Source: Planktomarina temperata RCA23 (GTDB lineage: Bacteria > Pseudomonadota > Alphaproteobacteria > Rhodobacterales > Rhodobacteraceae). From it: a DNA stretch of 64,000 bases. Where the stretch lies: NCBI RefSeq assembly GCF_000738435.1, contig NZ_CP003984.1, positions 2,542,001-2,606,000 of the forward strand, given 5' to 3'. The position numbers and the translations under genes were made by a program. Below are positions 1 to 64,000 of this stretch, piece after piece. Every line of letters starts with the position of its first letter. The stretch's first letter is position 1. The notes beneath the pieces are model-generated. The model had not been told where the DNA came from, ran no database searches, and worked only from the letters and a program-made list of their open reading frames with translations.

Positions 1-220
1 TATGCTGTTTCAGGCGGCTCATCGCTTGACGGCGCGCATGCTCATCACCGCGTTTGCCCAAAGTGACAAGCTTCTCGATGATGGATTTCAATTCTTTGGC
101 TTTTGGCAAAGTCGTTTTGATCTGCTCATGTTCGATCAAAGACCCAGCCATATTCGCAAACATCGCTTTGCGGTGTTCGTGAGTTCTATTCAGGCGGCGG
201 TAACCACGGGCGTGACGCAT
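1..220 (-). CDS. rplQ: 50S ribosomal protein L17 (bL17), partial
   Basis: The minus strand read from the ATG at 220 begins [18 protein letters not shown], the conserved N-terminus of bL17, which lines the exit-tunnel side of the large subunit. About 73 codons are present and the C-terminus lies beyond the window edge. It follows rpoA by 115 bases, as expected for the end of the alpha operon, and that gap contains a GC-rich hairpin. The start is supported by the match of the first residues to the family. Confidence 0.93.
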
Positions 221-308
221 TTTATTTCTCCGTTTACATTTTGCTTTGTCTGGGGGCTCATGCGAGTGAACCCCTCCCTATTGGGGCGGTATTGCCCAGT
301 CGTATGGA

Positions 309-329
309 AGGCGGAGACAAGCCCCGCCT
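309..329 (-). other. hairpin between rpoA and rplQ
   Basis: A six-base GC-rich inverted repeat (AGGCGG at 309-314, CCGCCT at 324-329) lies just after the rpoA stop. No uridine tract follows it on the minus strand, so it is more likely an RNA processing or stability element than a terminator. Partial read-through to rplQ is assumed. Confidence 0.45.
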
Positions 330-335
330 GCCGGT

Positions 336-1352
336 TTAGAAGTTATCTTCGAGCTTCTTGGCCAGATCTTCGATATTATCGGGTGGCCAATCCTCGACAT
401 CCATGCCGAGATGCAGCCCCATACCAGACAGAACCTCTTTGATCTCGTTCAAAGATTTCCGGCCAAAGTTTGGCGTGCGCAGCATTTCTGCTTCGGTTTT
501 TTGGATCAAATCGCCAATATAAACGATATTGTCGTTTTTCAGGCAGTTTGCAGAGCGTACAGAAAGCTCCAACTCGTCCACTTTCTTCAAAAGCAGCGGG
601 TTGAATTCCAAACCGTCATCTTCCGATGCCGCATTGGCGCTTTCTGGTTCGTCGAAATTCACAAAGATCGACAGCTGATCTTGCAAAATCCGTGCAGCAT
701 AGGCCAAAGCGTCATCTGGCGTCAAAGAGCCGTCAGTTTCCACTTTCAAAGTCAGCTTGTCGTAATCCAAAACCTGACCTTCACGGGTCGGTTGAACATC
801 ATAGCTCACTTTTTTCACAGGTGAATAGATCGCATCGATTGGAATCAAACCGATCGGCGCATCTTCGGGACGGTTTTTATCCGCGGCCACGTAACCTTTG
901 CCCGTGTTCACAGTCAGTTCCATGAACAGATCCGCACCTTCGTCGAGGTGACACAGGATATGCTCTTTGTTCAAAACTTCAATGCCAGCAGACTCAACGA
1001 TGTTGCCAGCCGTTACGACACCAGGGCCTTTGGCTTGAACAGTCAAACGCTTAGTGCCTTCCACTTCCATGCGGATCGCAACACCTTTGAGGTTCAAGAC
1101 AATGTCCGTGACATCTTCACGAACACCGGCAACGCTGGAAAATTCATGCAATACGTTGTCAATTTGCACGCTGGCAATTGCAGCGCCCTGCAAAGACGAC
1201 ATCAGAACGCGGCGCAAGGCGTTGCCCAATGTAAGACCAAAGCCCCGCTCAAGGGGTTCGGCGATCAATGTCGCTTGACGGCTCGGATCATTGCCCGGCT
1301 TCACTTCAAGCTGCATTGGCTTAATCAATTCGGCCCAATTCTTGTGGATCAT
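336..1352 (-). CDS. rpoA: DNA-directed RNA polymerase subunit alpha
   Basis: The alpha subunit nucleates core polymerase assembly and contacts UP elements and activators through its C-terminal domain. The product is 338 residues, normal for the Rhodobacteraceae. The N-terminal assembly domain spans roughly residues 1-230, followed by an acidic linker and a C-terminal domain with the helix-hairpin-helix region around [11 protein letters not shown] chose the ATG at 1352 ([10 protein letters not shown]) over an upstream in-frame start because a GGAGG lies just before it and it matches the family. It sits between rpsK and rplQ in the usual alpha-operon order without rpsD. Confidence 0.97.
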
Positions 1353-1419
1353 GCGGTCCTCCATTCTTGTCTTTGCTCCATGTCCCAAAACCAAAGACGC
1401 TCGAGGGAAAAAACGTCCA

Positions 1420-1447
1420 AAGGGCACGCGAAAATCCGCGCGCCCTT
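1420..1447 (-). other. strong hairpin between rpsK and rpoA
   Basis: An eleven-pair stem (arms 1420-1430 and 1437-1447, one G-U pair, six-base loop) occupies the gap. On the minus strand it is followed some ten bases later by a run of six T. It could attenuate or process the message between rpsK and rpoA; rpoA must still be expressed, so full termination is unlikely. Confidence 0.5.
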
Positions 1448-1459
1448 CGGTCAAAATAC

Positions 1460-1849
1460 TTATACGCGGCGGCGCTTTGGTGGGCGGCAACCGTTGTGAG
1501 CCATAGGCGTCACGTCACGAATAGATGTGATGTTCAAACCCAATGCTGCCAAAGCGCGCAGAGCGCTCTCGCGACCTGAGCCTGGACCTTGGACTTCGAC
1601 TTCCAGAGTTTTCACGCCATGATCCTGAGCTTTTTTACCAGCATCTTCAGCTGCCATTTGCGCAGCATAGGGCGTAGATTTCCGCGAGCCTTTAAAGCCA
1701 CAGCTGCCCGAAGACGACCATGAAATCGCATTGCCCTGTACGTCAGAGATCAAAATCTTTGTGTTGTTGAACGAGCTGTTCACATGCGCCACACCGGCTG
1801 CAATGTTTTTCCGCTCTTTGCGCTTAGGCGCTCTTTTATCACGTGCCAT
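1460..1849 (-). CDS. rpsK: 30S ribosomal protein S11 (uS11)
   Basis: S11 forms part of the platform of the small subunit near the E-site mRNA path. The product is 129 residues, the usual length, beginning [15 protein letters not shown], and carries the conserved central stretch [16 protein letters not shown] and the C-terminal [10 protein letters not shown]. It lies ten bases after rpsM and upstream of rpoA, the standard alpha-operon order. Confidence 0.97.
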
Positions 1850-1859
1850 TTATCTGCCC

Positions 1860-2228
1860 TTACTTCTTCTTGCCAGCGATTGCTTTCGCTGGGCCTTTGC
1901 GCGTCCGCGCATTGGTGTGTGTCCGCTGACCGCGCACAGGCAAATTACGGCGATGCCGCAGGCCGCGATAGCAACCTTGGTCCATCAAACGCTTAATGTT
2001 CATCTGGGTTTCACGACGCAGGTCACCTTCAACGGTATATGTGGCGTCGATGTGCTCACGAATAGCAAGGACTTCTGCATCGCTCAGCTCATTCACGCGA
2101 CGGGTTTCGTCAACATTTGTGCTGGCACAGATTTCTTTGGCAGATGTGAGGCCAATTCCAGTAATGTAAGTGAGGGCAATCGGGACCCGTTTATGGGTCG
2201 GGATGTTTACGCCGGCAATACGAGCCAA
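1860..2228 (-). CDS. rpsM: 30S ribosomal protein S13 (uS13)
   Basis: S13 sits in the head of the small subunit and contacts the P-site tRNA and the intersubunit bridges. The product is 122 residues. It begins [15 protein letters not shown], keeps the helix-two-turn-helix motif around [12 protein letters not shown], and has the basic [16 protein letters not shown] tail that reaches the tRNA. It is separated from adk by 178 bases containing a plus-strand terminator-like hairpin, so it may have its own promoter. Confidence 0.97.
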
Positions 2229-2249
2229 GGCATATTCCTTTTCTACTGC

Positions 2250-2275
2250 GGTTCCGTAACGCCGGAACCTTTTTT
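2250..2275 (+). terminator. intrinsic terminator oriented against the ribosomal operon
   Basis: GGTTCCG (2250-2256) pairs with CGGAACC (2263-2269) around a six-base loop and is followed on the plus strand by six T (2270-2275). This is a textbook terminator for plus-strand transcription, yet every gene here is on the minus strand. It may limit antisense RNA entering the adk/secY region. On the minus strand the same stem lacks a T tract. Confidence 0.6.
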
Positions 2276-2330
2276 CACAGATACAGGCCCGGAGCTAAAA
2301 GCCATCGAGCCTGCGATTGAGGTACTCAGA

Positions 2331-2344
2331 GCCATGCGCATGGC
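2331..2344. repeat. perfect palindrome in the adk-rpsM gap
   Basis: GCCATGCGCATGGC is a perfect 14-base palindrome in the 178-base gap between adk and rpsM. It could be a protein-binding site or an RNA hairpin upstream of rpsM. No function can be assigned from sequence. Confidence 0.35.
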
Positions 2345-2406
2345 CCTTATGATTCTCTTAACAGAGATAGGGTGAATTATGAGCATCCGCTCAGAACGTC
2401 AAGACC

Positions 2407-3048
2407 TTAACCCAAGACTTGAGAAATCGATGCGGTCACATCCTCAATATCGGCCAAACCATCCACGGATGTCAGCTTATCTTTGGCGTAGTAATAGCCA
2501 ATCAAAGGGGATGTCTCCTTATAATAGGCCATCAAACGCGTCTTCAGACTCTCTTCATTGTCATCCGCCCGGCGTTTGAATTCACTGCTGCCGCATTTGC
2601 CGCAGGCGCCCGATGCCGGGATGGGTTTGGAGATGTCGTTATAACCTTCCCCACAGCCACCACAGGTGGACCTTGCGGTGATACGGTTCACCAAGGCCTC
2701 ATCATCCACTTGCATCTCGATCACATGATCCAAGCCTGCGCCTTTGGACGCCAGCAGCTCACCCAGTGCATCGGCCTGCGCCAAGGTGCGCGGGAAGCCG
2801 TCAAAGATGAAGCCTCCGGCAGCTTCGCTGTCTAGCTGCTCTGCAATCAGGCCGATCACAATGTCGTCAGTGACCAATTGGCCAGCATCCATGACGGCGG
2901 CAACCTTATTGCCCATATCTGTACCAGATGTCTTGGCAGCGCGCAGCATGTCACCCGTCGACAATTGCACCATGCCACGCTCTTCAACCAAAAGCTTGGC
3001 TTGCGTCCCTTTGCCCGCACCGGGTGGACCAATTAAAATAATATTCAT
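2407..3048 (-). CDS. adk: adenylate kinase
   Basis: This enzyme converts ATP and AMP into two ADP in the cytoplasm. The product is 213 residues, the long form with a LID domain. The P-loop GPPGAGKGT lies at residues 8-16, the AMP-binding region around STGDMLR at 30-36, and the LID has four cysteines (C129, C132, C149, C152) in zinc-finger spacing, so this is a metal-binding LID. Its start overlaps the secY stop by four bases, implying translational coupling, and secY-adk-rpsM is the usual alphaproteobacterial order. Confidence 0.97.
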
Positions 3049-4403
3049 CGACGCGTCACTCCGCCCTTTTTGCCGCGGCGCTTGCCCCGCAGCTGTGATT
3101 TCTCAAGCAGACCTTCGTATTGATGCGCTAATAGGTGAGATTGAACCTGTTGGATGGTGTCCATACCCACCGAGACGATGATCAAGATTGAGGTGCCGCC
3201 AAAATATGCCGTGATGGCAAATTGGCTGCGCAGAATCTCAGGAACCAAACACACAAGCGCGAGGTAGCCAGATCCCAAAACCAAAAGCCGCGTGACAACA
3301 TAGTCGAGATACTCGGCGGTTTTCGCTCCCGGGCGAATACCCGGCACGAACCCATTTTGGTTTTTCAAATTGTCAGCCACCTCATCGGTTTTGAATGCCA
3401 CTTCGCGCGTGTAAAAATAGGTGAAGAAGACAATCATCGCCGTAAAGAATGCAAGATAGGCCGGCTGACCGGGGCCGAAGTAGGCCAATATCGTGGACAT
3501 CACCGGACCAGACTGCCCGCCGGAAAACGTCGCCAGCGTGGTGGGCAGCAGCAATAGGGCTGACGCGAAAATCGCTGGAATAACACCGGCCGGGTTGACC
3601 TTGATCGGCAAATGGCTTGAACCACCGTCATAGGTTTTCATACCAACCTGACGGCGTGGATATTGAATATGGATTTTGCGCAGGCTGCGCTCCATGAACA
3701 CCACAAACCCAAGTGTGATCATCAGCATTGCAATCACGCCCAGCATCGTGCCGGTGCCAATCGCGCCTGAACGCCCTTGAGTGAAAAACTGGCCAAAGGC
3801 TGCGGGAAGCTCGGCGATGATACCCACGAAAATGATCAAGGAAATACCATTCCCAATGCCACGCGCGGTGATTTGCTCACCCAGCCACATCAAGAACATC
3901 GTGCCACCCACCAATGTGATCACACATGCCGCAATAAAGAACATGCCCGGATCTGAAGCCAGATCACCAGCTTGCAAGCTGGCGGCCAGGCCATAGGCTT
4001 GGAAGGTCGCTAGGATAACAGTGCCGTAGCGGGTATATTGGTTGATTTTCTTGCGCCCCTGCTCGCCCTCTTTTTTGAGCTGCTTAAGCGGCTCCCACAT
4101 GGCGCCCAAAAGCTGCACGATGATGGAGGCTGAAATATAAGGCATAATGCCAAGTGCAAAAATACCCATGCGTGCCAAGGCGCCGCCGGTGAACATCGAC
4201 AAGACCCCGCCAATCCCGGAGGCGGCTTCATCCATGAATTGTTGCAATGCAACGGCGTCAATCCCGGGAACTGGAATGTAAGTCCCGATGCGATAGACGA
4301 TCAACAGACCGATTGTGAAAAATATGCGCTGGCGCAATTCGGTCGCCTTGCCCAGTGTGCTCCAGCTTAAATTTGCGGCCATTTGTTCGGCGGCAGATGC
4401 CAT
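3045..4403 (-). CDS. secY: preprotein translocase subunit SecY
   Basis: SecY is the channel subunit of the Sec translocon in the inner membrane. The product is 452 residues with about ten hydrophobic segments. Recognisable family stretches are the start of the first helix ([29 protein letters not shown]), seen here as segments around residues 22-50, and the cytoplasmic loop near [20 protein letters not shown] with its conserved basic residues. It lies between rplO and adk in the spc operon; a strong hairpin sits just upstream. Confidence 0.96.
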
Positions 4404-4426
4404 TTGAAAACTCCCTAAAACAAGAT

Positions 4427-4455
4427 CGCCGCCACGGGGGTCCCCGATGGCGGCG
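4427..4455 (-). other. strong hairpin between rplO and secY
   Basis: CGCCGCCA (4427-4434) pairs with TGGCGGCG (4448-4455), and the enclosed bases pair further, giving a very stable stem just upstream of the secY start. On the minus strand it is followed by a T-rich but not pure T stretch. It could act as an attenuator that lowers secY-adk expression relative to the ribosomal proteins. Confidence 0.5.
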
Positions 4456-4477
4456 CTTGGAAACTAAAAGTTATGTA

Positions 4478-4495
4478 AGCAGCTTAGAGGCTGCT
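4478..4495 (-). other. small hairpin after rplO
   Basis: AGCAGC (4478-4483) and GCTGCT (4490-4495) form a short stem immediately after the rplO stop and precede the larger hairpin at 4427-4455. It is probably part of the same RNA structure. Confidence 0.35.
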
Positions 4496-4507
4496 CGCAA
4501 CCGCCGA

Positions 4508-4975
4508 TTACTCAGAAGAGGCGGAAGACGCCACTGTCAAAGACCCACCAGCCGCTTCCACCGCCGCTTTCGCTGCCGCAGAGGCACCTGTCACGGTGAT
4601 TGAGACTTTTGCCGAGTAATCACCCTTGGCCAGAACCCGCACGCCGTCCAATTTGCGGCGCACAAGACCCGATGCGATCAGGCTGTCTTCAGTGACATCA
4701 CCGGTCAGCTTGCCAGCATCAATGAATTTTTGGATCAAGCCGAGGTTTACCACGGCATAGGCCTTGCGGTTCGGCTTGTTAAAGCCCCGTTTTGGCAAAC
4801 GTTGGTACAGGGGCATTTGGCCGCCTTCGTAACCTTTGATCGCAACACCTGAACGGGATTTTTGACCTTTAATACCCCGACCAGCAGTTTTACCTTTGCC
4901 AGAGCCCGGACCACGCGCGATGCGCTTTTTGGATCGGGTTGCGCCGGGATTGTCGTGCAGTTCATTAAGTCTCAT
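4508..4975 (-). CDS. rplO: 50S ribosomal protein L15 (uL15)
   Basis: L15 binds 23S rRNA early in large-subunit assembly. The product is 155 residues from the ATG at 4975 ([18 protein letters not shown]), and has the glycine-rich, basic N-terminal extension typical of the family. A longer in-frame reading exists upstream, but AAGGAGAAG just before 4975 and the conserved N-terminus fix this start. It is 233 bases downstream of rpmD, with a terminator and a candidate promoter in that gap. Confidence 0.96.
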
Positions 4976-5068
4976 ATCGCTTCTCCTTTGCCGGATGTGA
5001 CCCCTGAAGCGTAAGCGGGCCAACCACGGCTTGATTGATTCTTGGCACAGAATTCTGGCCACTCGGTG

Positions 5069-5097
5069 CGTATAGTGTCCTGAGCGTAGAGGATCAA
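5069..5097 (-). promoter_or_regulatory. candidate sigma-70 promoter for rplO-secY-adk
   Basis: On the minus strand TTGATC (5092-5097) and TATACG (5069-5074) are separated by exactly 17 bases, about 93 bases upstream of the rplO start. It lies directly after a strong terminator, so it would restart transcription of the distal spc genes. The -10 hexamer is identical to that of the str promoter proposed at 16985. Confidence 0.55.
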
Positions 5098-5144
5098 GTG
5101 CAAAGCTGCGCGCCAGGCGGCTTCTCTTATCTCGCCACAAACAA

Positions 5145-5174
5145 AAAACCCCACCAGTCTCCTGGCAGGGTTTT
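5145..5174 (-). terminator. intrinsic terminator between rpmD and rplO
   Basis: A stem of seven pairs (5145-5151 with 5168-5174), a two-by-two internal mismatch and four more pairs (5154-5157 with 5162-5165) closes on a four-base loop. The minus strand then reads TTTTTTGTTTG. It looks like a genuine terminator in the middle of the spc operon. The reverse orientation has a weaker T run. Confidence 0.7.
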
Positions 5175-5208
5175 AATTGGGCGACTGCGCGGAAAACTCC
5201 GGCAGTCG

Positions 5209-5397
5209 TTAGCCTTTTTCTTCGATGATCTGAACCATATGCGGGATCTTGTTGATCATGCCGCGCACGGATGGGGTATCTTCCAATTCCCGTGTGCGGT
5301 GCATTTTGTTCAAGCCGAGGCCGATCAGCGTTTGGCGCTGTTTGGCGGGACGGCGGATCGGAGAACCGATTTGCTTTACAACGATGGTTTTAGCCAT
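5209..5397 (-). CDS. rpmD: 50S ribosomal protein L30 (uL30)
   Basis: A 62-residue protein beginning [17 protein letters not shown] and ending in the hydrophobic MVQIIEEKG, the compact bacterial L30 form. Conserved residues include the central [21 protein letters not shown] region. It follows rpsE by eleven bases. A terminator-like hairpin lies 35 bases after its stop, so it appears to be the last gene of this transcription unit. Confidence 0.95.
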
Positions 5398-5408
5398 TTC
5401 TCCGCTCC

Positions 5409-5981
5409 TTAAGCTTCTACAGGTTCAGCAGCGGCAGCCGGCGCATCACCCTTGTTGAGGATGTCTGCGACCTTCTTGCCACGACGTTGTGCGACCATGC
5501 GCGGGCTGCTCTCTTTTTGCAAACCATTCATTGTCGCGCGGATCATGTTATATGGGTTTTGCGACCCAATAGATTTCGCAACAACATCTTGCAGGCCGAG
5601 CATTTCGAACACCGCACGCATTGGACCACCGGCGATCACACCAGTACCCTGCGGCGCTGTGCGCATCACAACTTTACCGGCACCATGACGGCCTTCCATA
5701 TCGTGGTGCAGCGTCCGCCCTTCGCGCAGTGGCACGCGGATCATTTGGCGCTTGGCTTGTTCTGTCGCTTTGCGGATCGCCTCAGGCACCTCTTTGGCTT
5801 TACCTTTGCCGAAGCCGACACGACCTTTTTGATCGCCAACCACAACCAAGGCTGCGAAGCCGAAGCGTTTACCACCTTTTACGGTCTTGGATACGCGGTT
5901 AATCGCGACCAAACGATCTGCAAATTCTGGAGTTTCTTCGCGATCGCGACGATTGCCCCGTTGGTTATTTCTTTCAGCCAT
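5409..5981 (-). CDS. rpsE: 30S ribosomal protein S5 (uS5)
   Basis: S5 contributes to translational accuracy and mRNA unwinding at the entry channel. The product is 190 residues from MAERNNQRG. The double-stranded-RNA-binding S5 domain begins at [18 protein letters not shown], and the C-terminal domain follows with [24 protein letters not shown] preferred the ATG at 5981 to one nine codons upstream because GGAGG lies seven bases before it. It follows rplR and precedes rpmD. Confidence 0.95.
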
Positions 5982-6056
5982 TTTGGCCTCCTGAACTGTG
6001 GGCGCCATGCACCCTATTTCTGCGATGTCCGTCGCCCATAGGACGCGGCATCATCG

Positions 6057-6077
6057 AGGCGGGCTGAACGCCCGCCT
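6057..6077 (-). other. hairpin between rplR and rpsE
   Basis: AGGCGGGC (6057-6064) and GCCCGCCT (6070-6077) form a perfect eight-pair GC-rich stem with a five-base loop in the 104-base gap between rplR and rpsE. No T tract follows, so it is more likely a processing or stability element. Confidence 0.5.
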
Positions 6078-6085
6078 GCACTGAT

Positions 6086-6445
6086 TTAGAATTTCAACCC
6101 GCCTTCACGCGCAGCATCGGCCAGAGCCTTTACCTTGCCATGAAAGAGACGGCCGCCACGGTCGAAGAGAACCTCTTCGACGCCCGCTTTTTTCGCACGC
6201 TCTGCAATAACAGAGCCCACTTTTGCGGAGGCGTCCACGTTGTTTTTGCCTACAAATCCCAAGTCCTTTTCCAAGGTGGATGCCGAAGCCAAGGTAATCC
6301 CTTGGATATCGTCGATCACCTGAACCGAGATGTTTTTCGCAGAGCGGTGAACCGACAACCGGGGTTTGCCAGTGTTGATTTTCCGCAGTTTGTTCCGAAC
6401 GCGCAGGCGGCGCTTCAGAAACAGAGTTCTTTTGCTGTTTGCCAT
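6086..6445 (-). CDS. rplR: 50S ribosomal protein L18 (uL18)
   Basis: L18 binds 5S rRNA in the central protuberance together with L5. The product is 119 residues, with the basic N-terminus [22 protein letters not shown], the [16 protein letters not shown] core and the typical [26 protein letters not shown] tail. It starts eleven bases after rplF. Confidence 0.96.
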
Positions 6446-6456
6446 TTCCTGGGTCC

Positions 6457-6990
6457 CTACTTCTTCTTACCTTCTTTACGGAAGATATACTCGTCTTTGT
6501 ATTTGATACCTTTGCCTTTGTAGGGCTCTGGTTTCCGCCATTCGCGAATATTCGCCGCGACTTGGCCTACGAGTTGCTCATCCGTACCTTCAACTGCAAC
6601 CTCGGTTGGCTTCGCAGCCGTCACGGTTACACCTGTAGGGATTTCAAAATTCACGTCGTGGCTGTAGCCCAGAGACAGTTTCAAGACATTGCCTTGCACC
6701 TGTGCCCGGTAACCCACACCGCTAATCTCAAGCTCTTTTTTGAAACCGGTGGACACACCAGTTACCATATTTGCGATCATTGTGCGGGACATGCCCCACT
6801 GCTGAAGCGCGCGCTTGGATTTGCCGCGAGGCTCAACCGATACGTTATTTTCTTGTACTGTGATTGTCACATCATCAGTGGCGGTGAAGCTGCGGGTCGC
6901 TTTCGGACCCTTAACTTCAATGGTCTGGCCGGACACAGATGCCGAAACACCTGAGGGCAGCTCGACCGGTTTTTTACCAATACGAGACAT
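6457..6990 (-). CDS. rplF: 50S ribosomal protein L6 (uL6)
   Basis: L6 sits near the sarcin-ricin loop where elongation factors bind. The product is 177 residues with two repeated domains. Family signatures are [15 protein letters not shown] at the start and [15 protein letters not shown] near residues 153-167. It lies between rpsH and rplR with gaps of nine and eleven bases. Confidence 0.97.
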
Positions 6991-6999
6991 ACCTTACTC

Positions 7000-7392
7000 C
7001 TAGAAGACTGTGCAGAGCACTTCGCCACCAACATTGTTGGCGCGTGCACTGGCATCCGACATCACACCCCGAGAGGTGGAGACAATCGACACGCCCAAGC
7101 CCTGACGGACTACAGGAATGTCTTTCACACCCAAATATACGCGACGGCCAGGCTTGGATACGCGCTTTACTTCGCGGATCACAGGCGCGCCGTCGTAATA
7201 TTTGAGGCTGATTTCGATCGCCGGGTGGCCATCTTTACCAGTCGTATTTTCATAGCCGCGGATGTAGCCTTCGTCGGCCAGGACATCCAATACGCGCGCA
7301 CGCCCTTTAGAAGCCGGCGTCTCCACTGTGGATTTGCCGCGCAACGAAGCGTTACGAATACGAGTCAGCATATCACCGATAGGATCGTTCAT
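7000..7392 (-). CDS. rpsH: 30S ribosomal protein S8 (uS8)
   Basis: S8 binds helix 21 of 16S rRNA and, in Escherichia coli, represses the spc operon by binding its mRNA near rplE. The product is 130 residues: [15 protein letters not shown] at the start and [23 protein letters not shown] at the end, both diagnostic. Order rpsN-rpsH-rplF is canonical. Confidence 0.97.
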
Positions 7393-7404
7393 GTTTTAAA
7401 CTCC

Positions 7405-7710
7405 TTACCAGCTTGACTTAACCATACCGGGGATTTGGCCGTTCGAGCCAAGTTCCCGCAGCGCGATCCGGCTGACCTTCAACTTACGATAGTAAGCGTG
7501 AGGACGTCCGGTGAGCTGACAGCGGTTATGAAGTCGTGTTGCAGATGAATTGCGTGGCAATTTGGCCAGCTTAAGCTGGGCCTTGAAACGCTCTTCCATG
7601 GGGCGGGATTCATCGCGCGCAATACCTTTGAGCTCAGCACGTTTGGCGGCATATTTGTCCACCAATTTCTGACGCTTAACTTCGCGGGCGATCATTGATT
7701 TTTTAGCCAT
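7405..7710 (-). CDS. rpsN: 30S ribosomal protein S14 (uS14), zinc-independent form
   Basis: S14 is in the head of the small subunit. The product is 101 residues, the long form without the CXXC pairs of the zinc-binding form, so it does not depend on zinc. It keeps [34 protein letters not shown] as overlapping conserved segments at residues 62-96. It follows rplE by eleven bases. Confidence 0.96.
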
Positions 7711-7721
7711 ATCGCAGATCC

Positions 7722-8282
7722 TTAACTGTTGAAGGGCATGTTGAAATGCTTCAACAGCGCTTTGGCTTCTGCATCTGTCTTAGCGTCAGTGCAGATAATG
7801 ATATCCATGCCCAGCATATCAACAACGGAATCGAAGTCGATTTCTGGAAACACGATGTGCTCTTTCAGGCCCATGGCATAGTTGCCACGACCATCGAACG
7901 AAGAACCTTTCACGCCGCGGAAGTCGCGGACACGTGGCAAGGCGATAGTGGTCAGACGATCCATGAATTCATACATGCGATCACCGCGGAGCGTGACTTT
8001 CGTGCCAAGAGGCATTTCTTCACGCACCCGGAAACCCGCAATAGATTTCTTGGCCTTGGTCACCACGGCTTTTTGACCTGCAATCAATGTCAGGGCTTCT
8101 TGCGCGTGCTTAACCTTTTTGGTGTCTTTAACGGCATCGCCGATACCCATGTTTAGAACGATTTTTTCCAAACGCGGGATCATCATGTCGTTTTTATAAC
8201 CAAACTCTTCCTTCATCGCAGCTTTGATCGTGCTGACATAAAGAGCTTTCAAACGCGGAGTGTAGTTTGCTGCATCCAACAT
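7722..8282 (-). CDS. rplE: 50S ribosomal protein L5 (uL5)
   Basis: L5 binds 5S rRNA and contacts the P-site tRNA. The product is 186 residues with the conserved [18 protein letters not shown] and [18 protein letters not shown] segments. Its start codon overlaps the rplX stop by one base (TAATG), implying coupled translation. Confidence 0.97.
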
Positions 8283-8587
8283 TATACGACCTCCCCAGTT
8301 GTTTTTGCGAAACGCACTTTCTTACCGTCTTCTTCACGGAAGCCAACGCGGGTTGCTTTGCCATTGCTGTCCAGCAAGGCCAAGTTCGACAATTGGATCG
8401 GCATCGCCACTGGGATGCGACCGCCTTGGTCAGACTGGGATTGCTTGGTGTGACGGATGGCCATGTTCACGCCATCGACAACAGCTTTGCCGGCGGAAGG
8501 ATTTACAGAGGAAATTTCACCCTGCTTGCCTTTGTCCTTACCGGCCAAAACGACGACCTTGTCGCCTTTTTTCAGTTTAGCAGCCAT
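8282..8587 (-). CDS. rplX: 50S ribosomal protein L24 (uL24)
   Basis: L24 is an assembly initiator of the large subunit. The product is 101 residues with a KOW motif at the start ([21 protein letters not shown], residues 4-24 region). It follows rplN by one base and overlaps rplE by one base, so the three genes form a tight unit. Confidence 0.96.
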
Positions 8588-8588
8588 A

Positions 8589-8957
8589 TCAAAGCACCTC
8601 TGGGGCGAGTGAAATGATTTTCATGAAGTTCTTGGCACGCAGCTCACGCACAACAGGGCCAAAGATCCGTGTTCCCACGGGCTCATTTGCATTGTTGAGG
8701 ATAACGGCTGCGTTGCGATCGAAACGGATCGCTGTGCCGTCTTCACGGCGAACTTCTTTGGCGGTGCGAACAACAACGGCCTTACGGACGTCGCCCTTCT
8801 TAACACGGCCACGTGGGATGGCTTCCTTAACCGAGACAACAATGATGTCGCCTACGGATGCGTACTTACGCTTGGAACCACCCAAAACCTTGATGCACTG
8901 AACACGGCGTGCGCCGCTGTTGTCAGCTACATCCAGATTTGTTTGCATCTGGATCAT
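8589..8957 (-). CDS. rplN: 50S ribosomal protein L14 (uL14)
   Basis: L14 forms an intersubunit bridge and is the docking site of the silencing factor RsfS. The product is 122 residues with the signature [20 protein letters not shown] at the start, followed by the conserved [12 protein letters not shown]-type segment (seen here as [12 protein letters not shown]). It follows rpsQ by 67 bases. Confidence 0.97.
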
Positions 8958-9024
8958 GTGGTTACTCCCGACCTATGGGGTGCGATGCCGCAATATCCCC
9001 CAGGGTTTCGATTAAACTGCGTTG

Positions 9025-9255
9025 TTATTCTGCAATAACTTCCCAGCGTTTAGTTTTCGATTTAGGCGCACATTCTTGAATGCGAACGATATCACCTACA
9101 TTGAAAGCATTCTTCTCATCGTGCGCCCGGTACTTTTTGGACTTACGGATGGTTTTCTGCAGCAAAGCGTGCTTGAAGCGGCGTTCGACCGATACAGTCA
9201 CAGTTTGTTCGTTCTGGTTCGATGTAACGACGCCGGACAGGATACGTTTGGGCAT
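9025..9255 (-). CDS. rpsQ: 30S ribosomal protein S17 (uS17)
   Basis: A primary 16S rRNA binding protein with an OB fold. The product is 76 residues, starting [21 protein letters not shown] and containing [20 protein letters not shown]. It follows rpmC by five bases. Confidence 0.95.
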
Positions 9256-9260
9256 AGGGC

Positions 9261-9467
9261 TTACTCCTCGCCTGCGGCGGCGGCCGCTTTTTGGTTTAAG
9301 ATAGTATTTACACGGGCCACACCGCGGCGCACTTGACGCATCCGGCTTGTGTTTTCCATTTGGCCTGTCGCCTGCTGAAACCGCAGGTTAAAAGCTTCTT
9401 TTTTCAGTGCAACCAGCTCGTCACGGAGCTGATCCGGGGTCTTGTCCCGAAGTTCGTTGGCATTCAT
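9261..9467 (-). CDS. rpmC: 50S ribosomal protein L29 (uL29)
   Basis: L29 lies at the tunnel exit near the trigger-factor site. The product is 68 residues, an antiparallel helical hairpin with the conserved [18 protein letters not shown] segment and an Ala-rich tail. Upstream there is no rplP, which normally precedes it. Instead there is a 224-base divergent region and a plus-strand oxygenase gene. It is therefore the first gene of its transcription unit here. Confidence 0.95.
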
Positions 9468-9486
9468 AGCCTTTTCCTTTCAACAT

Positions 9487-9524
9487 CACTGGAGGGCGCA
9501 CGAAGGGTTACCCTGATTCCAGTG
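9487..9524 (-). other. nested stem-loop in the rpmC leader
   Basis: CACTGGA (9487-9493) pairs with TCCAGTG (9518-9524), and the enclosed region contains GGGTTACCC (9505-9513). It lies 20-57 bases upstream of the rpmC start and would form a structured leader, possibly used for autoregulation. The role is inferred from position only. Confidence 0.4.
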
Positions 9525-9562
9525 GAGATCATGATGAAGTGCTGCTTTAGTGGGGATTGAGC

Positions 9563-9571
9563 CATATAGCA
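9563..9571 (-). promoter_or_regulatory. possible extended -10 promoter for rpmC
   Basis: On the minus strand TGCTATATG (hexamer at 9563-9568) has the TGn motif of an extended -10 element. No good -35 sits 17 bases upstream. It is the best promoter candidate I can see for the rpmC-led operon. Confidence 0.3.
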
Positions 9572-9691
9572 ACCCCGCAGCGACGCTTTGTTTGCGGCAA
9601 TCTGAATTGTCGTGATTTTACCGTCCAAACACCCGTGCCAGACTGCGCTTTTCCCACTCGCCCTCGGCGTTGTGCTGCGCTACAAAACCCT

Positions 9692-10312
9692 ATGTCCGAT
9701 ATCAAATCGCTTTTCGCAACCCGCCTGTATCACGCCGCGCTCTGTGAGCACGGCCCCTCTGTTGACACCGATGAGCTGACGGCCTCCTGCCTGGCCATCG
9801 CGGAAGATGACGAGGCCGGTCAAGACTGGTGTGACAAGAATGACTTTCCTGGTTACACCAGCTATGCCTCCCTCACCGATCTAGATTGGCGTTTCCCAAT
9901 CTTCAAAGATGTGGTGACCGCGTTGGACTTGCATGTCGCCCAATTTGCTAAAGATCTCGACTTTGATTTGGGCGAGAAAGCCATCACGCTCGACAGCCTT
10001 TGGATCAATATTTTGCCCTATGGTGGCATTCATACCGCCCATATTCACCCCCATTCAATCATCAGCGGCACCACCTATGTGGCGATGCCTGAAGGCACCA
10101 GCGCTATCAAATTCGAAGACCCGCGCCTGGCCATGATGATGGCGGCCCCGACGCGCCGAAAAACCGCACGCGAAGAGCTGCGCAGTTTTTTCTACGCCAA
10201 ACCAAAGGTCGGGGATGTGTTGTTGTGGGAAAGTTGGCTGCGCCACGAAGTGCCAATGAATATGGCAGAAGACGACAGAATTTCTGTGAGTTTTAACTAC
10301 AGCTGGGGCTAG
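9692..10312 (+). CDS. putative 2-oxoglutarate/Fe(II)-dependent oxygenase (TIGR02466-like)
   Basis: A 206-residue protein from the ATG at 9692 (MSDIKSLFATRLYHA). A longer in-frame reading from 9557 lacks family support. The core resembles the TIGR02466 family of putative 2OG oxygenases. It has a histidine cluster HTAHIHPHS (residues 114-122) with H119 a likely iron ligand, TTYVAMPEG (127-135), then GDVLLWESWLRHEVP (174-188) with H185 as second histidine and R196 as candidate 2OG anchor. It is the only plus-strand gene inside the ribosomal cluster and occupies the site where rplB-rpsS-rplV-rpsC-rplP should be. The substrate is unknown. Confidence 0.75.
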   Translation: MSDIKSLFATRLYHAALCEHGPSVDTDELTASCLAIAEDDEAGQDWCDKNDFPGYTSYASLTDLDWRFPIFKDVVTALDLHVAQFAKDLDFDLGEKAITLDSLWINILPYGGIHTAHIHPHSIISGTTYVAMPEGTSAIKFEDPRLAMMMAAPTRRKTAREELRSFFYAKPKVGDVLLWESWLRHEVPMNMAEDDRISVSFNYSWG

Positions 10313-10369
10313 TTCGGGCGTAAGCAAACCGTAGACCGTGCTGGATGATCGCGCGGCCCACGATCAAAA

Positions 10370-10399
10370 AATGCGCCCGCATCGAAATGCGGACGCATT
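10370..10399 (-). terminator. intrinsic terminator after rplW
   Basis: A 13-base stem with one mismatch (10370-10382 with 10387-10399) and a CGAA loop lies seven bases after the rplW stop. On the minus strand it is followed by six T. It ends the str/S10 unit and, in the other direction, could also stop the convergent oxygenase transcript. Confidence 0.8.
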
Positions 10400-10406
10400 G
10401 AAAATC

Positions 10407-10703
10407 TTACAACCCAGTCGTTACGTCGATTGTGTTGCCTTCTTCAAGGGTCACATAGGCTTTTTTCACATCACGGCGTTTGCCGAGCATGCCGCGAAAG
10501 CGCTTTGATTTCCCTTTGGTGATCGTAGTGTTCACCGCTTTAACCTTCACGTCAAACAGGCTTTCAACAGCCTCTTTGATGCTGGGCTTATTGCTGTCGA
10601 TAGCCACTTCAAACACAACCGCGCCATTTTCAGAGGCCATTGTGGTTTTCTCAGTGATGATCGGCTTGCGGATCACATCGTAATGTTCTGGTTTCGCGCT
10701 CAT
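10407..10703 (-). CDS. rplW: 50S ribosomal protein L23 (uL23)
   Basis: L23 is the docking site for SRP and trigger factor at the tunnel exit. The product is 98 residues with the conserved [16 protein letters not shown] start and [19 protein letters not shown] loop. It overlaps rplD by four bases. It is the last gene of its unit, whereas rplB normally follows. Confidence 0.96.
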
Positions 10704-11317
10704 TTCAAACGGGCCTCCAAAGCTTCCAACCCTGCTTTTGTGATCACAAGAGTGTCACGCTTCAGGATATCAAACACATTCGCACCCATTGTCGGCAGGA
10801 TATCCAGACCTTCAATATTCCGCGCTGCCTGTGCAAAGTTTTCATTTACAGCTGCGCCGTCGATGATCAAAGCACGTTTCCAACCCAAGTTCGCAACCGC
10901 TTTGGCCAGCGCACCTGTTTTACCGTCAGAAACAGCCGCATCAATCACAACCAGCTCACCCGCTTTTGCTTTCGCAGACAGAGCATGCTTCAGACCCAGC
11001 GCCCGCACTTTTTTCGGCAAATCATGGCCGTGGCTGCGCGGTGTTGGACCTTTATAAACGCCGCCACCGCGGAAGATCGGAGCAGAACGCGCGCCGTGAC
11101 GTGCGCCGCCGGTGCCTTTCTGACGATAGATCTTCTTGGTGGAGTAGCTGACTTCAGACCGGGTTTTCACCTTATGTGTACCAGCCTGCGCATTGTTACG
11201 CTGCCAGCGCACAACACGGTGCAGGATGTCGACACGTGGCTCAAGACCAAACAATGCCTCATTTAGATCAATCGAACCGGCCTTGCCGCCGTCGAGTTTG
11301 ATGACATCTAGTTTCAT
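10700..11317 (-). CDS. rplD: 50S ribosomal protein L4 (uL4)
   Basis: L4 reaches into the exit tunnel and, in E. coli, represses the S10 operon. The product is 205 residues, with the extended tunnel loop near [21 protein letters not shown]-like sequence at residues 53-73 and the family segment [16 protein letters not shown]. It overlaps rplC and rplW by four bases each, so the three are translationally coupled. Confidence 0.96.
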
Positions 11318-12045
11318 GCTTCACCGCCTTCCGCAGGAGCGTCAGCTACAGGAGCTTCGGCCGGTGCGGCTGCTGATTTGATTGCTGCTGGAAAAGGAAC
11401 GCCGTCAGGCAATTTCTTTTTCATCGCATCTTTGATTGTGACCCAGCCGCCCTTGGAACCTGGAACCGCGCCTTTGACCATGATCAAACCGCGATCAGCG
11501 TCTGTACGCACAACTTCCAAGTTCTGGGTGGTGACTTTCGCCGCACCCATGTGACCGGCCATTTTCTTGCCTTTGAACACTTTACCCGGATCTTGACATT
11601 GACCTGTCGAACCGTGGGAACGGTGGCTGATGGACACACCGTGTGATGCACGCAAACCGCCAAAGTTCCAGCGCTTCATCGCACCTTGGAAACCTTTACC
11701 GATCGATGTGCCGGATACGTCAACCATTTGACCTTCAAGGAAATGTTCGGCTGAAATCTCAGCACCCACTTCAATCAAGTTTTCAGCAGAGACGCGGAAT
11801 TCGGCAACTTTACGCTTGGGCGCAACATTTGCCTTGGCAAAATGGCCGCGCATCGCTTGGCTTGTGCGTTTAGCTTTTGCCGATCCAGCGCCCAATTGCA
11901 CGGCTGTGTAACCATCCAAATCGGCAGTACGCTGTGCGACAACTTGCAGACCATCCAAAGCGAGCACTGTCACCGGGATTTGCTTACCGTCTTCCATGAA
12001 CAAACGGGTCATGCCCATTTTTTTCGCAATAACTCCAGAGCGCAT
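11314..12045 (-). CDS. rplC: 50S ribosomal protein L3 (uL3)
   Basis: L3 is an early assembly protein near the peptidyl transferase centre. The product is 243 residues from the ATG at 12045 ([16 protein letters not shown]). An upstream TTG two codons earlier is too close to the GGGGGG ribosome binding site. The glutamine methylation region [20 protein letters not shown] is present. An Ala-rich C-terminal tail extends it beyond the E. coli protein, as is common in alphaproteobacteria. Confidence 0.95.
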
Positions 12046-12059
12046 AATCAATACCCCCC

Positions 12060-12368
12060 TTAAACTGAGATTTGCACGTCAACACCGGCAGCCAGGTCGA
12101 GCTTCATCAGCGCGTCCACGGTCTGTGGTGTTGGATCAACGATATCCAGCAGGCGTTTGTGCGTGCGGATTTCAAACTGGTCACGAGATTTTTTGTCAAC
12201 GTGAGGGCCACGCAGAACTGTAAATTTCTCGATTTTGTTCGGCAGTGGGATTGGGCCACGTACCTGCGCACCTGTCCGTTTGGCTGTATTGACGATCTCG
12301 AGTGTGGACGCATCCAACACACGGTGGTCAAAGGCCTTCAGACGAATGCGGATATTTTGACTTTGCAT
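12060..12368 (-). CDS. rpsJ: 30S ribosomal protein S10 (uS10, NusE)
   Basis: S10 is both a ribosomal protein and the NusE antitermination factor that links NusG to the ribosome. The product is 102 residues from the ATG at 12368 ([16 protein letters not shown]), with conserved [19 protein letters not shown] longer in-frame reading upstream is not conserved. It is preceded by GAAAGGGGTAACGA containing the ribosome binding site. Confidence 0.96.
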
Positions 12369-12438
12369 TTCGTTACCCCTTTCCAGGGCTTGAAGTCTGT
12401 TGATAGGAGGACCGGCGAACCCGCCCTCGTCGAACGGT

Positions 12439-12462
12439 GCAGGCCTCACGAATGAGGCCTGC
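12439..12462 (-). other. UUCG-capped hairpin between tuf and rpsJ
   Basis: A perfect ten-pair stem (12439-12448 with 12453-12462) closes on a loop that reads TTCG on the minus strand, an exceptionally stable tetraloop. No T run follows, so it is not an intrinsic terminator. It may mark an RNA processing or 3' stabilising site for the tuf message. Confidence 0.55.
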
Positions 12463-12473
12463 GGTAGTGAGTT

Positions 12474-13649
12474 TTACTCGTTGATTTTGGATACGACACC
12501 GGCGCCGACGGTGCGGCCGCCTTCGCGGATGGCGAAGCGCAGGCCGGTTTCCATGGCGATTGGGGCGATCAGCTCAACGTCGAATTTGAGGTTATCACCT
12601 GGCATCACCATTTCAGTACCCGAAGGCAGAACAACTGTGCCGGTCACATCGGTGGTCCGGAAGTAGAACTGTGGACGGTAGTTGGCGAAGAATGGCGTGT
12701 GACGGCCACCTTCTTCTTTGGTCAGAATATAGGCTTCGGCTTCAAACTTCGTGTGAGGCTTCACAGAACCTGGCTTACACAGGATCTGACCGCGCTCAAC
12801 GCCATTGCGGTCGATGCCGCGCAGCAGAACACCTACGTTGTCGCCAGCTTCACCGCGATCGAGCAGTTTGCGGAACATTTCAACGCCTGTGCAGACAGTT
12901 TTCGATGTGTCACGGATGCCGACGATTTCAATCTCTTCGCCCACATTGATCACACCGCGCTCAATACGGCCAGTTACAACTGTACCACGGCCGGAGATTG
13001 AGAACACATCCTCGATCGGCAGCAAGAAAGGCTGGTCAACCGCACGCGCCGGTGTTGGGATATACTCATCCACAGCCGCCATCAATTTTGCGATGGACTC
13101 AGAGCCAATAGCCGCGTCGCGATCTTCCAAAGCGGCCAAAGCAGAGCCGGCAATCACAGGGATATCATCGCCAGGATATTCGTAGCTGGACAGCAGCTCA
13201 CGGATTTCCATTTCAACCAATTCGAGCAACTCGTCGTCGTCAACTTGGTCAACTTTGTTCATGTAAACAACCATGTAAGGAATGCCAACCTGACGGCCGA
13301 GCAAAATGTGCTCACGGGTCTGTGGCATCGGGCCATCGGCCGCGTTCACAACCAAGATCGCACCATCCATCTGCGCCGCACCGGTGATCATGTTTTTCAC
13401 ATAGTCAGCGTGGCCAGGGCAATCAACATGCGCGTAGTGGCGGGTCTCTGTTTCATATTCAACATGCGCAGTCGAAATCGTAATACCACGGGCCTTCTCT
13501 TCCGGCGCGCCGTCAATCTCGTCATAGGCTTTAAAATCACCAAATTGCTTGGTGATCGCAGCTGTCAAGGTTGTCTTACCATGGTCAACGTGACCAATCG
13601 TGCCGATGTTAACGTGGGGTTTCGAGCGTTCAAACTTTTCCTTAGCCAT
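12474..13649 (-). CDS. tuf: elongation factor Tu
   Basis: EF-Tu is the GTPase that delivers aminoacyl-tRNA to the ribosome. The product is 391 residues. The P-loop GHVDHGKT lies at residues 19-26, DCPGH near 80, NKVD near 135, and the second and third beta-barrel domains follow. It sits between fusA and rpsJ in the str operon. Relatives usually carry a second tuf elsewhere, which cannot be judged from this window. Confidence 0.97.
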
Positions 13650-13675
13650 GGGTGGCTCCTCTTGTTGTTCGTGGC

Positions 13676-13729
13676 GGTGGGCACAATGCCCACCCTACGG
13701 GTTGGTGTAGGGTGGGCCAGTGGCCCACC
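13676..13729. repeat. double palindrome between fusA and tuf
   Basis: Two hairpins lie back to back: GGTGGGC/GCCCACC at 13676-13694 and GGTGGGCCA/TGGCCCACC at 13711-13729. CCCACCCTAC and GTAGGGTGGG also pair across both. The GTAGGGTGGGC core resembles small repeated palindromes scattered in many proteobacterial genomes. It may modulate the fusA to tuf expression ratio. Confidence 0.55.
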
Positions 13730-13733
13730 ACGT

Positions 13734-15851
13734 TTATGCAAATTTCGCTTGGATCTCTTCAGAGATATTCGACGGAACAGGTTCGTAGTGATCGAACTGC
13801 ATGGTAAAATTGGCGCGGCCCGAAGACATGGAACGCAGAGTATTGATGTAACCAAACATATTCGCCAAAGGCACAAAGGCATCAATTGCAATCGCGTTGC
13901 CGCGATTTTCTTGACCCTGAACTTGACCCCGACGCGATGTCAAATCGCCGATGATGCCACCTGTATACTCTTCAGGTGTGATCACTTCGACCTTCATCAC
14001 AGGCTCAAGCAGTTTCGCGCCAGCCAGACGCATGCCTTCGCGCATACACATCCGCGATGCGATCTCAAAGGCCAGAACAGAGGAGTCAACATCGTGATAT
14101 TTACCCTCAAGCAAAGCCACTTTGAAGTCGATCACAGGGAAGCCAGCCAGAGGACCGCTGTCCATAACGGAGCGAATACCCTTTTCAACACCTGGGATAT
14201 ATTCCTTTGGAACCGAGCCGCCAACGACGCGAGATTCGAAAGAATAACCTTCACCCGGCTCGGTCGGTGTAATGGTCAGCTTGACCTCACCGTATTGACC
14301 AGAGCCACCCGATTGTTTTTTGTGGGTGTAAGTGTGGGTGACTTCATGGCCGATGGTCTCACGATAGGCCACCTGTGGCGCACCGATATTGGCTTCGACT
14401 TTAAACTCACGGCGCATACGATCCACAAGGATATCCAAATGCAGCTCGCCCATGCCTTTCATGATGGTCTGACCTGATTCAATGTCAGTTTCCACGCGGA
14501 AGGATGGATCTTCAGCAGACAGACGCTGCAGCGCCAGGCCCATTTTCTCTTGGTCGCCCTTGGTTTTTGGCTCAACCGCAATTTCGATCACAGGCTCTGG
14601 GAAAGTCATTGTTTCCAGAACCACCGGAGCATTCACCGCACAAAGTGTATCCCCAGTTGTTGTGTCCTTCAGGCCACCCAAAGCGATGATGTCGCCAGAA
14701 AATGCTTCTGAGATTTCATCACGGTCATTGGAGTGCATGATCATCATACGACCCACGCGCTCTTTCTTACCCTTTGTGGAGTTCAAGAAAGAATCGCCTT
14801 TTTCCAATTTGCCAGAATAAATCCGTGTGAAGGTCAAAGAGCCAACAAAGGGGTCATTCCAGATTTTGAACGCCAGCGCAGAGAAGGGCATGTCGTCATC
14901 CGCACGGCGGGCGATGTCACGGGTTTCTGTCTCATCGCCGGGTTTAAAGCCCATATAGTCGACAACATCGAGAGGGCTCGGCAAGTAATCTACAACCGCG
15001 TTCAGCAAGGGCTGAACACCTTTGTTTTTAAACGCAGATCCACCAAGCACAGGCACGAATGCCATCGCCAATGTACCCTTGCGGATCAATTTGCGCAGCG
15101 TCGGAACGTCGGGCTCATTGCCTTCCAAATATTCCATCATGGCTTCATCATCTTGCTCGACAGCAGATTCAACCAATTTGGCGCGCCATTTATCAGCTGT
15201 TTCTTGCAGCTCAGCACGGATTGGAGCTTTGATCCAAGAGGCGCCAAGGTCTTCACCCTGCCATAGCCACTCTTCCATCGTCACAAGATCAACCAAACCT
15301 TCCAGTTCAGTCTCTGCGCCAATTGGGAAAGCGATTGGCACAGCCACCGCGCCTGTACGATCTTCGATCATCTCAACACAGTTGAAAAAGTCCGCGCCGA
15401 TTTTGTCCATTTTGTTGACAAAAACCATCCGTGGAACCTTGTAGCGGTCCGCTTGACGCCAAACTGTTTCGGTTTGAGGCTCAACACCAGCATTCGCATC
15501 GAGCACGCAGACCGCGCCATCAAGAACCGCCAAGGACCGCTCAACTTCAATTGTGAAGTCAACGTGGCCTGGAGTGTCAATAATGTTCAAGCGGTGCTTG
15601 GGGCTGTCTGGGGACACACCGTCTTCTGTGCGCTCCCAAAAAGTGGTGGTCGCAGCAGAAGTGATCGTGATGCCACGCTCTTGCTCTTGCTCCATGTGAT
15701 CCATGGTTGCAGCGCCATCATGCACTTCACCGATGTTATGCTCTTTACCTGTATAATACAGGATCCGCTCGGAGCAGGTTGTTTTACCAGCATCGATGTG
15801 CGCCATGATACCGAAGTTGCGGTACAGCTCTAGTGGATATTCGCGTGCCAT
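13734..15851 (-). CDS. fusA: elongation factor G
   Basis: EF-G is the GTPase that drives translocation and, with RRF, ribosome recycling. The product is 705 residues. The P-loop AHIDAGKTT is at about residues 17-25, RGITITSA is switch I, DTPGHVDF and NKMDK follow, and the C-terminal domains IV and V are complete. It follows rpsG by 21 bases in the canonical str order. Confidence 0.97.
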
Positions 15852-15872
15852 ATCTGTTCAGCCTCTGTGGGA

Positions 15873-16343
15873 TTACCAGCGATAATGGCTGAACGCTTTG
15901 TTTGCGTCGGCCATCTTGTGAGTGTCTTCGCGCTTCTTGACGGCGGAACCACGGGATTGCACCGCGTCCAACAATTCGCCAGCAAGACGCTCTTCCATTG
16001 TGTTTTCGTTGCGCTTGCGGCTGGCTGTAATCAACCAACGGATTGCAAGAGCTTCGCGCCGCTCGGGACGTACTTCAACAGGCACCTGGTAGGTTGCACC
16101 ACCGACGCGGCGTGAGCGCACTTCGACGGAAGGTTTGATGTTTTCCAAAGCTTCGTGGAACATCTCAACAGGTGCGCGCTTGACCTTGGCTTCGACACGC
16201 TCCAGCGCACCGTAGACGATGCGTTCTGCAACGGATTTTTTACCATCGAGCATCAAGTTGTTCATGAATTTTGTCAGCACCAAATCACCATATTTGGCAT
16301 CGGGCAGGACAGAGCGCTTCTCAGCGGCGTGACGACGTGACAT
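15873..16343 (-). CDS. rpsG: 30S ribosomal protein S7 (uS7)
   Basis: S7 organises the 3' major domain of 16S rRNA and contacts the E-site tRNA; in E. coli it represses the str operon. The product is 156 residues, starting [20 protein letters not shown] and ending in the [15 protein letters not shown] helix. It follows rpsL by twelve bases. Confidence 0.97.
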
Positions 16344-16355
16344 ATCTTGATTCCC

Positions 16356-16727
16356 TTACTTCGGACGCTTCGCGCCGTATTTCGAACGACGTTGCTTACG
16401 ATCTTTGACGCCCTGAGTATCCAGAACACCGCGCAGGATGTGATAACGCACACCAGGAAGATCTTTTACCCGGCCCCCGCGGATCAAAACAACAGAGTGT
16501 TCTTGCAGGTTGTGGCTTTCACCTGGGATGTAGCTGATCACCTCAAAACCATTGGTCAAACGGACTTTTGCAACTTTCCGCATCGCCGAGTTCGGTTTCT
16601 TAGGCGTTGTTGTATAAACGCGTGTGCAGACACCGCGTTTTTGTGGACATTCTTGCAAGTGCATGGACTTGCTGCGTTTTACTTTAGGCTGCCGGGGTTT
16701 CCGGATCAGCTGTTGGATCGTTGGCAT
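16356..16727 (-). CDS. rpsL: 30S ribosomal protein S12 (uS12)
   Basis: S12 monitors decoding and is the streptomycin-resistance determinant. The product is 123 residues, starting [20 protein letters not shown]. Around K43 the sequence is [16 protein letters not shown], and the second loop is [14 protein letters not shown]. Both are wild type at the lysines associated with streptomycin sensitivity. It is the first gene of the str operon, with a leader of about 250 bases. Confidence 0.97.
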
Positions 16728-16757
16728 TGGCGGTTCTCTTCCCGTCTAGACAAATAA

Positions 16758-16817
16758 GGTGATGGGAATAGTCCCCACCGGTTCCAATGTTAAGCGCCAG
16801 GTCAGTTACCCATCGCC
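16758..16817 (-). other. long-range stem in the rpsL leader
   Basis: GGTGATGGG (16758-16766) can pair with CCCATCGCC (16809-16817), with one G-U pair, in the leader between the promoter and rpsL. It may be part of a regulatory leader structure. Only the complementarity is seen. Confidence 0.3.
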
Positions 16818-16984
16818 GGTTTCCGCGTCTGATCGCGGTAATTTTTCGCCAAAGCACAACCAAAACCGCATCCCTTCCCGTAGTCGGAGGGGGCGGCGGG
16901 GGTTCCAGAGGAACAGCAAGCTGTTCTTGACCACTTCAAATTTTGATGTTGCGCAATGAGGTATCCCCCATGGCAGATGAGGGG

Positions 16985-17013
16985 CGTATATGCAGAGTCG
17001 CTTTTGCTGTCAA
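16985..17013 (-). promoter_or_regulatory. strong sigma-70 promoter of the str operon
   Basis: On the minus strand a perfect -35 TTGACA (17008-17013) and -10 TATACG (16985-16990) are separated by 17 bases. Transcription would start near 16978, about 250 bases upstream of rpsL. This is the best promoter match in the window. Confidence 0.8.
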
Positions 17014-17091
17014 CAGGTAGCAGGCGTAAGGCGACAACTTCTCATGCTCCTTTTAATTGAACGGATTTAAAGTGCGCGCGGCTGCGATTTC

Positions 17092-17706
17092 TCACAGCAC
17101 CACATCGGCGCGAAGCGCCGTCTGCCCCACCAGTCGGGCGTTGGGCAGGTCATTGCTTTGGGCACGGATGCGCGCGGCCTCTGGCGTCAATCCATGATCC
17201 AGCCAGCGCTGTATCAGCCGCGCCTCAAGCTCAGCGTCAGAGCAAGTCAGCTGGATGGACAAATCCCAATAGCCCGCCATATCGCGCCAGATCGGCGCGT
17301 CCATCAAAAGATAGTTCCCTTCGATGACGATCGTATCACAGTCCGGTGCAATATGCCCTGCGCCCGCAATAGAGAGATCGCGGGCCCGGTCGAACACCGG
17401 GTAATATAACTCCTGCGCCGCGCCAAGCACCTGCACCAATCGCAAAAGCCCGATTGCATCAAAACTCGGCGGGCTGCCCTTGCGGTCTAAAATCCCGCGA
17501 TCCGTAAGAACGCTATTGTCGAGGTGAAACCCATCCATCGGCACAAGCTGACTGGTCACGCCAGCCTGCTGCAAGGCCGCGACCAGCCCGGCCGCAAGCG
17601 TGGACTTCCCGCTGGCGGGAGGCCCCGCAATGGCGATCACCCGCCGCACATGGCGCCTGGGGCTTTGCAGCACCCGCTCCAGCAGGGCGGAGATCTGCGC
17701 ACTCAT
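17092..17706 (-). CDS. frcK: P-loop kinase of a sugar-uptake operon (FrcK/uridine-kinase-like)
   Basis: A 204-residue P-loop kinase with Walker A GPPASGKST (residues 28-36), PMDGFHLDN, GSPPSFDAIGLLRL and the late IEGNYLL strand, all typical of the phosphoribulokinase/uridine kinase/pantothenate kinase superfamily. It is the last gene of an operon with a CUT2 ABC importer and overlaps the ATPase gene by four bases. In Sinorhizobium the fructose system frcBCA is followed by such a kinase, so fructose phosphorylation is the likely role. The substrate is inferred from context. Confidence 0.7.
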   Translation of the reverse strand: MSAQISALLERVLQSPRRHVRRVIAIAGPPASGKSTLAAGLVAALQQAGVTSQLVPMDGFHLDNSVLTDRGILDRKGSPPSFDAIGLLRLVQVLGAAQELYYPVFDRARDLSIAGAGHIAPDCDTIVIEGNYLLMDAPIWRDMAGYWDLSIQLTCSDAELEARLIQRWLDHGLTPEAARIRAQSNDLPNARLVGQTALRADVVL

Positions 17707-18482
17707 GCGGCCTGCTCAGGCGCTTCCTTGGCACCGGTCATAAAGGCCACCGCATCGGACATCGTATAGTCACGAGGATCAATGACGCACAATCGCTTGC
17801 CCAGGCGATGCACATGAATGCGATCGGCCACCTCAAAGACATGGGGCATGTTGTGACTGATCAAGATAATCGGAATACCGCGCGAGCGCACATCTAAGAT
17901 GAGCTCCAAGACCCGGCGAGATTCCTTGACCCCCAATGCCGCTGTCGGCTCATCGAGAATAATCACCTTCGAACCAAAAGCCGCGGCCCGCGCCACCGCG
18001 ACCCCCTGGCGTTGGCCACCCGAGAGCGTTTCCACCGCTTGATTGATGTTCTGAATGGTCATAAGCCCAAGCTCGGACAATTTATCACGCGCAAAGTCTT
18101 GCATACGTTTGTGATCCATCATGCGAAACACTGATCCCAGGACACCGGGCTTGCGCATCTCGCGCCCCAAAAACATATTATTGGCAATCGAGAGCGCTGG
18201 CGATAGAGCCAGGTTTTGATAGACCGTTTCAATGCCTTCGCTGCGGGCATCATCCGGGGATTTGAAATTCACCGGACGCCCATCCACCAAGACCTCGCCA
18301 TGATCTGGTACAACCGCTCCAGAGAGAGCCTTGATCAAGGTCGATTTGCCCGCGCCATTGTCGCCAATCACTGCGCAAATTTCTCCGGGGTATAAATCGA
18401 AATCTGCCCCATCCATGGCGATCACCGTACCATAGCGCTTCATAAGCCCTCGGGCTTGGATAATAGGTTGCTTCTCACTCAT
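17703..18482 (-). CDS. frcA: sugar ABC transporter ATP-binding protein (FrcA-like)
   Basis: The single-ATPase-domain subunit of a CUT2-type importer, 259 residues from MSEKQPIIQARG. Walker A GDNGAGKST is at residues 40-48, the signature is LSGGQRQGVAVARA and Walker B is VIILDEPTAALG. Most CUT2 ATPases such as RbsA have two domains; this short form is the one seen in FrcA. The chosen ATG overlaps the permease stop (ATGA), favouring it over a start seven codons upstream. Confidence 0.8.
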   Translation of the reverse strand: MSEKQPIIQARGLMKRYGTVIAMDGADFDLYPGEICAVIGDNGAGKSTLIKALSGAVVPDHGEVLVDGRPVNFKSPDDARSEGIETVYQNLALSPALSIANNMFLGREMRKPGVLGSVFRMMDHKRMQDFARDKLSELGLMTIQNINQAVETLSGGQRQGVAVARAAAFGSKVIILDEPTAALGVKESRRVLELILDVRSRGIPIILISHNMPHVFEVADRIHVHRLGKRLCVIDPRDYTMSDAVAFMTGAKEAPEQAA

Positions 18483-19558
18483 TTTGTCGCCCTCCGCAGC
18501 CATTGGTCAAGCGCCACCGCGATCAAAACCAAATTACCCGCTGCAAACATTTGCCAATAATCATCTACCCCGGCCAAAGACAGGCCGGTATTGAATACAC
18601 CCACAATCATCGCCCCCAGCACAGATCCTAGGATCGAACCGCGCCCACCAAACAGTGAGGTGCCGCCAATCACCACCGCGGTGATGCTGGCAAGGTTGAT
18701 GTCGGTAAACCCAATGGGTGAGATCGACCCCACCCGGCCGGCGGCCACCCAGCCAGCGAATCCACAGATGAGCCCGGCCAGCGCGTAAACAGAAATCAAT
18801 GTACGATTAATCTTAATCCCTGACAGCATCGCAGCATCCGGATCATCGCCGATCGCATGCACATGCCGTCCCCAGGCGGTGTGATTGAGCAGATACCAAA
18901 TCAATATCGCCAATCCGATCAGCGCGAGCCCTCCATAGGTCAGCACAAAACCACCAAAGCGCAAAGAATGCCCAAAAAATAGAAGGCTCGGTGCCATCTC
19001 GCGGATATCCGCGCCGCGGATAGATTGCGAGCCGGAATACCACAGCAGCAAAGCCGTAAAGACCGACAGCGTGCCAAGGGTTACGATGAAAGGCGGCAGT
19101 TTGACGATGGTCACCAAAACGCCGTTGACCCAGCCCATAAGCGCCCCAACGAACAATGAGATCGTCACGGCGAAAAAGGGCGGGATGCCAAAATCAACCG
19201 CCAAACGACCCATAATCATAGACGAGAGCACCATAATCGCGCCCACCGAGAGGTCGATGCCTGCGGTTAAAATGATCAAGGTCTGTGCAATGGCAACCAC
19301 ACCGGTCACGGTGACTTGTTTGAGCACCAAAGACAGCACGCCCGGCGACATGAAATTTGGCGCGATGATGCCAAAGCAAATCACGCTGAACACCAAAACC
19401 ATCGCGGGAATAATGGTTGGGTTGCGGCGCAATATGCCGCGCAAAATGTGATCTATTGACCGATCATCGCGCGCGAAAGAGGCGACAGATTTGTCTGCGG
19501 CATCAAGGCCGACCTCAAACTCGGAGCCGGCTTGTTTTGGCTCTTGTTCCATACTCAT
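18479..19558 (-). CDS. frcC: sugar ABC transporter permease (FrcC-like)
   Basis: An inner-membrane permease of the RbsC/AraH family, 359 residues with a cytoplasmic N-terminal extension of about 45 residues and roughly nine membrane segments. Family marks are the LTAGIDLSVGAIMVLSS segment and GFAGWVAAGRVGSISP. It lies between the ATPase and the binding protein genes, 113 bases after the latter, and is coupled to the ATPase by overlap. Fructose is the favoured substrate by analogy. Confidence 0.8.
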   Translation of the reverse strand: MSMEQEPKQAGSEFEVGLDAADKSVASFARDDRSIDHILRGILRRNPTIIPAMVLVFSVICFGIIAPNFMSPGVLSLVLKQVTVTGVVAIAQTLIILTAGIDLSVGAIMVLSSMIMGRLAVDFGIPPFFAVTISLFVGALMGWVNGVLVTIVKLPPFIVTLGTLSVFTALLLWYSGSQSIRGADIREMAPSLLFFGHSLRFGGFVLTYGGLALIGLAILIWYLLNHTAWGRHVHAIGDDPDAAMLSGIKINRTLISVYALAGLICGFAGWVAAGRVGSISPIGFTDINLASITAVVIGGTSLFGGRGSILGSVLGAMIVGVFNTGLSLAGVDDYWQMFAAGNLVLIAVALDQWLRRATK

Positions 19559-19671
19559 GGCGATATCCTACCCTCTATCAATGTCGCGGCAGCTGGCGAA
19601 TTGATCCAGCTTACCGAAAGAAGGCGACACTGAATGCCGCCTTCTGTCTTATCGTTTCGCTTAAAACAGCC

Positions 19672-20676
19672 TTAGCCCCAGCAAAGCTCAGTGCCGCGGT
19701 CGCTGTCAATAGAAGGAACCCCATCGACCGGCGCATCGGTAACCAAGTTCACACCGGTGTTAAAGAAGGTCAAACCATCTGAAGCGGAAGGCTTCGTGCC
19801 ATCGGCTGCAAATTTGGCAATCGCTTCCACACCTTTGGAGGCCATCAGCAATGGGTACTGCTGAGACGTTGCGCCAATCACACCGTCTTTGACGCTGGCA
19901 ATACCGGGGCAGCCGCCGTCAACAGAGACCACCAGAACCCCTGTTTTGCCGGCATTTTGCAGCGCCTGATAAGCGCCTTCAGCGGCAGGTTCGTTGATGG
20001 TATATACGACATTGATATCAGGCTCGCGGGCCAACAGATTTTCCATCGCGGTCACACCGCCCTCAACAGAGGCATAGGATGTTTCGTGACCAATCACGCG
20101 CGGATCCGTTTCTGAGCCCATGACGTTCAGATTTGGCACATCAATACCAAAGCCAACCAAGAAGCCTGTGTCGCGCGCAACATCAACAGAGATATTGTCT
20201 TTGTTGATATCGAGCATACCGATTTTCGCGTTTGCTGCATCAGCACCGAGTGTTGCAGCAGCCCATTGGCCGATCAAAAGACCTGCCTCAAAGTTATCGG
20301 TTGCGAAGGTCATATCTTGTGCGTTTTTGTCCGCCAGCGGCGTATCCAAAGCGATGACCAAAACACCCGCTGTGCGCGCATCAATCAAAGCCGGTCCCAC
20401 AGAGTCGTTGGACGGTGTGATCAAAATGCCTTTTGCGCCAGCCGCAACACAGTTTTCAATTGCGTTGATTTGCGGAGCAGCATCACCATCTGTCACGCCC
20501 GCATAGGCCTGAAAATCCATGCCCGCAGCCGTTGCAGCCGCCTCCGCACCCTCTTTCATTTTCACAAAAAACGGGTTGGTGTTGTTCTTTGTGATCAAGC
20601 AAGTCAGGTCGCCTGCGGATGCCATGCCCACAGATGCAATCAAGGCCAATGCAGACCCAGCTAATAGTTTCTTCAT
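19672..20676 (-). CDS. frcB: periplasmic sugar-binding protein (FrcB-like)
   Basis: A periplasmic binding protein of the ribose-binding type-1 fold, 334 residues. The signal peptide MKKLLAGSALALIASVGMASA is cleaved near residue 21, and the mature chain begins with a DLTCLITKNNTNPFF ligand-binding segment. GGAGGAAGAC precedes the ATG. It is the first gene of the importer operon and is read divergently from a ROK regulator. Similarity in order and size to FrcB suggests fructose; ribose or related sugars remain possible. Confidence 0.8.
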   Translation of the reverse strand: MKKLLAGSALALIASVGMASAGDLTCLITKNNTNPFFVKMKEGAEAAATAAGMDFQAYAGVTDGDAAPQINAIENCVAAGAKGILITPSNDSVGPALIDARTAGVLVIALDTPLADKNAQDMTFATDNFEAGLLIGQWAAATLGADAANAKIGMLDINKDNISVDVARDTGFLVGFGIDVPNLNVMGSETDPRVIGHETSYASVEGGVTAMENLLAREPDINVVYTINEPAAEGAYQALQNAGKTGVLVVSVDGGCPGIASVKDGVIGATSQQYPLLMASKGVEAIAKFAADGTKPSASDGLTFFNTGVNLVTDAPVDGVPSIDSDRGTELCWG

Positions 20677-20701
20677 GTCTTCCTCCCATAAAACAAGTCA
20701 C

Positions 20702-20717
20702 AAGGGCTTTTGCCCTT
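20702..20717 (-). other. small hairpin in the frcB leader
   Basis: AAGGGC and GCCCTT around a TTTT loop form a stem about 25-40 bases upstream of the frcB start. It is probably a 5' mRNA stability element; no more can be said. Confidence 0.35.
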
Positions 20718-20780
20718 GCCGTCGATCAGCCGCCAAACGCGGTTATCTGGATAAGATTGCGCGATTCGATGGCTCAAGTC

Positions 20781-20813
20781 AATTAATTAATTAACTTTAT
20801 TTATTAATTAATT
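20781..20813. promoter_or_regulatory. AT-rich palindromic operator between frcB and the ROK regulator
   Basis: AATTAATTAAT (20781-20791) and ATTAATTAATT (20803-20813) are perfect 11-base inverted repeats around an 11-base spacer, in the middle of the divergent region. ROK repressors bind AT-rich palindromes of this general type, so this is the likely operator for both directions. This is inference from position and symmetry. Confidence 0.65.
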
Positions 20814-20857
20814 TGGCCTATATTTATCTGAGTAACATACAGTAAGATGCACCCAAT

Positions 20858-22048
20858 ATGGATGACGCGCAGGTAAAATCATTGAGTATGGGCTTAAGCC
20901 AAAAGGGTGTGAGGGATCACAACGAACGTTTGATTCTATCTCTTATCCAACGTCATGGCAGCTTGCCCGGCAGCGCCCTGGCCAAATTGGCCGATTTATC
21001 GCCCCCCACCGTCTCCGGTATTTTACGCCAGCTTGAAGCCGACGGGCTGGTGGAACGTGGAACGCCTGTGCGCGGCAAGGTGGGGAAGCCCTCGATTCCC
21101 ATGGGCTTGGCGGCCAATGGCGCCTTCTCCTTTGGCATCAAAATCGGACGCAGATCCGCCGATCTGATATTAATGGATTTCAAAGGCGGCACGCACGGCG
21201 AGATGCAAATCACCTATGACTTTCCAATCAAACAGGTGGTTTTGACCTTCCTGCAAGACGGCCTGTTCAATCTCGCCGAGCAATTGTCAGCCTCCGAACA
21301 GGCGCGAATCTGCGGCATTGGCATCGCAGCGCCATTTGAATTTTGGAATTGGGACGCCTCGATTGACGCGCCCAGCAATGCCTTCCGCGCCTGGAGCGAG
21401 GTTGATTTGGTCGCTGAAGTTGGCGAATTCAGCGACCTGCCTGTCATCGTGATGAATGATGCCACGGCCGCCTGCCAAGCTGAGCACACCTATGGACGCG
21501 GCAAAGAGTTTCAAGACTATGCCTATTTCTTCATTGGCGCCTTTATTGGCGGGGGTGTGGTGCTGAACAACTCTGTCTATGTCGGACGGCAAGGAAATGC
21601 GGGCGCTTTGGGCTCGATCCGAAGCATCAGCCCTATCGGCGAAAGTATGCAATTGATCGACATGGCCTCCATTCATCTCCTAGAGGCCCGCTTGCGCGAA
21701 GTCGATATCGAAACCCGGCAGCTTTGGGATGATCCAGACAGCTGGACCAGGCTGACACGCTATGTGGAACCCTGGCTGCTGCAAACGGCGCAAGAGCTGG
21801 CGAAAGCCAGCCTCTCGGCCTGTTCGGTTATTGATTTTGAGGCCATCTTAATCGATGGGTCCTTCCCGGCCAGCCTACGCGATGATTTGGTAAACCGTGT
21901 CCGCCGTTATGTCGCCACTCAAGACACCCGCGGCCTCATCCCGCCAAAAATTGAAGCCGGCAGCATTGGCGCCAATGCCCGATCCCAGGGCGCAGCCTGC
22001 GAAATCATTCGCGCTCAATTCTTTTTGAAAGCCAACACCAGTATCTAG
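20858..22048 (+). CDS. ROK family transcriptional regulator
   Basis: A 396-residue regulator: a winged helix-turn-helix at about residues 20-75 (LSPPTVSGILRQLEADGLVE) followed by an ROK sugar-kinase-like domain. The ATP-site segments are degenerate, and the CXCGXXGC zinc cluster usual in ROK proteins is not visible where expected after the GNAGALGS segment. It should therefore sense a sugar without phosphorylating it. It is divergent from the frc operon with an AT palindrome between them, so it is the likely repressor of that operon. Confidence 0.82.
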   Translation: MDDAQVKSLSMGLSQKGVRDHNERLILSLIQRHGSLPGSALAKLADLSPPTVSGILRQLEADGLVERGTPVRGKVGKPSIPMGLAANGAFSFGIKIGRRSADLILMDFKGGTHGEMQITYDFPIKQVVLTFLQDGLFNLAEQLSASEQARICGIGIAAPFEFWNWDASIDAPSNAFRAWSEVDLVAEVGEFSDLPVIVMNDATAACQAEHTYGRGKEFQDYAYFFIGAFIGGGVVLNNSVYVGRQGNAGALGSIRSISPIGESMQLIDMASIHLLEARLREVDIETRQLWDDPDSWTRLTRYVEPWLLQTAQELAKASLSACSVIDFEAILIDGSFPASLRDDLVNRVRRYVATQDTRGLIPPKIEAGSIGANARSQGAACEIIRAQFFLKANTSI

Positions 22049-22059
22049 GGCGTAGACCG

Positions 22060-22746
22060 CTACCGGCCCAACGCGCGCAAAACATAGGGGCCCATATCAG
22101 CAACCACAGCCGCGACGCCTTCGGCATTGGGGTGCAATCCGTCGGCTTGGAAATAATTCTGCAAATCTGGTGTCACCCCGTCCGGCGCCATGAGCGTTTT
22201 GAAATAGAAAGGGTAGAAGGCGACATCATAGCGAGTGGCCAGCTCTTGAAAAGCTCGGTCATACTGCGCCTTATACTCCGCGCCATAGTTCAGCGGCCCC
22301 AAGTGCCCAACCAAAAGCGCCGCGATACCCCGAGCCTCCAATTTATCTAAAATTTGACTCAAATTTTCATGTGCCAAGCCGGGATCCAAGCCCCGCAGCA
22401 TGTCATTTGAACCAAGATTGACGATCACCAAATCCACCGGTTCGACCAAAGTCCAGTCCAGCCGGGCCAATCCCCCCGCTGTCGTGTCGCCGGAAACGCC
22501 TGCGTTGATCATGCGCGCCTGAGCCCCCTGCCCGGCCAGCCAAGCGCCCAACTGTGGCACAAAGCCACTTTCTGCCGGCAAACCATAACCCTGGGTCAAG
22601 CTGTCTCCGAAAGCCACGACGGTCTTGGCGGGAGTCTCAGCCGCAGCCTCCGATTGGGTCTCCGCCTGACCCATTGTGCAAAAAAGAATTAGCGCCAAGG
22701 CGTTGCAAAAACGGCAGATCAGCCCATATCCAAAGGAAGAAAACAT
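22060..22746 (-). CDS. tesA: arylesterase / lysophospholipase L1-like SGNH hydrolase
   Basis: A periplasmic thioesterase/protease I/lysophospholipase homologue, 228 residues from the ATG at 22746. A hydrophobic signal segment spans residues 1-27. The four SGNH blocks are visible: AFGDSLTQGYG with the nucleophile serine, the GVSGDTT glycine, GSNDMLRG with asparagine, and DGLHPN with the Asp-His pair. It is divergent by 15 bases from an ABC ATPase, the conserved tesA-ybbA-ybbP arrangement. Confidence 0.88.
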   Translation of the reverse strand: MFSSFGYGLICRFCNALALILFCTMGQAETQSEAAAETPAKTVVAFGDSLTQGYGLPAESGFVPQLGAWLAGQGAQARMINAGVSGDTTAGGLARLDWTLVEPVDLVIVNLGSNDMLRGLDPGLAHENLSQILDKLEARGIAALLVGHLGPLNYGAEYKAQYDRAFQELATRYDVAFYPFYFKTLMAPDGVTPDLQNYFQADGLHPNAEGVAAVVADMGPYVLRALGR

Positions 22747-22761
22747 AATAGGACGGCTCCC

Positions 22762-23451
22762 TTGGACAATCACTTCGCAATCGATCTCCAGCAGGTTCAT
22801 CTCTCACTTGAGGGCAACGCCGGGATGGTAGACATCCTACATAGTATCGACTTGCAAATTACTCAAGGGAGCAGCTGCGCCTTGGTTGGCCCCTCAGGAT
22901 CCGGCAAGTCTAGCCTGCTGATGGTTATGGCCGGATTGGAGCAGGCCACAAGCGGCAGGGTGACCGTGCTGGGAGAGGATATCAGCGCGATGTCGGAGGC
23001 CGAATTGGCGCAGTTTCGCCGCGGGCGGGTTGGTGTCGTGTTCCAATCCTTCCATCTCATTCCCTCAATGACGGCCCTCCAAAACGTCGCAACAGCGCTT
23101 GAATTGGCCGGGCAACCCGATCCATTTGAGCGCGCGCGTGCGAAACTGGCCGACTTAGGCTTGGCCCACCGCTCTGATCATTTCCCCAAACAAATGTCCG
23201 GCGGCGAGCAACAACGCGTGGCCCTGGCGCGCGCCTTGGCCCCCAATCCCAAACTTGTTTTTGCAGATGAACCCACGGGCAATCTGGATGCAGCCAATGG
23301 GGCCAGCATTGTTGACAGCCTGTTCACCCTCACCCAAGAGCAGGCCGATACGACTTTGATCCTCGTCACTCACGACAATCAACTGGCACAGCGCTGTGAC
23401 CGGATCATTGATCTGCGAGATGGCAAAATCTGTGAAAGCCAGGGAGCATGA
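22762..23451 (+). CDS. ybbA: ABC transporter ATP-binding protein, YbbA/LolD type
   Basis: A 229-residue ATPase: Walker A GPSGSGKSS, signature MSGGEQQRVALARA, Walker B LVFADEPTGNLD. The likely start is a TTG at 22762 with AGGACG upstream, since the first ATG lies 21 codons inside the domain. It ends in an ATGA overlap with the large permease and is divergent from tesA. Such MacB/LolD-like systems act on the envelope rather than importing solutes. Confidence 0.85.
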   Translation: MDNHFAIDLQQVHLSLEGNAGMVDILHSIDLQITQGSSCALVGPSGSGKSSLLMVMAGLEQATSGRVTVLGEDISAMSEAELAQFRRGRVGVVFQSFHLIPSMTALQNVATALELAGQPDPFERARAKLADLGLAHRSDHFPKQMSGGEQQRVALARALAPNPKLVFADEPTGNLDAANGASIVDSLFTLTQEQADTTLILVTHDNQLAQRCDRIIDLRDGKICESQGA

Positions 23452-25970
23452 TTGCTCTCAAAATTGCCCAGCGTGAATTGATCGCAGCCTGGCGCGAGCG
23501 GTTGCACGGCTTTCGCATTCTCATGCTCTGCTTGATCTTCGGCATCGCCTCCATCTCCGCGATTGGCTCACTGCGCGGCGCCATAGACGCGGGACTAAAT
23601 AGCAATGGAAGGGTTTTTCTCGGCGGTGACGCCCAAATTGAGCTCACCTACCGCCAGGCCAATGCGCAGGAATTGGCTTGGATGGCCCGTCAAAGCCGGG
23701 CGCAGTCGCAGATCATTGATTTTCGTTCCATGGCCGTCGCCCCAGACACGAACAAGCGCATTCTCACACAGGTCAAAGCGGTGGATTCAGCCTACCCTTT
23801 GGTGGGCGCTGTCACCCTGTCGGGTGATATGGGTTTATCAGAGGCCTTTGCCGGCCAGGACGGCCTGCCGGGCGCGATTCTCGCCCCTGCGCTTCTGCGG
23901 CGCCTCAACATCAACTTGGGTGATCAGGTGAAGTTTGGACAAAAACTCTTTGTCGTCATGGCAACCCTGCTCAAAGAACCTGATAATTTTGGCAATTTCG
24001 CTTTGGGCCCCCGCAGCCTTGTCTTGACCAAAGACCTAGACGGCTCAGGGCTCCTGGCCGCGGGCACCCTTTTTTCGAGCAAATACCGCCTGCTTTTAGA
24101 GGATAGGAGTGATTTGGATCAGGCCCAACAAAGGTTTAACGAGGAATGGCCCGGCACTGGCGCCAAATGGAAAGATGCCCGCAAAGCCTCTCCCGGCGCC
24201 GATCGTGTGATTGAGCGCATGAGCCGCTTTTTAATCCTGATCGGCCTATCGGGCCTGGTCGTTGGCGGTATTGGGGTGAGCGCTGCTGTGCGGGCCTTTA
24301 TTGCCAAAAAAACTGGCCATATCGCCGTGTTAAAGACCCTAGGCGCCACACCTGGCCAAATCTTTTGGATCTACACGCTGCAAATTGCCGTCTATACTGG
24401 CCTTTCGGTGGTGCTTGGCCTGTTACTCGGCGCCCTTGCGCCCTTTGCGGCCCGGCCATTTTTACCCGAAAATCTGGCAGAGGTGGCCCTCATATCCATC
24501 TACCCTTCAGCCCTGATTGAGGCCGCGGTCTATGGATGCTTAGCTGCGGCGATTTTCTCGATCTGGCCCCTGGCGCAAACCGAACACATTCGCCCAGCCA
24601 ATTTGTTCCGCGGAGGCGCGCCTGCCCATTGGCCCGCGCGGCGCTATCTCCTTGTGCAAGGGGCCTTATTGGCGGCGGCACTCTTTGGCGCAGTGCAGTT
24701 TTCCGGCTCTTGGTCAATGACCTTCTGGCTCTTGGGCGGCATTGCAATTTCGCTGCTCATCTTAGCGATGATCTCTGGCGCATTTCAATTCACACTCAAA
24801 CGTATCATGCACAGATCCGCGTTTCAGGGCCGGTTGCCGCTGCGCGCAGCTTTCAGCGCTCTGGCCAGCGGCTCGGAACGCACTGGCTCGGTGGTTATGG
24901 GCATCGGTCTTGGACTCACGGTTTTGGCTGCGGTCGGGCAAATTGACGGCAATCTGCGGCGCTCCATCACGCAATCTTTGCCTGACAAAGCTCCAAGTTT
25001 CTTTTTCCTTGATATTCAATCCAATCAACTGCCAGAGTTCAACAAGCGACTGGCGGAAAATCCGGCAGTAAGGCAAGTTGAAACGGCCCCCATGCTGCGC
25101 GGTCTCGTCACGAAAATTAACCAACAACCCGCCGCCGAAGTTGGCGGAGATCATTGGGTGCTGCGCGGAGACCGCGGGATCAGCTATGCCGATGGTTTAC
25201 CCGAACAAACCAAAATTACAGCCGGACAATGGTGGGGGGAGGGCTACAGCGGGCCGCCCCAAATCAGCTTTGCCGCTGAAGAGGCTGAAGAGATCGGCAT
25301 CGGGCTTGGAGATCAATTGACCCTCAACGTGCTGGGCCGCGATATCACCGCCACGATCACCAGCCTGCGCGAGGTGGATTTCTCAACGGTTGGCATGGGA
25401 TTTGTGATCTTGTTGAATGAAGCGGCATTGAAGGGCGCGCCGCATTCTCACATCGCAACTGTCTATGCCGAAGCCTCAGCTGAAATCCCAATTTTGGATG
25501 AATTGAACGAAGCCTTCCCCAATGTCACAGGCATTCAAATTCGAGAGGCTGCGGCTTTGGTCACGAGCGTGGTGTCCTCCATCGCCTCTGCCGCTTCGAT
25601 CGGCGCGCTTGCCACGCTGATCACCGGATTTTTGATCCTGATCGGAGCCGCCGCAGCCAGCACGGCCCAGCGGGCCTATGAAAGCGCAATTTTAAAGACA
25701 CTCGGGGCCACGCGGCGCGAAATCCTCACCTCTTTCGCCCTGCGCTCGGCCATGATCGGAGCGCTGGCCGCCGGCGTAGCCCTTGGCGCGGGGCTTCTGG
25801 GCGGCTGGGCCGTCAGCCATTTTGTATTTGAAAATAAATTTGAAGTCATCTGGACCAATGCCGCATTGGTGATCCTTGGCGGCATTGGCCTCACCTTGGT
25901 TACAGGCCTGCTCTTTGCCCTCGCCCCCCTGTCGCAATCGGCCGCAACTGAGCTCAGGCATAGAGATTGA
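23448..25970 (+). CDS. ybbP: FtsX-like ABC permease, YbbP type
   Basis: An 840-residue inner-membrane protein with two FtsX-type four-helix cores: one membrane segment near the N-terminus, a periplasmic domain, three segments around residues 260-390, more helices around 395-450, a second periplasmic domain, and three final segments near residues 720-830. This matches the YbbP family, whose substrate is undefined. It is translationally coupled to the ATPase gene by the ATGA overlap. Confidence 0.85.
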   Translation: MIALKIAQRELIAAWRERLHGFRILMLCLIFGIASISAIGSLRGAIDAGLNSNGRVFLGGDAQIELTYRQANAQELAWMARQSRAQSQIIDFRSMAVAPDTNKRILTQVKAVDSAYPLVGAVTLSGDMGLSEAFAGQDGLPGAILAPALLRRLNINLGDQVKFGQKLFVVMATLLKEPDNFGNFALGPRSLVLTKDLDGSGLLAAGTLFSSKYRLLLEDRSDLDQAQQRFNEEWPGTGAKWKDARKASPGADRVIERMSRFLILIGLSGLVVGGIGVSAAVRAFIAKKTGHIAVLKTLGATPGQIFWIYTLQIAVYTGLSVVLGLLLGALAPFAARPFLPENLAEVALISIYPSALIEAAVYGCLAAAIFSIWPLAQTEHIRPANLFRGGAPAHWPARRYLLVQGALLAAALFGAVQFSGSWSMTFWLLGGIAISLLILAMISGAFQFTLKRIMHRSAFQGRLPLRAAFSALASGSERTGSVVMGIGLGLTVLAAVGQIDGNLRRSITQSLPDKAPSFFFLDIQSNQLPEFNKRLAENPAVRQVETAPMLRGLVTKINQQPAAEVGGDHWVLRGDRGISYADGLPEQTKITAGQWWGEGYSGPPQISFAAEEAEEIGIGLGDQLTLNVLGRDITATITSLREVDFSTVGMGFVILLNEAALKGAPHSHIATVYAEASAEIPILDELNEAFPNVTGIQIREAAALVTSVVSSIASAASIGALATLITGFLILIGAAAASTAQRAYESAILKTLGATRREILTSFALRSAMIGALAAGVALGAGLLGGWAVSHFVFENKFEVIWTNAALVILGGIGLTLVTGLLFALAPLSQSAATELRHRD

Positions 25971-26327
25971 CGCCAGCGGGCAAGACAATTGGGCGCTCTG
26001 ACTTTGTCATCTAATAGACCTCTGCATAACGCCGTTTCAACACGATATGAGGGCAGCGCCGACCTGGGGGGCGCATATGTCCGGTGGTGAAATCACTGCA
26101 GAATTTGATCCATAACCATACCTACCAGCATACCCAGATGGTGAATGCGCCTGCCGGGGGGGGCAGGCAGGCGCAGCCCGGTGTTTCCACCAGGCAAGGT
26201 GTTTTGGCGTGGCGGCTGGGTTATGCACAGATCTTTCGAAGGGTTTTCACCTGTGCTCGTTGGACAAAAGAATTCACCTCATCGCCTTAAGCCGCTATGG
26301 TCGCAGGCGGAACCATAAGGTGAGAAG
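25971..26327. other. intergenic region with a degenerate repeat
   Basis: This 357-base gap holds the dispersed repeat at 26017-26156 and then unremarkable sequence up to the glycosyltransferase. I see no open frame with family resemblance. Confidence 0.5.
26017..26156 (+). repeat. dispersed degenerate repeat, copy A
   Basis: Starting at GACCTCTGCATAAC, about 125 bases align with a second copy at 43121-43258 at roughly 80 percent identity by eye. The left end resembles terminal repeats of IS5-group insertion sequences, but no transposase is present. It may be a relic of an IS or a MITE-like element. The imperfect inverted arms seen in copy B are mostly lost here. Confidence 0.6.
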
Positions 26328-27251
26328 ATGGGCGATATGCGCGTTAAATATTCGGTGATTGTACCAACCTACAATCGCGAGCCCCTGCTGGCAGAGGCGT
26401 TGCGGTCCGTCCAAGCTGCCCTGCCCGATTGTTCGGAAGTGATTGTCGTCAACGATGGCACTGATTTTGAGCGACCCACATGTGACCTGATTGAGAAATT
26501 AGGCGCCGTGGCTGTAAAAACCAAAGGTGGGCTCGGCGCGGGCGCCGCGCGCAACATCGGCGCAGACTGCGCGCGCGGTCAATGGCTTTTGTTTTTGGAT
26601 GATGATGATCTCATTGCCGCCAGATATTGGCAGGCGGTCGCCCACTATATCGACGCATATTTTCAATCCACAGATCTCGCCTATGGGTTTTGCCGCGCCA
26701 ACCCCCAATCCGATCGCAGAGCAATGCAGCACGCCGCGGCAGCCCAGACTGTGTTTCATATTCAGCCGCAAGTGGGCAGTTCTCTTAGGTCCAAAATCGC
26801 AGGATTGGGCCTCGGGTTTTGGGTGTCAAAAACCTTATATCAAAAGGTTGGTGGCATTAACCCAGAGCTGCGCACAAATGAGGATACAGATTTTTGCCTC
26901 AAACTTCTGGGCGCTGGCGCGCACTGCCACAACACCCCGTCACAGGGTGCGGTAATTTTTCAGGGCGATCACGGGAGAGCCGCCGCCAGCTCGACCACAA
27001 AACGCTACGGGCCGCGGCAACGCGCCCGATATTTCAAGCATATTTTGGACAGTCATGCAGAAATTCTGGCAACAGACAGCAAGACCCAATCCTGGCTCTG
27101 GAAGCGGTATCTCAAGATGGAAGCGCGCGCCGGCGGAATGCAAGGCTATCAGTCCCTGCGCAAGGCGGCGGGACTGGCGGCAGGTCGCAAGCGCCTGCTC
27201 GCGGCCTATTGGGCGGTCTGGCGGGTTTTGGCAAAGCTGGACCGCCGCTAA
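26328..27251 (+). CDS. family 2 glycosyltransferase
   Basis: A 307-residue cytoplasmic GT-A glycosyltransferase. The N-terminal YSVIVPTYNREPLLAEALRSV nucleotide-binding strand spans residues 8-28, the aspartate motif is FLDDDDL near residue 90, and the late TNEDTDFCLKLL motif contains the likely catalytic base. It stands alone between a repeat and the convergent ectoine genes. The acceptor is unknown. An ATG four codons downstream is an alternative start. Confidence 0.8.
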   Translation: MGDMRVKYSVIVPTYNREPLLAEALRSVQAALPDCSEVIVVNDGTDFERPTCDLIEKLGAVAVKTKGGLGAGAARNIGADCARGQWLLFLDDDDLIAARYWQAVAHYIDAYFQSTDLAYGFCRANPQSDRRAMQHAAAAQTVFHIQPQVGSSLRSKIAGLGLGFWVSKTLYQKVGGINPELRTNEDTDFCLKLLGAGAHCHNTPSQGAVIFQGDHGRAAASSTTKRYGPRQRARYFKHILDSHAEILATDSKTQSWLWKRYLKMEARAGGMQGYQSLRKAAGLAAGRKRLLAAYWAVWRVLAKLDRR

Positions 27252-27265
27252 GCGCCCAAACCACC

Positions 27266-28639
27266 TTAGCCCAACACAGCCCCGACCGCCTGCACGGTCG
27301 CCGCCACCACGATATCCGCCTCCGCATGGGTCAAACAAAACGGCGGTGCAAAACCCAGAATATCGCCTTGGGGCATGGCCCGCGCAATCACCTGGCTTTG
27401 CGCTAAAAGAGCAGCCGAGATCTGCGGGCCAATTTTCTCTGACGTATCAAAGAAAATTCGGTCATCTTTGTCTTTCACAAATTCCACCGCGCAGAGCAGC
27501 CCCTCGCCGCGCACATCTCCCACATGCGGGTGATCGCCCAGCGCATCGGCCAATGCCCCCTTCAAATAGGCGCCAAGGTCGCGCGCGTTGTTCATCAAGT
27601 CCAACGCCTCAATCACCTTCAGATTGGCCACCCCAGCGGCAGCGCAAATGGGATGGGCCGAATAGGTCCAGCCATGGCCAATGGGGCCATTTTCGTCGGT
27701 ACCTTGCTCCAGAACCTTCCACAATTTTTCCCCAATGATAGAGCCGGACAACGGCGCATAGGCTGAGGTCAGCCCCTTGGCGATGGTGATGATATCAGCC
27801 TCAAGCCCATAATGGTCAGAGCCAAACATAGATCCCAATCGCCCAAAGCCGGTGACCACCTCATCGACCACCAGCAAAATATCATGCTTCTTCAACACCT
27901 CTTGAATAGCCGGCCAATAGCCCGCCGGCGGCGGAACGATCCCTCCGGTCCCAAGCACTGGCTCTCCAATAAAGGCGGCGATGGTATCGGCGCCCTCGCG
28001 CGCAATCATCTCTTCCAAACTGGTCACGCAATGGGCCACAAACTCCGCCTCGCTTTGCCCCAGATCCTCCCGGCGGAAATAATAAGGCGCTTGTGTATGC
28101 AGCACATTGGCCAGGGGCAGATCAAATTTCTTATGAAACAGCTCCAGCCCCGTCAGAGATCCTGTAACCAGCCCAGAGCCGTGATAGCCCCGCCAACGGC
28201 TGATGATCTTCTTCTTTTCCGGCCGTCCAAGAATATTGTTATAATACCAAATGAGTTTGATATTGGTCTCATTGGCATCTGATCCGCCAAGACCGAAGTA
28301 AACTTTCGACATATTCGCCGGAGCACGATCCAAAATCATTTTTGACAAAGTGATAGAGGCTTCGGTGCCATGCCCAACATAAGAGTGGTAGTAAGCCAAT
28401 TCTTTGGCTTGAGCGGCAATCGCATCGGTAATTTCTTGTCGGCCGTAGCCTGCATTCACACAGTAAAGCCCTGCGAAGGCATCCAAAAGCTTGTGACCAT
28501 CCCGGTCTTCAATATAGACACCGCTGGCGGTCTTGATCACCCGACTTGGGCTGTCTCCTCGCGCATGTTGCGCCAGATGGGTCGAAGGATGGAAAAAATT
28601 CTCGCGGTCCCATTGATCGAGTAGATCGTTTTTCAGCAT
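27266..28639 (-). CDS. doeD: class III aminotransferase, likely ectoine-derived diaminobutyrate transaminase (DoeD-like)
   Basis: A PLP-dependent class III (omega-amino acid) aminotransferase of 457 residues from MLKNDLLDQWDRENFFHP. Marks are the DRDGHKLLDAFAGLYCVNAGYG segment, the catalytic-lysine region TIAKGLTSAYAPLS, and VVDEVVTGFGRLG just before it. It lies 43 bases downstream of the ectoine hydrolase gene on the same strand. In the ectoine pathway DoeD removes the terminal amino group of 2,4-diaminobutyrate. The same family also contains beta-alanine and pyruvate transaminases, so the substrate rests on context. Confidence 0.75.
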   Translation of the reverse strand: MLKNDLLDQWDRENFFHPSTHLAQHARGDSPSRVIKTASGVYIEDRDGHKLLDAFAGLYCVNAGYGRQEITDAIAAQAKELAYYHSYVGHGTEASITLSKMILDRAPANMSKVYFGLGGSDANETNIKLIWYYNNILGRPEKKKIISRWRGYHGSGLVTGSLTGLELFHKKFDLPLANVLHTQAPYYFRREDLGQSEAEFVAHCVTSLEEMIAREGADTIAAFIGEPVLGTGGIVPPPAGYWPAIQEVLKKHDILLVVDEVVTGFGRLGSMFGSDHYGLEADIITIAKGLTSAYAPLSGSIIGEKLWKVLEQGTDENGPIGHGWTYSAHPICAAAGVANLKVIEALDLMNNARDLGAYLKGALADALGDHPHVGDVRGEGLLCAVEFVKDKDDRIFFDTSEKIGPQISAALLAQSQVIARAMPQGDILGFAPPFCLTHAEADIVVAATVQAVGAVLG

Positions 28640-28682
28640 GGTCTGCGTCCTTGTCTTTACAGAGTGTCGCCACCCAATCTTT

Positions 28683-29870
28683 TCAGTCTTTGACAACCAT
28701 CTTGCGCGGCACGTCGGCCAGACATTCCGGCCCCGTGCTTCCGATGCGAATGCTTTCGGTAATCTCAAAACCCCAATCGTCCATCCATAGGCCCGTCATG
28801 AAATGAAACGTCATATTTTCCTGCAAGATGGTCCTGTCGCCTGGCCGCAATGACATGGTGCGCTCGCCCCAATCGGGCGGGTAGCTCACACCGATGGGGT
28901 AGCCGGTGCGGTTGTCTTTCGTAATGCCATATTTCTTGAGAACATCAAAAAATGCGATGGCAATATCCTCACAAGTATTGCCGACGCGCGCCTTTTCCAG
29001 CCCAGCCTCCATACCTTCCAAAACCGCCTGTTCCGCATCCAAGAATGTCTGTGTCGGTTTGCCCAGGAAGACCGTCCGTGACAAAGGACAGTGATAGCGC
29101 TTCACAACGCCAGCAATCTCGAAGAATGTACCCTCTCCCGACCTCATCGGTGCATCATCCCAGGTCAAATGCGGCGCAGAGGCATCGGCGCCCGAGGGCA
29201 AAAGCGGCACAAGTGCCGGGTAATCCCCACCGGCCCCAATGGCCGGATCATAGCGCAAGGCGGCATCGTAGATATCGGCCACCAAATCACATTTTCGAAT
29301 GCCGGGCTCAACCTTTTCAACAATGCGCTCATGCATCCGCCCAACGATCTGCCCGGCTTGGCGCATCAAAGCCAATTCGGCATCTGATTTCACGGCCCGC
29401 TGCCAATTGACCAGCCCCGTCGCATCGGTGAGCTGCGCGTTGGGCAGATTGGCAATCAGTGCCATATAGGCCGCAGCCGAAAACCAATAATTGTCCATTT
29501 CCACACCAATGCGACCCTTGGCCAAGCCGCGATCGGTCAGTTGCGCCGCAAGATAGCCCATCGGATGGCGCTCGGTCGATTGCACATAGTGATCCGGGTA
29601 ACCGATGATATCAGAAGGCTCCATGAAACAGGTGCGCAGCGCGCCCTTGGCATCCTGGCCCCGCCCATACCAGATCGGCGCGCCCTCCAGCGGTAGAATA
29701 ACACATTGGTGCACATAAAACGACCAACCATCATATCCGGTCAGCCAATTCATATTCGACGGATCCGACACAATCAGCAGATCAATCCCCCGCTGTTGCA
29801 TCTCTTGGCGGGTTTTCATGAGCCGCTGGTCAAACTCAGCGCGCGAAAAATTGAGTTTAGCCTGTGACAT
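28683..29870 (-). CDS. doeA: ectoine hydrolase (M24 peptidase fold)
   Basis: DoeA opens the ectoine ring to N-alpha-acetyl-diaminobutyrate in the cytoplasm. The product is 395 residues from the ATG at 29870, with AGGAGT seven bases upstream. Stretches I recognise from DoeA are MNWLTGYDGWSFYV, SAPHLTWDDAPMRSGEGTFFE, SYPPDWGERTMSLRPGD and MTFHFMTGLWMDDWGFEITES. It heads a two-gene unit with the transaminase. The deacetylase DoeB and dehydrogenase DoeC are not in the window. Confidence 0.85.
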   Translation of the reverse strand: MSQAKLNFSRAEFDQRLMKTRQEMQQRGIDLLIVSDPSNMNWLTGYDGWSFYVHQCVILPLEGAPIWYGRGQDAKGALRTCFMEPSDIIGYPDHYVQSTERHPMGYLAAQLTDRGLAKGRIGVEMDNYWFSAAAYMALIANLPNAQLTDATGLVNWQRAVKSDAELALMRQAGQIVGRMHERIVEKVEPGIRKCDLVADIYDAALRYDPAIGAGGDYPALVPLLPSGADASAPHLTWDDAPMRSGEGTFFEIAGVVKRYHCPLSRTVFLGKPTQTFLDAEQAVLEGMEAGLEKARVGNTCEDIAIAFFDVLKKYGITKDNRTGYPIGVSYPPDWGERTMSLRPGDRTILQENMTFHFMTGLWMDDWGFEITESIRIGSTGPECLADVPRKMVVKD

Positions 29871-30017
29871 CGCCGGCACTCCTATGTGGTTTGCTTTGAA
29901 AAACTTATCAGAGCCAACCCGCCTGTATATCCCCAGTGCGACATATTTTGTGGATTATCACCCAAACGGTCAGGGGAGCCAATCTCGCGCTTGAATTTTA
30001 TCCGCCGACCTGCGCCT

Positions 30018-30968
30018 ATGCCCCATGAGCAGATGTTTTCCAACAGGCAGGGTCAGCATGATCGGCCGCAAACCGAGGCGCGGCCTGTGACAGCCCCGCG
30101 CAGCCAAAAGACCATTGGTCTCACACTCGCCATTTTTGGCGCGCTGTTGTTGACTCCCGATACGTTGTTCATGCGCCTGTCGCAGCTCGACGGGTTCAAC
30201 ATGTTACTTTGGCGCGGCGGTCTCAGCGGCCTGGCCTATTTTATGATCTGGTTATGGATGCGCGGCCCGCGCGATCTGTCCAATATCTGGACCCGCAACT
30301 TTGCCATAATTGTCGCCTGTCAAACCGGCAATGCGGCGTTATTTAGCCTCGCCATTGCCCTCGCACCCGTGACTGTGGTTTTGATAGGCGTGGCCACCGT
30401 GCCAATTTTCGCCGCTCTTCTGTCGCGCTTGCTATTGGGTGAAGCCCTCTCAATGCGCACGCTTATCACCGCAGCCATGGTCTTTTTGGGCCTATTCATC
30501 TCTGTGCTGGGCAGTGACGACGGGCATCTTATGCTCGATCTCACCACGCTCATCGGTGCGGGACTAGGCTTGGGTGTCGCCTTCAGCCTAGCGATGAATT
30601 TCACAATAATTCGAAAAGACACAGACGTGCCATTTGTTCTGGCTATTGCCGTTGGGGCCATTGCCGCAGCCGGGCTGGCGGCTGTCTTTGCCACCACGTT
30701 CGCTTGGCCAGCTCTGCCGCAGATGGCCGCTATTGCTTTGACCGGTATTTTCATTCTACCGCTGTCTTTTGTCACCCTCTCTTATGCGGCCCGCTTTGTG
30801 CCCTCTTCGACCGTGAGCCTGATCATGTTGCTCGAAACAGTTTTGGGGCCCTTATGGGTTTGGTGGGGCATTGATGAGGCCCCCAGCGCCATGATGTTAA
30901 TTGGCGGTGGCATCGTCTTGACCTGTCTGTCGGTATTCTTGATCCTTGAGGGCCGCAAAGCCGCCTGA
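30018..30968 (+). CDS. DMT superfamily (EamA) transporter
   Basis: An inner-membrane protein with ten predicted helices in two EamA repeats, 316 residues from the ATG at 30018 (MPHEQMFSN). An in-frame start at 29886 would add 44 residues of non-hydrophobic sequence. No strong ribosome binding site decides between them. It is divergent from doeA and could export or import an amino-acid-like metabolite. The substrate is unknown. Confidence 0.75.
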   Translation: MPHEQMFSNRQGQHDRPQTEARPVTAPRSQKTIGLTLAIFGALLLTPDTLFMRLSQLDGFNMLLWRGGLSGLAYFMIWLWMRGPRDLSNIWTRNFAIIVACQTGNAALFSLAIALAPVTVVLIGVATVPIFAALLSRLLLGEALSMRTLITAAMVFLGLFISVLGSDDGHLMLDLTTLIGAGLGLGVAFSLAMNFTIIRKDTDVPFVLAIAVGAIAAAGLAAVFATTFAWPALPQMAAIALTGIFILPLSFVTLSYAARFVPSSTVSLIMLLETVLGPLWVWWGIDEAPSAMMLIGGGIVLTCLSVFLILEGRKAA

Positions 30969-31066
30969 ACCGCCGCCAGTAAAAACGGCTGTGATCGCGA
31001 AGGGGCACAATTAAATGATCGACAACGAGAATGTAGGGTCCTAGCTTCTGTGCGAGGAGATTTACT

Positions 31067-32635
31067 ATGACCCATTATGAAACGGCCGCATCAGACCTTC
31101 CCCTCAGCACCCTGAGCGTGACAGAGCGCGTCTTCGAAGGTCTCGCGCCGCGACTGGAAGATGTGGTCATAATTGATGGGATAGATGGGCGCAAATTTAC
31201 CGCCGGTGACGTGATCGATCACGTCAAACGCCTGGCGGGTGGGTTGCGCGCCGCGGGCCATGTGCCGCAAAAACCTATCGCCCTGATGGCGCCGAATTCA
31301 CCCGAATATTGCATTATTTTTCATGCGGTCGCCTGGGCAGGCGGCACGATAACAACTTTGAATCCGACCTATACAGCGCATGAAATTCGCCACCAGCTGC
31401 GTGATTCCGGTGCGGGGCTGTTGATCACCGATCCGGCCACCCTCGCAGTCGCCAAAGAGGCGCTGGAAGAGCTGCCAGAGGTTCAGCTTTGCGTCATCGG
31501 CAGCGCCGACGACTGCCTGAGCCTGTCCGCGCTCTACGGCCCAGCGCAGGAGCAGCAATGCCCCGTAGACTTGGACCGCCACAGCGTTGTGTTGCCCTAT
31601 TCCTCTGGGACCACCGGCCTGCCCAAAGGGGTCTGCCTGTCACATCGCAACCTTTCGATGAATATCGATCAAACCGCCCAGGGCGCTGAATTTCGAGCCG
31701 GTGAGACCGCCGCCGCCTTCCTGCCCTTCTTTCACATCTATGGTATGACCGTGATGATGAATATGCATCTCGCCTGTGGCGGTGTTTTGGTCACCATGCC
31801 GCGGTTCGATTTGGAGCTTTTCCTGCGCATTTGCCAAGACCACCGCGCCCGGCGCATGTGGATTGTGCCGCCGGTCGCCCTTGCATTGGCCAAACATCCC
31901 TTGGTCGATGCCTATGATCTGAGCGCATTGGAGCAAGTTTTTTCCGGCGCAGCACCCATGGGCAGTGCCCTGTCTGACGCGGTGGCCAGTCGCCTCAATT
32001 GCGCCATGCTGCAAGGCTATGGGATGACCGAACTGGCGCCCGTGTCCCATATTACCCCCCTCAGCACCCCGCGTTCAGGGGCCTCTGGGCTTGCGCTTCC
32101 CAACACCCGCTGCCGAATTGTCAGCCCCGAAACCGGGGAGGACTTGCCACCGGGGGAGGAAGGCGAGCTTTGGATCAAAGGGCCACAAGTCATGATTGGC
32201 TATCTCAACAACGAAACAGCCACCCGAGATACGCTCACCTCGGATGGCTGGCTGAAAACCGGCGATGTGGCAATCATTGATGCGGATGGCTACATGTTCA
32301 TCGTGGATCGTCTCAAAGAGCTGATAAAATACAAAGGGTTCCAAGTGGCCCCGGCGGAACTGGAGGCCTGTTTGGTCGCCCATCCACAGATTCAAGATGC
32401 AGCCGTGATTGGCCTGCCCGATGAAGAGGCCGGCGAAGTCCCCGTGGCCTTTGTCGTCTGTGCAGACCCTGCCCCCAGCCCCGAAGAGATCCAATCCTAT
32501 GTCGGCACGCAACTGTCCCATTACAAACAACTGCACCGTGTCACCTTCGTAGAGGCAATTCCGAAATCGCCCTCGGGCAAGATCCTACGTCGTTTGCTGC
32601 GGAACAGCCTTTACAGCATTTCCAGTTTACATTGA
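31067..32635 (+). CDS. AMP-dependent acyl-CoA ligase (4-coumarate-CoA-ligase-like)
   Basis: A 522-residue adenylate-forming ligase that activates a carboxylic acid to its CoA thioester. The phosphate-binding loop is YSSGTTGLPKG, the A5 motif is QGYGMTE, the hinge region is TGDVAIIDADGYMFIVDR, and the catalytic lysine lies in PKSPSGKILRR. AGGAGAT precedes the ATG. It has no operon partner: a DMT transporter lies upstream and an AEC carrier is convergent. Whether the acid is aromatic or fatty cannot be told. Confidence 0.82.
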   Translation: MTHYETAASDLPLSTLSVTERVFEGLAPRLEDVVIIDGIDGRKFTAGDVIDHVKRLAGGLRAAGHVPQKPIALMAPNSPEYCIIFHAVAWAGGTITTLNPTYTAHEIRHQLRDSGAGLLITDPATLAVAKEALEELPEVQLCVIGSADDCLSLSALYGPAQEQQCPVDLDRHSVVLPYSSGTTGLPKGVCLSHRNLSMNIDQTAQGAEFRAGETAAAFLPFFHIYGMTVMMNMHLACGGVLVTMPRFDLELFLRICQDHRARRMWIVPPVALALAKHPLVDAYDLSALEQVFSGAAPMGSALSDAVASRLNCAMLQGYGMTELAPVSHITPLSTPRSGASGLALPNTRCRIVSPETGEDLPPGEEGELWIKGPQVMIGYLNNETATRDTLTSDGWLKTGDVAIIDADGYMFIVDRLKELIKYKGFQVAPAELEACLVAHPQIQDAAVIGLPDEEAGEVPVAFVVCADPAPSPEEIQSYVGTQLSHYKQLHRVTFVEAIPKSPSGKILRRLLRNSLYSISSLH

Positions 32636-32736
32636 GGCACATGTTATCATCAAGGTCTCGAGAGTGCGCAGCACGGCAGGGTATTGATGATTCAATATTA
32701 ACTGGAAGTGCTTTAAGTTAAGCCCGCACTGCGGTC

Positions 32737-33639
32737 TCAGGCGAGATAGGCCAGCGAGAACAGCGATAAAACCGAGGTCCAGATGATCACTGGCGCAATG
32801 GTATCTGTACGCACTTTGTAAAGCATGGCCAGGGCGAAGGCCATCGCGCCCGAAGGCCCGGCACCGTTGAGCAAGAGCAGATCATTCCAAAGCTCGGGCC
32901 GCGCACCCCATGCCAGCACGGACACGACGACCACGGGCATGAGCAGCAACTTGATACCCGCCACCGCCGCCACTTTTTTTGTCGGCCAAAGGCTGTGCCC
33001 CGATAAGATCACCCCAAGGGCAAAGAGCGTCAGGGGCGCCGCGCCCGCACCGGCAAATTTACAGGCCACCAAGAGCGGCTCGGCGGCGATCACCCCCAAG
33101 CCATTGCTGCCCAGACCCAAGGCAATCGCAATCAAAACTGGATTTTTCACCAAGCGCAGCAGGCTTTGCCCCGCCGATTGCCCGCGATTGGCCAGTAAAT
33201 CCGTCGTGATAATGAAAAAGGCAAAGGTCACAGTGGCGTCCCAAACCACCGCTGCCATGATCGGGATATTGCCGCCGCTTCCATAGATCAGCGCCGAAAT
33301 CGGCCAGATATACAGCAAGGAATTGACGAAAATGGTGGCCATGGCCAAAAGCCAAGCCTCCAGAAACGCACATTTGAATAGGTAAATCGAAAGCAGCAGG
33401 GTCGTCAGAAAGACCACAACTTGGGCCAGGGCATAAAGAGCTATGGCGTCAAAATAAAAACTGCCGAGATCCACCCCATTGACCAGGGGAAAGATCAAAG
33501 CGGGTTGCAAGATCAAAAAGGCGATACGGTTGAGCGTGCTCGCCTCAGCCGTTGAGACAAACCGCATCCGCCCCATGGCAAAGCCAAGCACCATGATCGA
33601 GAACACCGGCAAAATATTGTGGGTTAAAATGGTTAGCAA
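32737..33639 (-). CDS. AEC family auxin-efflux-type carrier
   Basis: An inner-membrane carrier of about 300 residues with ten hydrophobic segments of the auxin efflux carrier/malonate permease family, including the HNILPVFSIMVLGFAMGR start. I place the start at a TTG (33639) with AGGAG seven bases before it. No ATG lies at the right place, and the upstream in-frame ATG would add 27 hydrophilic residues. Such carriers often move dicarboxylates or other organic acids. The substrate is unknown. Confidence 0.72.
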   Translation of the reverse strand: MLTILTHNILPVFSIMVLGFAMGRMRFVSTAEASTLNRIAFLILQPALIFPLVNGVDLGSFYFDAIALYALAQVVVFLTTLLLSIYLFKCAFLEAWLLAMATIFVNSLLYIWPISALIYGSGGNIPIMAAVVWDATVTFAFFIITTDLLANRGQSAGQSLLRLVKNPVLIAIALGLGSNGLGVIAAEPLLVACKFAGAGAAPLTLFALGVILSGHSLWPTKKVAAVAGIKLLLMPVVVVSVLAWGARPELWNDLLLLNGAGPSGAMAFALAMLYKVRTDTIAPVIIWTSVLSLFSLAYLA

Positions 33640-33759
33640 TTTGTGCTCCTGACACCGCACTGGCCCGTGCATGACCGGCCTATAAGAGGAAACGCGGCGC
33701 AGCAATAGGCGAAAATGCACCCGCCGCAGGCTAGCACGGCTTCGCCCGCACTCATGCGC

Positions 33760-34464
33760 TTAGATGTGGACGCCGAACAGATACCCTACACCAGTGGTCA
33801 CCGCCATCGCCAGAACGCCCCAGCCCATGACCCTGAACATCGCAGGCCGCATCGGGGCCCCGCCGAACTTTGCGCCCAGCGCGCCAAGGCCCGCCAAGGA
33901 GCCTACAGTCACCGCCCACACCGTTGGAACGATCCAATCCGACGGGGCTACAACGGCCGCCAAAACCGGAATCGCAGCCGCCACGCTGAAGGTCAGGCCG
34001 GAAGCAATGGCGGCCTCAAGCGGGTTCGCACTATGAATCTCTGACAGTCCCAACTCATCGCGGATATGTGCGCCAAGAGCGTCGTGCTCTGAGAGCTCCT
34101 GCGCCACTTTTCGCGCGGTCTCATCGGTCAGGCCACGCAAACGGTAAATCTCGACAAGCTCCTCGAGTTCTGCCGCCGGCATATCCCGCAAGGCCGCCTC
34201 CTCGCGCTTGATATCCGCGCGTTCTGTATCCGATTGCGAGGACACCGAGACATATTCGCCCGCCGCCATAGACATTGCGCCCGCCACCAGGCCGGCGACC
34301 CCCGCAACAAGGATCACCCGCGCATCTGGCTCTGCCGCCGCCACGCCCACAACCAAGGAAGATACGGAGACAATCCCGTCATTCGCCCCCAGTACAGCCG
34401 CGCGCAGCCAGCTGTTGCGGGTGACGTAATGGGGATCATCAGGATGGGCGCTTGGGTGTGACAT
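33760..34464 (-). CDS. VIT family (CCC1-like) transporter
   Basis: A 234-residue membrane protein of the vacuolar iron transporter family. The first helix carries RAAVLGANDGIVSVSSLVVG, and the second AGAMSMAAGEYVSVSSQSDTE; a cytoplasmic acidic metal-binding loop follows, and three C-terminal helices close it. Bacterial members are thought to export ferrous iron or manganese. The start at 34464 (MSHPSAHPDD) fits the family better than an upstream start 36 codons earlier. Confidence 0.85.
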   Translation of the reverse strand: MSHPSAHPDDPHYVTRNSWLRAAVLGANDGIVSVSSLVVGVAAAEPDARVILVAGVAGLVAGAMSMAAGEYVSVSSQSDTERADIKREEAALRDMPAAELEELVEIYRLRGLTDETARKVAQELSEHDALGAHIRDELGLSEIHSANPLEAAIASGLTFSVAAAIPVLAAVVAPSDWIVPTVWAVTVGSLAGLGALGAKFGGAPMRPAMFRVMGWGVLAMAVTTGVGYLFGVHI

Positions 34465-34586
34465 GCGGTCAATCTTTCCAAAATTTGCCTGAATTAAAAC
34501 ATGCCGCCGACAACTTCTCAATGTCAGGCATAAAGAAAACAGCGCAGATCGCAGCGCGCCCGAAATGGGCATCGCGCCAGGCCTGC

Positions 34587-35015
34587 CTAGCTGATCCGTC
34601 GCAGCAAAGGGCAGGTTTCAGAATTTGACACGCCGGGCAATTCCCGAATGCGAGAAAGAATTCCATCGAATTCATAAAGACTTGTGGTCTCCAATTCGAT
34701 CACCAAATCCCAAACCCCGCAGGTGCGGTGCAAAGAGGTGACCTCCGGCAGGCGCTGCAGTGCCTTTTGCACAGAATTGGCCGTGTTGCCGCGCACCTCA
34801 ATCATCATGACGGCCCGCACCAGCTCATGGGTTTCCAGCCCGCCCAAATCGATCGTGAAGCGTTTTATGATACGGCTGTCAATCAAGCGTGCAAGGCGCG
34901 CTTGCACCGTGCCACGCGCCAGCCCCAAAACACCCGCCAGCGTGGTGACCGATGCGCGCCCATCAATTTGCAAACGCGCAATGATTTTTCGGTCAATGTC
35001 ATCGATATTGATCAT
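34587..35015 (-). CDS. Lrp/AsnC family regulator of the arginine/ornithine genes
   Basis: A 142-residue Lrp/AsnC regulator with the AsnC helix-turn-helix at residues 1-55 (IDRKIIARLQIDGRASVTTLAG) and a RAM effector-binding domain from about 65 (LVRAVMMIEVRG). It is divergent from the arginase-ocd-putA cluster, and a perfect palindrome lies in the shared region. Such regulators often respond to the substrate, so activation by arginine, ornithine or proline is likely but inferred. Confidence 0.88.
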   Translation of the reverse strand: MINIDDIDRKIIARLQIDGRASVTTLAGVLGLARGTVQARLARLIDSRIIKRFTIDLGGLETHELVRAVMMIEVRGNTANSVQKALQRLPEVTSLHRTCGVWDLVIELETTSLYEFDGILSRIRELPGVSNSETCPLLRRIS

Positions 35016-35042
35016 TTTGTATATTTGCCTTTATATTTTGAG

Positions 35043-35060
35043 CAATTCATATGTGAATTG
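35043..35060. promoter_or_regulatory. palindromic operator in the AsnC-arginase region
   Basis: CAATTCA (35043-35049) and TGAATTG (35054-35060) form a perfect inverted repeat with a four-base spacer, 28 bases upstream of the AsnC start and 73 bases before the arginase ATG. It is a good candidate binding site for the adjacent Lrp/AsnC regulator. Confidence 0.55.
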
Positions 35061-35132
35061 AACAATATTTCAGCTGATTGTGCAACATGAGCATGGCAAT
35101 TTGACTCAACCTCGTTGACATCGGAGCGCAGC

Positions 35133-36062
35133 ATGACACCTCATTGCACAATTCTAGGCTTGCCCCTTCAGGCGGGCACAGGGCGCGGCGGCTGCCTTAT
35201 GGGGCCAGACGCCTTTCGCACGGCCGGGCTGGGAGAGGTCATCACCAGCCAGGGTTTTGGCTTGACAGACCTCGGAAATCTTCCTTTTCCAGCCTCTGTG
35301 CCCGAGGTGACCGGCCCGGCGCATTTGAAAAAACTGCCCGAAATTGTGGCTTGGACGCGGGACATTCAAACCCAGGCAGCCCAGCTGGCCGCACAAGACA
35401 GTTTTCCAATTTTCATCGGCGGCGATCACTCCATGGCGGCCGGCACATTGACCGGCGTGGCACAGGCGGCGGCCGCGCTGGGACGGCCGCAATTTGTGCT
35501 CTGGCTGGACGCGCATCCGGATATGAACACGCTCACCAGCAGCCTCAGCGGACATTTGCATGGCACGCCCATGGCCTATGCACTGGGCTTAGACAGCTTC
35601 GAGGGGATATTCCCACCCGTGCCCGCGCCCTTGGATCCGGCCAATATATGTATGATGGGGCTACGTTCTGTGGATGAGGCAGAACATCGCTTCATCGCTG
35701 AGTTGGGCATTGATGTCTATGACATGCGCCGCATTGATGAATTGGGCGTTGTCAAACCTATGGAGGCATTTCTGCGCCGTGTGGCGCAGTCCAATGGCCT
35801 GTTGCATGTGAGCTTCGATGTGGATTTCCTCGACCCAGAGATCGCCCCCGCAGTCGGCACAACCGTGCCAGGCGGCGCCACGTTCCGCGAAGCGCATTTG
35901 ATCATGGAAATGATCCATGACAGTGGCCTGGCCAGCTCACTTGACTTGACCGAATTGAATCCCTTCCTCGACATCCGAGGTAAAACCGCAACGCTGATGT
36001 GCGATCTGACCGCGTCCCTTTTGGGCCGCAAGGTTCTAGATCGCCGAACAAGAGGTTTATAA
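35133..36062 (+). CDS. rocF: arginase
   Basis: Arginase hydrolyses arginine to ornithine and urea. The product is 309 residues from the ATG at 35133 with GGAG upstream. Binuclear manganese motifs are FIGGDHSMAAGT, WLDAHPDMNT with the following HLHGTPMAYALG, and SFDVDFLDPEIAPAVGT. It starts a three-gene cluster with ornithine cyclodeaminase one base downstream and PutA. The related agmatinase family is less likely because of the SSLSGHLHGTP loop and the context. Confidence 0.9.
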   Translation: MTPHCTILGLPLQAGTGRGGCLMGPDAFRTAGLGEVITSQGFGLTDLGNLPFPASVPEVTGPAHLKKLPEIVAWTRDIQTQAAQLAAQDSFPIFIGGDHSMAAGTLTGVAQAAAALGRPQFVLWLDAHPDMNTLTSSLSGHLHGTPMAYALGLDSFEGIFPPVPAPLDPANICMMGLRSVDEAEHRFIAELGIDVYDMRRIDELGVVKPMEAFLRRVAQSNGLLHVSFDVDFLDPEIAPAVGTTVPGGATFREAHLIMEMIHDSGLASSLDLTELNPFLDIRGKTATLMCDLTASLLGRKVLDRRTRGL

Positions 36063-36063
36063 G

Positions 36064-37122
36064 ATGGCCGCCCCCAATCCTTCCGCCCTGGCCATGGTGC
36101 CATTTGTTTCGGTGCAAGACATGATGCGGATCGTCAACGCGATCGGCCCGCGACAAATGTTGCGGGAAATTTGTGCCTATATCGAAGCAGATTTCCTACG
36201 CTGGGAAACCTTTGACAAGACACCCCGCATTCCAGCCCATTCGGAGGAAGGCGTGATTGAGCTGATGCCCACCACCGACGGGGAGCATTACGGGTTCAAA
36301 TATGTCAACGGTCACCCGGCCAATATGGCACGCGGATATCAAACGGTCACAGCCTTCGGCGTTTTGGCCAAAGTCTCCAACGGCTATCCGGTTCTGTTCA
36401 CGGAAATGACCATCCTAACAGCCCTGCGCACCGCCGCCACCAGCGCCATGGCGGCAAAATATTTGGCGCCAAAATCCGCGCGGACAATGGCCATGATCGG
36501 CAACGGCGCCCAATGCGAATTCCAAGCCTTGGCGTTTCAGGAGGTTTTAGGAATTGACACAGTTCATCTGTTTGACATCGCCCCGAAGGCCAGCGAGAAA
36601 GCCGCGCGAAACTTGGCCGACGCCGGCTTGAAACTGCGCATCTGCGCCAGCGCCGAAGAGGCCGTCGCCGGGGCCGATATCATCACCACCTGCACCGCAG
36701 ATAAGCAAAATGCCACTGTATTAACCGATAATATGGTCGGTGCAGGCGTGCATATCAACGCTATTGGTGGCGACTGTCCGGGCAAGACTGAACTGCACCG
36801 CGATATTTTGCACCGCGCGGATATTTTTGTCGAATACCCAGCGCAAACCCGCATCGAAGGTGAGATCCAAGCCCTGGCAGCCGATCACCCTGTGACAGAA
36901 CTATGGCAGGTCATTGCTGGACAAAAAACCGGCCGCAGTACGGAGCGGCAAATCACGCTATTTGACAGCGTGGGGTTTGCCATAGAGGATTTTTCCGCTC
37001 TGCGGTATCTGCGGGACCAATTGGAACGCACCGGGCATTTTGTTCAGCTTGACCTTCTCGCCGATCCCGATGATCCGCGCGATTTATTTGGCATGGTGAA
37101 CCGCGCCAAGGAGTCCGTGTGA
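36064..37122 (+). CDS. ocd: ornithine cyclodeaminase
   Basis: This enzyme converts ornithine to proline with release of ammonia, using bound NAD. The product is 352 residues, typical of the mu-crystallin/OCD family. Marks are GFKYVNGHPANMARGYQTVTAFG-like substrate segment at residues 77-100, the MIGNGAQCEFQALAF dinucleotide fold near 140-155, and DADIITTCTAD-like sequence near 215. It sits between arginase and PutA, overlapping the latter by one base, so arginine could be taken to glutamate by this operon alone. Confidence 0.9.
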   Translation: MAAPNPSALAMVPFVSVQDMMRIVNAIGPRQMLREICAYIEADFLRWETFDKTPRIPAHSEEGVIELMPTTDGEHYGFKYVNGHPANMARGYQTVTAFGVLAKVSNGYPVLFTEMTILTALRTAATSAMAAKYLAPKSARTMAMIGNGAQCEFQALAFQEVLGIDTVHLFDIAPKASEKAARNLADAGLKLRICASAEEAVAGADIITTCTADKQNATVLTDNMVGAGVHINAIGGDCPGKTELHRDILHRADIFVEYPAQTRIEGEIQALAADHPVTELWQVIAGQKTGRSTERQITLFDSVGFAIEDFSALRYLRDQLERTGHFVQLDLLADPDDPRDLFGMVNRAKESV

Positions 37123-40100
37123 TGGACCAATTCCGCACACAGATGCGCGCCAAAGCCTATGCCTCTGATCCAGAGGTGTTGCAAAATCTGGCCACGCTGG
37201 CCCCGGGCCCCGAGGCGCGCGCTGAAATTTCCCGCCAAGCCAGCGCCATGGTCAAGAGACTGCGTGCAGAGGCTAAGCCCTCTGTGATGGAATTGTTTTT
37301 GGCCGAATATGGCCTCTCCTCTGAAGAGGGCATCGCCTTGATGTGCCTGGCCGAGGCGCTGTTGCGGGTGCCCGATGCGGCCACCATGGATGCTTTGATC
37401 GAAGACAAGATTGCCCCGTCGGAATGGGGCAAGCATCTGGGGGAAAGCCATTCCACTTTGGTCAATGCGTCAACTTGGGCGCTTTTGGTCACGGGACAGG
37501 TGCTGGATGCGCCCGACACAGGCATGGCCGGACTTTTGCGCGGGGCCATCAAACGCCTCGGCGAGCCGGTCATCCGCCAAGCCGTGGCGCGGGTCATGCG
37601 CGAAATGGGGCAACAATTTGTCCTTGGCCAAACCATCCAAAAAGCGCTGAGCCGCGCGGCAGGTTTTGAGGCAAAAGGCTATCTGTACAGCTACGACATG
37701 TTGGGAGAAGCGGCGATCACCGACGAGGACGCAAGAGGCTACCATATGGCCTATGCCGATGCGATTGCGCAAATCGCCAAAGCTGCCTCTGGCAGGGATA
37801 TTTCGCGCAATCCCGGCATCTCCATTAAACTCTCCGCACTGCATCCCAATTATGATCTGCAACATCGCAAGCAAGTAATGGATGTTTTGGTGCCCCGCGC
37901 CCGATCCTTGGCGCTTTTGGCGAAATCTGCCGGCATCAGCTTGAACATCGACGCCGAAGAGGCCGCACGTTTGGATCTCTCCTTAGATGTGATCGAAGCT
38001 GTCCTATCAGAGCCTGGTCTTGCCCATTGGGACGGGTTTGGGGTGGTCGTTCAAGCCTATGGCAAGCGCGCCGCATATGTCATTGATTGGCTCTATGCTT
38101 TGGCCCAAAAACTGGATCGCCGCATCATGGTGCGTCTGGTTAAGGGCGCTTATTGGGACACGGAAATCAAATTGGCGCAGGTTGAGGGGCTCCCAGGTTT
38201 TCCGGTGCTGGCCACGAAACCACATACCGATATGCACTACATCTGTTGTGCGCAGAAGTTGCTGGCCATGTCTGATCGCATCTACCCGCAATTTGCCACC
38301 CATAACGCCCATACCATCGCGGCCGTATTGCACAGCGCGCGCGCTCAGAAGGTGACAAATTTCGAATTCCAGCGACTGCATGGCATGGGGGAAGCTCTGC
38401 ATGATCAAGTGCTGCAAGAGCATGGGGTTGCCTGCCGGATTTATGCGCCAGTTGGGCACCATTCTGATCTTTTGGCCTATTTGGTGCGCCGACTGTTGGA
38501 AAACGGCGCCAATTCCTCCTTTGTGAACCAGATTTTTGATGCGAAGGTTCCGGCACATGTGGTGGTCGCAGATCCCTTTGAAAAAGGGCAAGAGGCCGGC
38601 CCAAAAATTTCCCTACCGGCAGATATTTTCGCGCCAGACCGCCCCAACTCCACAGGATTCGATCTGTCAAATCCGGAGGTTTTGGCGCATCTGCAAGCCC
38701 AGCGCGCAAGACGCCAGACCTGGAGCTATGGCGATCTTGGCCAAGCTCATCCTGTGCACAGCCCAGCCACGGGCGATCAAATTGGACAGATTAGGTTTTT
38801 ATCCGCAGACCAAGCGCGACAGCTGGCCGCTGCTGCCACCCCTTGGCAGATCACTCCAGCCAAGCGGGCCGCAGTTTTACGCAAAGCCGCAGATCTGTAT
38901 GAAAGCCATGCAGAGGCGTTTTTTGCACTGCTCACCCATGAGGCCGGTAAAACGTTAAGTGACTGCATTGGCGAATTGCGCGAGGCGGTGGATTTTCTAC
39001 GCTATTACGCCCATCAGGCAGAGGCGCTGGCCAGCAACTCAGATGGAATTTTCACCTGCATTAGCCCTTGGAATTTTCCTTTGGCCATTTTCACTGGGCA
39101 AATCGCCGCCGCTTTGGCCATGGGCAATGGGGTCTTGGCCAAACCGGCCGAAGCCACGAGTTTGATTGCCGTGCAAGCAACCGCACTTTTGCATCAAGCA
39201 GGCGTGCCAAAAACCTGCCTACAGCTGCTTCCCGGAGAGGGCGCTGTTGTGGGTCCTGTTCTGTGTAGTACGCCCAATGTTTCTGGTGTTTGCTTCACAG
39301 GCTCAACCGCCACGGCGCAGGCGATCAACCGAGTTATGGCGGAAAATCTGCCACCGCAGGCGCCCTTGATTGCCGAAACCGGCGGGTTGAATGCAATGAT
39401 TGTCGACAGTACGGCCCTCCTCGAACAGGCGGTGCAGGATGTGGTTGTCAGCGCCTTTCAATCGGCCGGTCAACGCTGCTCGGCTCTGCGGATGCTATAT
39501 GTGCAAAGTGATATTGCAGATGCGTTTGAGCGCATGTTGTGCGGCGCGATGCAAGCCCTGGTGGTTGGCCCCCCGGAGGCTGCAGATTGCGATGTCGGTC
39601 CGGTGATAGATGCGGCAGCTCAAGCACGCAGTTCCGCGCATATCGCACGCCAGAAGCTTTTGTTTCAAACCTCAGCCCCAGAAAACGGGTATTTCGTTGC
39701 CCCAACGATCCTATCTGTAAGCGGAATCTCTGACCTGCACGAGGAGATCTTCGGCCCCGTACTGCATTTGGCCCGCTACGACGCGGGCAATTTGGATCGT
39801 GTGATTGAGGATATAAACGCCAGCGGCTATGGCCTCACTTTCGGGTTTCACAGCCGCATTGATGATCGGGTGCAAAAGGTCGTGAGCCGCGTTAATGCGG
39901 GCAATCTCTACATTAATCGCAATCAGATCGGCGCTGTCGTTGGCTCCCAGCCCTTCGGCGGCCATGGGTTGAGCGGAACCGGGCCAAAGGCTGGCGGGCC
40001 GCGCTATTTGCCACGCTTCGCCGCGCAAAGCCTCATGACCGCTGACGGCCCCTTACCCCCTCAGATGAGTTTGGCAGAGCTAGAGCAAGCCTTTGCCAGC

Positions 40101-40481
40101 AAGCCGCCACAGGAGGGCCATAGCACCGAAGATTTACCCGGCCCCACAGGCGAGTCGAACCGCTACCTTTTGCGGCCCCGATCACGCATTCTGTGCATGG
40201 GTCCCGGGGCAGAAACCCGTGCACAAAGCGCCAGGGACATGGGATGCAGAGCCATTGCTGCAGAGATTGCGATGGCTGATGTGACAAAGATCCCTGACTT
40301 ACAAGCGGTGGTCTACGCCGGTCCGCAGGCGCGCCTCCTCCGCCAAGCCTTGAGCGCGCGGCGCGGTGCGATTGTCCCCTTACTGATGGATGAGACATTC
40401 GAACGGTGGCTGGTGAGCGAGCAATCTATCTGTATCAACACAACTGCCGCAGGAGGAAACCCCGCCCTCTTGGCCAGCTAA
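37122..40481 (+). CDS. putA: bifunctional proline dehydrogenase / P5C dehydrogenase PutA
   Basis: PutA oxidises proline to glutamate using FAD and then NAD. The product is 1119 residues. The proline dehydrogenase barrel covers about residues 80-500 (RLVKGAYWDTEIK, FATHNAHTIAAV), and the aldehyde dehydrogenase domain about 540-1000, with ISPWNFPLAIF, GSTATAQ, AETGGLNAMI and the catalytic cysteine in GQRCSALR. There is no N-terminal ribbon-helix-helix DNA-binding domain, so it cannot autoregulate as E. coli PutA does. A C-terminal extension of about 120 residues is present. Confidence 0.95.
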   Translation: MDQFRTQMRAKAYASDPEVLQNLATLAPGPEARAEISRQASAMVKRLRAEAKPSVMELFLAEYGLSSEEGIALMCLAEALLRVPDAATMDALIEDKIAPSEWGKHLGESHSTLVNASTWALLVTGQVLDAPDTGMAGLLRGAIKRLGEPVIRQAVARVMREMGQQFVLGQTIQKALSRAAGFEAKGYLYSYDMLGEAAITDEDARGYHMAYADAIAQIAKAASGRDISRNPGISIKLSALHPNYDLQHRKQVMDVLVPRARSLALLAKSAGISLNIDAEEAARLDLSLDVIEAVLSEPGLAHWDGFGVVVQAYGKRAAYVIDWLYALAQKLDRRIMVRLVKGAYWDTEIKLAQVEGLPGFPVLATKPHTDMHYICCAQKLLAMSDRIYPQFATHNAHTIAAVLHSARAQKVTNFEFQRLHGMGEALHDQVLQEHGVACRIYAPVGHHSDLLAYLVRRLLENGANSSFVNQIFDAKVPAHVVVADPFEKGQEAGPKISLPADIFAPDRPNSTGFDLSNPEVLAHLQAQRARRQTWSYGDLGQAHPVHSPATGDQIGQIRFLSADQARQLAAAATPWQITPAKRAAVLRKAADLYESHAEAFFALLTHEAGKTLSDCIGELREAVDFLRYYAHQAEALASNSDGIFTCISPWNFPLAIFTGQIAAALAMGNGVLAKPAEATSLIAVQATALLHQAGVPKTCLQLLPGEGAVVGPVLCSTPNVSGVCFTGSTATAQAINRVMAENLPPQAPLIAETGGLNAMIVDSTALLEQAVQDVVVSAFQSAGQRCSALRMLYVQSDIADAFERMLCGAMQALVVGPPEAADCDVGPVIDAAAQARSSAHIARQKLLFQTSAPENGYFVAPTILSVSGISDLHEEIFGPVLHLARYDAGNLDRVIEDINASGYGLTFGFHSRIDDRVQKVVSRVNAGNLYINRNQIGAVVGSQPFGGHGLSGTGPKAGGPRYLPRFAAQSLMTADGPLPPQMSLAELEQAFASKPPQEGHSTEDLPGPTGESNRYLLRPRSRILCMGPGAETRAQSARDMGCRAIAAEIAMADVTKIPDLQAVVYAGPQARLLRQALSARRGAIVPLLMDETFERWLVSEQSICINTTAAGGNPALLAS

Positions 40482-40580
40482 CCGGGCCAGCAGGGCATCT
40501 ACCTCACGAATGAAAACTGCAAACACGTCGTCTATGCGGGTGCGGTTGCGCGTATTATCTATTTATCGCTAAATATTTTC

Positions 40581-41144
40581 TTAGATGAATTTGGACAGCT
40601 TACGAGTGAGCCTCATAAGAGCAACTATCAGAAGAAGTAAAACAATCTGCCCAGCCATATCACCGGAGGAATATCCGATCATCAAAATCCAGTTAATCTC
40701 ACTGTCATAAAGCATTGAGAGCGTTACACCGTTGAGCACGGATGCGATCGCTGCAATCACCAAACACTCTTTCCAGGAGAAATCAAACACAGCCTTATTG
40801 CGCGATCCGTGGTATGTTTTGACCATTCTGACAGCGACATACACCACGACCAAAGACGCCACAGGGCTCAAAACTGCCAGGTCGATAGAGTTGCCGTAAA
40901 CGCTCGTGGCCCACATGAGGTAACTGGAGGGCAGCAAGTATAAAAGGCCGCGCCATCCCAAGAAATAGACCGCCAATACGCGGATGCCGTGGGGCAAAAA
41001 GAGCACGCTGAAAACAATAGGCAGCTGCGGTGCCAATATCTTTTGCAGGGGCATCACCAGCCCGGAGGTAATTGTATAAGCTGAAATATATCCAACGCTC
41101 ACCACAACAAAGGTGAGCCAATCGAGATTAAGTTTGCGCAACAC
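40581..41144 (-). CDS. stand-alone MASE1-like membrane protein
   Basis: A 187-residue protein with about six hydrophobic segments. The FLPHGIRVLAVYFLGWRG segment and the late SSGDMAGQIVLLLLIVA segment recall the MASE1 membrane sensor domain, but no output domain (GGDEF, kinase) follows. Its start overlaps the upstream winged-helix gene by 17 bases, so the two are probably co-translated and may form a membrane-signal/regulator pair. I do not know its function. Confidence 0.55.
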   Translation of the reverse strand: MLRKLNLDWLTFVVVSVGYISAYTITSGLVMPLQKILAPQLPIVFSVLFLPHGIRVLAVYFLGWRGLLYLLPSSYLMWATSVYGNSIDLAVLSPVASLVVVYVAVRMVKTYHGSRNKAVFDFSWKECLVIAAIASVLNGVTLSMLYDSEINWILMIGYSSGDMAGQIVLLLLIVALMRLTRKLSKFI

Positions 41145-41418
41145 TATACAGCCCGCGCTTTTTCTCCGGATTTCTCAGCAATAATTCCTTTTGCTCAAGC
41201 TGCTTCAAGGCCCGAAAAAAGGTAGGACGGGCCATCTTGGCACTCAAAGGATGCGACAACAATTGATGCGTTTGGAATTGCCCATCTGCATCAGATTGCT
41301 CATGGGCCGCCATTAAAACCAGTTTTTCCGGCTGCGAGAGATCGCTCAACCCCAAATCGATTTCAATCTCAAAAATCAACTTGGCCAGGCGCGACAGTTG
41401 CTTCATTGCATTACTCAT
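41128..41418 (-). CDS. small winged-helix DNA-binding protein
   Basis: A 96-residue protein whose second half reads as a winged helix-turn-helix (SAKMARPTFFRALKQLEQKELL, wing KKRGLYSV), similar in layout to MarR/plasmid replication-type regulators. There is no ligand domain. It precedes and overlaps the MASE1-like membrane gene, and a very AT-rich region lies upstream. It is probably a local regulator; the target is unknown. Confidence 0.6.
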   Translation of the reverse strand: MSNAMKQLSRLAKLIFEIEIDLGLSDLSQPEKLVLMAAHEQSDADGQFQTHQLLSHPLSAKMARPTFFRALKQLEQKELLLRNPEKKRGLYSVAQT

Positions 41419-41612
41419 AACCCAAACCTCACGTTAATTTTTATCTGATATAGCAAATTACAAGTTAAATGGCAAATATTGTATGCGGATAATTCAGAAC
41501 GTAAATTCTATGATAAACACAAAAATTTATATTTTTAATTAATTCTTAAAAATAATATTATGCTCATAAAATAGCATCTAATCAGCAATGTTAATCAAGT
41601 AGAGTGTCTTGA
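41419..41612. other. AT-rich intergenic region
   Basis: About 190 bases, much richer in A and T than the flanks, separate the winged-helix gene from the gene remnant before creatinase. It probably holds the promoter of the winged-helix gene, but I could not pick a convincing pair of hexamers. Confidence 0.4.
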
Positions 41613-41837
41613 TTTCACAAATCGTCTAGGTTTATCCGCCCCCTCATCTTCACCCAAATCGCCAACACATGGTCGCAATTCCCGCAAGAAGGCGTCGCAA
41701 ATGTGGTGGCAAAATTGGGAGAATCGATCATAGTTTGCAGGCATTCAGCGATGGCGTCGCTGGCAGGTGGCATATTCCACTTGCGCAAAATAGATCCTGA
41801 ACGCCGGGATTTGTTTTTCAATGAGGTGTCGACATGA
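41613..41837 (+). pseudogene. C-terminal remnant of an unknown gene coupled to creatinase
   Basis: An open frame of 74 codons without a plausible start begins after a stop at 41610-41612 and ends in a TGA that overlaps the creatinase ATG (ATGA at 41834). It reads FTQIANTWSQFPQEG, VVAKLGESIIV and LRKIDPERRDLFFNEVST, which looks like genuine protein. The ATGA overlap suggests it is the tail of a former upstream operon gene lost at the AT-rich junction. I cannot name the family. Confidence 0.45.
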
Positions 41838-43051
41838 CCCAAATCAAGCGCCCAAATTTTCACCGATTTCACAATGGATCAAAAGCGGCTCTGCCCTTTT
41901 GCGATGCGGAATATGAAACCCGCCTCACGGGGCTGCGCAACATCCTGCGCGACAAAGGTGTTAACGCGGCTGTTTTTACATCTATGCACAACATCGCCTA
42001 TTATTCGGGCTTTTTATACTGTGCCTTTGGCCGTCCCTACGGCTTGGTTGTCACCGCAACGGATTGCGTCACCATTTCCGCCGGCATCGACGCCGGCCAG
42101 CCATGGCGCCGCAGCTTTGCTGACAACCTTACCTATACAGATTGGCAGCGCGATAACTACTGGCGTGCAATTGCGTCTGTGGCAGGCCAAGGCGGTGTGA
42201 TCGGCTATGAGGGTGATAACCTGTCTCTCACTCAGGCCGCAGCGCTCAACAGCTTTCTGGCCCCAAAAGCCCAAGTTGATCTGGCGCAGGCCACAATGCA
42301 GCAGCGCATGATGAAATCGCCGGCTGAAATCGCCCTTATACGCGCCGGGGCGGCAACCGCTGATGTGGGTGGCTACGCGATCCGGGACGCCGTCCGGGCC
42401 GGGGTGCGGGAAATTGATGTCGCCATGGCTGGCCGCGACGCAATGGAGGCGCATATCGCGCGGGAATTTCCAGATGCGGAGTATCGGGACACTTGGGTCT
42501 GGTTCCAATCTGGCCTCAACACCGACGGGGCGCATAACCCCGTGACAAGCCGCGTCTTGCAGCGGGGTGACATTCTAAGCCTCAACACCTTCCCCATGAT
42601 TTCAGGCTATTACACAGCGTTGGAACGCACAATGTTTGTGGAGACCGTTGATGAGGCATCCCAAGCCTATTGGGAGGCCAATGTCGCCGCCCACGAACTT
42701 GGCATCAGCTTGCTGAAACCCGGCGCCAGCTGTGCGGAGGTCACGGCCGGTGTGAACGCCTTCTTCGAAGACCGCGATTTGCTGCAATATCGCTCATTCG
42801 GCTATGGCCATTCCTTTGGCGTGTTAAGCCATTACTACGGTCGAGAAGCCGGGCTCGAACTGCGCGAGGACATCGACACGGTTCTAGAGCCGGGCATGGT
42901 CATTTCCATGGAGCCCATGATCACAATTCCAGACGGGCAACCGGGAGCGGGCGGGTATCGTGAACACGATATTTTGATCATTACCGAAGATGGTAATGAA
43001 AATATCACGCAGTATCCCTATGGTCCCGCCTTCAATGTGGTGGGAGGATAA
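41834..43051 (+). CDS. creA: creatinase (creatine amidinohydrolase)
   Basis: Creatinase hydrolyses creatine to sarcosine and urea. The product is 405 residues, the length of Pseudomonas creatinase, with long matches I recall: HNIAYYSGFLYCAFGRPY, TYTDWQRDNYW, WFQSGLNTDGAHNPVT with the catalytic histidine H234, YRSFGYGHSFGVLSHYYG and LREDIDTVLEPGMV. It has the M24 pita-bread fold but uses no metal. An uptake system for quaternary amines lies just downstream on the other strand. No sarcosine oxidase is in view. Confidence 0.92.
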   Translation: MTQIKRPNFHRFHNGSKAALPFCDAEYETRLTGLRNILRDKGVNAAVFTSMHNIAYYSGFLYCAFGRPYGLVVTATDCVTISAGIDAGQPWRRSFADNLTYTDWQRDNYWRAIASVAGQGGVIGYEGDNLSLTQAAALNSFLAPKAQVDLAQATMQQRMMKSPAEIALIRAGAATADVGGYAIRDAVRAGVREIDVAMAGRDAMEAHIAREFPDAEYRDTWVWFQSGLNTDGAHNPVTSRVLQRGDILSLNTFPMISGYYTALERTMFVETVDEASQAYWEANVAAHELGISLLKPGASCAEVTAGVNAFFEDRDLLQYRSFGYGHSFGVLSHYYGREAGLELREDIDTVLEPGMVISMEPMITIPDGQPGAGGYREHDILIITEDGNENITQYPYGPAFNVVGG

Positions 43052-43120
43052 CGCCGTCAATCCCTGAGCGAGATTTTCTGACGTTGGCTCCTGAACGCAA
43101 GGCCTGTTTTCAAGCCAAGG

Positions 43121-43258
43121 GACCTCTGCATAACACCATTTCAACACGAAATGAGGGCAGCGCCGGCCTGGGCGGGCGCATCTGTCCGGTGGTGAAATCA
43201 CTGCACTATTTGAGCAATAACCACACGTATCAGTATATTGAGATGGTGATTGCTCAAA
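43121..43258 (+). repeat. dispersed degenerate repeat, copy B, with hairpin
   Basis: This is the second copy of the element at 26017, lying in the gap after creatinase. Its right part contains a clean inverted repeat: TTTGAGCAAT with ATTGCTCAAA, extended by ACCA/TGGT after one mismatch, around a loop of about 20 bases. The left end begins GACCTCTGCATAAC as in copy A. It may be a non-coding mobile relic or a structured RNA. Confidence 0.6.
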
Positions 43259-43275
43259 TTTTACATTGGTTGCGC

Positions 43276-43998
43276 CTAAGCTTTTGTCACGAAGCCCTTT
43301 AAGATGGCATTGAACACATCGGGGCTTTCAAGGTGCGGGACATGGGCACAATTTGGAATGACCGCTAGGCTGGTATTCGGTATGGCCTGCCACAGCTTTT
43401 GAACCTGCGGCCAGGGATAGGTGCGATCGCGGTCGCCCCAGATGACCAGGGTTTGCGCAATAATGTCATGTAGCCTGGCCTCACCGTCCCAGCGATTCAT
43501 TGCGTCCAACCCTGCAAGCAAGGATTGTTTTCCCGCCATTTGCGCAATGGCTGCACAGGCCTCAAAGCCCGGCGCTTGCTCGCAGTCTAAAAACCAGGTG
43601 GCTGCAATCCGCCGGGCCGTGTTGCGCACCCCATCGGTCGCAACACGAGACTTAGAGGTTTCAATCGTCTCGAAACGCCCCGGCAAAATGCCTTGGCCTC
43701 CTGTTCCATATAAGACCAGTCGCACAATCCGATCTGGTGCCAAGGCTGCCATTTCTTGCGCGATCATGCCGCCCATAGAATGCCCCAGCAGATGAAACCG
43801 CGCCACATTCTGCCGCTCCAATTCATCCAAGGCCCAATGGGCAAAATCAACAATGTCACGACAGGCTTCTAAATGCGCATTCTTGCCATATCCGGGCAAA
43901 TCCAGCGCAATGACTGGAACGCCTGCAAGAGCTGCGACTTGGCCATCCCATTGCGCACTGCCCCCCATAAACCCATGCACAAATACCAAAGGGATCAT
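43276..43998 (-). CDS. alpha/beta hydrolase
   Basis: A 240-residue alpha/beta hydrolase: oxyanion-hole segment VFVHGFMGG, nucleophile elbow LLGHSMGGMIAQ (serine near residue 96), late aspartate in IWGDRDRTYPW, and histidine in IPNCAHVPHLESP. It is the last gene of the ProXVW-type operon and overlaps the permease gene by four bases. It may hydrolyse an imported ester or amide. The substrate is unknown. Confidence 0.8.
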   Translation of the reverse strand: MIPLVFVHGFMGGSAQWDGQVAALAGVPVIALDLPGYGKNAHLEACRDIVDFAHWALDELERQNVARFHLLGHSMGGMIAQEMAALAPDRIVRLVLYGTGGQGILPGRFETIETSKSRVATDGVRNTARRIAATWFLDCEQAPGFEACAAIAQMAGKQSLLAGLDAMNRWDGEARLHDIIAQTLVIWGDRDRTYPWPQVQKLWQAIPNTSLAVIPNCAHVPHLESPDVFNAILKGFVTKA

Positions 43999-45548
43999 TT
44001 GCGCCCACCTTGCACAATACGATCCAAAATCATGGCGCAGAACAGGATGGAAAAGCCTGCAAGGATGCCTTGCCCGACATTGGCATATTGCAAGGCTTCC
44101 AAGACGTCCTCTCCAAGACCTTTTGCACCAATAAGCGAGGCAACAACCACCATGGCGAGCGATAGCATGATGGTTTGGTTAATACCGGCCCGGATGGAGG
44201 GGCTGGCCAGTGGCAGATCCACCTTGGTCAGCAAAAACCACTTATTGGCCCCAAAACTAATGGCAGCCTCTCGGACACTTTCCGGAACGCCGCGCAGGCC
44301 GAGCACCGTGAGACGCACCACGGGCGTGCCACCAAAAATCATGGTGGTGACCACGGCCGCGGGCTTTCCGGTCCCGAAAAAAGCAATGACTGGGATCATA
44401 AAGACGAAGGCTGGCATCGTTTGCATAAAGTCCATGATCGGTTGAATGAAGGCATAGAACCGGGGACGCCGAGCTGCAAACATTCCAAGAGGAATTCCGA
44501 TTAAGATCGACAAGCAAGCCGCAGTGCCGAGCAATGCTAGGGTCGTCATCGCTTTTTCCCAAAAGCCAAGCAGCCCCATGTAAGATAAGAAAGCTCCAGA
44601 ATAAATCGCCATACGAACGCCCGCCGTCAGCCAGGTCAGAAGAATAATTAACGCGGCAATGACGATCCACGGCGTGCTGACAAAAACCAGCTCTAACGTA
44701 TCGAGCACCACACGAATAAAGTAGGTGATGGCATCAAAAAGCGCGTCACCATTCAGAACGGCCCAATTGAAAAATGCCTCAACGCTGTCAATACTGACAA
44801 GCCTAATATCCGGATCGGTCGGAAAACTTCCCAAAACCGAAAAACTACCCGGAAAGCTGTAATGTACCATCGCGGTGCTCACGATGATGACCATAAAAAC
44901 GGAGCTAAAAACCATGTGACTTAACGGCATCCCAGAGCGAATTTCACCGTCAGAAAGCCACTCCGAAAACCGGCCCTCCAGCGCCCAATTGGCAACAATA
45001 GATTGAACAAGCTTCACGGCGATCAAAAGTATAAAACCTGTTAAAGCAATCATTGGTCCTTCGCTGGCCATGGCTTCCGCTTCTGCTCTTATGCCGCCAA
45101 TATTGGCCTCAAGAGACTCAACGGTTCTGCGGTAGACATCAATTTTATCCGAATTGCTTTCCAGTGCTGCCGCCAATTGTTTGCGCCGCAATTCCAACGT
45201 GCCTTCGATGGATGCAATCCGCATCATGGCATCATTGGCCAAATCACCAAACAGACCTCGGGCAATCTGCACAAACCCGACCGCCTCCAGAATGAGAAAC
45301 GGCAAGGCCCAGCTCCAAAGCCCACGGGCACCAAACCAGATCGGGCCAAATAAACCGGCCATAAAATTGAACGTTGCTGTAAACTTAGCCGAGGCTCCAA
45401 TCTTATCAAAATTGCGAATATAATAGTCGGAATTGGTGCGCACAAAATTGCGGATATTCTCATATCTTTGCTCTTGGTACGCGATAGCGGCCTCTGAATG
45501 GATATCTTCAAGAGGGTTCACACCCAAGTCTACATCACGGTTGCTCAT
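43995..45548 (-). CDS. ProW-type ABC permease with long N-terminal extension
   Basis: A 517-residue inner-membrane permease. The last 200 residues are the standard binding-protein-dependent core (GIPLGMFAARRP, MQTMPAFVFMIPVIAFFGTGKPAA, EAAISFGANKWFLLTKVDLP). The first 200 or so are unusual: an amphipathic start, a DUF2628-like membrane hairpin (FNFMAGLFGPIWFGARGLW), then a charged stretch predicted coiled coil at about 115-165. Glycine-betaine or TMAO/choline-type importers of roseobacters resemble this. It is coupled to the ATPase by an ATGA overlap. Confidence 0.82.
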   Translation of the reverse strand: MSNRDVDLGVNPLEDIHSEAAIAYQEQRYENIRNFVRTNSDYYIRNFDKIGASAKFTATFNFMAGLFGPIWFGARGLWSWALPFLILEAVGFVQIARGLFGDLANDAMMRIASIEGTLELRRKQLAAALESNSDKIDVYRRTVESLEANIGGIRAEAEAMASEGPMIALTGFILLIAVKLVQSIVANWALEGRFSEWLSDGEIRSGMPLSHMVFSSVFMVIIVSTAMVHYSFPGSFSVLGSFPTDPDIRLVSIDSVEAFFNWAVLNGDALFDAITYFIRVVLDTLELVFVSTPWIVIAALIILLTWLTAGVRMAIYSGAFLSYMGLLGFWEKAMTTLALLGTAACLSILIGIPLGMFAARRPRFYAFIQPIMDFMQTMPAFVFMIPVIAFFGTGKPAAVVTTMIFGGTPVVRLTVLGLRGVPESVREAAISFGANKWFLLTKVDLPLASPSIRAGINQTIMLSLAMVVVASLIGAKGLGEDVLEALQYANVGQGILAGFSILFCAMILDRIVQGGRK

Positions 45549-46600
45549 GATATTTCAGTTCCTTCAATCACTGTTCGCAAAAGGTCTGCTCGGGTGATAA
45601 GGCCAATATCTCGCCCACCAGAACTCACGATAATCGGTTTATCAGTTTCAATTGCAATATTCATAAGCGCACTCAGAGTTTCTTTTGCCGGCACCCTTAC
45701 CAAATCACTCGGCAGCGGTCCTTGCGCTGCAGTATAGGCCTGTATGGATTGCATAACCGCATCGGCATGTACGACCTTAAGTCGGGAGATGCCCGCCACA
45801 AAATCGGCCACATAATCATCGGCAGGCTGCATCACAATTTGCTCTGCTGTTCCAACTTGCACCAATTTTCCGTCCCGCATAATGGCAATCCGGTCCCCAA
45901 TCCGCACCGCTTCATCAAGATCATGCGTGATGAATATTGTCGTTTTTTTGAGTATTTTACTCAGTCGAATAAATTCATCTTGCAGCTGGCGGCGGATCAG
46001 AGGATCGAGGGCCGAAAACGGCTCATCCATCAGCAGCACATCGGGGTTTGCGGCCAGAGCGCGGGCCAATCCCACCCGTTGCTGCATCCCACCCGAAAGC
46101 TCATGGGCAAATTTCGATCCCCAAGCGCCCAGCTCGACAATATCCAAAATGGCAGCTGCCTGGCGCATCCGCTCATTTTTCGCCACATTGCGAATTTCCA
46201 ACGGCATGGCAACATTGTCCAAAACCGAACGATGCGGCATCAATGCAAAATTTTGGAAAACCATGCCAATCTTCTGATTTCTAAAGGTTTGAAGCTCACG
46301 TTGTCCCAAGGCCATGACATCAATACCCTCAACCATAATCTGGCCGGCGGTAGGTTCTAACAGACGGTTAAAATGGCGCACGAGGGTTGATTTCCCACTG
46401 CCAGACAATCCCATTATGCAAAAAATCTCGCCGCGTGACACTGATAGGCTGACATCTGCCACCCCCACAACGGCGTTGAATTCACTGAGAGCTTCAGCCT
46501 TGCTTAATCCGCTCTCACGCACGGCGCGCAAAGCCTCTTGCGCGCGGCTCCCAAAGATTTTCCACACATTGGAAATTTCGACAACGGGTTGGGAGGTCAT
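45545..46600 (-). CDS. ProV-type ABC ATP-binding protein with CBS-like tail
   Basis: A 351-residue ATPase of the glycine betaine/proline class, with Walker A GLSGSGKST, signature ELSGGMQQRVGLARA, Walker B VLLMDEPFSALD and switch histidine in IFITHDLDEA. The C-terminal part (about residues 275-351) has the pattern of one or two CBS motifs, which in OpuA sense ionic strength. It lies between the binding protein and the permease. Confidence 0.88.
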   Translation of the reverse strand: MTSQPVVEISNVWKIFGSRAQEALRAVRESGLSKAEALSEFNAVVGVADVSLSVSRGEIFCIMGLSGSGKSTLVRHFNRLLEPTAGQIMVEGIDVMALGQRELQTFRNQKIGMVFQNFALMPHRSVLDNVAMPLEIRNVAKNERMRQAAAILDIVELGAWGSKFAHELSGGMQQRVGLARALAANPDVLLMDEPFSALDPLIRRQLQDEFIRLSKILKKTTIFITHDLDEAVRIGDRIAIMRDGKLVQVGTAEQIVMQPADDYVADFVAGISRLKVVHADAVMQSIQAYTAAQGPLPSDLVRVPAKETLSALMNIAIETDKPIIVSSGGRDIGLITRADLLRTVIEGTEIS

Positions 46601-46669
46601 ATATTTTCTCTTTTTCTAAAAATTTCGATAGGCTGGTCCAGCCAGGCCGGACCAGCCGCTATTTAATAC

Positions 46670-47635
46670 TTACAGACCCAGCATCGCATCAACGCGATCT
46701 GAGTTGGCAGCAATCCAAGCCTGTGCCGCGGCTTCTGGAGAGACACCATTTGCACTGATCTCAAACGCCAAACCAGACACATCGTCCGCTGTTACCGAGA
46801 AATTGGCAAAAAATTCTGCAATAGCCGGAGACCGATCAGCCAAAGAGTTGGACCAAGCAATCTGCACGTTCTTCAGCGCATCTTTCGTCGCAACATAAGA
46901 TTTGTCATACCAATCGGCATCATCCGACGGCTGCACCATCTTGTAGCTGGCCGGATCATAGGTCGGCTCACTCAGCATTTCGACATCAAACATGAACCAT
47001 ACCGCGTGAGGTTTATAGCAATAGAAGGCATAGCCCTCGCCCTTGGCGATACTGTCTTTAATTCGCGCGGTCTTCACGCTTTCTTCCGCCCGGATCGGTT
47101 CGATGAAATCCAGCAACCCATAGTCGCGTGTTTTCACCTCATTCACATTCGCCGAGGCCCAGCCTGGCGCACCGATCCACATTTCGCCTTTGCCATTGCC
47201 ATCGCTGTCCATCATTGCAGCAACATCAGGACGGCCCAGATCTGCGATGTCTGTGATGTTATTGGCCTTGGCAAAATCTTGCGAAACGCAAAACCCTTGG
47301 TTGCCTTCATAGGGGTTGGACGACAGCGTGACGGTGCCCGCTCCGTCCACATATTTTTTGGTAAAGCTTTCTTGGTTTGGCAACCAAACATCCGGGTGCA
47401 CATCAATGTCGCCCTTGCCTTGGTCCATCGCTTGGAAAATCGTGGCGTTATTGCCCGGCACATATTCCACCGAACCACCAATGCGCGAGGTCACAATTTC
47501 CCCGAGCAAATGGCCAATGGCTTGTGCGCCAGTCCAAGATGGCAGGCCGATTTTTACCTCTTCCGCCGCCATCACCGGCAGGGATAGCAGGCTCACGGCC
47601 CCAGCAAAGCACAATGTCTTGCATTTGATTAGCAT
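46670..47635 (-). CDS. ProX-type quaternary-amine binding protein
   Basis: A 321-residue periplasmic binding protein of the OpuAC family with a signal peptide cleaved after PVMAA (about residue 23). Conserved segments are VKIGLPSWTGAQAIGHLL and FQAMDQGKGDIDVHPDVWLPN. It heads the importer operon. The binding pocket of this family recognises trimethylammonium compounds, such as betaine and choline, and related sulfonium or guanidinium solutes. Creatinase nearby makes creatine a speculative candidate. Confidence 0.85.
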   Translation of the reverse strand: MLIKCKTLCFAGAVSLLSLPVMAAEEVKIGLPSWTGAQAIGHLLGEIVTSRIGGSVEYVPGNNATIFQAMDQGKGDIDVHPDVWLPNQESFTKKYVDGAGTVTLSSNPYEGNQGFCVSQDFAKANNITDIADLGRPDVAAMMDSDGNGKGEMWIGAPGWASANVNEVKTRDYGLLDFIEPIRAEESVKTARIKDSIAKGEGYAFYCYKPHAVWFMFDVEMLSEPTYDPASYKMVQPSDDADWYDKSYVATKDALKNVQIAWSNSLADRSPAIAEFFANFSVTADDVSGLAFEISANGVSPEAAAQAWIAANSDRVDAMLGL

Positions 47636-47780
47636 GTCAGTCTCCTTTGTTGAACTGCGCCGAATTGGCGCCAGTTTTGTTCTTCTTTGTTATTTGCAGC
47701 GCGGCCCAGCCATATCCATGACAAAATCAAGGGCCTGGAATGCGCAAAGCGATTGTGGCTTCACTGTAAGGGGAGAGGTT

Positions 47781-47799
47781 TTCGAATATCAAATTCGAA
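47781..47799. promoter_or_regulatory. palindrome in the proX-lysR region
   Basis: TTCGAAT (47781-47787) and ATTCGAA (47793-47799) are perfect inverted repeats with a five-base spacer, in the divergent region between the binding protein and the LysR gene. It contains a T-N11-A arrangement, so it could be the LysR binding site controlling both directions. Confidence 0.5.
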
Positions 47800-47878
47800 C
47801 ATTTCATCAAACTATTCGCAAATTGCATATTTAATGCTACAGAGTTGACCATAAGATCACGCTTGGGGATTGGACGTT

Positions 47879-48763
47879 ATGGACCTGAATTGGCTAAGAG
47901 ATTTTGAGTGTTTGGCGCGCACTCTGAATTTCACCAGAGCATCTAACGAGCGTAACATCACCCAATCTGCCTTCAGTCGTCGGATCAAGGCTCTCGAAAA
48001 CTGGGTTGGGCTGCCCCTGGTCAACCGCGCCACCTACCCCATTCAGCTCACAGAAGCCGGGCACAACTTTCTGCCAACAGCCAAGGCGGCCATCGCGCAG
48101 CTCAACGAAAGCCGTCAATCCATCCGCGATGCAGATAGAGGCGATACGCGCTTCGTCCGAATCTCCGCTCTGCACACGATATCTATGAATTATCTCGCCC
48201 ATCAAATCGAACGCATTCAAAAAGAAATCCCAGAGTTGCGCACACGGGTGATCTCGGATTCCCTGAGCACCTGTTGCGAGCTGCTGCTCGAAGGGGCGGT
48301 TGATATCATGTTGGTCTATTACCATCAGTATGTATCGCCGAAAATCGATGACACAGGCTTTGAGCGCAAGGATCTCTTATCAGATTTATTAATTCCTGTT
48401 GCCGCCCGTGAGGTCGCCGAAGCGCGGGGGTGGCACCTCTCCAACAGCGGCGGCACTCCCATCCCTTATCTGGCCTATGAACAATCGTCGTTTTTGGGGC
48501 AAGTCGTTGAAAATTCTATTTCGATTGAGACTTTAAACATCGAGACCATCTATATTGATGGGCTGGTTGAAACCATCCGCCGCCGCCTCTTACAAGGAAG
48601 CGGCTTTGCCTGGATGCCCCAAACCGCCGTTGAAACAGAGTTGGAAAATGGAAGTCTGATCGCCATTGGCGACCAGAGCTTGAATGTCTCTCTGACCATT
48701 TCCGCCCTCGCCAATCCCACTTATTTTGACGATAGCGCCCGCAAAATGTGGTCTTTGCTCTAG
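47879..48763 (+). CDS. LysR family transcriptional regulator
   Basis: A 294-residue LysR regulator from the ATG at 47879 (MDLNWLRDFECLARTLNF), with the winged helix-turn-helix at residues 1-60 (FTRASNERNITQSAFSRRIKALE) and a periplasmic-binding-like effector domain. It is divergent from the ProXVW operon and convergent with the cysteate-lyase-like gene six bases away. Control of either is possible; the shared palindrome favours the importer. Confidence 0.87.
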   Translation: MDLNWLRDFECLARTLNFTRASNERNITQSAFSRRIKALENWVGLPLVNRATYPIQLTEAGHNFLPTAKAAIAQLNESRQSIRDADRGDTRFVRISALHTISMNYLAHQIERIQKEIPELRTRVISDSLSTCCELLLEGAVDIMLVYYHQYVSPKIDDTGFERKDLLSDLLIPVAAREVAEARGWHLSNSGGTPIPYLAYEQSSFLGQVVENSISIETLNIETIYIDGLVETIRRRLLQGSGFAWMPQTAVETELENGSLIAIGDQSLNVSLTISALANPTYFDDSARKMWSLL

Positions 48764-48769
48764 CAGCTT

Positions 48770-49783
48770 TTACAGGGTGACCCAATTGCGCGAGAAATCG
48801 AAGGCAAAATCATATCCCCCCAAGGCCGCCGCACCACCGGTGTGCAAAAACACGATCCGCTCGCCATAAAACGCACCCTTGCGCGCCAGATCAATCAGGC
48901 CCGCTGCCCCCTTGGCGGAATAGCAAGGATCAAGCAAAATGCCCTCCAGTTCCGCGAACATTTTGATCGCCTCAAGGCCGCTTTTGGTCGGCAGGCCATA
49001 GCCCTCTCCGACATAATCAGTATTTGCCATAACATCGCTGCGCTGAACCACGCCGGGGCAACCGAGCTTTTCCGCCGTGCGGCAGGCCAGATCGAACACC
49101 ATGTTCTCTTGTTTTTCCATTGGTGCACGCGTGCCTATGCCCAAAACCGGCAGCTGTGCATTCATGGCGCAAAGACCTGTGACCAGGCCCGCTTGTGTGC
49201 CCGAAGATCCGGTTGCATGCACCAGGCGATCAAACTTGAGACCGCGATCATTGGCCTGGCCCAGCAGCTCAAAAGCCGCATTCACATATCCCAAAGCCCC
49301 CGTCGGATTTGAGCCGCCTCCGGGAATGACATAGACCTTGTGACCTTCCGCACGCTTGGCCTCCGCCGCGCGTTCCATTTCGCCGGGCATATCGTGACCG
49401 GCTGGAAACTTCTGCGTTGTCGCGCCATGTAGGTGATCGAGCAAAACATTACCATTGGTGTTGTAATTGCCATCTTGGTAACCGGTACGATCCTCTAAAA
49501 GAATATGGCATTTCAACCCAAGTTTTGCTGCAAATGCAGCGGTTTGGCGCCCGTGATTGGTCTGGGTCGCCCCTTGGGTCATCACCATATCCGCGCCCTG
49601 ATCCAGAGCTTCCGCCATCAAGAATTCCAGCTTGCGGGTCTTGTTTCCTCCGGTCGACATGCCCGTGCAATCATCCCGTTTGATCCAAATCTCAACACCC
49701 AATTCTTTTGACAAACGCTCCATCGGCTCTAGGGGCGTCGAAAGATGCGCAAGAAATACTCTTGGGAAACGGGCAAGATGCAT
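48770..49783 (-). CDS. cuyA: PLP-dependent D-cysteine desulfhydrase / L-cysteate sulfo-lyase homologue
   Basis: A 337-residue PLP enzyme of the ACC deaminase/D-cysteine desulfhydrase family from the ATG at 49783 ([20 protein letters not shown]). The lysine-containing [14 protein letters not shown] segment (K51 is the likely Schiff-base lysine) and the [15 protein letters not shown] phosphate-binding loop are clear. In roseobacters the homologue CuyA splits L-cysteate to pyruvate, ammonia and sulfite. D-cysteine desulfhydrase is the alternative; no sulfite exporter or oxidase is adjacent to decide. An upstream start at 49858 is less likely. Confidence 0.72.
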
Positions 49784-49985
49784 GAAAAACTCCTCGGGTT
49801 GATTGCCTAGAGACGTAGAGCCTATGCTTTGCTTTATCCAATGCAAAAATTGCATCAAGGCATGTCAAACTTGCAATATCATCGCGCGGCATCCGGTACG
49901 GGTCCAAGCAACGTCAGCGCAAAAGTGATCTAATCAAGCAATCTCTGCGTAAAAATATCAAAACGCAATTAAGACTGCCGGACCC

Positions 49986-50351
49986 ATGAATAGAATGATC
50001 ACTGCCATCTTTTTAAGCCTCATGGCCACCAGTGCTGCGGCGCAGGAAACTCTGATTAAGAGATCAGACTTTCTGAGTGCCGTTGCCACAAACATCCTCG
50101 AGATCCGACTTTTAAGCCTACAGCTCAAGGTTTTGGACAGCGGCGAAATCACCGGCAAAGCCTTTGGTCGCGGCGTTACCGGATCCTGGGAGTGGACCGA
50201 TGGATTCTTTTGCCGCAGCATGACTTGGGGCGACCGCGAGCTGGAGTATAATTGCCAGCAGGTCAAGAAAGATGGCGCATCCCTCATCTTCACCAGCGAC
50301 AAGGGCACCGGACGCAGCGCCACATTCTACCTTCGGCCCGAAACACAGTAA
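49986..50351 (+). CDS. small secreted protein of unknown function
   Basis: A 121-residue protein with a signal peptide (MNRMITAIFLSLMATSAAAQ, cleavage after residue 20). The mature part has alternating beta-type segments and the motif GSWEWTDGFFCRSMTWG with two cysteines overall, suggesting one disulfide. I recall similar small roseobacter proteins annotated loosely as dihydrodipicolinate reductase, which the size does not support. It stands alone, convergent with znuA. Confidence 0.65.
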   Translation: MNRMITAIFLSLMATSAAAQETLIKRSDFLSAVATNILEIRLLSLQLKVLDSGEITGKAFGRGVTGSWEWTDGFFCRSMTWGDRELEYNCQQVKKDGASLIFTSDKGTGRSATFYLRPETQ

Positions 50352-50374
50352 GCCCTGAGCCGCACATGGCGGGC

Positions 50375-51298
50375 TTACTGAGCGTGCAAGCACCGCGCAA
50401 GAGCAGCTGTGAGATGTCGGATCAACTCCGGATAAAGTTCTGATCCAAGCTCCAGGTCAGACCCAAGCGGATCTACAATACCCATCTGCGCGTCAGACCC
50501 TTCCAGAACCGTTGCAACGAGTCCAGGATTGAACTGCGGCTCAGCAAGAACGCAAACAACCCGGTGTTCCACGACCTGGCCACGGATTTCTGCGATACGT
50601 GCTGGGCTGGGATCAGAGGCATCACTGACAGAAATCGCCCCGGATGCCGCAAAATCAAAATCCGTCTCAAAATACTGATAGGCATCATGGAACACAATGA
50701 ATTCGCGGCCCCGCACTGGATCAAGCGTCGCTTCAACCTCCTCGATGAGGGCTTCAATCGCCGCACGGCCTGACGCGGCATTCGCCAAATAGGCATCTGA
50801 GTTGACCGGATCAACAGCGGAGAGCCGGCCGGCAATCACGTCTAACCAGGTCATCGCATTTGTGGGTGACAACCAAGCATGTGGATCATGCGCGCCGTGA
50901 TCGTCATGATCATCGTGGTCACTGTGATCGTGAGCCTCAAACAGCGCATCTTCTCGAAACTCTAATTGAATTGTGCCATCGACCTCCAGCAAACTTGTCA
51001 AAACCGCAGCCGGCGCGAGGGTTTCAAGCGCCTCTGCCAGCCATGGGGTCAAATCGGGCCCGACCCAAAACACGAGATCGGCGTTTTGCAAGGCAGTGGC
51101 CTCAGAGGGGCGCAGACTATACTCATGCGGAGTCGCGCCAGGTTGGATGATCAAATCAGGCACGCCAACTCCCTCCATGACCTGCGCAACCAAAGAATGA
51201 ACCGGCGCGATATCAACGGCAACCTGCGGCCTGTCCGCATAGGCGGGGCCGGCTATGAATACGGCCGTGAAACACAAGCTAAAAAGGGTTCTGGACAT
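50375..51298 (-). CDS. znuA: periplasmic zinc-binding protein ZnuA
   Basis: ZnuA captures zinc in the periplasm for the ZnuBC importer. The product is 307 residues with a signal peptide ending near GPAYA (about residue 22). Metal-site histidines occur in VDIAPVHSLVAQV and in the region after DPHAW. A flexible loop near residues 122-140 is rich in His and Asp, as in zinc-specific members. It is divergent from zur-znuC-znuB with a Zur box between them. Confidence 0.93.
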   Translation of the reverse strand: MSRTLFSLCFTAVFIAGPAYADRPQVAVDIAPVHSLVAQVMEGVGVPDLIIQPGATPHEYSLRPSEATALQNADLVFWVGPDLTPWLAEALETLAPAAVLTSLLEVDGTIQLEFREDALFEAHDHSDHDDHDDHGAHDPHAWLSPTNAMTWLDVIAGRLSAVDPVNSDAYLANAASGRAAIEALIEEVEATLDPVRGREFIVFHDAYQYFETDFDFAASGAISVSDASDPSPARIAEIRGQVVEHRVVCVLAEPQFNPGLVATVLEGSDAQMGIVDPLGSDLELGSELYPELIRHLTAALARCLHAQ

Positions 51299-51309
51299 GG
51301 ATACCTAGA

Positions 51310-51329
51310 TGTGATTTTATAACATTACA
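51310..51329. promoter_or_regulatory. Zur box between znuA and zur
   Basis: A 20-base imperfect palindrome centred on TTATAA (eight of ten pairs match) lies 11 bases from the znuA start and 25 bases from the zur start. Its pattern fits alphaproteobacterial Zur sites. Zinc-loaded Zur would repress both divergent units, including its own gene. Confidence 0.75.
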
Positions 51330-51354
51330 TTAGGTGTAAGCGAAATGTGAACGC

Positions 51355-51870
51355 ATGACAAGTAAAGCCACGACAATAAATACAGGCAGGCAGCCCCTCG
51401 GGTTTGCACAGCACAATCACGGCGCATGTATGAGCGAAGCCTTGGCCGCAGCGGAAGCGCGTTGCGCGGCGGGTGGTTTGCGCTTTACGCCTGTGCGGCG
51501 CAAGGTGCTCGAAATTTTGCTGCAGGAGCACCGCGCGCTGGGTGCCTATTCGATCCTAGACCGGCTCCGCGAAGAGGGGTTCGGATCGCAACCGCCGGTC
51601 GCATATCGCGCCTTGGATTTCCTGGTTGCAAATGGGTTGGCACATAAGATCGAACGGTTGAATGCTTTCATCGCCTGCGTGCACACCCACCATTCCCACA
51701 CGCCAGCCTTTATGATTTGCCGGTTGTGCGATGCGGTGGCCGAGGCGCTATCGACCACAGCGCGGGGCGTGCTGCATGAGGCGGCACATGCCACGGGCTT
51801 TCACATAGAGCGGACTGTCATTGAGGCGGAAGGTGTCTGCCCGGGCTGCACCGAAAAGGCCCAAGCATGA
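51355..51870 (+). CDS. zur: zinc uptake regulator Zur (Fur family)
   Basis: A 171-residue Fur family repressor. A His-containing N-terminal stretch (GFAQHNHGAC) is followed by a winged helix (LRFTPVRRKVLEILLQEHRALGAY) and a metal-binding domain with ICRLCD and CPGC cysteine pairs for structural zinc. It is cotranscribed with znuC (four-base overlap) and znuB, and faces znuA across the Zur box, which identifies it as Zur rather than Fur or PerR. Confidence 0.92.
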   Translation: MTSKATTINTGRQPLGFAQHNHGACMSEALAAAEARCAAGGLRFTPVRRKVLEILLQEHRALGAYSILDRLREEGFGSQPPVAYRALDFLVANGLAHKIERLNAFIACVHTHHSHTPAFMICRLCDAVAEALSTTARGVLHEAAHATGFHIERTVIEAEGVCPGCTEKAQA

Positions 51871-52616
51871 GCTTGGTTCAGGTTGACGAGCTCTGCGTGA
51901 CCTATGGCGCAACAACAGCCTTGTCGCGTGTCTCTTTGCGGATCGACCCTGGAGAAATCGTAACAATCGTTGGTCCCAATGGATCCGGTAAAACCAGCCT
52001 GCTTCGAGCCATTATCGGTGCGATCAAGCCATTTAAGGGCCAGGTCTCGCACGCCCATGACCTCAAAATCGGATATGTCCCCCAAAAACTCCACATTGAC
52101 GAAACTCTACCCATTACAGTTTCAAGGTTTTTAAACTTGCAAGGTGGCGTCACCTCTACAGACATCAGTGAAGCGCTCACCCAGGCGGGCGTTCCTGAAC
52201 TGGAAAAGGCGCAACTGTCGCAGCTGTCAGGTGGACAGTTTCAAAGAGTTTTGCTCGCGCGGGCATTGATTGCCAAACCCGATTTGCTTTTGTTGGACGA
52301 AGCCACGCAGGGTTTGGATCAACGCGGTTCAGCGTCATTTTACCAACAGATCGAAACAGTGCGGAACACGACCGGCTGTGCCGTTCTAATGATCAGCCAC
52401 GAATTGCATGTCGTCATGAGCGCCTCTGACCGCGTTATCTGCCTCAATAGCCATATCTGCTGCGAAGGAACGCCCGCGGTCGTGGCATCTGCACCAGAAT
52501 ATAGGGCCTTGTTTGGTTCAGGAACGGGCGGCGCACTCGCACTTTACCGACATGAACACGACCATGGACACGATCATGCCGATCATCACCACCAACACAC
52601 AAAGGTCGTAGAATAA
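51867..52616 (+). CDS. znuC: zinc ABC transporter ATPase ZnuC
   Basis: The ATPase of the zinc importer, 249 residues: Walker A GPNGSGKTS, signature LSGGQFQRVLLARA, Walker B LLLLDEATQGLD. The last 20 residues are rich in His and Asp, a feature common in ZnuC proteins that may bind zinc. It overlaps zur by four bases and its stop overlaps the znuB start. Confidence 0.94.
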   Translation: MSLVQVDELCVTYGATTALSRVSLRIDPGEIVTIVGPNGSGKTSLLRAIIGAIKPFKGQVSHAHDLKIGYVPQKLHIDETLPITVSRFLNLQGGVTSTDISEALTQAGVPELEKAQLSQLSGGQFQRVLLARALIAKPDLLLLDEATQGLDQRGSASFYQQIETVRNTTGCAVLMISHELHVVMSASDRVICLNSHICCEGTPAVVASAPEYRALFGSGTGGALALYRHEHDHGHDHADHHHQHTKVVE

Positions 52617-53410
52617 TGATGGATGATTTTATGATACGTGCGGCTCTGGCCGGCATTGGCGTGGCCTTTGCCGCGGCACCGCTCGGGTGCTTTGTTGTCT
52701 GGCGGCGCATGGCCTATTTTGGGGACGCTACCGCCCATGCGGCGATCCTTGGCGTGGCATTGTCCTTGGCATTTTCGATGTCCATATTCGTGGGGACGGT
52801 GGTGGTGGCTCTGCTCATGGCACTTGTCGTCAGCATCTTATCCGGTCGCGGCTATGCAATGGATACATTGCTGGGGGTTCTGGCACATTCAGCTATTGCC
52901 TTTGGACTTGTCGCGGTCTCCTTTCTGTCCGGCGTGCGGATTGATCTCATGGCCTATCTCTTTGGTGATATCCTTGCGGTCTCACAGGATGATCTTGCGG
53001 TCATCTGGGGCGGTGCGGTGCTGGTGGTGGCGCTGATCGGCTGGCGCTGGTCGGCCTTGCTGACCTCAACTTTGAACGAGGATCTCGCCTATGCCAGTAG
53101 GATCAACCCAAAACGTGAGCAACTGGCGTTGACATTTGCACTGGCCATCACGGTTGCAGTCGCGATCAAGGTGGTCGGTGTGTTGCTTATCGCGGCCATG
53201 TTGATCATTCCCGCCGCCGCCGCTCGCCCTTTGTCGCGGACCCCCGAAGGCATGGCTTTGATGGCCGGTCTCATCGGAGTTGTTTCAGCCATAATTGGCC
53301 TGCGCGCAGCCTATGTGTTTGATACGCCCGCGGGCCCATCCATCGTCTGTATCGCGGCGCTGACTTTCCTTGTGACAAGCGTGTTCAAAGCCGTGAGGCC
53401 CCAACGATAA
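52616..53410 (+). CDS. znuB: zinc ABC transporter permease ZnuB
   Basis: An inner-membrane permease of the ABC-3 family, 264 residues with about eight hydrophobic segments. The early GCFVVWRRMAYFGDATAHAAILG segment is diagnostic of ZnuB/MntB proteins. It is the last gene of the zur-znuC-znuB unit. No T-rich terminator is obvious after it. Confidence 0.93.
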   Translation: MMDDFMIRAALAGIGVAFAAAPLGCFVVWRRMAYFGDATAHAAILGVALSLAFSMSIFVGTVVVALLMALVVSILSGRGYAMDTLLGVLAHSAIAFGLVAVSFLSGVRIDLMAYLFGDILAVSQDDLAVIWGGAVLVVALIGWRWSALLTSTLNEDLAYASRINPKREQLALTFALAITVAVAIKVVGVLLIAAMLIIPAAAARPLSRTPEGMALMAGLIGVVSAIIGLRAAYVFDTPAGPSIVCIAALTFLVTSVFKAVRPQR

Positions 53411-53533
53411 ATATGCCTTCCTATCCTTTTTGACAGTTTACCCATTTTTCATCTAGGTTTCAAAGCTAAGAGCAGCGTCACAGGAATGGCCTATTGCAAT
53501 CAGCCCGAACATCGGCACCCGCGGAGATCAAAC

Positions 53534-55435
53534 ATGAAAACCTCGATTGCGACCGTCTCTATCTCGGGCAACTTCGCAGAAAAGCTCGAAGCGATCGCGG
53601 CCGCCGGATTCCATGGGCTGGAAATTTTTGAGCAAGATTTCATCGCCCATGACGCCAATCCGCGCGAAGTCGGCGAGATGATCCGCGCGATGGGGCTTGA
53701 AATCACCATTTTTCAACCCTTTCGTGACTTTGAGGGCCTGCCTGATCCTCTGCGCGCAAAGGCTTTTGATCGCGCGGAGCATAAGTTTGACCTAATCCAA
53801 GAATTGGGAACGGATCTCATGTTGATTTGCTCGTCTTGCCATCCAGAGGCAATTGGCGGCATTGATCGCGCAGCGGCTGATTTTCACGAGCTCGGGGAGC
53901 TCGCGAAAAAGAGGGGGCTGCGCGTCGGTTATGAGGCACTGGCCTGGGGTCGTCACGTCAATGATCACCGGGACGCTTGGGAAATCGTACGGCGTGCCGA
54001 CCATGAAAATATCGGGCTCATTCTGGACAGTTATCACACTTTGGCACGCAAGATTGATCCAGATACAATCCGCCGCATTCCCGGCGATAAAATTTTCTTC
54101 GTTCACTTTGCCGATGCGCCAGCCATTGACATGGACTTGCTCTATCGCTCCCGTCACTTTCGCAACATGCCAGGAGAAGGTGACCTTGATATGATCGGCT
54201 TCACACGCGCGGTGATGGCAACCGGATATTCTGGTCCTATTTCGCTTGAAATATTTAACGATCAGTTCCGAGGCGGCCAACCAAAAACTATCGCAAAAGA
54301 TGGCTATCGATCCCTTTTGGCGCTGATAGATGATGTCCATCGCGCAGAGCCAGCGCTCGCACTGACTGTGCCGGACATGCCAGCGCGAATTCAGGCCAAA
54401 GGCCTGTCGTTCATTGAGTTTGCGAGTAAGGGACAAGACGCAGAGACTCTGGGCGCTTTGCTCTCCAGCCTCGGGTTTACAGCTTGCGCCGATCATCTGA
54501 CTTTGGACCTCACCCTATGGGCACAGGGAGACATTCGCATCTTGGTGAACCGCGAAACCAAAGGCTACGCCAGCAGCGCATTCACGCTCCATGGAACCAA
54601 TGTCTGCGATATTGGGATTGCAGTGGAAGATGCAAAAGAGGCCGCCGAACGCGCGCAACTCTTGGGTGCGGATCTATTTGAGCAGCCAATCGATCCCGAA
54701 CACCTGAAAATTCCAGCCATCCACGGCCAAAGTGGTGGAATTTTGCATTATATCGACGATAAGACCGGCCTATCGAATGTATGGGATCTCGAATTCACCA
54801 ATCGCGCCGATCCCTCACAGGCGGCGGGTCTGACCCGCGTCGATCATATGGGTCATACGATGAGCTATGAGGATATGCTCAGCTGGTCTCTCTTTTACAC
54901 AACGCTCTTTGACCTGAAAAAATCGGCAATGGTTGACGTGGTCGATCCCGACGGGCTGGTGCGATCACAGGCGCTTGAGTCATTAGATGGCAGCCTAAGG
55001 ATTACCCTCAACGGGGCGGAAACCCATAAGACCATGGCGGGCCGTTTTTTGGCGGAAAGTTCCAACGCCTCGGTTCAGCATATTGCCTTTGCGACAGATG
55101 ATATATTTGCCTCTGCCCAAAGATTAGAGGCCTGTGGGTTTGCCCCCTTGCCGATCGCGCGCAATTATTACGCCGACCTGGCCGCACGTTTCGACATTGA
55201 TGCGGCAACGCTGGCGCGCCTACGGGCGCAAAATATTCTTTATGATGAGGATGCGCGGGGGAAATTCTTCCAACTCTACTCGCGCCCCTTCGCCGACGGC
55301 ATGTTTTTTGAAATCGTACAACGCACAGGTGGATATGAAGGATACGGTGGCCCCAACGCCCCATTCCGCATCGCAGCACAAAAGCGGCTGATGCGTCAAA
55401 AAGGGATACCGAATGTCCGTCCTCAGATGAGTTAG
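53534..55435 (+). CDS. two-domain 3-dehydroshikimate dehydratase (QsuB-like)
   Basis: A 633-residue enzyme from the ATG at 53534 (MKTSIATVSISGNF). Residues 1 to about 280 form a xylose-isomerase-like TIM barrel with metal ligands in YEALAWGRH, LDSYH, FVHFADAP and SLEIFND. Residues about 290-630 are two vicinal-oxygen-chelate modules like 4-hydroxyphenylpyruvate dioxygenase (VDHMGH, VQHIAFATDD, FFEIVQR). This fusion is known in QsuB-type dehydratases that make protocatechuate from 3-dehydroshikimate. It stands alone after znuB. The activity of the second half is unclear. Confidence 0.8.
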   Translation: MKTSIATVSISGNFAEKLEAIAAAGFHGLEIFEQDFIAHDANPREVGEMIRAMGLEITIFQPFRDFEGLPDPLRAKAFDRAEHKFDLIQELGTDLMLICSSCHPEAIGGIDRAAADFHELGELAKKRGLRVGYEALAWGRHVNDHRDAWEIVRRADHENIGLILDSYHTLARKIDPDTIRRIPGDKIFFVHFADAPAIDMDLLYRSRHFRNMPGEGDLDMIGFTRAVMATGYSGPISLEIFNDQFRGGQPKTIAKDGYRSLLALIDDVHRAEPALALTVPDMPARIQAKGLSFIEFASKGQDAETLGALLSSLGFTACADHLTLDLTLWAQGDIRILVNRETKGYASSAFTLHGTNVCDIGIAVEDAKEAAERAQLLGADLFEQPIDPEHLKIPAIHGQSGGILHYIDDKTGLSNVWDLEFTNRADPSQAAGLTRVDHMGHTMSYEDMLSWSLFYTTLFDLKKSAMVDVVDPDGLVRSQALESLDGSLRITLNGAETHKTMAGRFLAESSNASVQHIAFATDDIFASAQRLEACGFAPLPIARNYYADLAARFDIDAATLARLRAQNILYDEDARGKFFQLYSRPFADGMFFEIVQRTGGYEGYGGPNAPFRIAAQKRLMRQKGIPNVRPQMS

Positions 55436-55620
55436 CTGCCTGAAGCTTGGAGGTTCTGGCTCGTTTGTATAATTGATTATGCCGTTTGCCTTTGATGGTG
55501 TAGGCGGCGGTGTTGGATTAAAGGAACCCGCCGAACCCCTCTATAACCATAACTTCAGACAAGACACATGATGGCCCGGAAATACCACGAAGGAAACGAA
55601 ATTTGCGCCAAGCCACACGC
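55436..55620. other. gap before the integrase remnant
   Basis: The 185 bases between the dehydratase stop and the integrase relic contain a 30-codon open frame starting near 55479 but nothing I recognise. They may belong to the left flank of the lost integrative element. Confidence 0.3.
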
Positions 55621-55876
55621 ATGGATATTTCGACGGCGGACAGGGCCGCCGAGGCAATCCATAGATTTGAGCAAAGCACCAATTCCAATTCCTTCAAGCA
55701 GTTTCATATCGAGCAAGTTATTGCTTTCAAGAACCGCCTATAGAACCAAAAGAACGCTCGAACACTTTAAAGCATGGTCGATGAACCTGGGCCATGAAAA
55801 CATTGCCACCACGCTTAGCGCTTATTGCCCGGTTTCACCCTCGCGGCAAGGAGAATTGATCCGGGGCATGGGGTAG
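55621..55876 (+). pseudogene. collapsed tyrosine site-specific integrase
   Basis: Two fragments in different frames carry pieces of one integrase. 55621-55743 encodes AEAIHRFEQST and FKQFHIEQVIAFKNRL, typical of an N-terminal core-binding domain. 55745-55876 encodes LEHFKAWSMNLGHENIATTLSAY and SPSRQGELIRGMG, the C-terminal part around the catalytic histidine-tyrosine region. The middle, about 300 residues with the arginines, is deleted and the frame is shifted, so it is inactive. It lies 13 bases from a tRNA-Ser fragment. Confidence 0.75.
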
Positions 55877-55889
55877 GAAAGAGCGGTAT

Positions 55890-55957
55890 GGAGGAACAGG
55901 GATTCGAACCCTGGGAGGACTTTCACCCTCGTCGGTTTTCAAGACCGAACTCTGGCG
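55890..55957 (-). pseudogene. tRNA-Ser(UGA) 3' fragment, attachment-site scar
   Basis: On the minus strand the sequence from 55957 to 55890 forms an anticodon stem-loop (TCGGT/ACCGA, anticodon TGA at 55939-55941), the long variable arm of a type II tRNA-Ser, a T arm with GTTCGAATC, and the 3' acceptor half. The 5' acceptor strand and D arm are missing. Such 3' halves are what integrase-mediated insertion into a tRNA gene leaves at the far end of an island. Confidence 0.75.
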
Positions 55958-56103
55958 CTTCATAGGTAGTCATAGCATTCAAAATTAGTAACTTTCCCGC
56001 ATTTCAAGCGTCATATCCACCATGCTTAGGCACCAGTTTTTTTAAAAGGTTGTCACACGGGTTGTCATGGAAACCTCAACCTATGTCTTCAGAGGGAGCC
56101 AAT

Positions 56104-56436
56104 CTAACTCTTCACCCAAACGGAGATGTAGGCATCATCAGTATTATCTGCAGAAAGGTGTTTCGGCACAGTATCAACCACTTTTACCCTAATTTTTGAG
56201 GCGTGTTGGAGATATTTTGTTAACTGCTCAGCATCATTAGGATGGAGCCGGCCAAATACTTTTGGTACCAATTTATAAAAAAAGCGGGACCAAATTGTTC
56301 GCTTGGGTTCAAAGTACAATATGAACTGATCTTGATCATTTACGACCAAATCCAAATCATCGCCAATGCTTATCCCTTGTTTGTGCAGGTCCAGCCGCAG
56401 GTCTACGACTTGGCTTTTTTCTAATACAATCTCCAT
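56104..56436 (-). CDS. hypothetical protein, weakly HIRAN-like
   Basis: A 110-residue soluble protein I do not recognise. It has strands around GDDLDLVVNDQDQF, a basic middle, and a helical segment VFGRLHPNDAEQLTKYLQ followed by IRVKVVDTVP. This order faintly recalls HIRAN domains, but not enough to assign. It is AT-richer than the core genes, lies just inside the putative island, and has no clear ribosome binding site. Confidence 0.5.
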   Translation of the reverse strand: MEIVLEKSQVVDLRLDLHKQGISIGDDLDLVVNDQDQFILYFEPKRTIWSRFFYKLVPKVFGRLHPNDAEQLTKYLQHASKIRVKVVDTVPKHLSADNTDDAYISVWVKS

Positions 56437-56502
56437 AATAACTGCACACCTATTCTACCGTCAAATACGGCTGTTAAAGCAGCAGAGTGTTAGAATGAAA
56501 GT

Positions 56503-56748
56503 TTAGACAAGTTCTTTCAAACTAATGTTTTGTGATGAAAGCGTTGCAAAAAGTGTCGGAACCACCATTCTATGTTTAACGGCGTTAGTTATTGCAGTAC
56601 TTATCACTTTCGTTTTTACGTTAGGTGTTTCAACATCATAGATCCGATGCATCTTACCTTCATAGTCATAGACAATTTGCATTTTCCCAACGGCGTTCGT
56701 GCGAAAGCCTAAAAAATGCTGTCCATCTTCGCTATAAGCAAACATCAT
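56503..56748 (-). CDS. hypothetical small protein
   Basis: An 81-residue protein beginning MMFAYSEDGQHFLGFRTNAVG. No signal peptide or membrane segment and no family is recognised. It is on the same strand as the 110-residue neighbour, 66 bases upstream of it, so the two may be cotranscribed. AT-rich composition fits the island. GGAGAAAC precedes the start. Confidence 0.5.
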   Translation of the reverse strand: MMFAYSEDGQHFLGFRTNAVGKMQIVYDYEGKMHRIYDVETPNVKTKVISTAITNAVKHRMVVPTLFATLSSQNISLKELV

Positions 56749-57040
56749 AGTTTCTCCCCAGACTCTTGAGGTTCTACGAAGCTTCAGATTCGCACAAAGG
56801 TTTTACTTCAGTCTCTTTTGAAGAGTCACTGATTTATCACACAGTAGAACTGAGGTGTGGTTGAGCAGCCTCCCTGCACAGCTCAAGCTCGTTTTGTCTG
56901 ACAGTGCCTAGCGCTTGCATAAAAGGAGCCGTCCACACGTGACAGAGCCAATCGCCGAGCTTGACACAGAGGTTGATTTAGCACCAGCATGAAAAGGAAA
57001 TGACCCTAAAAGCTGGAGTTTAACTTAAAGGTTCTGAGAA

Positions 57041-57844
57041 ATGGAACTCGCTCTAAAAGATAAAGTAATCCTGGTGACCGGTGGTGCCGCGGGTATCGGT
57101 CAAGAAATTGTAAAAAAACTGCACGCCCTTGAAGCGATCCCAATCGTTGTTGATAGGGTGGAGAAAGTTGAAGCGAAATGGGGGCAAGACAGTAGTACTA
57201 TTCCTGAACTCCAATGGATCACAGCGGACTTGGTGGCAGAAGATCAGTGCCGCAAAGCTGTAAGCCAAATAATTGATCAATTTGGTCGCATAGACGGTCT
57301 TGTTAATAATGCTGGAGTGAATGATGGCGTTGGACTTACTTCAAGCCTTGATCAGTTCCGCTCGTCAATAGAAGCTAATCTTATCCACTATTTTACGATG
57401 GCTCATCTATGCCTTGAAGCACTTAAAAAAAGCAAGGGTACAATTGTGAATATTGGTTCAAAGGTTTCTTTTACCGGACAGGGCTGTACTTCAGGCTACG
57501 CGGCCTCAAAAGGCGGAATTACTTCATTAACGCGGGAATGGGCAGTTGATCTGGCAGCTTTTGGAGTAAGGGTTAACGCAGTTATTCCTGGCGAAGTAAT
57601 GACCCCAATGTATGACCATTGGCTGAGATCTTTTAAAAGCCCACAAGACAAATTACAGGCGATCACTTCGAATATTCCCTTGGAAAACAGATTAACGACA
57701 TCAGCTGAAGTGGCAACGTCAGTAATATTTCTCCTCTCGCAATGGTCTTCTCACACAACGGGACAGTTTCTTTTCGTTGATGGTGGATATACCCATCTTG
57801 ATAGAGCTTTAAGCACAATTCACACCCATAATTTTTTTGAATAA
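57041..57844 (+). CDS. SDR oxidoreductase, L-fucose dehydrogenase-like
   Basis: A 267-residue short-chain dehydrogenase with the TGGAAGIGQEI cofactor loop, the VNNAGVN segment and the S-Y-K triad in SKVSFTGQGCTSGYAASKGG. The C-terminal stretch PGEVMTPMYDHWLRSF and SHTTGQFLFVDGGYTHLDRAL is the pattern I associate with L-fucose dehydrogenases. These oxidise L-fucose (or D-arabinose) to the lactone. A FucU mutarotase and SMP-30 lactonase in the same cluster support this. The composition is clearly AT-rich. Confidence 0.75.
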   Translation: MELALKDKVILVTGGAAGIGQEIVKKLHALEAIPIVVDRVEKVEAKWGQDSSTIPELQWITADLVAEDQCRKAVSQIIDQFGRIDGLVNNAGVNDGVGLTSSLDQFRSSIEANLIHYFTMAHLCLEALKKSKGTIVNIGSKVSFTGQGCTSGYAASKGGITSLTREWAVDLAAFGVRVNAVIPGEVMTPMYDHWLRSFKSPQDKLQAITSNIPLENRLTTSAEVATSVIFLLSQWSSHTTGQFLFVDGGYTHLDRALSTIHTHNFFE

Positions 57845-57862
57845 TCTAATAAAGGTTTTAAT

Positions 57863-58606
57863 ATGCGCTTTGAATTGATGTTACCGTACCAAATTAAAGA
57901 AGCGATCACCAAACATACACCAGTTGTACTCCCTATAGGGGTGATGGAATATCACGGTGAGCATATGGCCGTGGGCATGGATACCCTTGCCGTGACCAAG
58001 AGCTTGGATAGGTTAGAGCGCCAGATGGAAGTGGTCATTCTTCCACCATTTAGCTATGGAGCCGCCAGTTATGCAGTGGCTGCCCCTGAAAGCAGTGGCA
58101 CCTTGCATGTTGATGCAGCAGTACTTGCTCCTTTAGCCGAGCAAATATTTACCGGCCTGCTGAGAATAGGCTTCCGAAATATACACGGGGTCATACACCA
58201 CCAAACAGAAAACTTTTCAGCAGGCATGCCAACTGACTTAGCTTTTAAAATTGGTGCAAGGCAGGCACTTTTTAAGTTCTTAGAGCGCACCAACGGCGAG
58301 GGTTGGTGGGGCGCGCAAGATATGAATGATTATTATACTCAACATCAGTCAGGCAACGACCCGTTTAATTGGATAAAATTACATCCATTAATGGATGAGG
58401 CGATTATCAAAAATTATATTTTTGATCATGCCGGAGAGGGAGAAACTTCGCTCTTAATGGCCCTTGCCCCAGAAGGAGTCGAAATAGCTCGCGTAGCGGA
58501 AAATAATACTTGGTACACTAAGTCGGCATTTAACTCATCAACTGATAGGGGCGAAGAGGTTACTGCGAAAATTATAGAGCGTCTGATGCAGCGGCTTAAA
58601 TCATAA
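57863..58606 (+). CDS. creatininase-family protein (atypical motif)
   Basis: A 247-residue member of the creatininase/FapB metal amidohydrolase fold. The first metal motif LPIGVMEYHGEHMAVGMDT and the late HAGEGETSLLMAL are conserved, but the usual NGHGGN segment is replaced by HHQTEN near residue 113. It follows the SDR gene by 18 bases, so it probably acts in the sugar pathway, possibly opening a lactone or amide, rather than on creatinine. It is unrelated to the M24 creatinase at 41834. Confidence 0.7.
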   Translation: MRFELMLPYQIKEAITKHTPVVLPIGVMEYHGEHMAVGMDTLAVTKSLDRLERQMEVVILPPFSYGAASYAVAAPESSGTLHVDAAVLAPLAEQIFTGLLRIGFRNIHGVIHHQTENFSAGMPTDLAFKIGARQALFKFLERTNGEGWWGAQDMNDYYTQHQSGNDPFNWIKLHPLMDEAIIKNYIFDHAGEGETSLLMALAPEGVEIARVAENNTWYTKSAFNSSTDRGEEVTAKIIERLMQRLKS

Positions 58607-58641
58607 CATGGGAAACTTCAGATAGATAAAATTAAGCATCA

Positions 58642-59568
58642 TTATAGACGGCATCCGTTTACATTCAAATACACTGCATAAACAGAGGATGTTGCAGTAA
58701 TGAAAAGCCTGTTTCCCTTTAATCCCCCAAAACAAACATTTGATACTATCTCTGGGATTAAAATTTTACCAATTAAACAGCCGGCGCTATCGTAGCAATG
58801 GACTCCATCCATAGCACTCGTCCAGATACGATTGCCAGTGTCAATTCGAAAGCCGTCAAAATATCCCGCTGTAGAAGTTGCAAAAATTTCTCCTACACCA
58901 AGCGTTTTGCCATCTGAATCTATCATATGGCGACGCATGTGCTGGGGGCCATTTGGTTCATGGGTGCCACCTGTATCCGTAATGTATAATGCTGTTTCGT
59001 CGGGAGAAAAGGCTAGTCCATTGGGCTTGATATAGTCGGTGGCCATTGCCTCAATTTTTTGCGTTTCTGGATCCCAACGATACACATTGCAGGTCCCAAT
59101 CTGACTTTCTGCACGGCAACCCTCGTAGTCCATTATTATACCATAGGTAGGGTCTGTGAACCAAATTGAACCATCAGATTTAACAACAACATCGTTTGGC
59201 GAATTGAGACGGGCGCCCAGATAGCTATCTGCAATGACTTTCAAGGTGCCATCAAATTCCGTTCGGCTAACACGGCGTGATAAATGTTCGCAAGAAATCA
59301 ATCTCCCCTGCTGATCCATGGTATGTCCATTAGCGTTGTTTGAAGGATCGCGGAATACAGAAACGGTTCCATCTGTTTCATCCCAGCGCATAATGCGATT
59401 GTTGGGAATGTCTGACCAGATGAGATATCGACCTGCGGGAAAATATGCAGGCCCTTCAACCCAACGCCCGCCAGACCAAAGGCGCTCAATTTTTGCATGA
59501 CTTATTATACAATCTGCAAAAATTGGGTCGAGGATTTCATATCCGGTACCGTCAATCTTTCCAAACAT
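58642..59568 (-). CDS. SMP-30/gluconolactonase family protein
   Basis: A 308-residue six-bladed beta-propeller lactonase. Marks are LWSGGRWVEGPAYFPAGRYLIWSDIPNN-type start (residues 31-58), NSPNDVVVKSDGSIWFTDPTYGI near 123-145 with the metal-binding asparagine and aspartate, and YIKPNGLAFSPDETALYITDTG near 178-199. It is convergent with the SDR and creatininase-like genes and would hydrolyse the aldonolactone the dehydrogenase makes. It probably serves the same sugar. Confidence 0.82.
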   Translation of the reverse strand: MFGKIDGTGYEILDPIFADCIISHAKIERLWSGGRWVEGPAYFPAGRYLIWSDIPNNRIMRWDETDGTVSVFRDPSNNANGHTMDQQGRLISCEHLSRRVSRTEFDGTLKVIADSYLGARLNSPNDVVVKSDGSIWFTDPTYGIIMDYEGCRAESQIGTCNVYRWDPETQKIEAMATDYIKPNGLAFSPDETALYITDTGGTHEPNGPQHMRRHMIDSDGKTLGVGEIFATSTAGYFDGFRIDTGNRIWTSAMDGVHCYDSAGCLIGKILIPEIVSNVCFGGLKGNRLFITATSSVYAVYLNVNGCRL

Positions 59569-60046
59569 AATGTATTTTCCTTGTTGTTGAGGCGAATGAT
59601 CCCTTAACCATTCTAGCTGATTTAGCCACCAAGCACACTTGGGTCTTGGCCGGAATGGCTTGCTAGTTATCCAAATTGTTACCTTTTATCTACATCAACG
59701 CAAAGTAAACGGACGGTTTGCTCCAGAACAATAGCAAAAGTTTTGTCAGACAAATAAAATCCCGCATCAGATTGCAGGCGGAGCTTGAAGCTATGCGCCT
59801 AATAATTGGCGCCACTCATCAAGAGCAGCAGCATTGTTAACTTCATTATGGCTTTGCATTACGAAGCTAAAGTGGGAACCAATCACACAGAATTGCAGCA
59901 AGCCAAATAATCTCTGGGCTTATTTGATAGTCACAAAATGGGCTGAGCTTTGTCATTCAAGGATGCTGAGTGGTCGAGATGCCCACTTCAAGTAATTTTG
60001 CTCTGGCAGTTCTACGAATAGGAAAGTTCATCAAACCCTTGGGGAT
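59569..60046. other. 478-base gap without a recognisable gene
   Basis: Between the lactonase and ribokinase genes I see no recognisable gene. A 43-codon frame at 59709-59840 ends in RLQAELEAMRLIIGATHQEQ, which looks helical but has no start and no known family. It may be decayed coding sequence within the island and also hold the lactonase promoter. Confidence 0.4.
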
Positions 60047-60967
60047 CTAATTTCGTAATAGCGATTCAATTTCTTTCCGGGTAGGCATTGAGGGTGCTGT
60101 ACCCGGTCGAGTTACAGAGATAGCCGCGGTTGCTGTGCCAAAACGGATCGCCTCAAGTGGTGAGTGGCCTTCAGCAATGGCAACTGCAAAACCACCATTG
60201 AAAGCATCGCCCGCACCAGTCGTCTCAACCACTGGGCCTGCGTTGATTGCAGGCACGTGCACTGAGTTGCTTCCATCGTGATAAAGGCAGCCATTCTCAC
60301 CGAGCGTAATTATGGCTCCACCTGCACCTTTGGCGAGCAATGCTTCGGCTGCAGCAACCGCATCTTTCGGTGAGTTGACTGTGATTCCAGTGATTGTTTC
60401 TGCTTCGATTTCATTTGGGGTCACAAAATCGCATAAAGCAATCATGGAGGTAGGTAGCTCTACAGCCGGTGCTGGATTGAGGATTGTAGTTGCGCCAGCT
60501 TTTCGAGCGCAGGCCAATGCGTATTCAGCGGCATCTATTGGTTGCTCAAGTTGAGTCATTAAGACTTTGCACTGCTTTATGACTTCGGCGTGACTATCGA
60601 TATCTGAACGATTGATTGTTGCGGCAGCACCTGGACATACAATAATGGCATTATCCCCAGTGTTTTCATCAACAAAGATGTAAGCAGCACCCGTGTAGTC
60701 ATCAGCATGCCGCGTAGCCAGAGACGTCACCCCCGCTTTTTTCCAGGTTGCCAATGCCATATCGGCAAATGGGTCCTTCCCAAGTTTCGTGATGAAGCCT
60801 ACCGAAGCGCCAGCCATTCCAGCAGCGACGGATTGATTAGATCCTTTCCCACCCGGACCGAGTGCAAAGGACTGCCCAAGGATGGTTTCTCCCAGCCGTG
60901 GTTGACGTTGGGCTCGATATGCCGTGTCAGCGACAAAAACCCCTAGAATAACTATATCAAGGGTCAT
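60047..60967 (-). CDS. rbsK: ribokinase
   Basis: A PfkB family sugar kinase of 306 residues. Signature 1 lies in GPGGKGSNQSVAAGMAGA and signature 2 in VETTGAGDAFNGGFA with the catalytic aspartate. It phosphorylates ribose or a related sugar in the cytoplasm. It overlaps fucU by four bases, so the two are coupled. In this cluster it may phosphorylate the keto-sugar made from a fucose-like pentose or hexose. Confidence 0.88.
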   Translation of the reverse strand: MTLDIVILGVFVADTAYRAQRQPRLGETILGQSFALGPGGKGSNQSVAAGMAGASVGFITKLGKDPFADMALATWKKAGVTSLATRHADDYTGAAYIFVDENTGDNAIIVCPGAAATINRSDIDSHAEVIKQCKVLMTQLEQPIDAAEYALACARKAGATTILNPAPAVELPTSMIALCDFVTPNEIEAETITGITVNSPKDAVAAAEALLAKGAGGAIITLGENGCLYHDGSNSVHVPAINAGPVVETTGAGDAFNGGFAVAIAEGHSPLEAIRFGTATAAISVTRPGTAPSMPTRKEIESLLRN

Positions 60968-61416
60968 TCGTCTGGCCCAACAACGCCTTTACGCAGGATA
61001 AAGCAGCCATAAAACCGGCGTTCGCCCGTTTGAATTACCGCATAACTCTTGCGTGCCAGATCGTAAAAGGCGAACCGCTCAACGCTTATCATTGGGCGGG
61101 GTTTCCCTTCAGCGAGGTTGATCTGATCTTGCACTTCTTGTTGGGTCGCTGGTAGCTCATCTGGGGCGCCAACAACCTCCATGCGCATCGCAAAATCATC
61201 CACAAAGGTATCCAATGGCAGAACTGAAAGGATGGAGCCTATTGCCTCGCCGCATGTCAGGTTCTCCATACGCAAGAGGGTGCCAAGACCCGTATGCCGC
61301 GCTACACTTTCTGCCGGAAAGTTTGTATCGCAAATCACCAATGCATCTCCATGGCCCATGGAGCGCAAGCAATGCAGCACATCAGCGTTCAATTTGGAAT
61401 CAATCCCTTTTAGCAT
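60964..61416 (-). CDS. fucU: L-fucose mutarotase (RbsD/FucU family)
   Basis: A 150-residue RbsD/FucU mutarotase interconverting sugar anomers. The start MLKGIDSKLNADVLHCLRSM and MGHGD with the catalytic histidine favour FucU over RbsD, as does LVICDTNFPA. It lies upstream of and overlapping the ribokinase gene, and 72 bases downstream of the ABC ATPase gene on the same strand. Confidence 0.85.
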   Translation of the reverse strand: MLKGIDSKLNADVLHCLRSMGHGDALVICDTNFPAESVARHTGLGTLLRMENLTCGEAIGSILSVLPLDTFVDDFAMRMEVVGAPDELPATQQEVQDQINLAEGKPRPMISVERFAFYDLARKSYAVIQTGERRFYGCFILRKGVVGPDE

Positions 61417-61488
61417 GTTTAATACCTCTCACTGGTTTTCTAAACCTTACCCCCGGCTAAATTGCTTCAAACTAACAAGAGTCAGACA

Positions 61489-62562
61489 TCACTCGAGCCT
61501 TTCGCCACTTTCCTTATCAAATATATGCACTTTATCTGGCTGAATTTCGAGAAATACTTCGTCGCCAGGTACCAGCGCATGGCGCTCTCGGAAAACGGCT
61601 GTAATTTCTTGATCTTGAAACTGGAAAATTCCATGAATTTCAGAGCCCGTCGGCTCAACTACTCGTACCTTTGCTCGCAGTCCAACATCTGACAGTTTGA
61701 GGTGTTCAGGCCGGATACCTAAACTGATCCTTTTTCCAACAGCGAGCTCCTTGGACGCTGGAATATCTAATGTTGAACCGGCTAGCATAATCGTTGCGAA
61801 CCCGCCTTTTAATGCAGTTACCTCACCGTTAAGGAGGTTCATGGAGGGAGAGCCGATAAAGCTGGCGACAAACCTATTTTTGGGACGGTCATAGAGATCC
61901 AACGGACTGCCGACTTGTTCCACATGACCGCCATTCAGAACTACGATTTTGTCAGCCATGGTCATAGCTTCAATCTGATCGTGTGTAACATAAATGGTTG
62001 TCGTTTGCAGGCGTTGATGCAGCTCTCGGATTTCTGCACGCATTTGCACACGCAGCTTAGCATCAAGGTTGGATAAGGGTTCGTCAAAAAGGAAAACCTT
62101 TGGATTTCGTACAATAGCCCTACCCATCGCCACCCTTTGCCGCTGTCCCCCAGAAAGCGCGCGAGGATAGCGTGCAAGATAAGGTGTTAGGCCAAGTATT
62201 TCAGCTGCATCCGCAACCTGGCGTTTCACCTCGGCCTTGTTCATCTTTCGCAATTTCAAAGAAAAGCCCATGTTGGCTTCGACCGTTTTGTGCGGGTAGA
62301 GCGCGTAAGACTGAAACACCATCGCTATGTCACGTTGGCTTGGCGAAAGGTTGTTTACTCTTTGATTTCCTATATTTACATCGCCTGATGTGATTTCTTC
62401 TAGCCCAGCAATCATTCGCAAAAGGGTGGATTTACCGCATCCTGACGGGCCCACAAGCACCACAAACTCTCCATCGGCAATATCCACGTCGATACCATGA
62501 ATAACAGCTGTCTCACCGTACCTTTTGAATAATCTTCTTACCGAAACATCTGCCATTGCCAC
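61489..62562 (-). CDS. ugpC: sugar ABC transporter ATP-binding protein, UgpC/MsmK type
   Basis: A 357-residue CUT1 family ATPase: Walker [10 protein letters not shown], signature [15 protein letters not shown], Walker [13 protein letters not shown] and switch HD in YVTHDQIEA. The C-terminal TOBE/OB regulatory domain covers about residues 240-357. It is divergent from the binding-protein gene, so the permeases should lie beyond the window to the right. The cluster points to a monosaccharide such as fucose. Confidence 0.88.
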
Positions 62563-62703
62563 CCCAAAATTTTGCTATCGCTTTATGATCTGCCTATCTT
62601 AAGGTATGACTTATGTCCAGTTCTGACATGACTAGCATGTTAGTTACTTGACAGATGCCAATTTTAGAACGAACCTATTTTAGTATAGCAAAATCACGCG
62701 ACT

Positions 62704-62760
62704 GCCATTGATGCACCTGGCGTTTCGTCACCGACCATACGAAACGCCTTTAACAATGGC
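62704..62760 (+). other. nested inverted repeat in the binding-protein leader
   Basis: GGCGTTTCGT (62719-62728) and ACGAAACGCC (62739-62748) form a perfect ten-pair stem with a ten-base loop, enclosed by GCCATTG (62704-62710) and CAATGGC (62754-62760). It lies 45-100 bases upstream of the start of the solute-binding gene. It may stabilise the abundant binding-protein mRNA or be an operator. Confidence 0.6.
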
Positions 62761-62804
62761 CGATTCTAAGAAGGGCGACGTTTTACTGAAAGGGAGAAAC
62801 TAAA

Positions 62805-64000
62805 ATGAAAGTCGAACACTATAACGCCATTATACACAAGCAAATGAGCCGGCGGAAAATGCTACAAGGCGCTGCAAGCGTTGGCGCAATTGCTGCGATG
62901 GGAGGCCTGTTCCCCAAACAAGTTGCCGCCGGTGGTCACTCTGCAGTGCGCGCCGAAATTTTGAAAATTCCGGGTGTTGGCGCCGGTTCACCGACTGACG
63001 CAGACTGGCAAAAAGTAGGTGACCTTTGCCTTGGGCCAACGAAAGAACGTGTGGCTGAAGGTGAATTTGAGGGGGTTGAGCTGACCTTTATGGGATTAAA
63101 TAATCAAAACCTTCACAACTTCCTTTTCCGCGGGTTCTTAAAGCCTTGGGAGGCTTACACGGGCGCTAAGATCAATTGGGTAGATCTCGCACAAGCAGAC
63201 TACAATCCACGCCTGCAACAAGCGATTGCCACAGGCACAGTTGACTTCGATTTGATCGAAATGGGTGCCCCTTTTGAAGGTGACACAGCTGGAAAAGGCC
63301 TACTCGATGAAATGCCAGCCTGGGTCGAGGAGCAGATCGAGGCTGACGATCTTGTGAGCTACTTGCAGGCACCAGTTGGAACCTGGAATGGTAAGAAATA
63401 CCGTGTCACCATCGACGGCGATTGTCACACATTCTGCTATAGGACCGACTATTTTGGCGACGGCGCAATTGGTGGCGCATCTGTGCCCAAGACGTGGCAA
63501 GAGGTAAACGCTGCTTCCAAAGAGTTGATCGGCAAAGAAGACCCACTCACAGGGCTGCCTGCCCATGGTTATCTTGATCCGCTCAAAGGCTGGGGTGGTT
63601 TCGGCTTCTACTTCCTAGAAAACCGCGCGGCGGCTTATGCCAAACACCCATCAGATCCGGCATGGTTGTTTGACCCAGACACTATGAAGCCGCGGGTCAA
63701 CAACCCGGCTTGGGTGCAAGCGATTCAAGACGTTCTTGATCTCATCGAAGCGGGTGCTTATCCTGCTGACCAAATCAACGCTGATCCAGGCACAACGGGC
63801 TTCCAGCAGTTTCTTGCTGGTACTGGTTCTATGTTGATGTGGTGGGGCGACATCGGTTCAAACGCACGCACCTCAGACACATCTGTGGTCGGCGATGTCG
63901 TTGGCTTTGGGATCAACCCCGGTTCTGATCGCGTTTACAACAGCCAAAGCGGCGCTTGGGAAAACACCTACAATGAAGCACCTAACATGGCCTACCTCGG
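62805..64000 (+). CDS. Tat-exported sugar-binding protein of an ABC importer, partial
   Basis: An extracellular solute-binding protein family 1 homologue of which 398 codons are present; the gene runs off the window. It starts at the ATG at 62805 after AGGGAG. The N-terminus has a twin-arginine signal (MSRRKMLQGAASVGAIAAMGG) near residues 14-34. Mature segments such as EFEGVELTFMGLNNQN and FDLIEMGAP fit CUT1 binding proteins. It is divergent from the UgpC-type ATPase and probably leads an operon with two permeases. Confidence 0.85.
   Translation, partial: MKVEHYNAIIHKQMSRRKMLQGAASVGAIAAMGGLFPKQVAAGGHSAVRAEILKIPGVGAGSPTDADWQKVGDLCLGPTKERVAEGEFEGVELTFMGLNNQNLHNFLFRGFLKPWEAYTGAKINWVDLAQADYNPRLQQAIATGTVDFDLIEMGAPFEGDTAGKGLLDEMPAWVEEQIEADDLVSYLQAPVGTWNGKKYRVTIDGDCHTFCYRTDYFGDGAIGGASVPKTWQEVNAASKELIGKEDPLTGLPAHGYLDPLKGWGGFGFYFLENRAAAYAKHPSDPAWLFDPDTMKPRVNNPAWVQAIQDVLDLIEAGAYPADQINADPGTTGFQQFLAGTGSMLMWWGDIGSNARTSDTSVVGDVVGFGINPGSDRVYNSQSGAWENTYNEAPNMAYL

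Follow-up and report, generated by a model that had tools for sequence, protein, structure and literature searches.

In Planktomarina temperata RCA23, five genes of the S10 operon have parted from the rest. We find rplB, rpsS, rplV, rpsC and rplP as an intact block at about C1:2755430-2758082 on the plus strand, 203 kb from the remainder of the operon, on the same contig and on the opposite strand. On the sequence evidence, this split arose by a derived relocation and reflects no loss of genes or error of assembly, since both new junctions recur in separate assemblies and sister species keep the ancestral order. We consider it probable that what moved, in this lineage specifically, was a sub-operon that had already become autonomous.

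The split locus and the relocated block

The S10 operon is a textbook example of conserved gene order. The window, by which we mean the whole stretch of 64,000 nucleotides that was analysed (C1:2542001-2606000 of a genome consisting of a single contig of 3,288,122 bp), holds the remainder of that operon, and the canonical contiguity of rplW with rplB and of rplP with rpmC is absent from it. Its relevant features, in window positions, are as follows.

12381-12437, minus strand: structured rpsJ leader, conserved; no Rfam 15 match
12060-12368, minus strand: rpsJ (S10), first gene of the proposed first module, with its ATG at 12368
10700-11317, minus strand: rplD (L4), which remains with the first module; named from its translation
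10407-10703, minus strand: rplW (L23), last gene of the proposed first module; matches NCBIfam L23 models
10370-10399, minus strand: intrinsic terminator-like hairpin directly 3′ of rplW, with a 13-bp stem and a T run
9692-10312, plus strand: 2OG-Fe(II) oxygenase gene (TIGR02466/PF13759), antisense, at the joint vacated by the five genes
9544-9572, minus strand: predicted promoter-like site for rpmC, TTGCTA - 17 - TAAAGC
9468-9527, minus strand: structured rpmC leader, conserved, with two helices and an NA bulge; no Rfam 15 match
9261-9467, minus strand: rpmC (L29), first gene of the proposed third module (rpmC-spc); matches the L29 model

An earlier note on this DNA had described rplW as followed by a terminator, a plus-strand oxygenase gene and then rpmC. 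Gene models confirm this order, as does the fold of the hairpin 3′ of rplW (-23.5 kcal/mol, z -5.9 against shuffles). In genome coordinates, rplW occupies C1:2552407-2552703. The family and structure searches with the oxygenase ran from 9695, and its start codon at 9692 was taken from the sequence. None of rplB, rpsS, rplV, rpsC and rplP is among the open reading frames between rplW and rpmC, which bears out the absence first remarked upon.

The genome search that had been proposed for these genes located the block, complete. The names of its genes come from their translations, and tblastn recovered the same genes in relatives. The whole genome contains a single rplB match (domain C1:2755802-2756179, plus strand), and the intact block elsewhere on the contig rules out gene loss. 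On its 5′ side lies a TauE/SafE gene (PF01925), along with a putative SDR dehydrogenase gene and an SMC gene, both labelled by appearance. On its 3′ side are a small zinc-ribbon-like gene, which has no Pfam match over the cut-off, and a tRNA. A 13-bp terminator-like stem follows rplP at the new site. The block is accompanied by a promoter-like site, an RF03142 leader and a terminator-like hairpin.

Gene order within Planktomarina

Gene order in the relatives was mapped by tblastn. The junction rplW-oxygenase-rpmC occurs in all four genomes of the split clade that have this side in view (G000, the genome of the window, with G004, G001 and G006). The junction SMC-SDR-TauE-block-zinc-ribbon likewise occurs in all four that have the other side in view (G000, G004, G001 and G002). 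In six further genomes of the same genus (G005, G017, G018, G016, G014 and G010), the block still lies between rplW and rpmC, and an antisense oxygenase-like gene lies between rplP and rpmC. These intact sisters already possess it, so the move came after an oxygenase-like gene had taken its place at the rplP|rpmC joint.

The remaining genomes are less complete. The ancestral order is also present in G009, a MAG full of frameshifts; the consecutive ribosomal protein genes with broken frames on its contig C16 (L068) are most likely sequencing errors. G012 keeps the order, with 2.8 kb at the first joint (rplW|rplB) and 10.2 kb, including an N run, at the second (rplP|rpmC). In G008, rplW and rplB are joined and the contig ends within rpsC, and in G019 the first joint spans 3.3 kb and is followed by a contig end. 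Only the rplW side is visible in G011, only the block side in G013, and neither rplB nor rplW was matched in G003, G007 and G015.

Comparison of gene order in close relatives, also proposed earlier, therefore shows new junctions that recur throughout the split clade and sisters that keep the ancestral order. The earlier note had left a choice between genes lying elsewhere in the genome and a misassembly: the first held, with the block 203 kb away, and the second fell, as both junctions recur. The same recurrence in other genomes of the genus supports its further suggestion of a real, adapted arrangement.

Two joints across the family

Outside the family, both joints are closed. We examined 15 loci, each from another alphaproteobacterial family and picked for contig room from 21 genomes with an rplB match. 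rplW and rplB are contiguous in all 15 (gaps of 5-38 bp), rplP and rpmC are contiguous in all 14 with rpmC in view (5-57 bp), and none of the 15 loci has an oxygenase match.

Within Rhodobacteraceae, the family of the window, 246 genomes were surveyed for rplB and rplW. Coordinates absent from the first listings were sought again in 80 of 83 and 80 of 81 genomes, and in all 225 genomes gave coordinates for both genes. The two genes lie on one contig, on the same strand and less than 10 kb apart in 207. Here the gap, estimated from domain positions, has a median of 322 bp and a maximum of 9.0 kb, exceeding 300 bp in 104 genomes and 1 kb in 70. In eight of the 225, rplW and rplB are separated or inverted. 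The distance is 203 kb in the window's genome, 140 kb in G028 and 73 kb in G270; in G080 the genes are on opposite strands about 10 kb apart; and in G102, G136, G070 and G021 the contig continues beyond rplW without rplB. Ten more genomes have the two genes on different contigs and were not counted as separated, although in two of them (G146 and G236) rplB is absent from at least the first 9.5 kb beyond rplW.

In five of these genomes (G270, G102, G070, G021 and G080), only the first joint is broken and the block still adjoins rpmC. The Planktomarina clade, KLH11 and G028, where the block is reversed and lies beside an oxygenase, show changes at both joints. G136 has no rpmC within 8 kb after rplP. 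On contig C15 of G021 (L081), fusA and rpsG are reversed 4.5 kb upstream of the block, so that str genes are rearranged as well.

A second, named set comprised 80 loci out of at least 551 RplW matches. Of these, 66 are contiguous (gaps of 96-5190 bp), five are cut by contig ends, and nine are separated or inverted: Planktomarina FRAM18_bin059, Roseovarius gahaiensis, three Ruegeria sp. (HKCCD7303, 6PALISEP08 and PrR005), KLH11 and three uncultured organisms. The two sets overlap (FRAM18_bin059 is G001, and PrR005 is G070), and not every event counted is an independent one. KLH11 (L206) has the five-gene block, and nothing else, turned round in place, while rpsJ-rplW, the oxygenase and rpmC keep their direction. 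In two Ruegeria loci (L191 and L193), the turned segment takes in rpmC and rplN as well. In none of the mapped loci is the first or the middle module itself interrupted. These maps indicate that the S10 operon is opened at two joints in this family, rplW|rplB and rplP|rpmC.

The second joint commonly houses an oxygenase-like gene. One was called, by tblastn at more than 60 bits to the TIGR02466 gene of the window, in 69 of 83 loci with rplP and rpmC on one strand, 41 times in sense and 28 times in antisense (some genomes being counted twice). The window gene scores 353-359 bits against the uncharacterised structures 2RG4 and 3BVC. It is much nearer to these than to the sisters' joint genes, with which it shares only 38-44% identity; a tree of the joint genes nonetheless places it with those of the sisters. 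In E. coli, ribosomal protein L16 is hydroxylated by a 2OG oxygenase, and because rplP encodes L16, a ribosomal substrate for the joint oxygenase is worth considering.

A known leader before rplB

The leader directly 5′ of the moved rplB is RF03142 (L2-Alphaproteobacteria). It scores 73.8 bits against a gathering score of 37.8, the highest among the RF03142 scores listed for the 246 family genomes. It occupies positions 9362-9428 of the block locus (L002), with the rplB ATG at 9431, and its fold has a z of -2.9. RF03142 is present in 211 of the 246 genomes, 169 of them above the gathering score, and twice in four genomes; it is found in none of 14 controls and in none of the 12 outgroup loci, out of 15, that were scanned with Rfam. 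It precedes rplB in all eight separated or inverted genomes.

At E<1e-7, the leader occurs in 92 of 104 genomes with a gap of more than 300 bp, as opposed to 51 of 103 with a smaller gap (Fisher p 8e-10, for genomes that are not phylogenetically independent and with no correction for kinship). This association is partly trivial, because the leader needs room, and 12 of the 104 wide-gap genomes have no strong match.

The first hairpin was surveyed in 205 loci with sequence upstream of rplB, outgroups and duplicates included. Its pattern is lacking in 64; the remainder comprise 104 distinct sequences, of which a few are chance or shifted matches. Among these 104, the fourth pair covaries, being GC in 60 and CG in 36, and an A.G mismatch is kept in 99. 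In seven loci (L101, L109, L114, L120, L164, L165 and L169), the first hairpin occurs twice in tandem upstream of rplB, as if a protein-binding site had been duplicated.

Two leaders unmatched in Rfam 15

Two further elements, before rpmC and before rpsJ, went unmatched by Rfam 15, both in the window (8500-13000, with E allowed up to 1) and in the relatives L069 and L075. The rpmC leader was aligned from 59 distinct sequences, with four variants excluded (L166, L194, L198 and L235). They share the helices CAC-YRG...C-YRGTG and GGU-NA-CCC...GGG-GCC. The strict motif pattern missed 42 of 76 rpmC loci, in which variants of the motif are visible by eye. Pairing holds in 96.0% of the aligned cells, compared with 90.6% in shuffles, and six of 13 pairs show double changes, a count reached by none of 500 shuffles; alignments that were slid pair in at most 56.5%. 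RNAalifold alone recovers the outer helix, along with the base of the inner helix. The earlier note had seen a leader hairpin before rpmC, and this hairpin proves to belong to a conserved, covarying element.

Run over 55 loci with 1.05 Mb in all, a model of the rpmC leader (R1) gave 22 matches, every one immediately ahead of rpmC, although most of these are its training sequences. On 20 held-out genomes, it found the leader at rpmC in 19, the twentieth (G262) having no rpmC in view, together with one weak extra match (E 0.47). None of the held-out leaders is identical to a training sequence, the closest sharing 73-95%, and the same genus may be in both sets. The held-out matches are 96.7% paired, with none of 500 shuffles as high, in an alignment that was fitted to the model and includes the weak extra match. 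Class-wide, under stricter filters, R1 matched three of 144 genomes, all in the window's family; some of the 121 unlisted genomes may be from that family too. In the 15 outgroup loci it matched nothing, 0.62 being the best E. One record named Nocardioides marinus (L230, JAHVJD010000009.1) carries the rpmC leader and a roseobacter-like rplW that is 89% identical to that of the window; it is probably mislabelled or contaminated.

The rpsJ leader has the shape GUUCGAYGAGG-hairpin-CCUCCUMUCAAC. Its alignment holds 82 distinct sequences from 108 loci with rpsJ, after exclusion of short or N-bearing sequences and of three without the pattern (L160, L188 and L225). Pairing reaches 93.0% of cells against 76.5% in shuffles, and the covariation score is 0.445 against 0.142, with none of 500 shuffles as high. 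Double-change pairs are less distinctive (nine against 6.7, reached by 17 of 500 shuffles). In the outer stem, the inner two pairs co-change in six sequences, and pair 12-39 fails in 15 of the 82. A model of this leader (R2) matched 12 of 19 held-out family genomes, one only partially, and none of the 15 outgroup loci. All 19 genomes have rpsJ, so with seven lacking the leader it is not general to the family.

In the window, neither leader has an exceptional folding energy (z -0.6 for rpmC, -0.1 for rpsJ), so it is covariation that supports the two elements. Each has what characterises an r-leader, a conserved structure with compensatory changes before a ribosomal protein gene.

Promoter-like and terminator-like signals at the joints

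Predicted signals for separate transcription are visible in an operon that is still whole. In the intact sister L059, folding places one hairpin, trailed by a U run, after rplW and another, with a U-rich tail, after rplP, of which a mechanical terminator scan listed only the latter. A scan with the sigma-70 consensus gave no promoter at the joints. The pattern TTGMC-N16-18-TA occurs before rplB in 49 of 110 distinct upstream sequences (5.6 expected) and before rpmC in 51 of 86 (2.8 expected), for a pattern picked after looking and an expectation drawn from mononucleotide shuffles only. The promoter-like site before rpmC in the window itself falls outside this pattern. From the hairpins in L059 and the promoter-like sites before rplB and rpmC, we infer that transcription of the operon was already divided among several units when the physical cut came.

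How the operon may have come apart

Observed positions, recurrence, conservation and covariation are the starting point of the explanation that we prefer. In it, the S10 operon of this family would have become three transcription modules: rpsJ-rplC-rplD-rplW, then rplB-rpsS-rplV-rpsC-rplP, and lastly rpmC with the spc genes. Promoters, structured leaders and terminators would have emerged at the rplW|rplB and rplP|rpmC joints. With each module independently expressed and controlled, insertions, inversions and translocations at the joints would no longer be lethal. The middle module of the P. temperata clade would then have moved 203 kb and been flipped, together with its promoter-like site, RF03142 and terminator, leaving rplW-terminator-oxygenase-leader-rpmC as the residue at the old site. 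Three-module control would have come first and physical separation later. Each leader would be a putative feedback site for a ribosomal protein of its own module, in place of common control. Since L4 stays behind, the ligand encoded in cis with the middle module, if its control is autogenous, would be L2, S19, L22, S3 or L16. The explanation supposes promoter activity, regulation, ligands, an order of events and a DNA mechanism of the move. Counting against it, most separated genomes are broken at the first joint only, with the block staying beside rpmC.

In its broadest form, which we regard as evenly poised between right and wrong, many members of the family exchanged single-leader S10 control for up to three independent r-leaders, those of rpsJ and rpmC being new to Rfam. 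This would have let the operon be repeatedly opened, flipped and moved at two fixed joints. The P. temperata clade would be the extreme case, its middle module standing alone, probably against the replication fork, under a leader that, if autogenous, answers to one of its own five proteins.

The strongest alternative, which we judge unlikely, is that a chance rearrangement moved the block, and that the leaders and promoters at the joints have nothing to do with how readily the operon breaks. Such a rearrangement would suit the lack of repeats or a mobile element at the sites examined, the partly trivial association of leader and gap, and the breaks that also occur outside S10 genes (fusA and rpsG beside the block in G021). 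It accounts poorly for mapped loci in which no break enters the first or middle module, for the flip of exactly five genes between unchanged neighbours in KLH11 and the reversed block beside the oxygenase in G028, and for a leader beside rplB in all eight separated genomes. At the breakpoints of two relatives with turned blocks, the flanking repeats are only short, imperfect pairs. No empty target site could be reconstructed, the TauE-like and zinc-ribbon-like genes being on different contigs in G009 and G014. In these two genomes, the only intact sisters with both genes, they stand in other surroundings at 66-73% identity and may not be orthologues.

It is very improbable that the block reached a mirror position on the opposite replichore through inversions symmetric about the origin, as the divergent orientation of block and remainder in G000 and G004 might suggest. 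A dnaA-like gene was recognised by its motif at C1:101-1444. The GC skew has a negative sign at each of the two loci and for the most part between them, and some of the sampled stretches do not follow the simple pattern (for instance -0.034 at 0.75 Mb, +0.011 at 2.40 Mb, 0.000 at 2.63 Mb). For G000, we reject this route, as the dnaA-like position and the skew put both loci probably on one replichore. Judged from the dnaA-like gene at C1:101 and the negative skew of the two loci, the S10 remainder is probably transcribed codirectionally with replication, and the relocated block head-on to it. A fork-facing orientation is an odd place for essential ribosomal protein genes.

That two loci were wrongly joined, with the five genes really lying between rplW and rpmC, is scarcely credible: the window alone shows the contiguity of one assembly only, but both junctions are also present in other genomes from Planktomarina, and rplB is single-copy with flanks of its own.

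Comparison with known systems

Under the preferred reading, of an autonomous module relocated, the family offers natural experiments in dismemberment of the S10 operon, from the closed state of other families to operons opened with leaders, insertions, inversions and full relocation. By its extent, the relocated block marks out the RF03142 unit and leaves five proteins as possible cis-encoded ligands, so that the question of the ligand becomes testable. The two candidate leaders that Rfam did not match could account for the maintenance of stoichiometry in the other modules. Beyond what was first noted, the oxygenase-like gene predates the split, RF03142 moved with the block, and the first joint has been broken repeatedly. 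The literature consulted, which includes PMC7247131, PMC2704228, PMC2864571, PMC8046335 and PMC10675870 but few subscription journals and no supplements, contains no report of the two leaders or of the split.

Published work on the conserved ribosomal cluster likewise describes a highly conserved cluster altered in evolution. It deals with Gammaproteobacteria and Bacilli, with gene insertions between operons as one example, and its main text nowhere names Alphaproteobacteria. The split S10 operon is a variant of this known kind of rearrangement; greater interest attaches to the two unlisted leaders and to the way breaks recur at fixed joints. In E. coli, the S10 operon has the same genes and, as here, a structured leader before rpsJ, through which L4 is described as regulating the operon (PMC2704228). 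There it is one operon of eleven genes, whereas here we propose three modules. The E. coli leader is bound by L4; the rpsJ element here has no match in Rfam 15, a catalogue that may not contain the L4-bound S10 leader of E. coli.

The closest known counterpart is RF03142 itself, published with rplB, rpsS, rplV and rpsC as its regulated genes (Eckert et al. 2020, PMC7247131). Table 1 of that paper rates it as a borderline candidate ('?'), with a ligand picked as 'closest'. The element found here is the same and stands in the same place before rplB. Its unit in the split genomes does not encode L4, and several relatives carry its first hairpin in tandem. The published list of genes stops at rpsC, whereas a natural relocation here bounds the unit from rplB to rplP.
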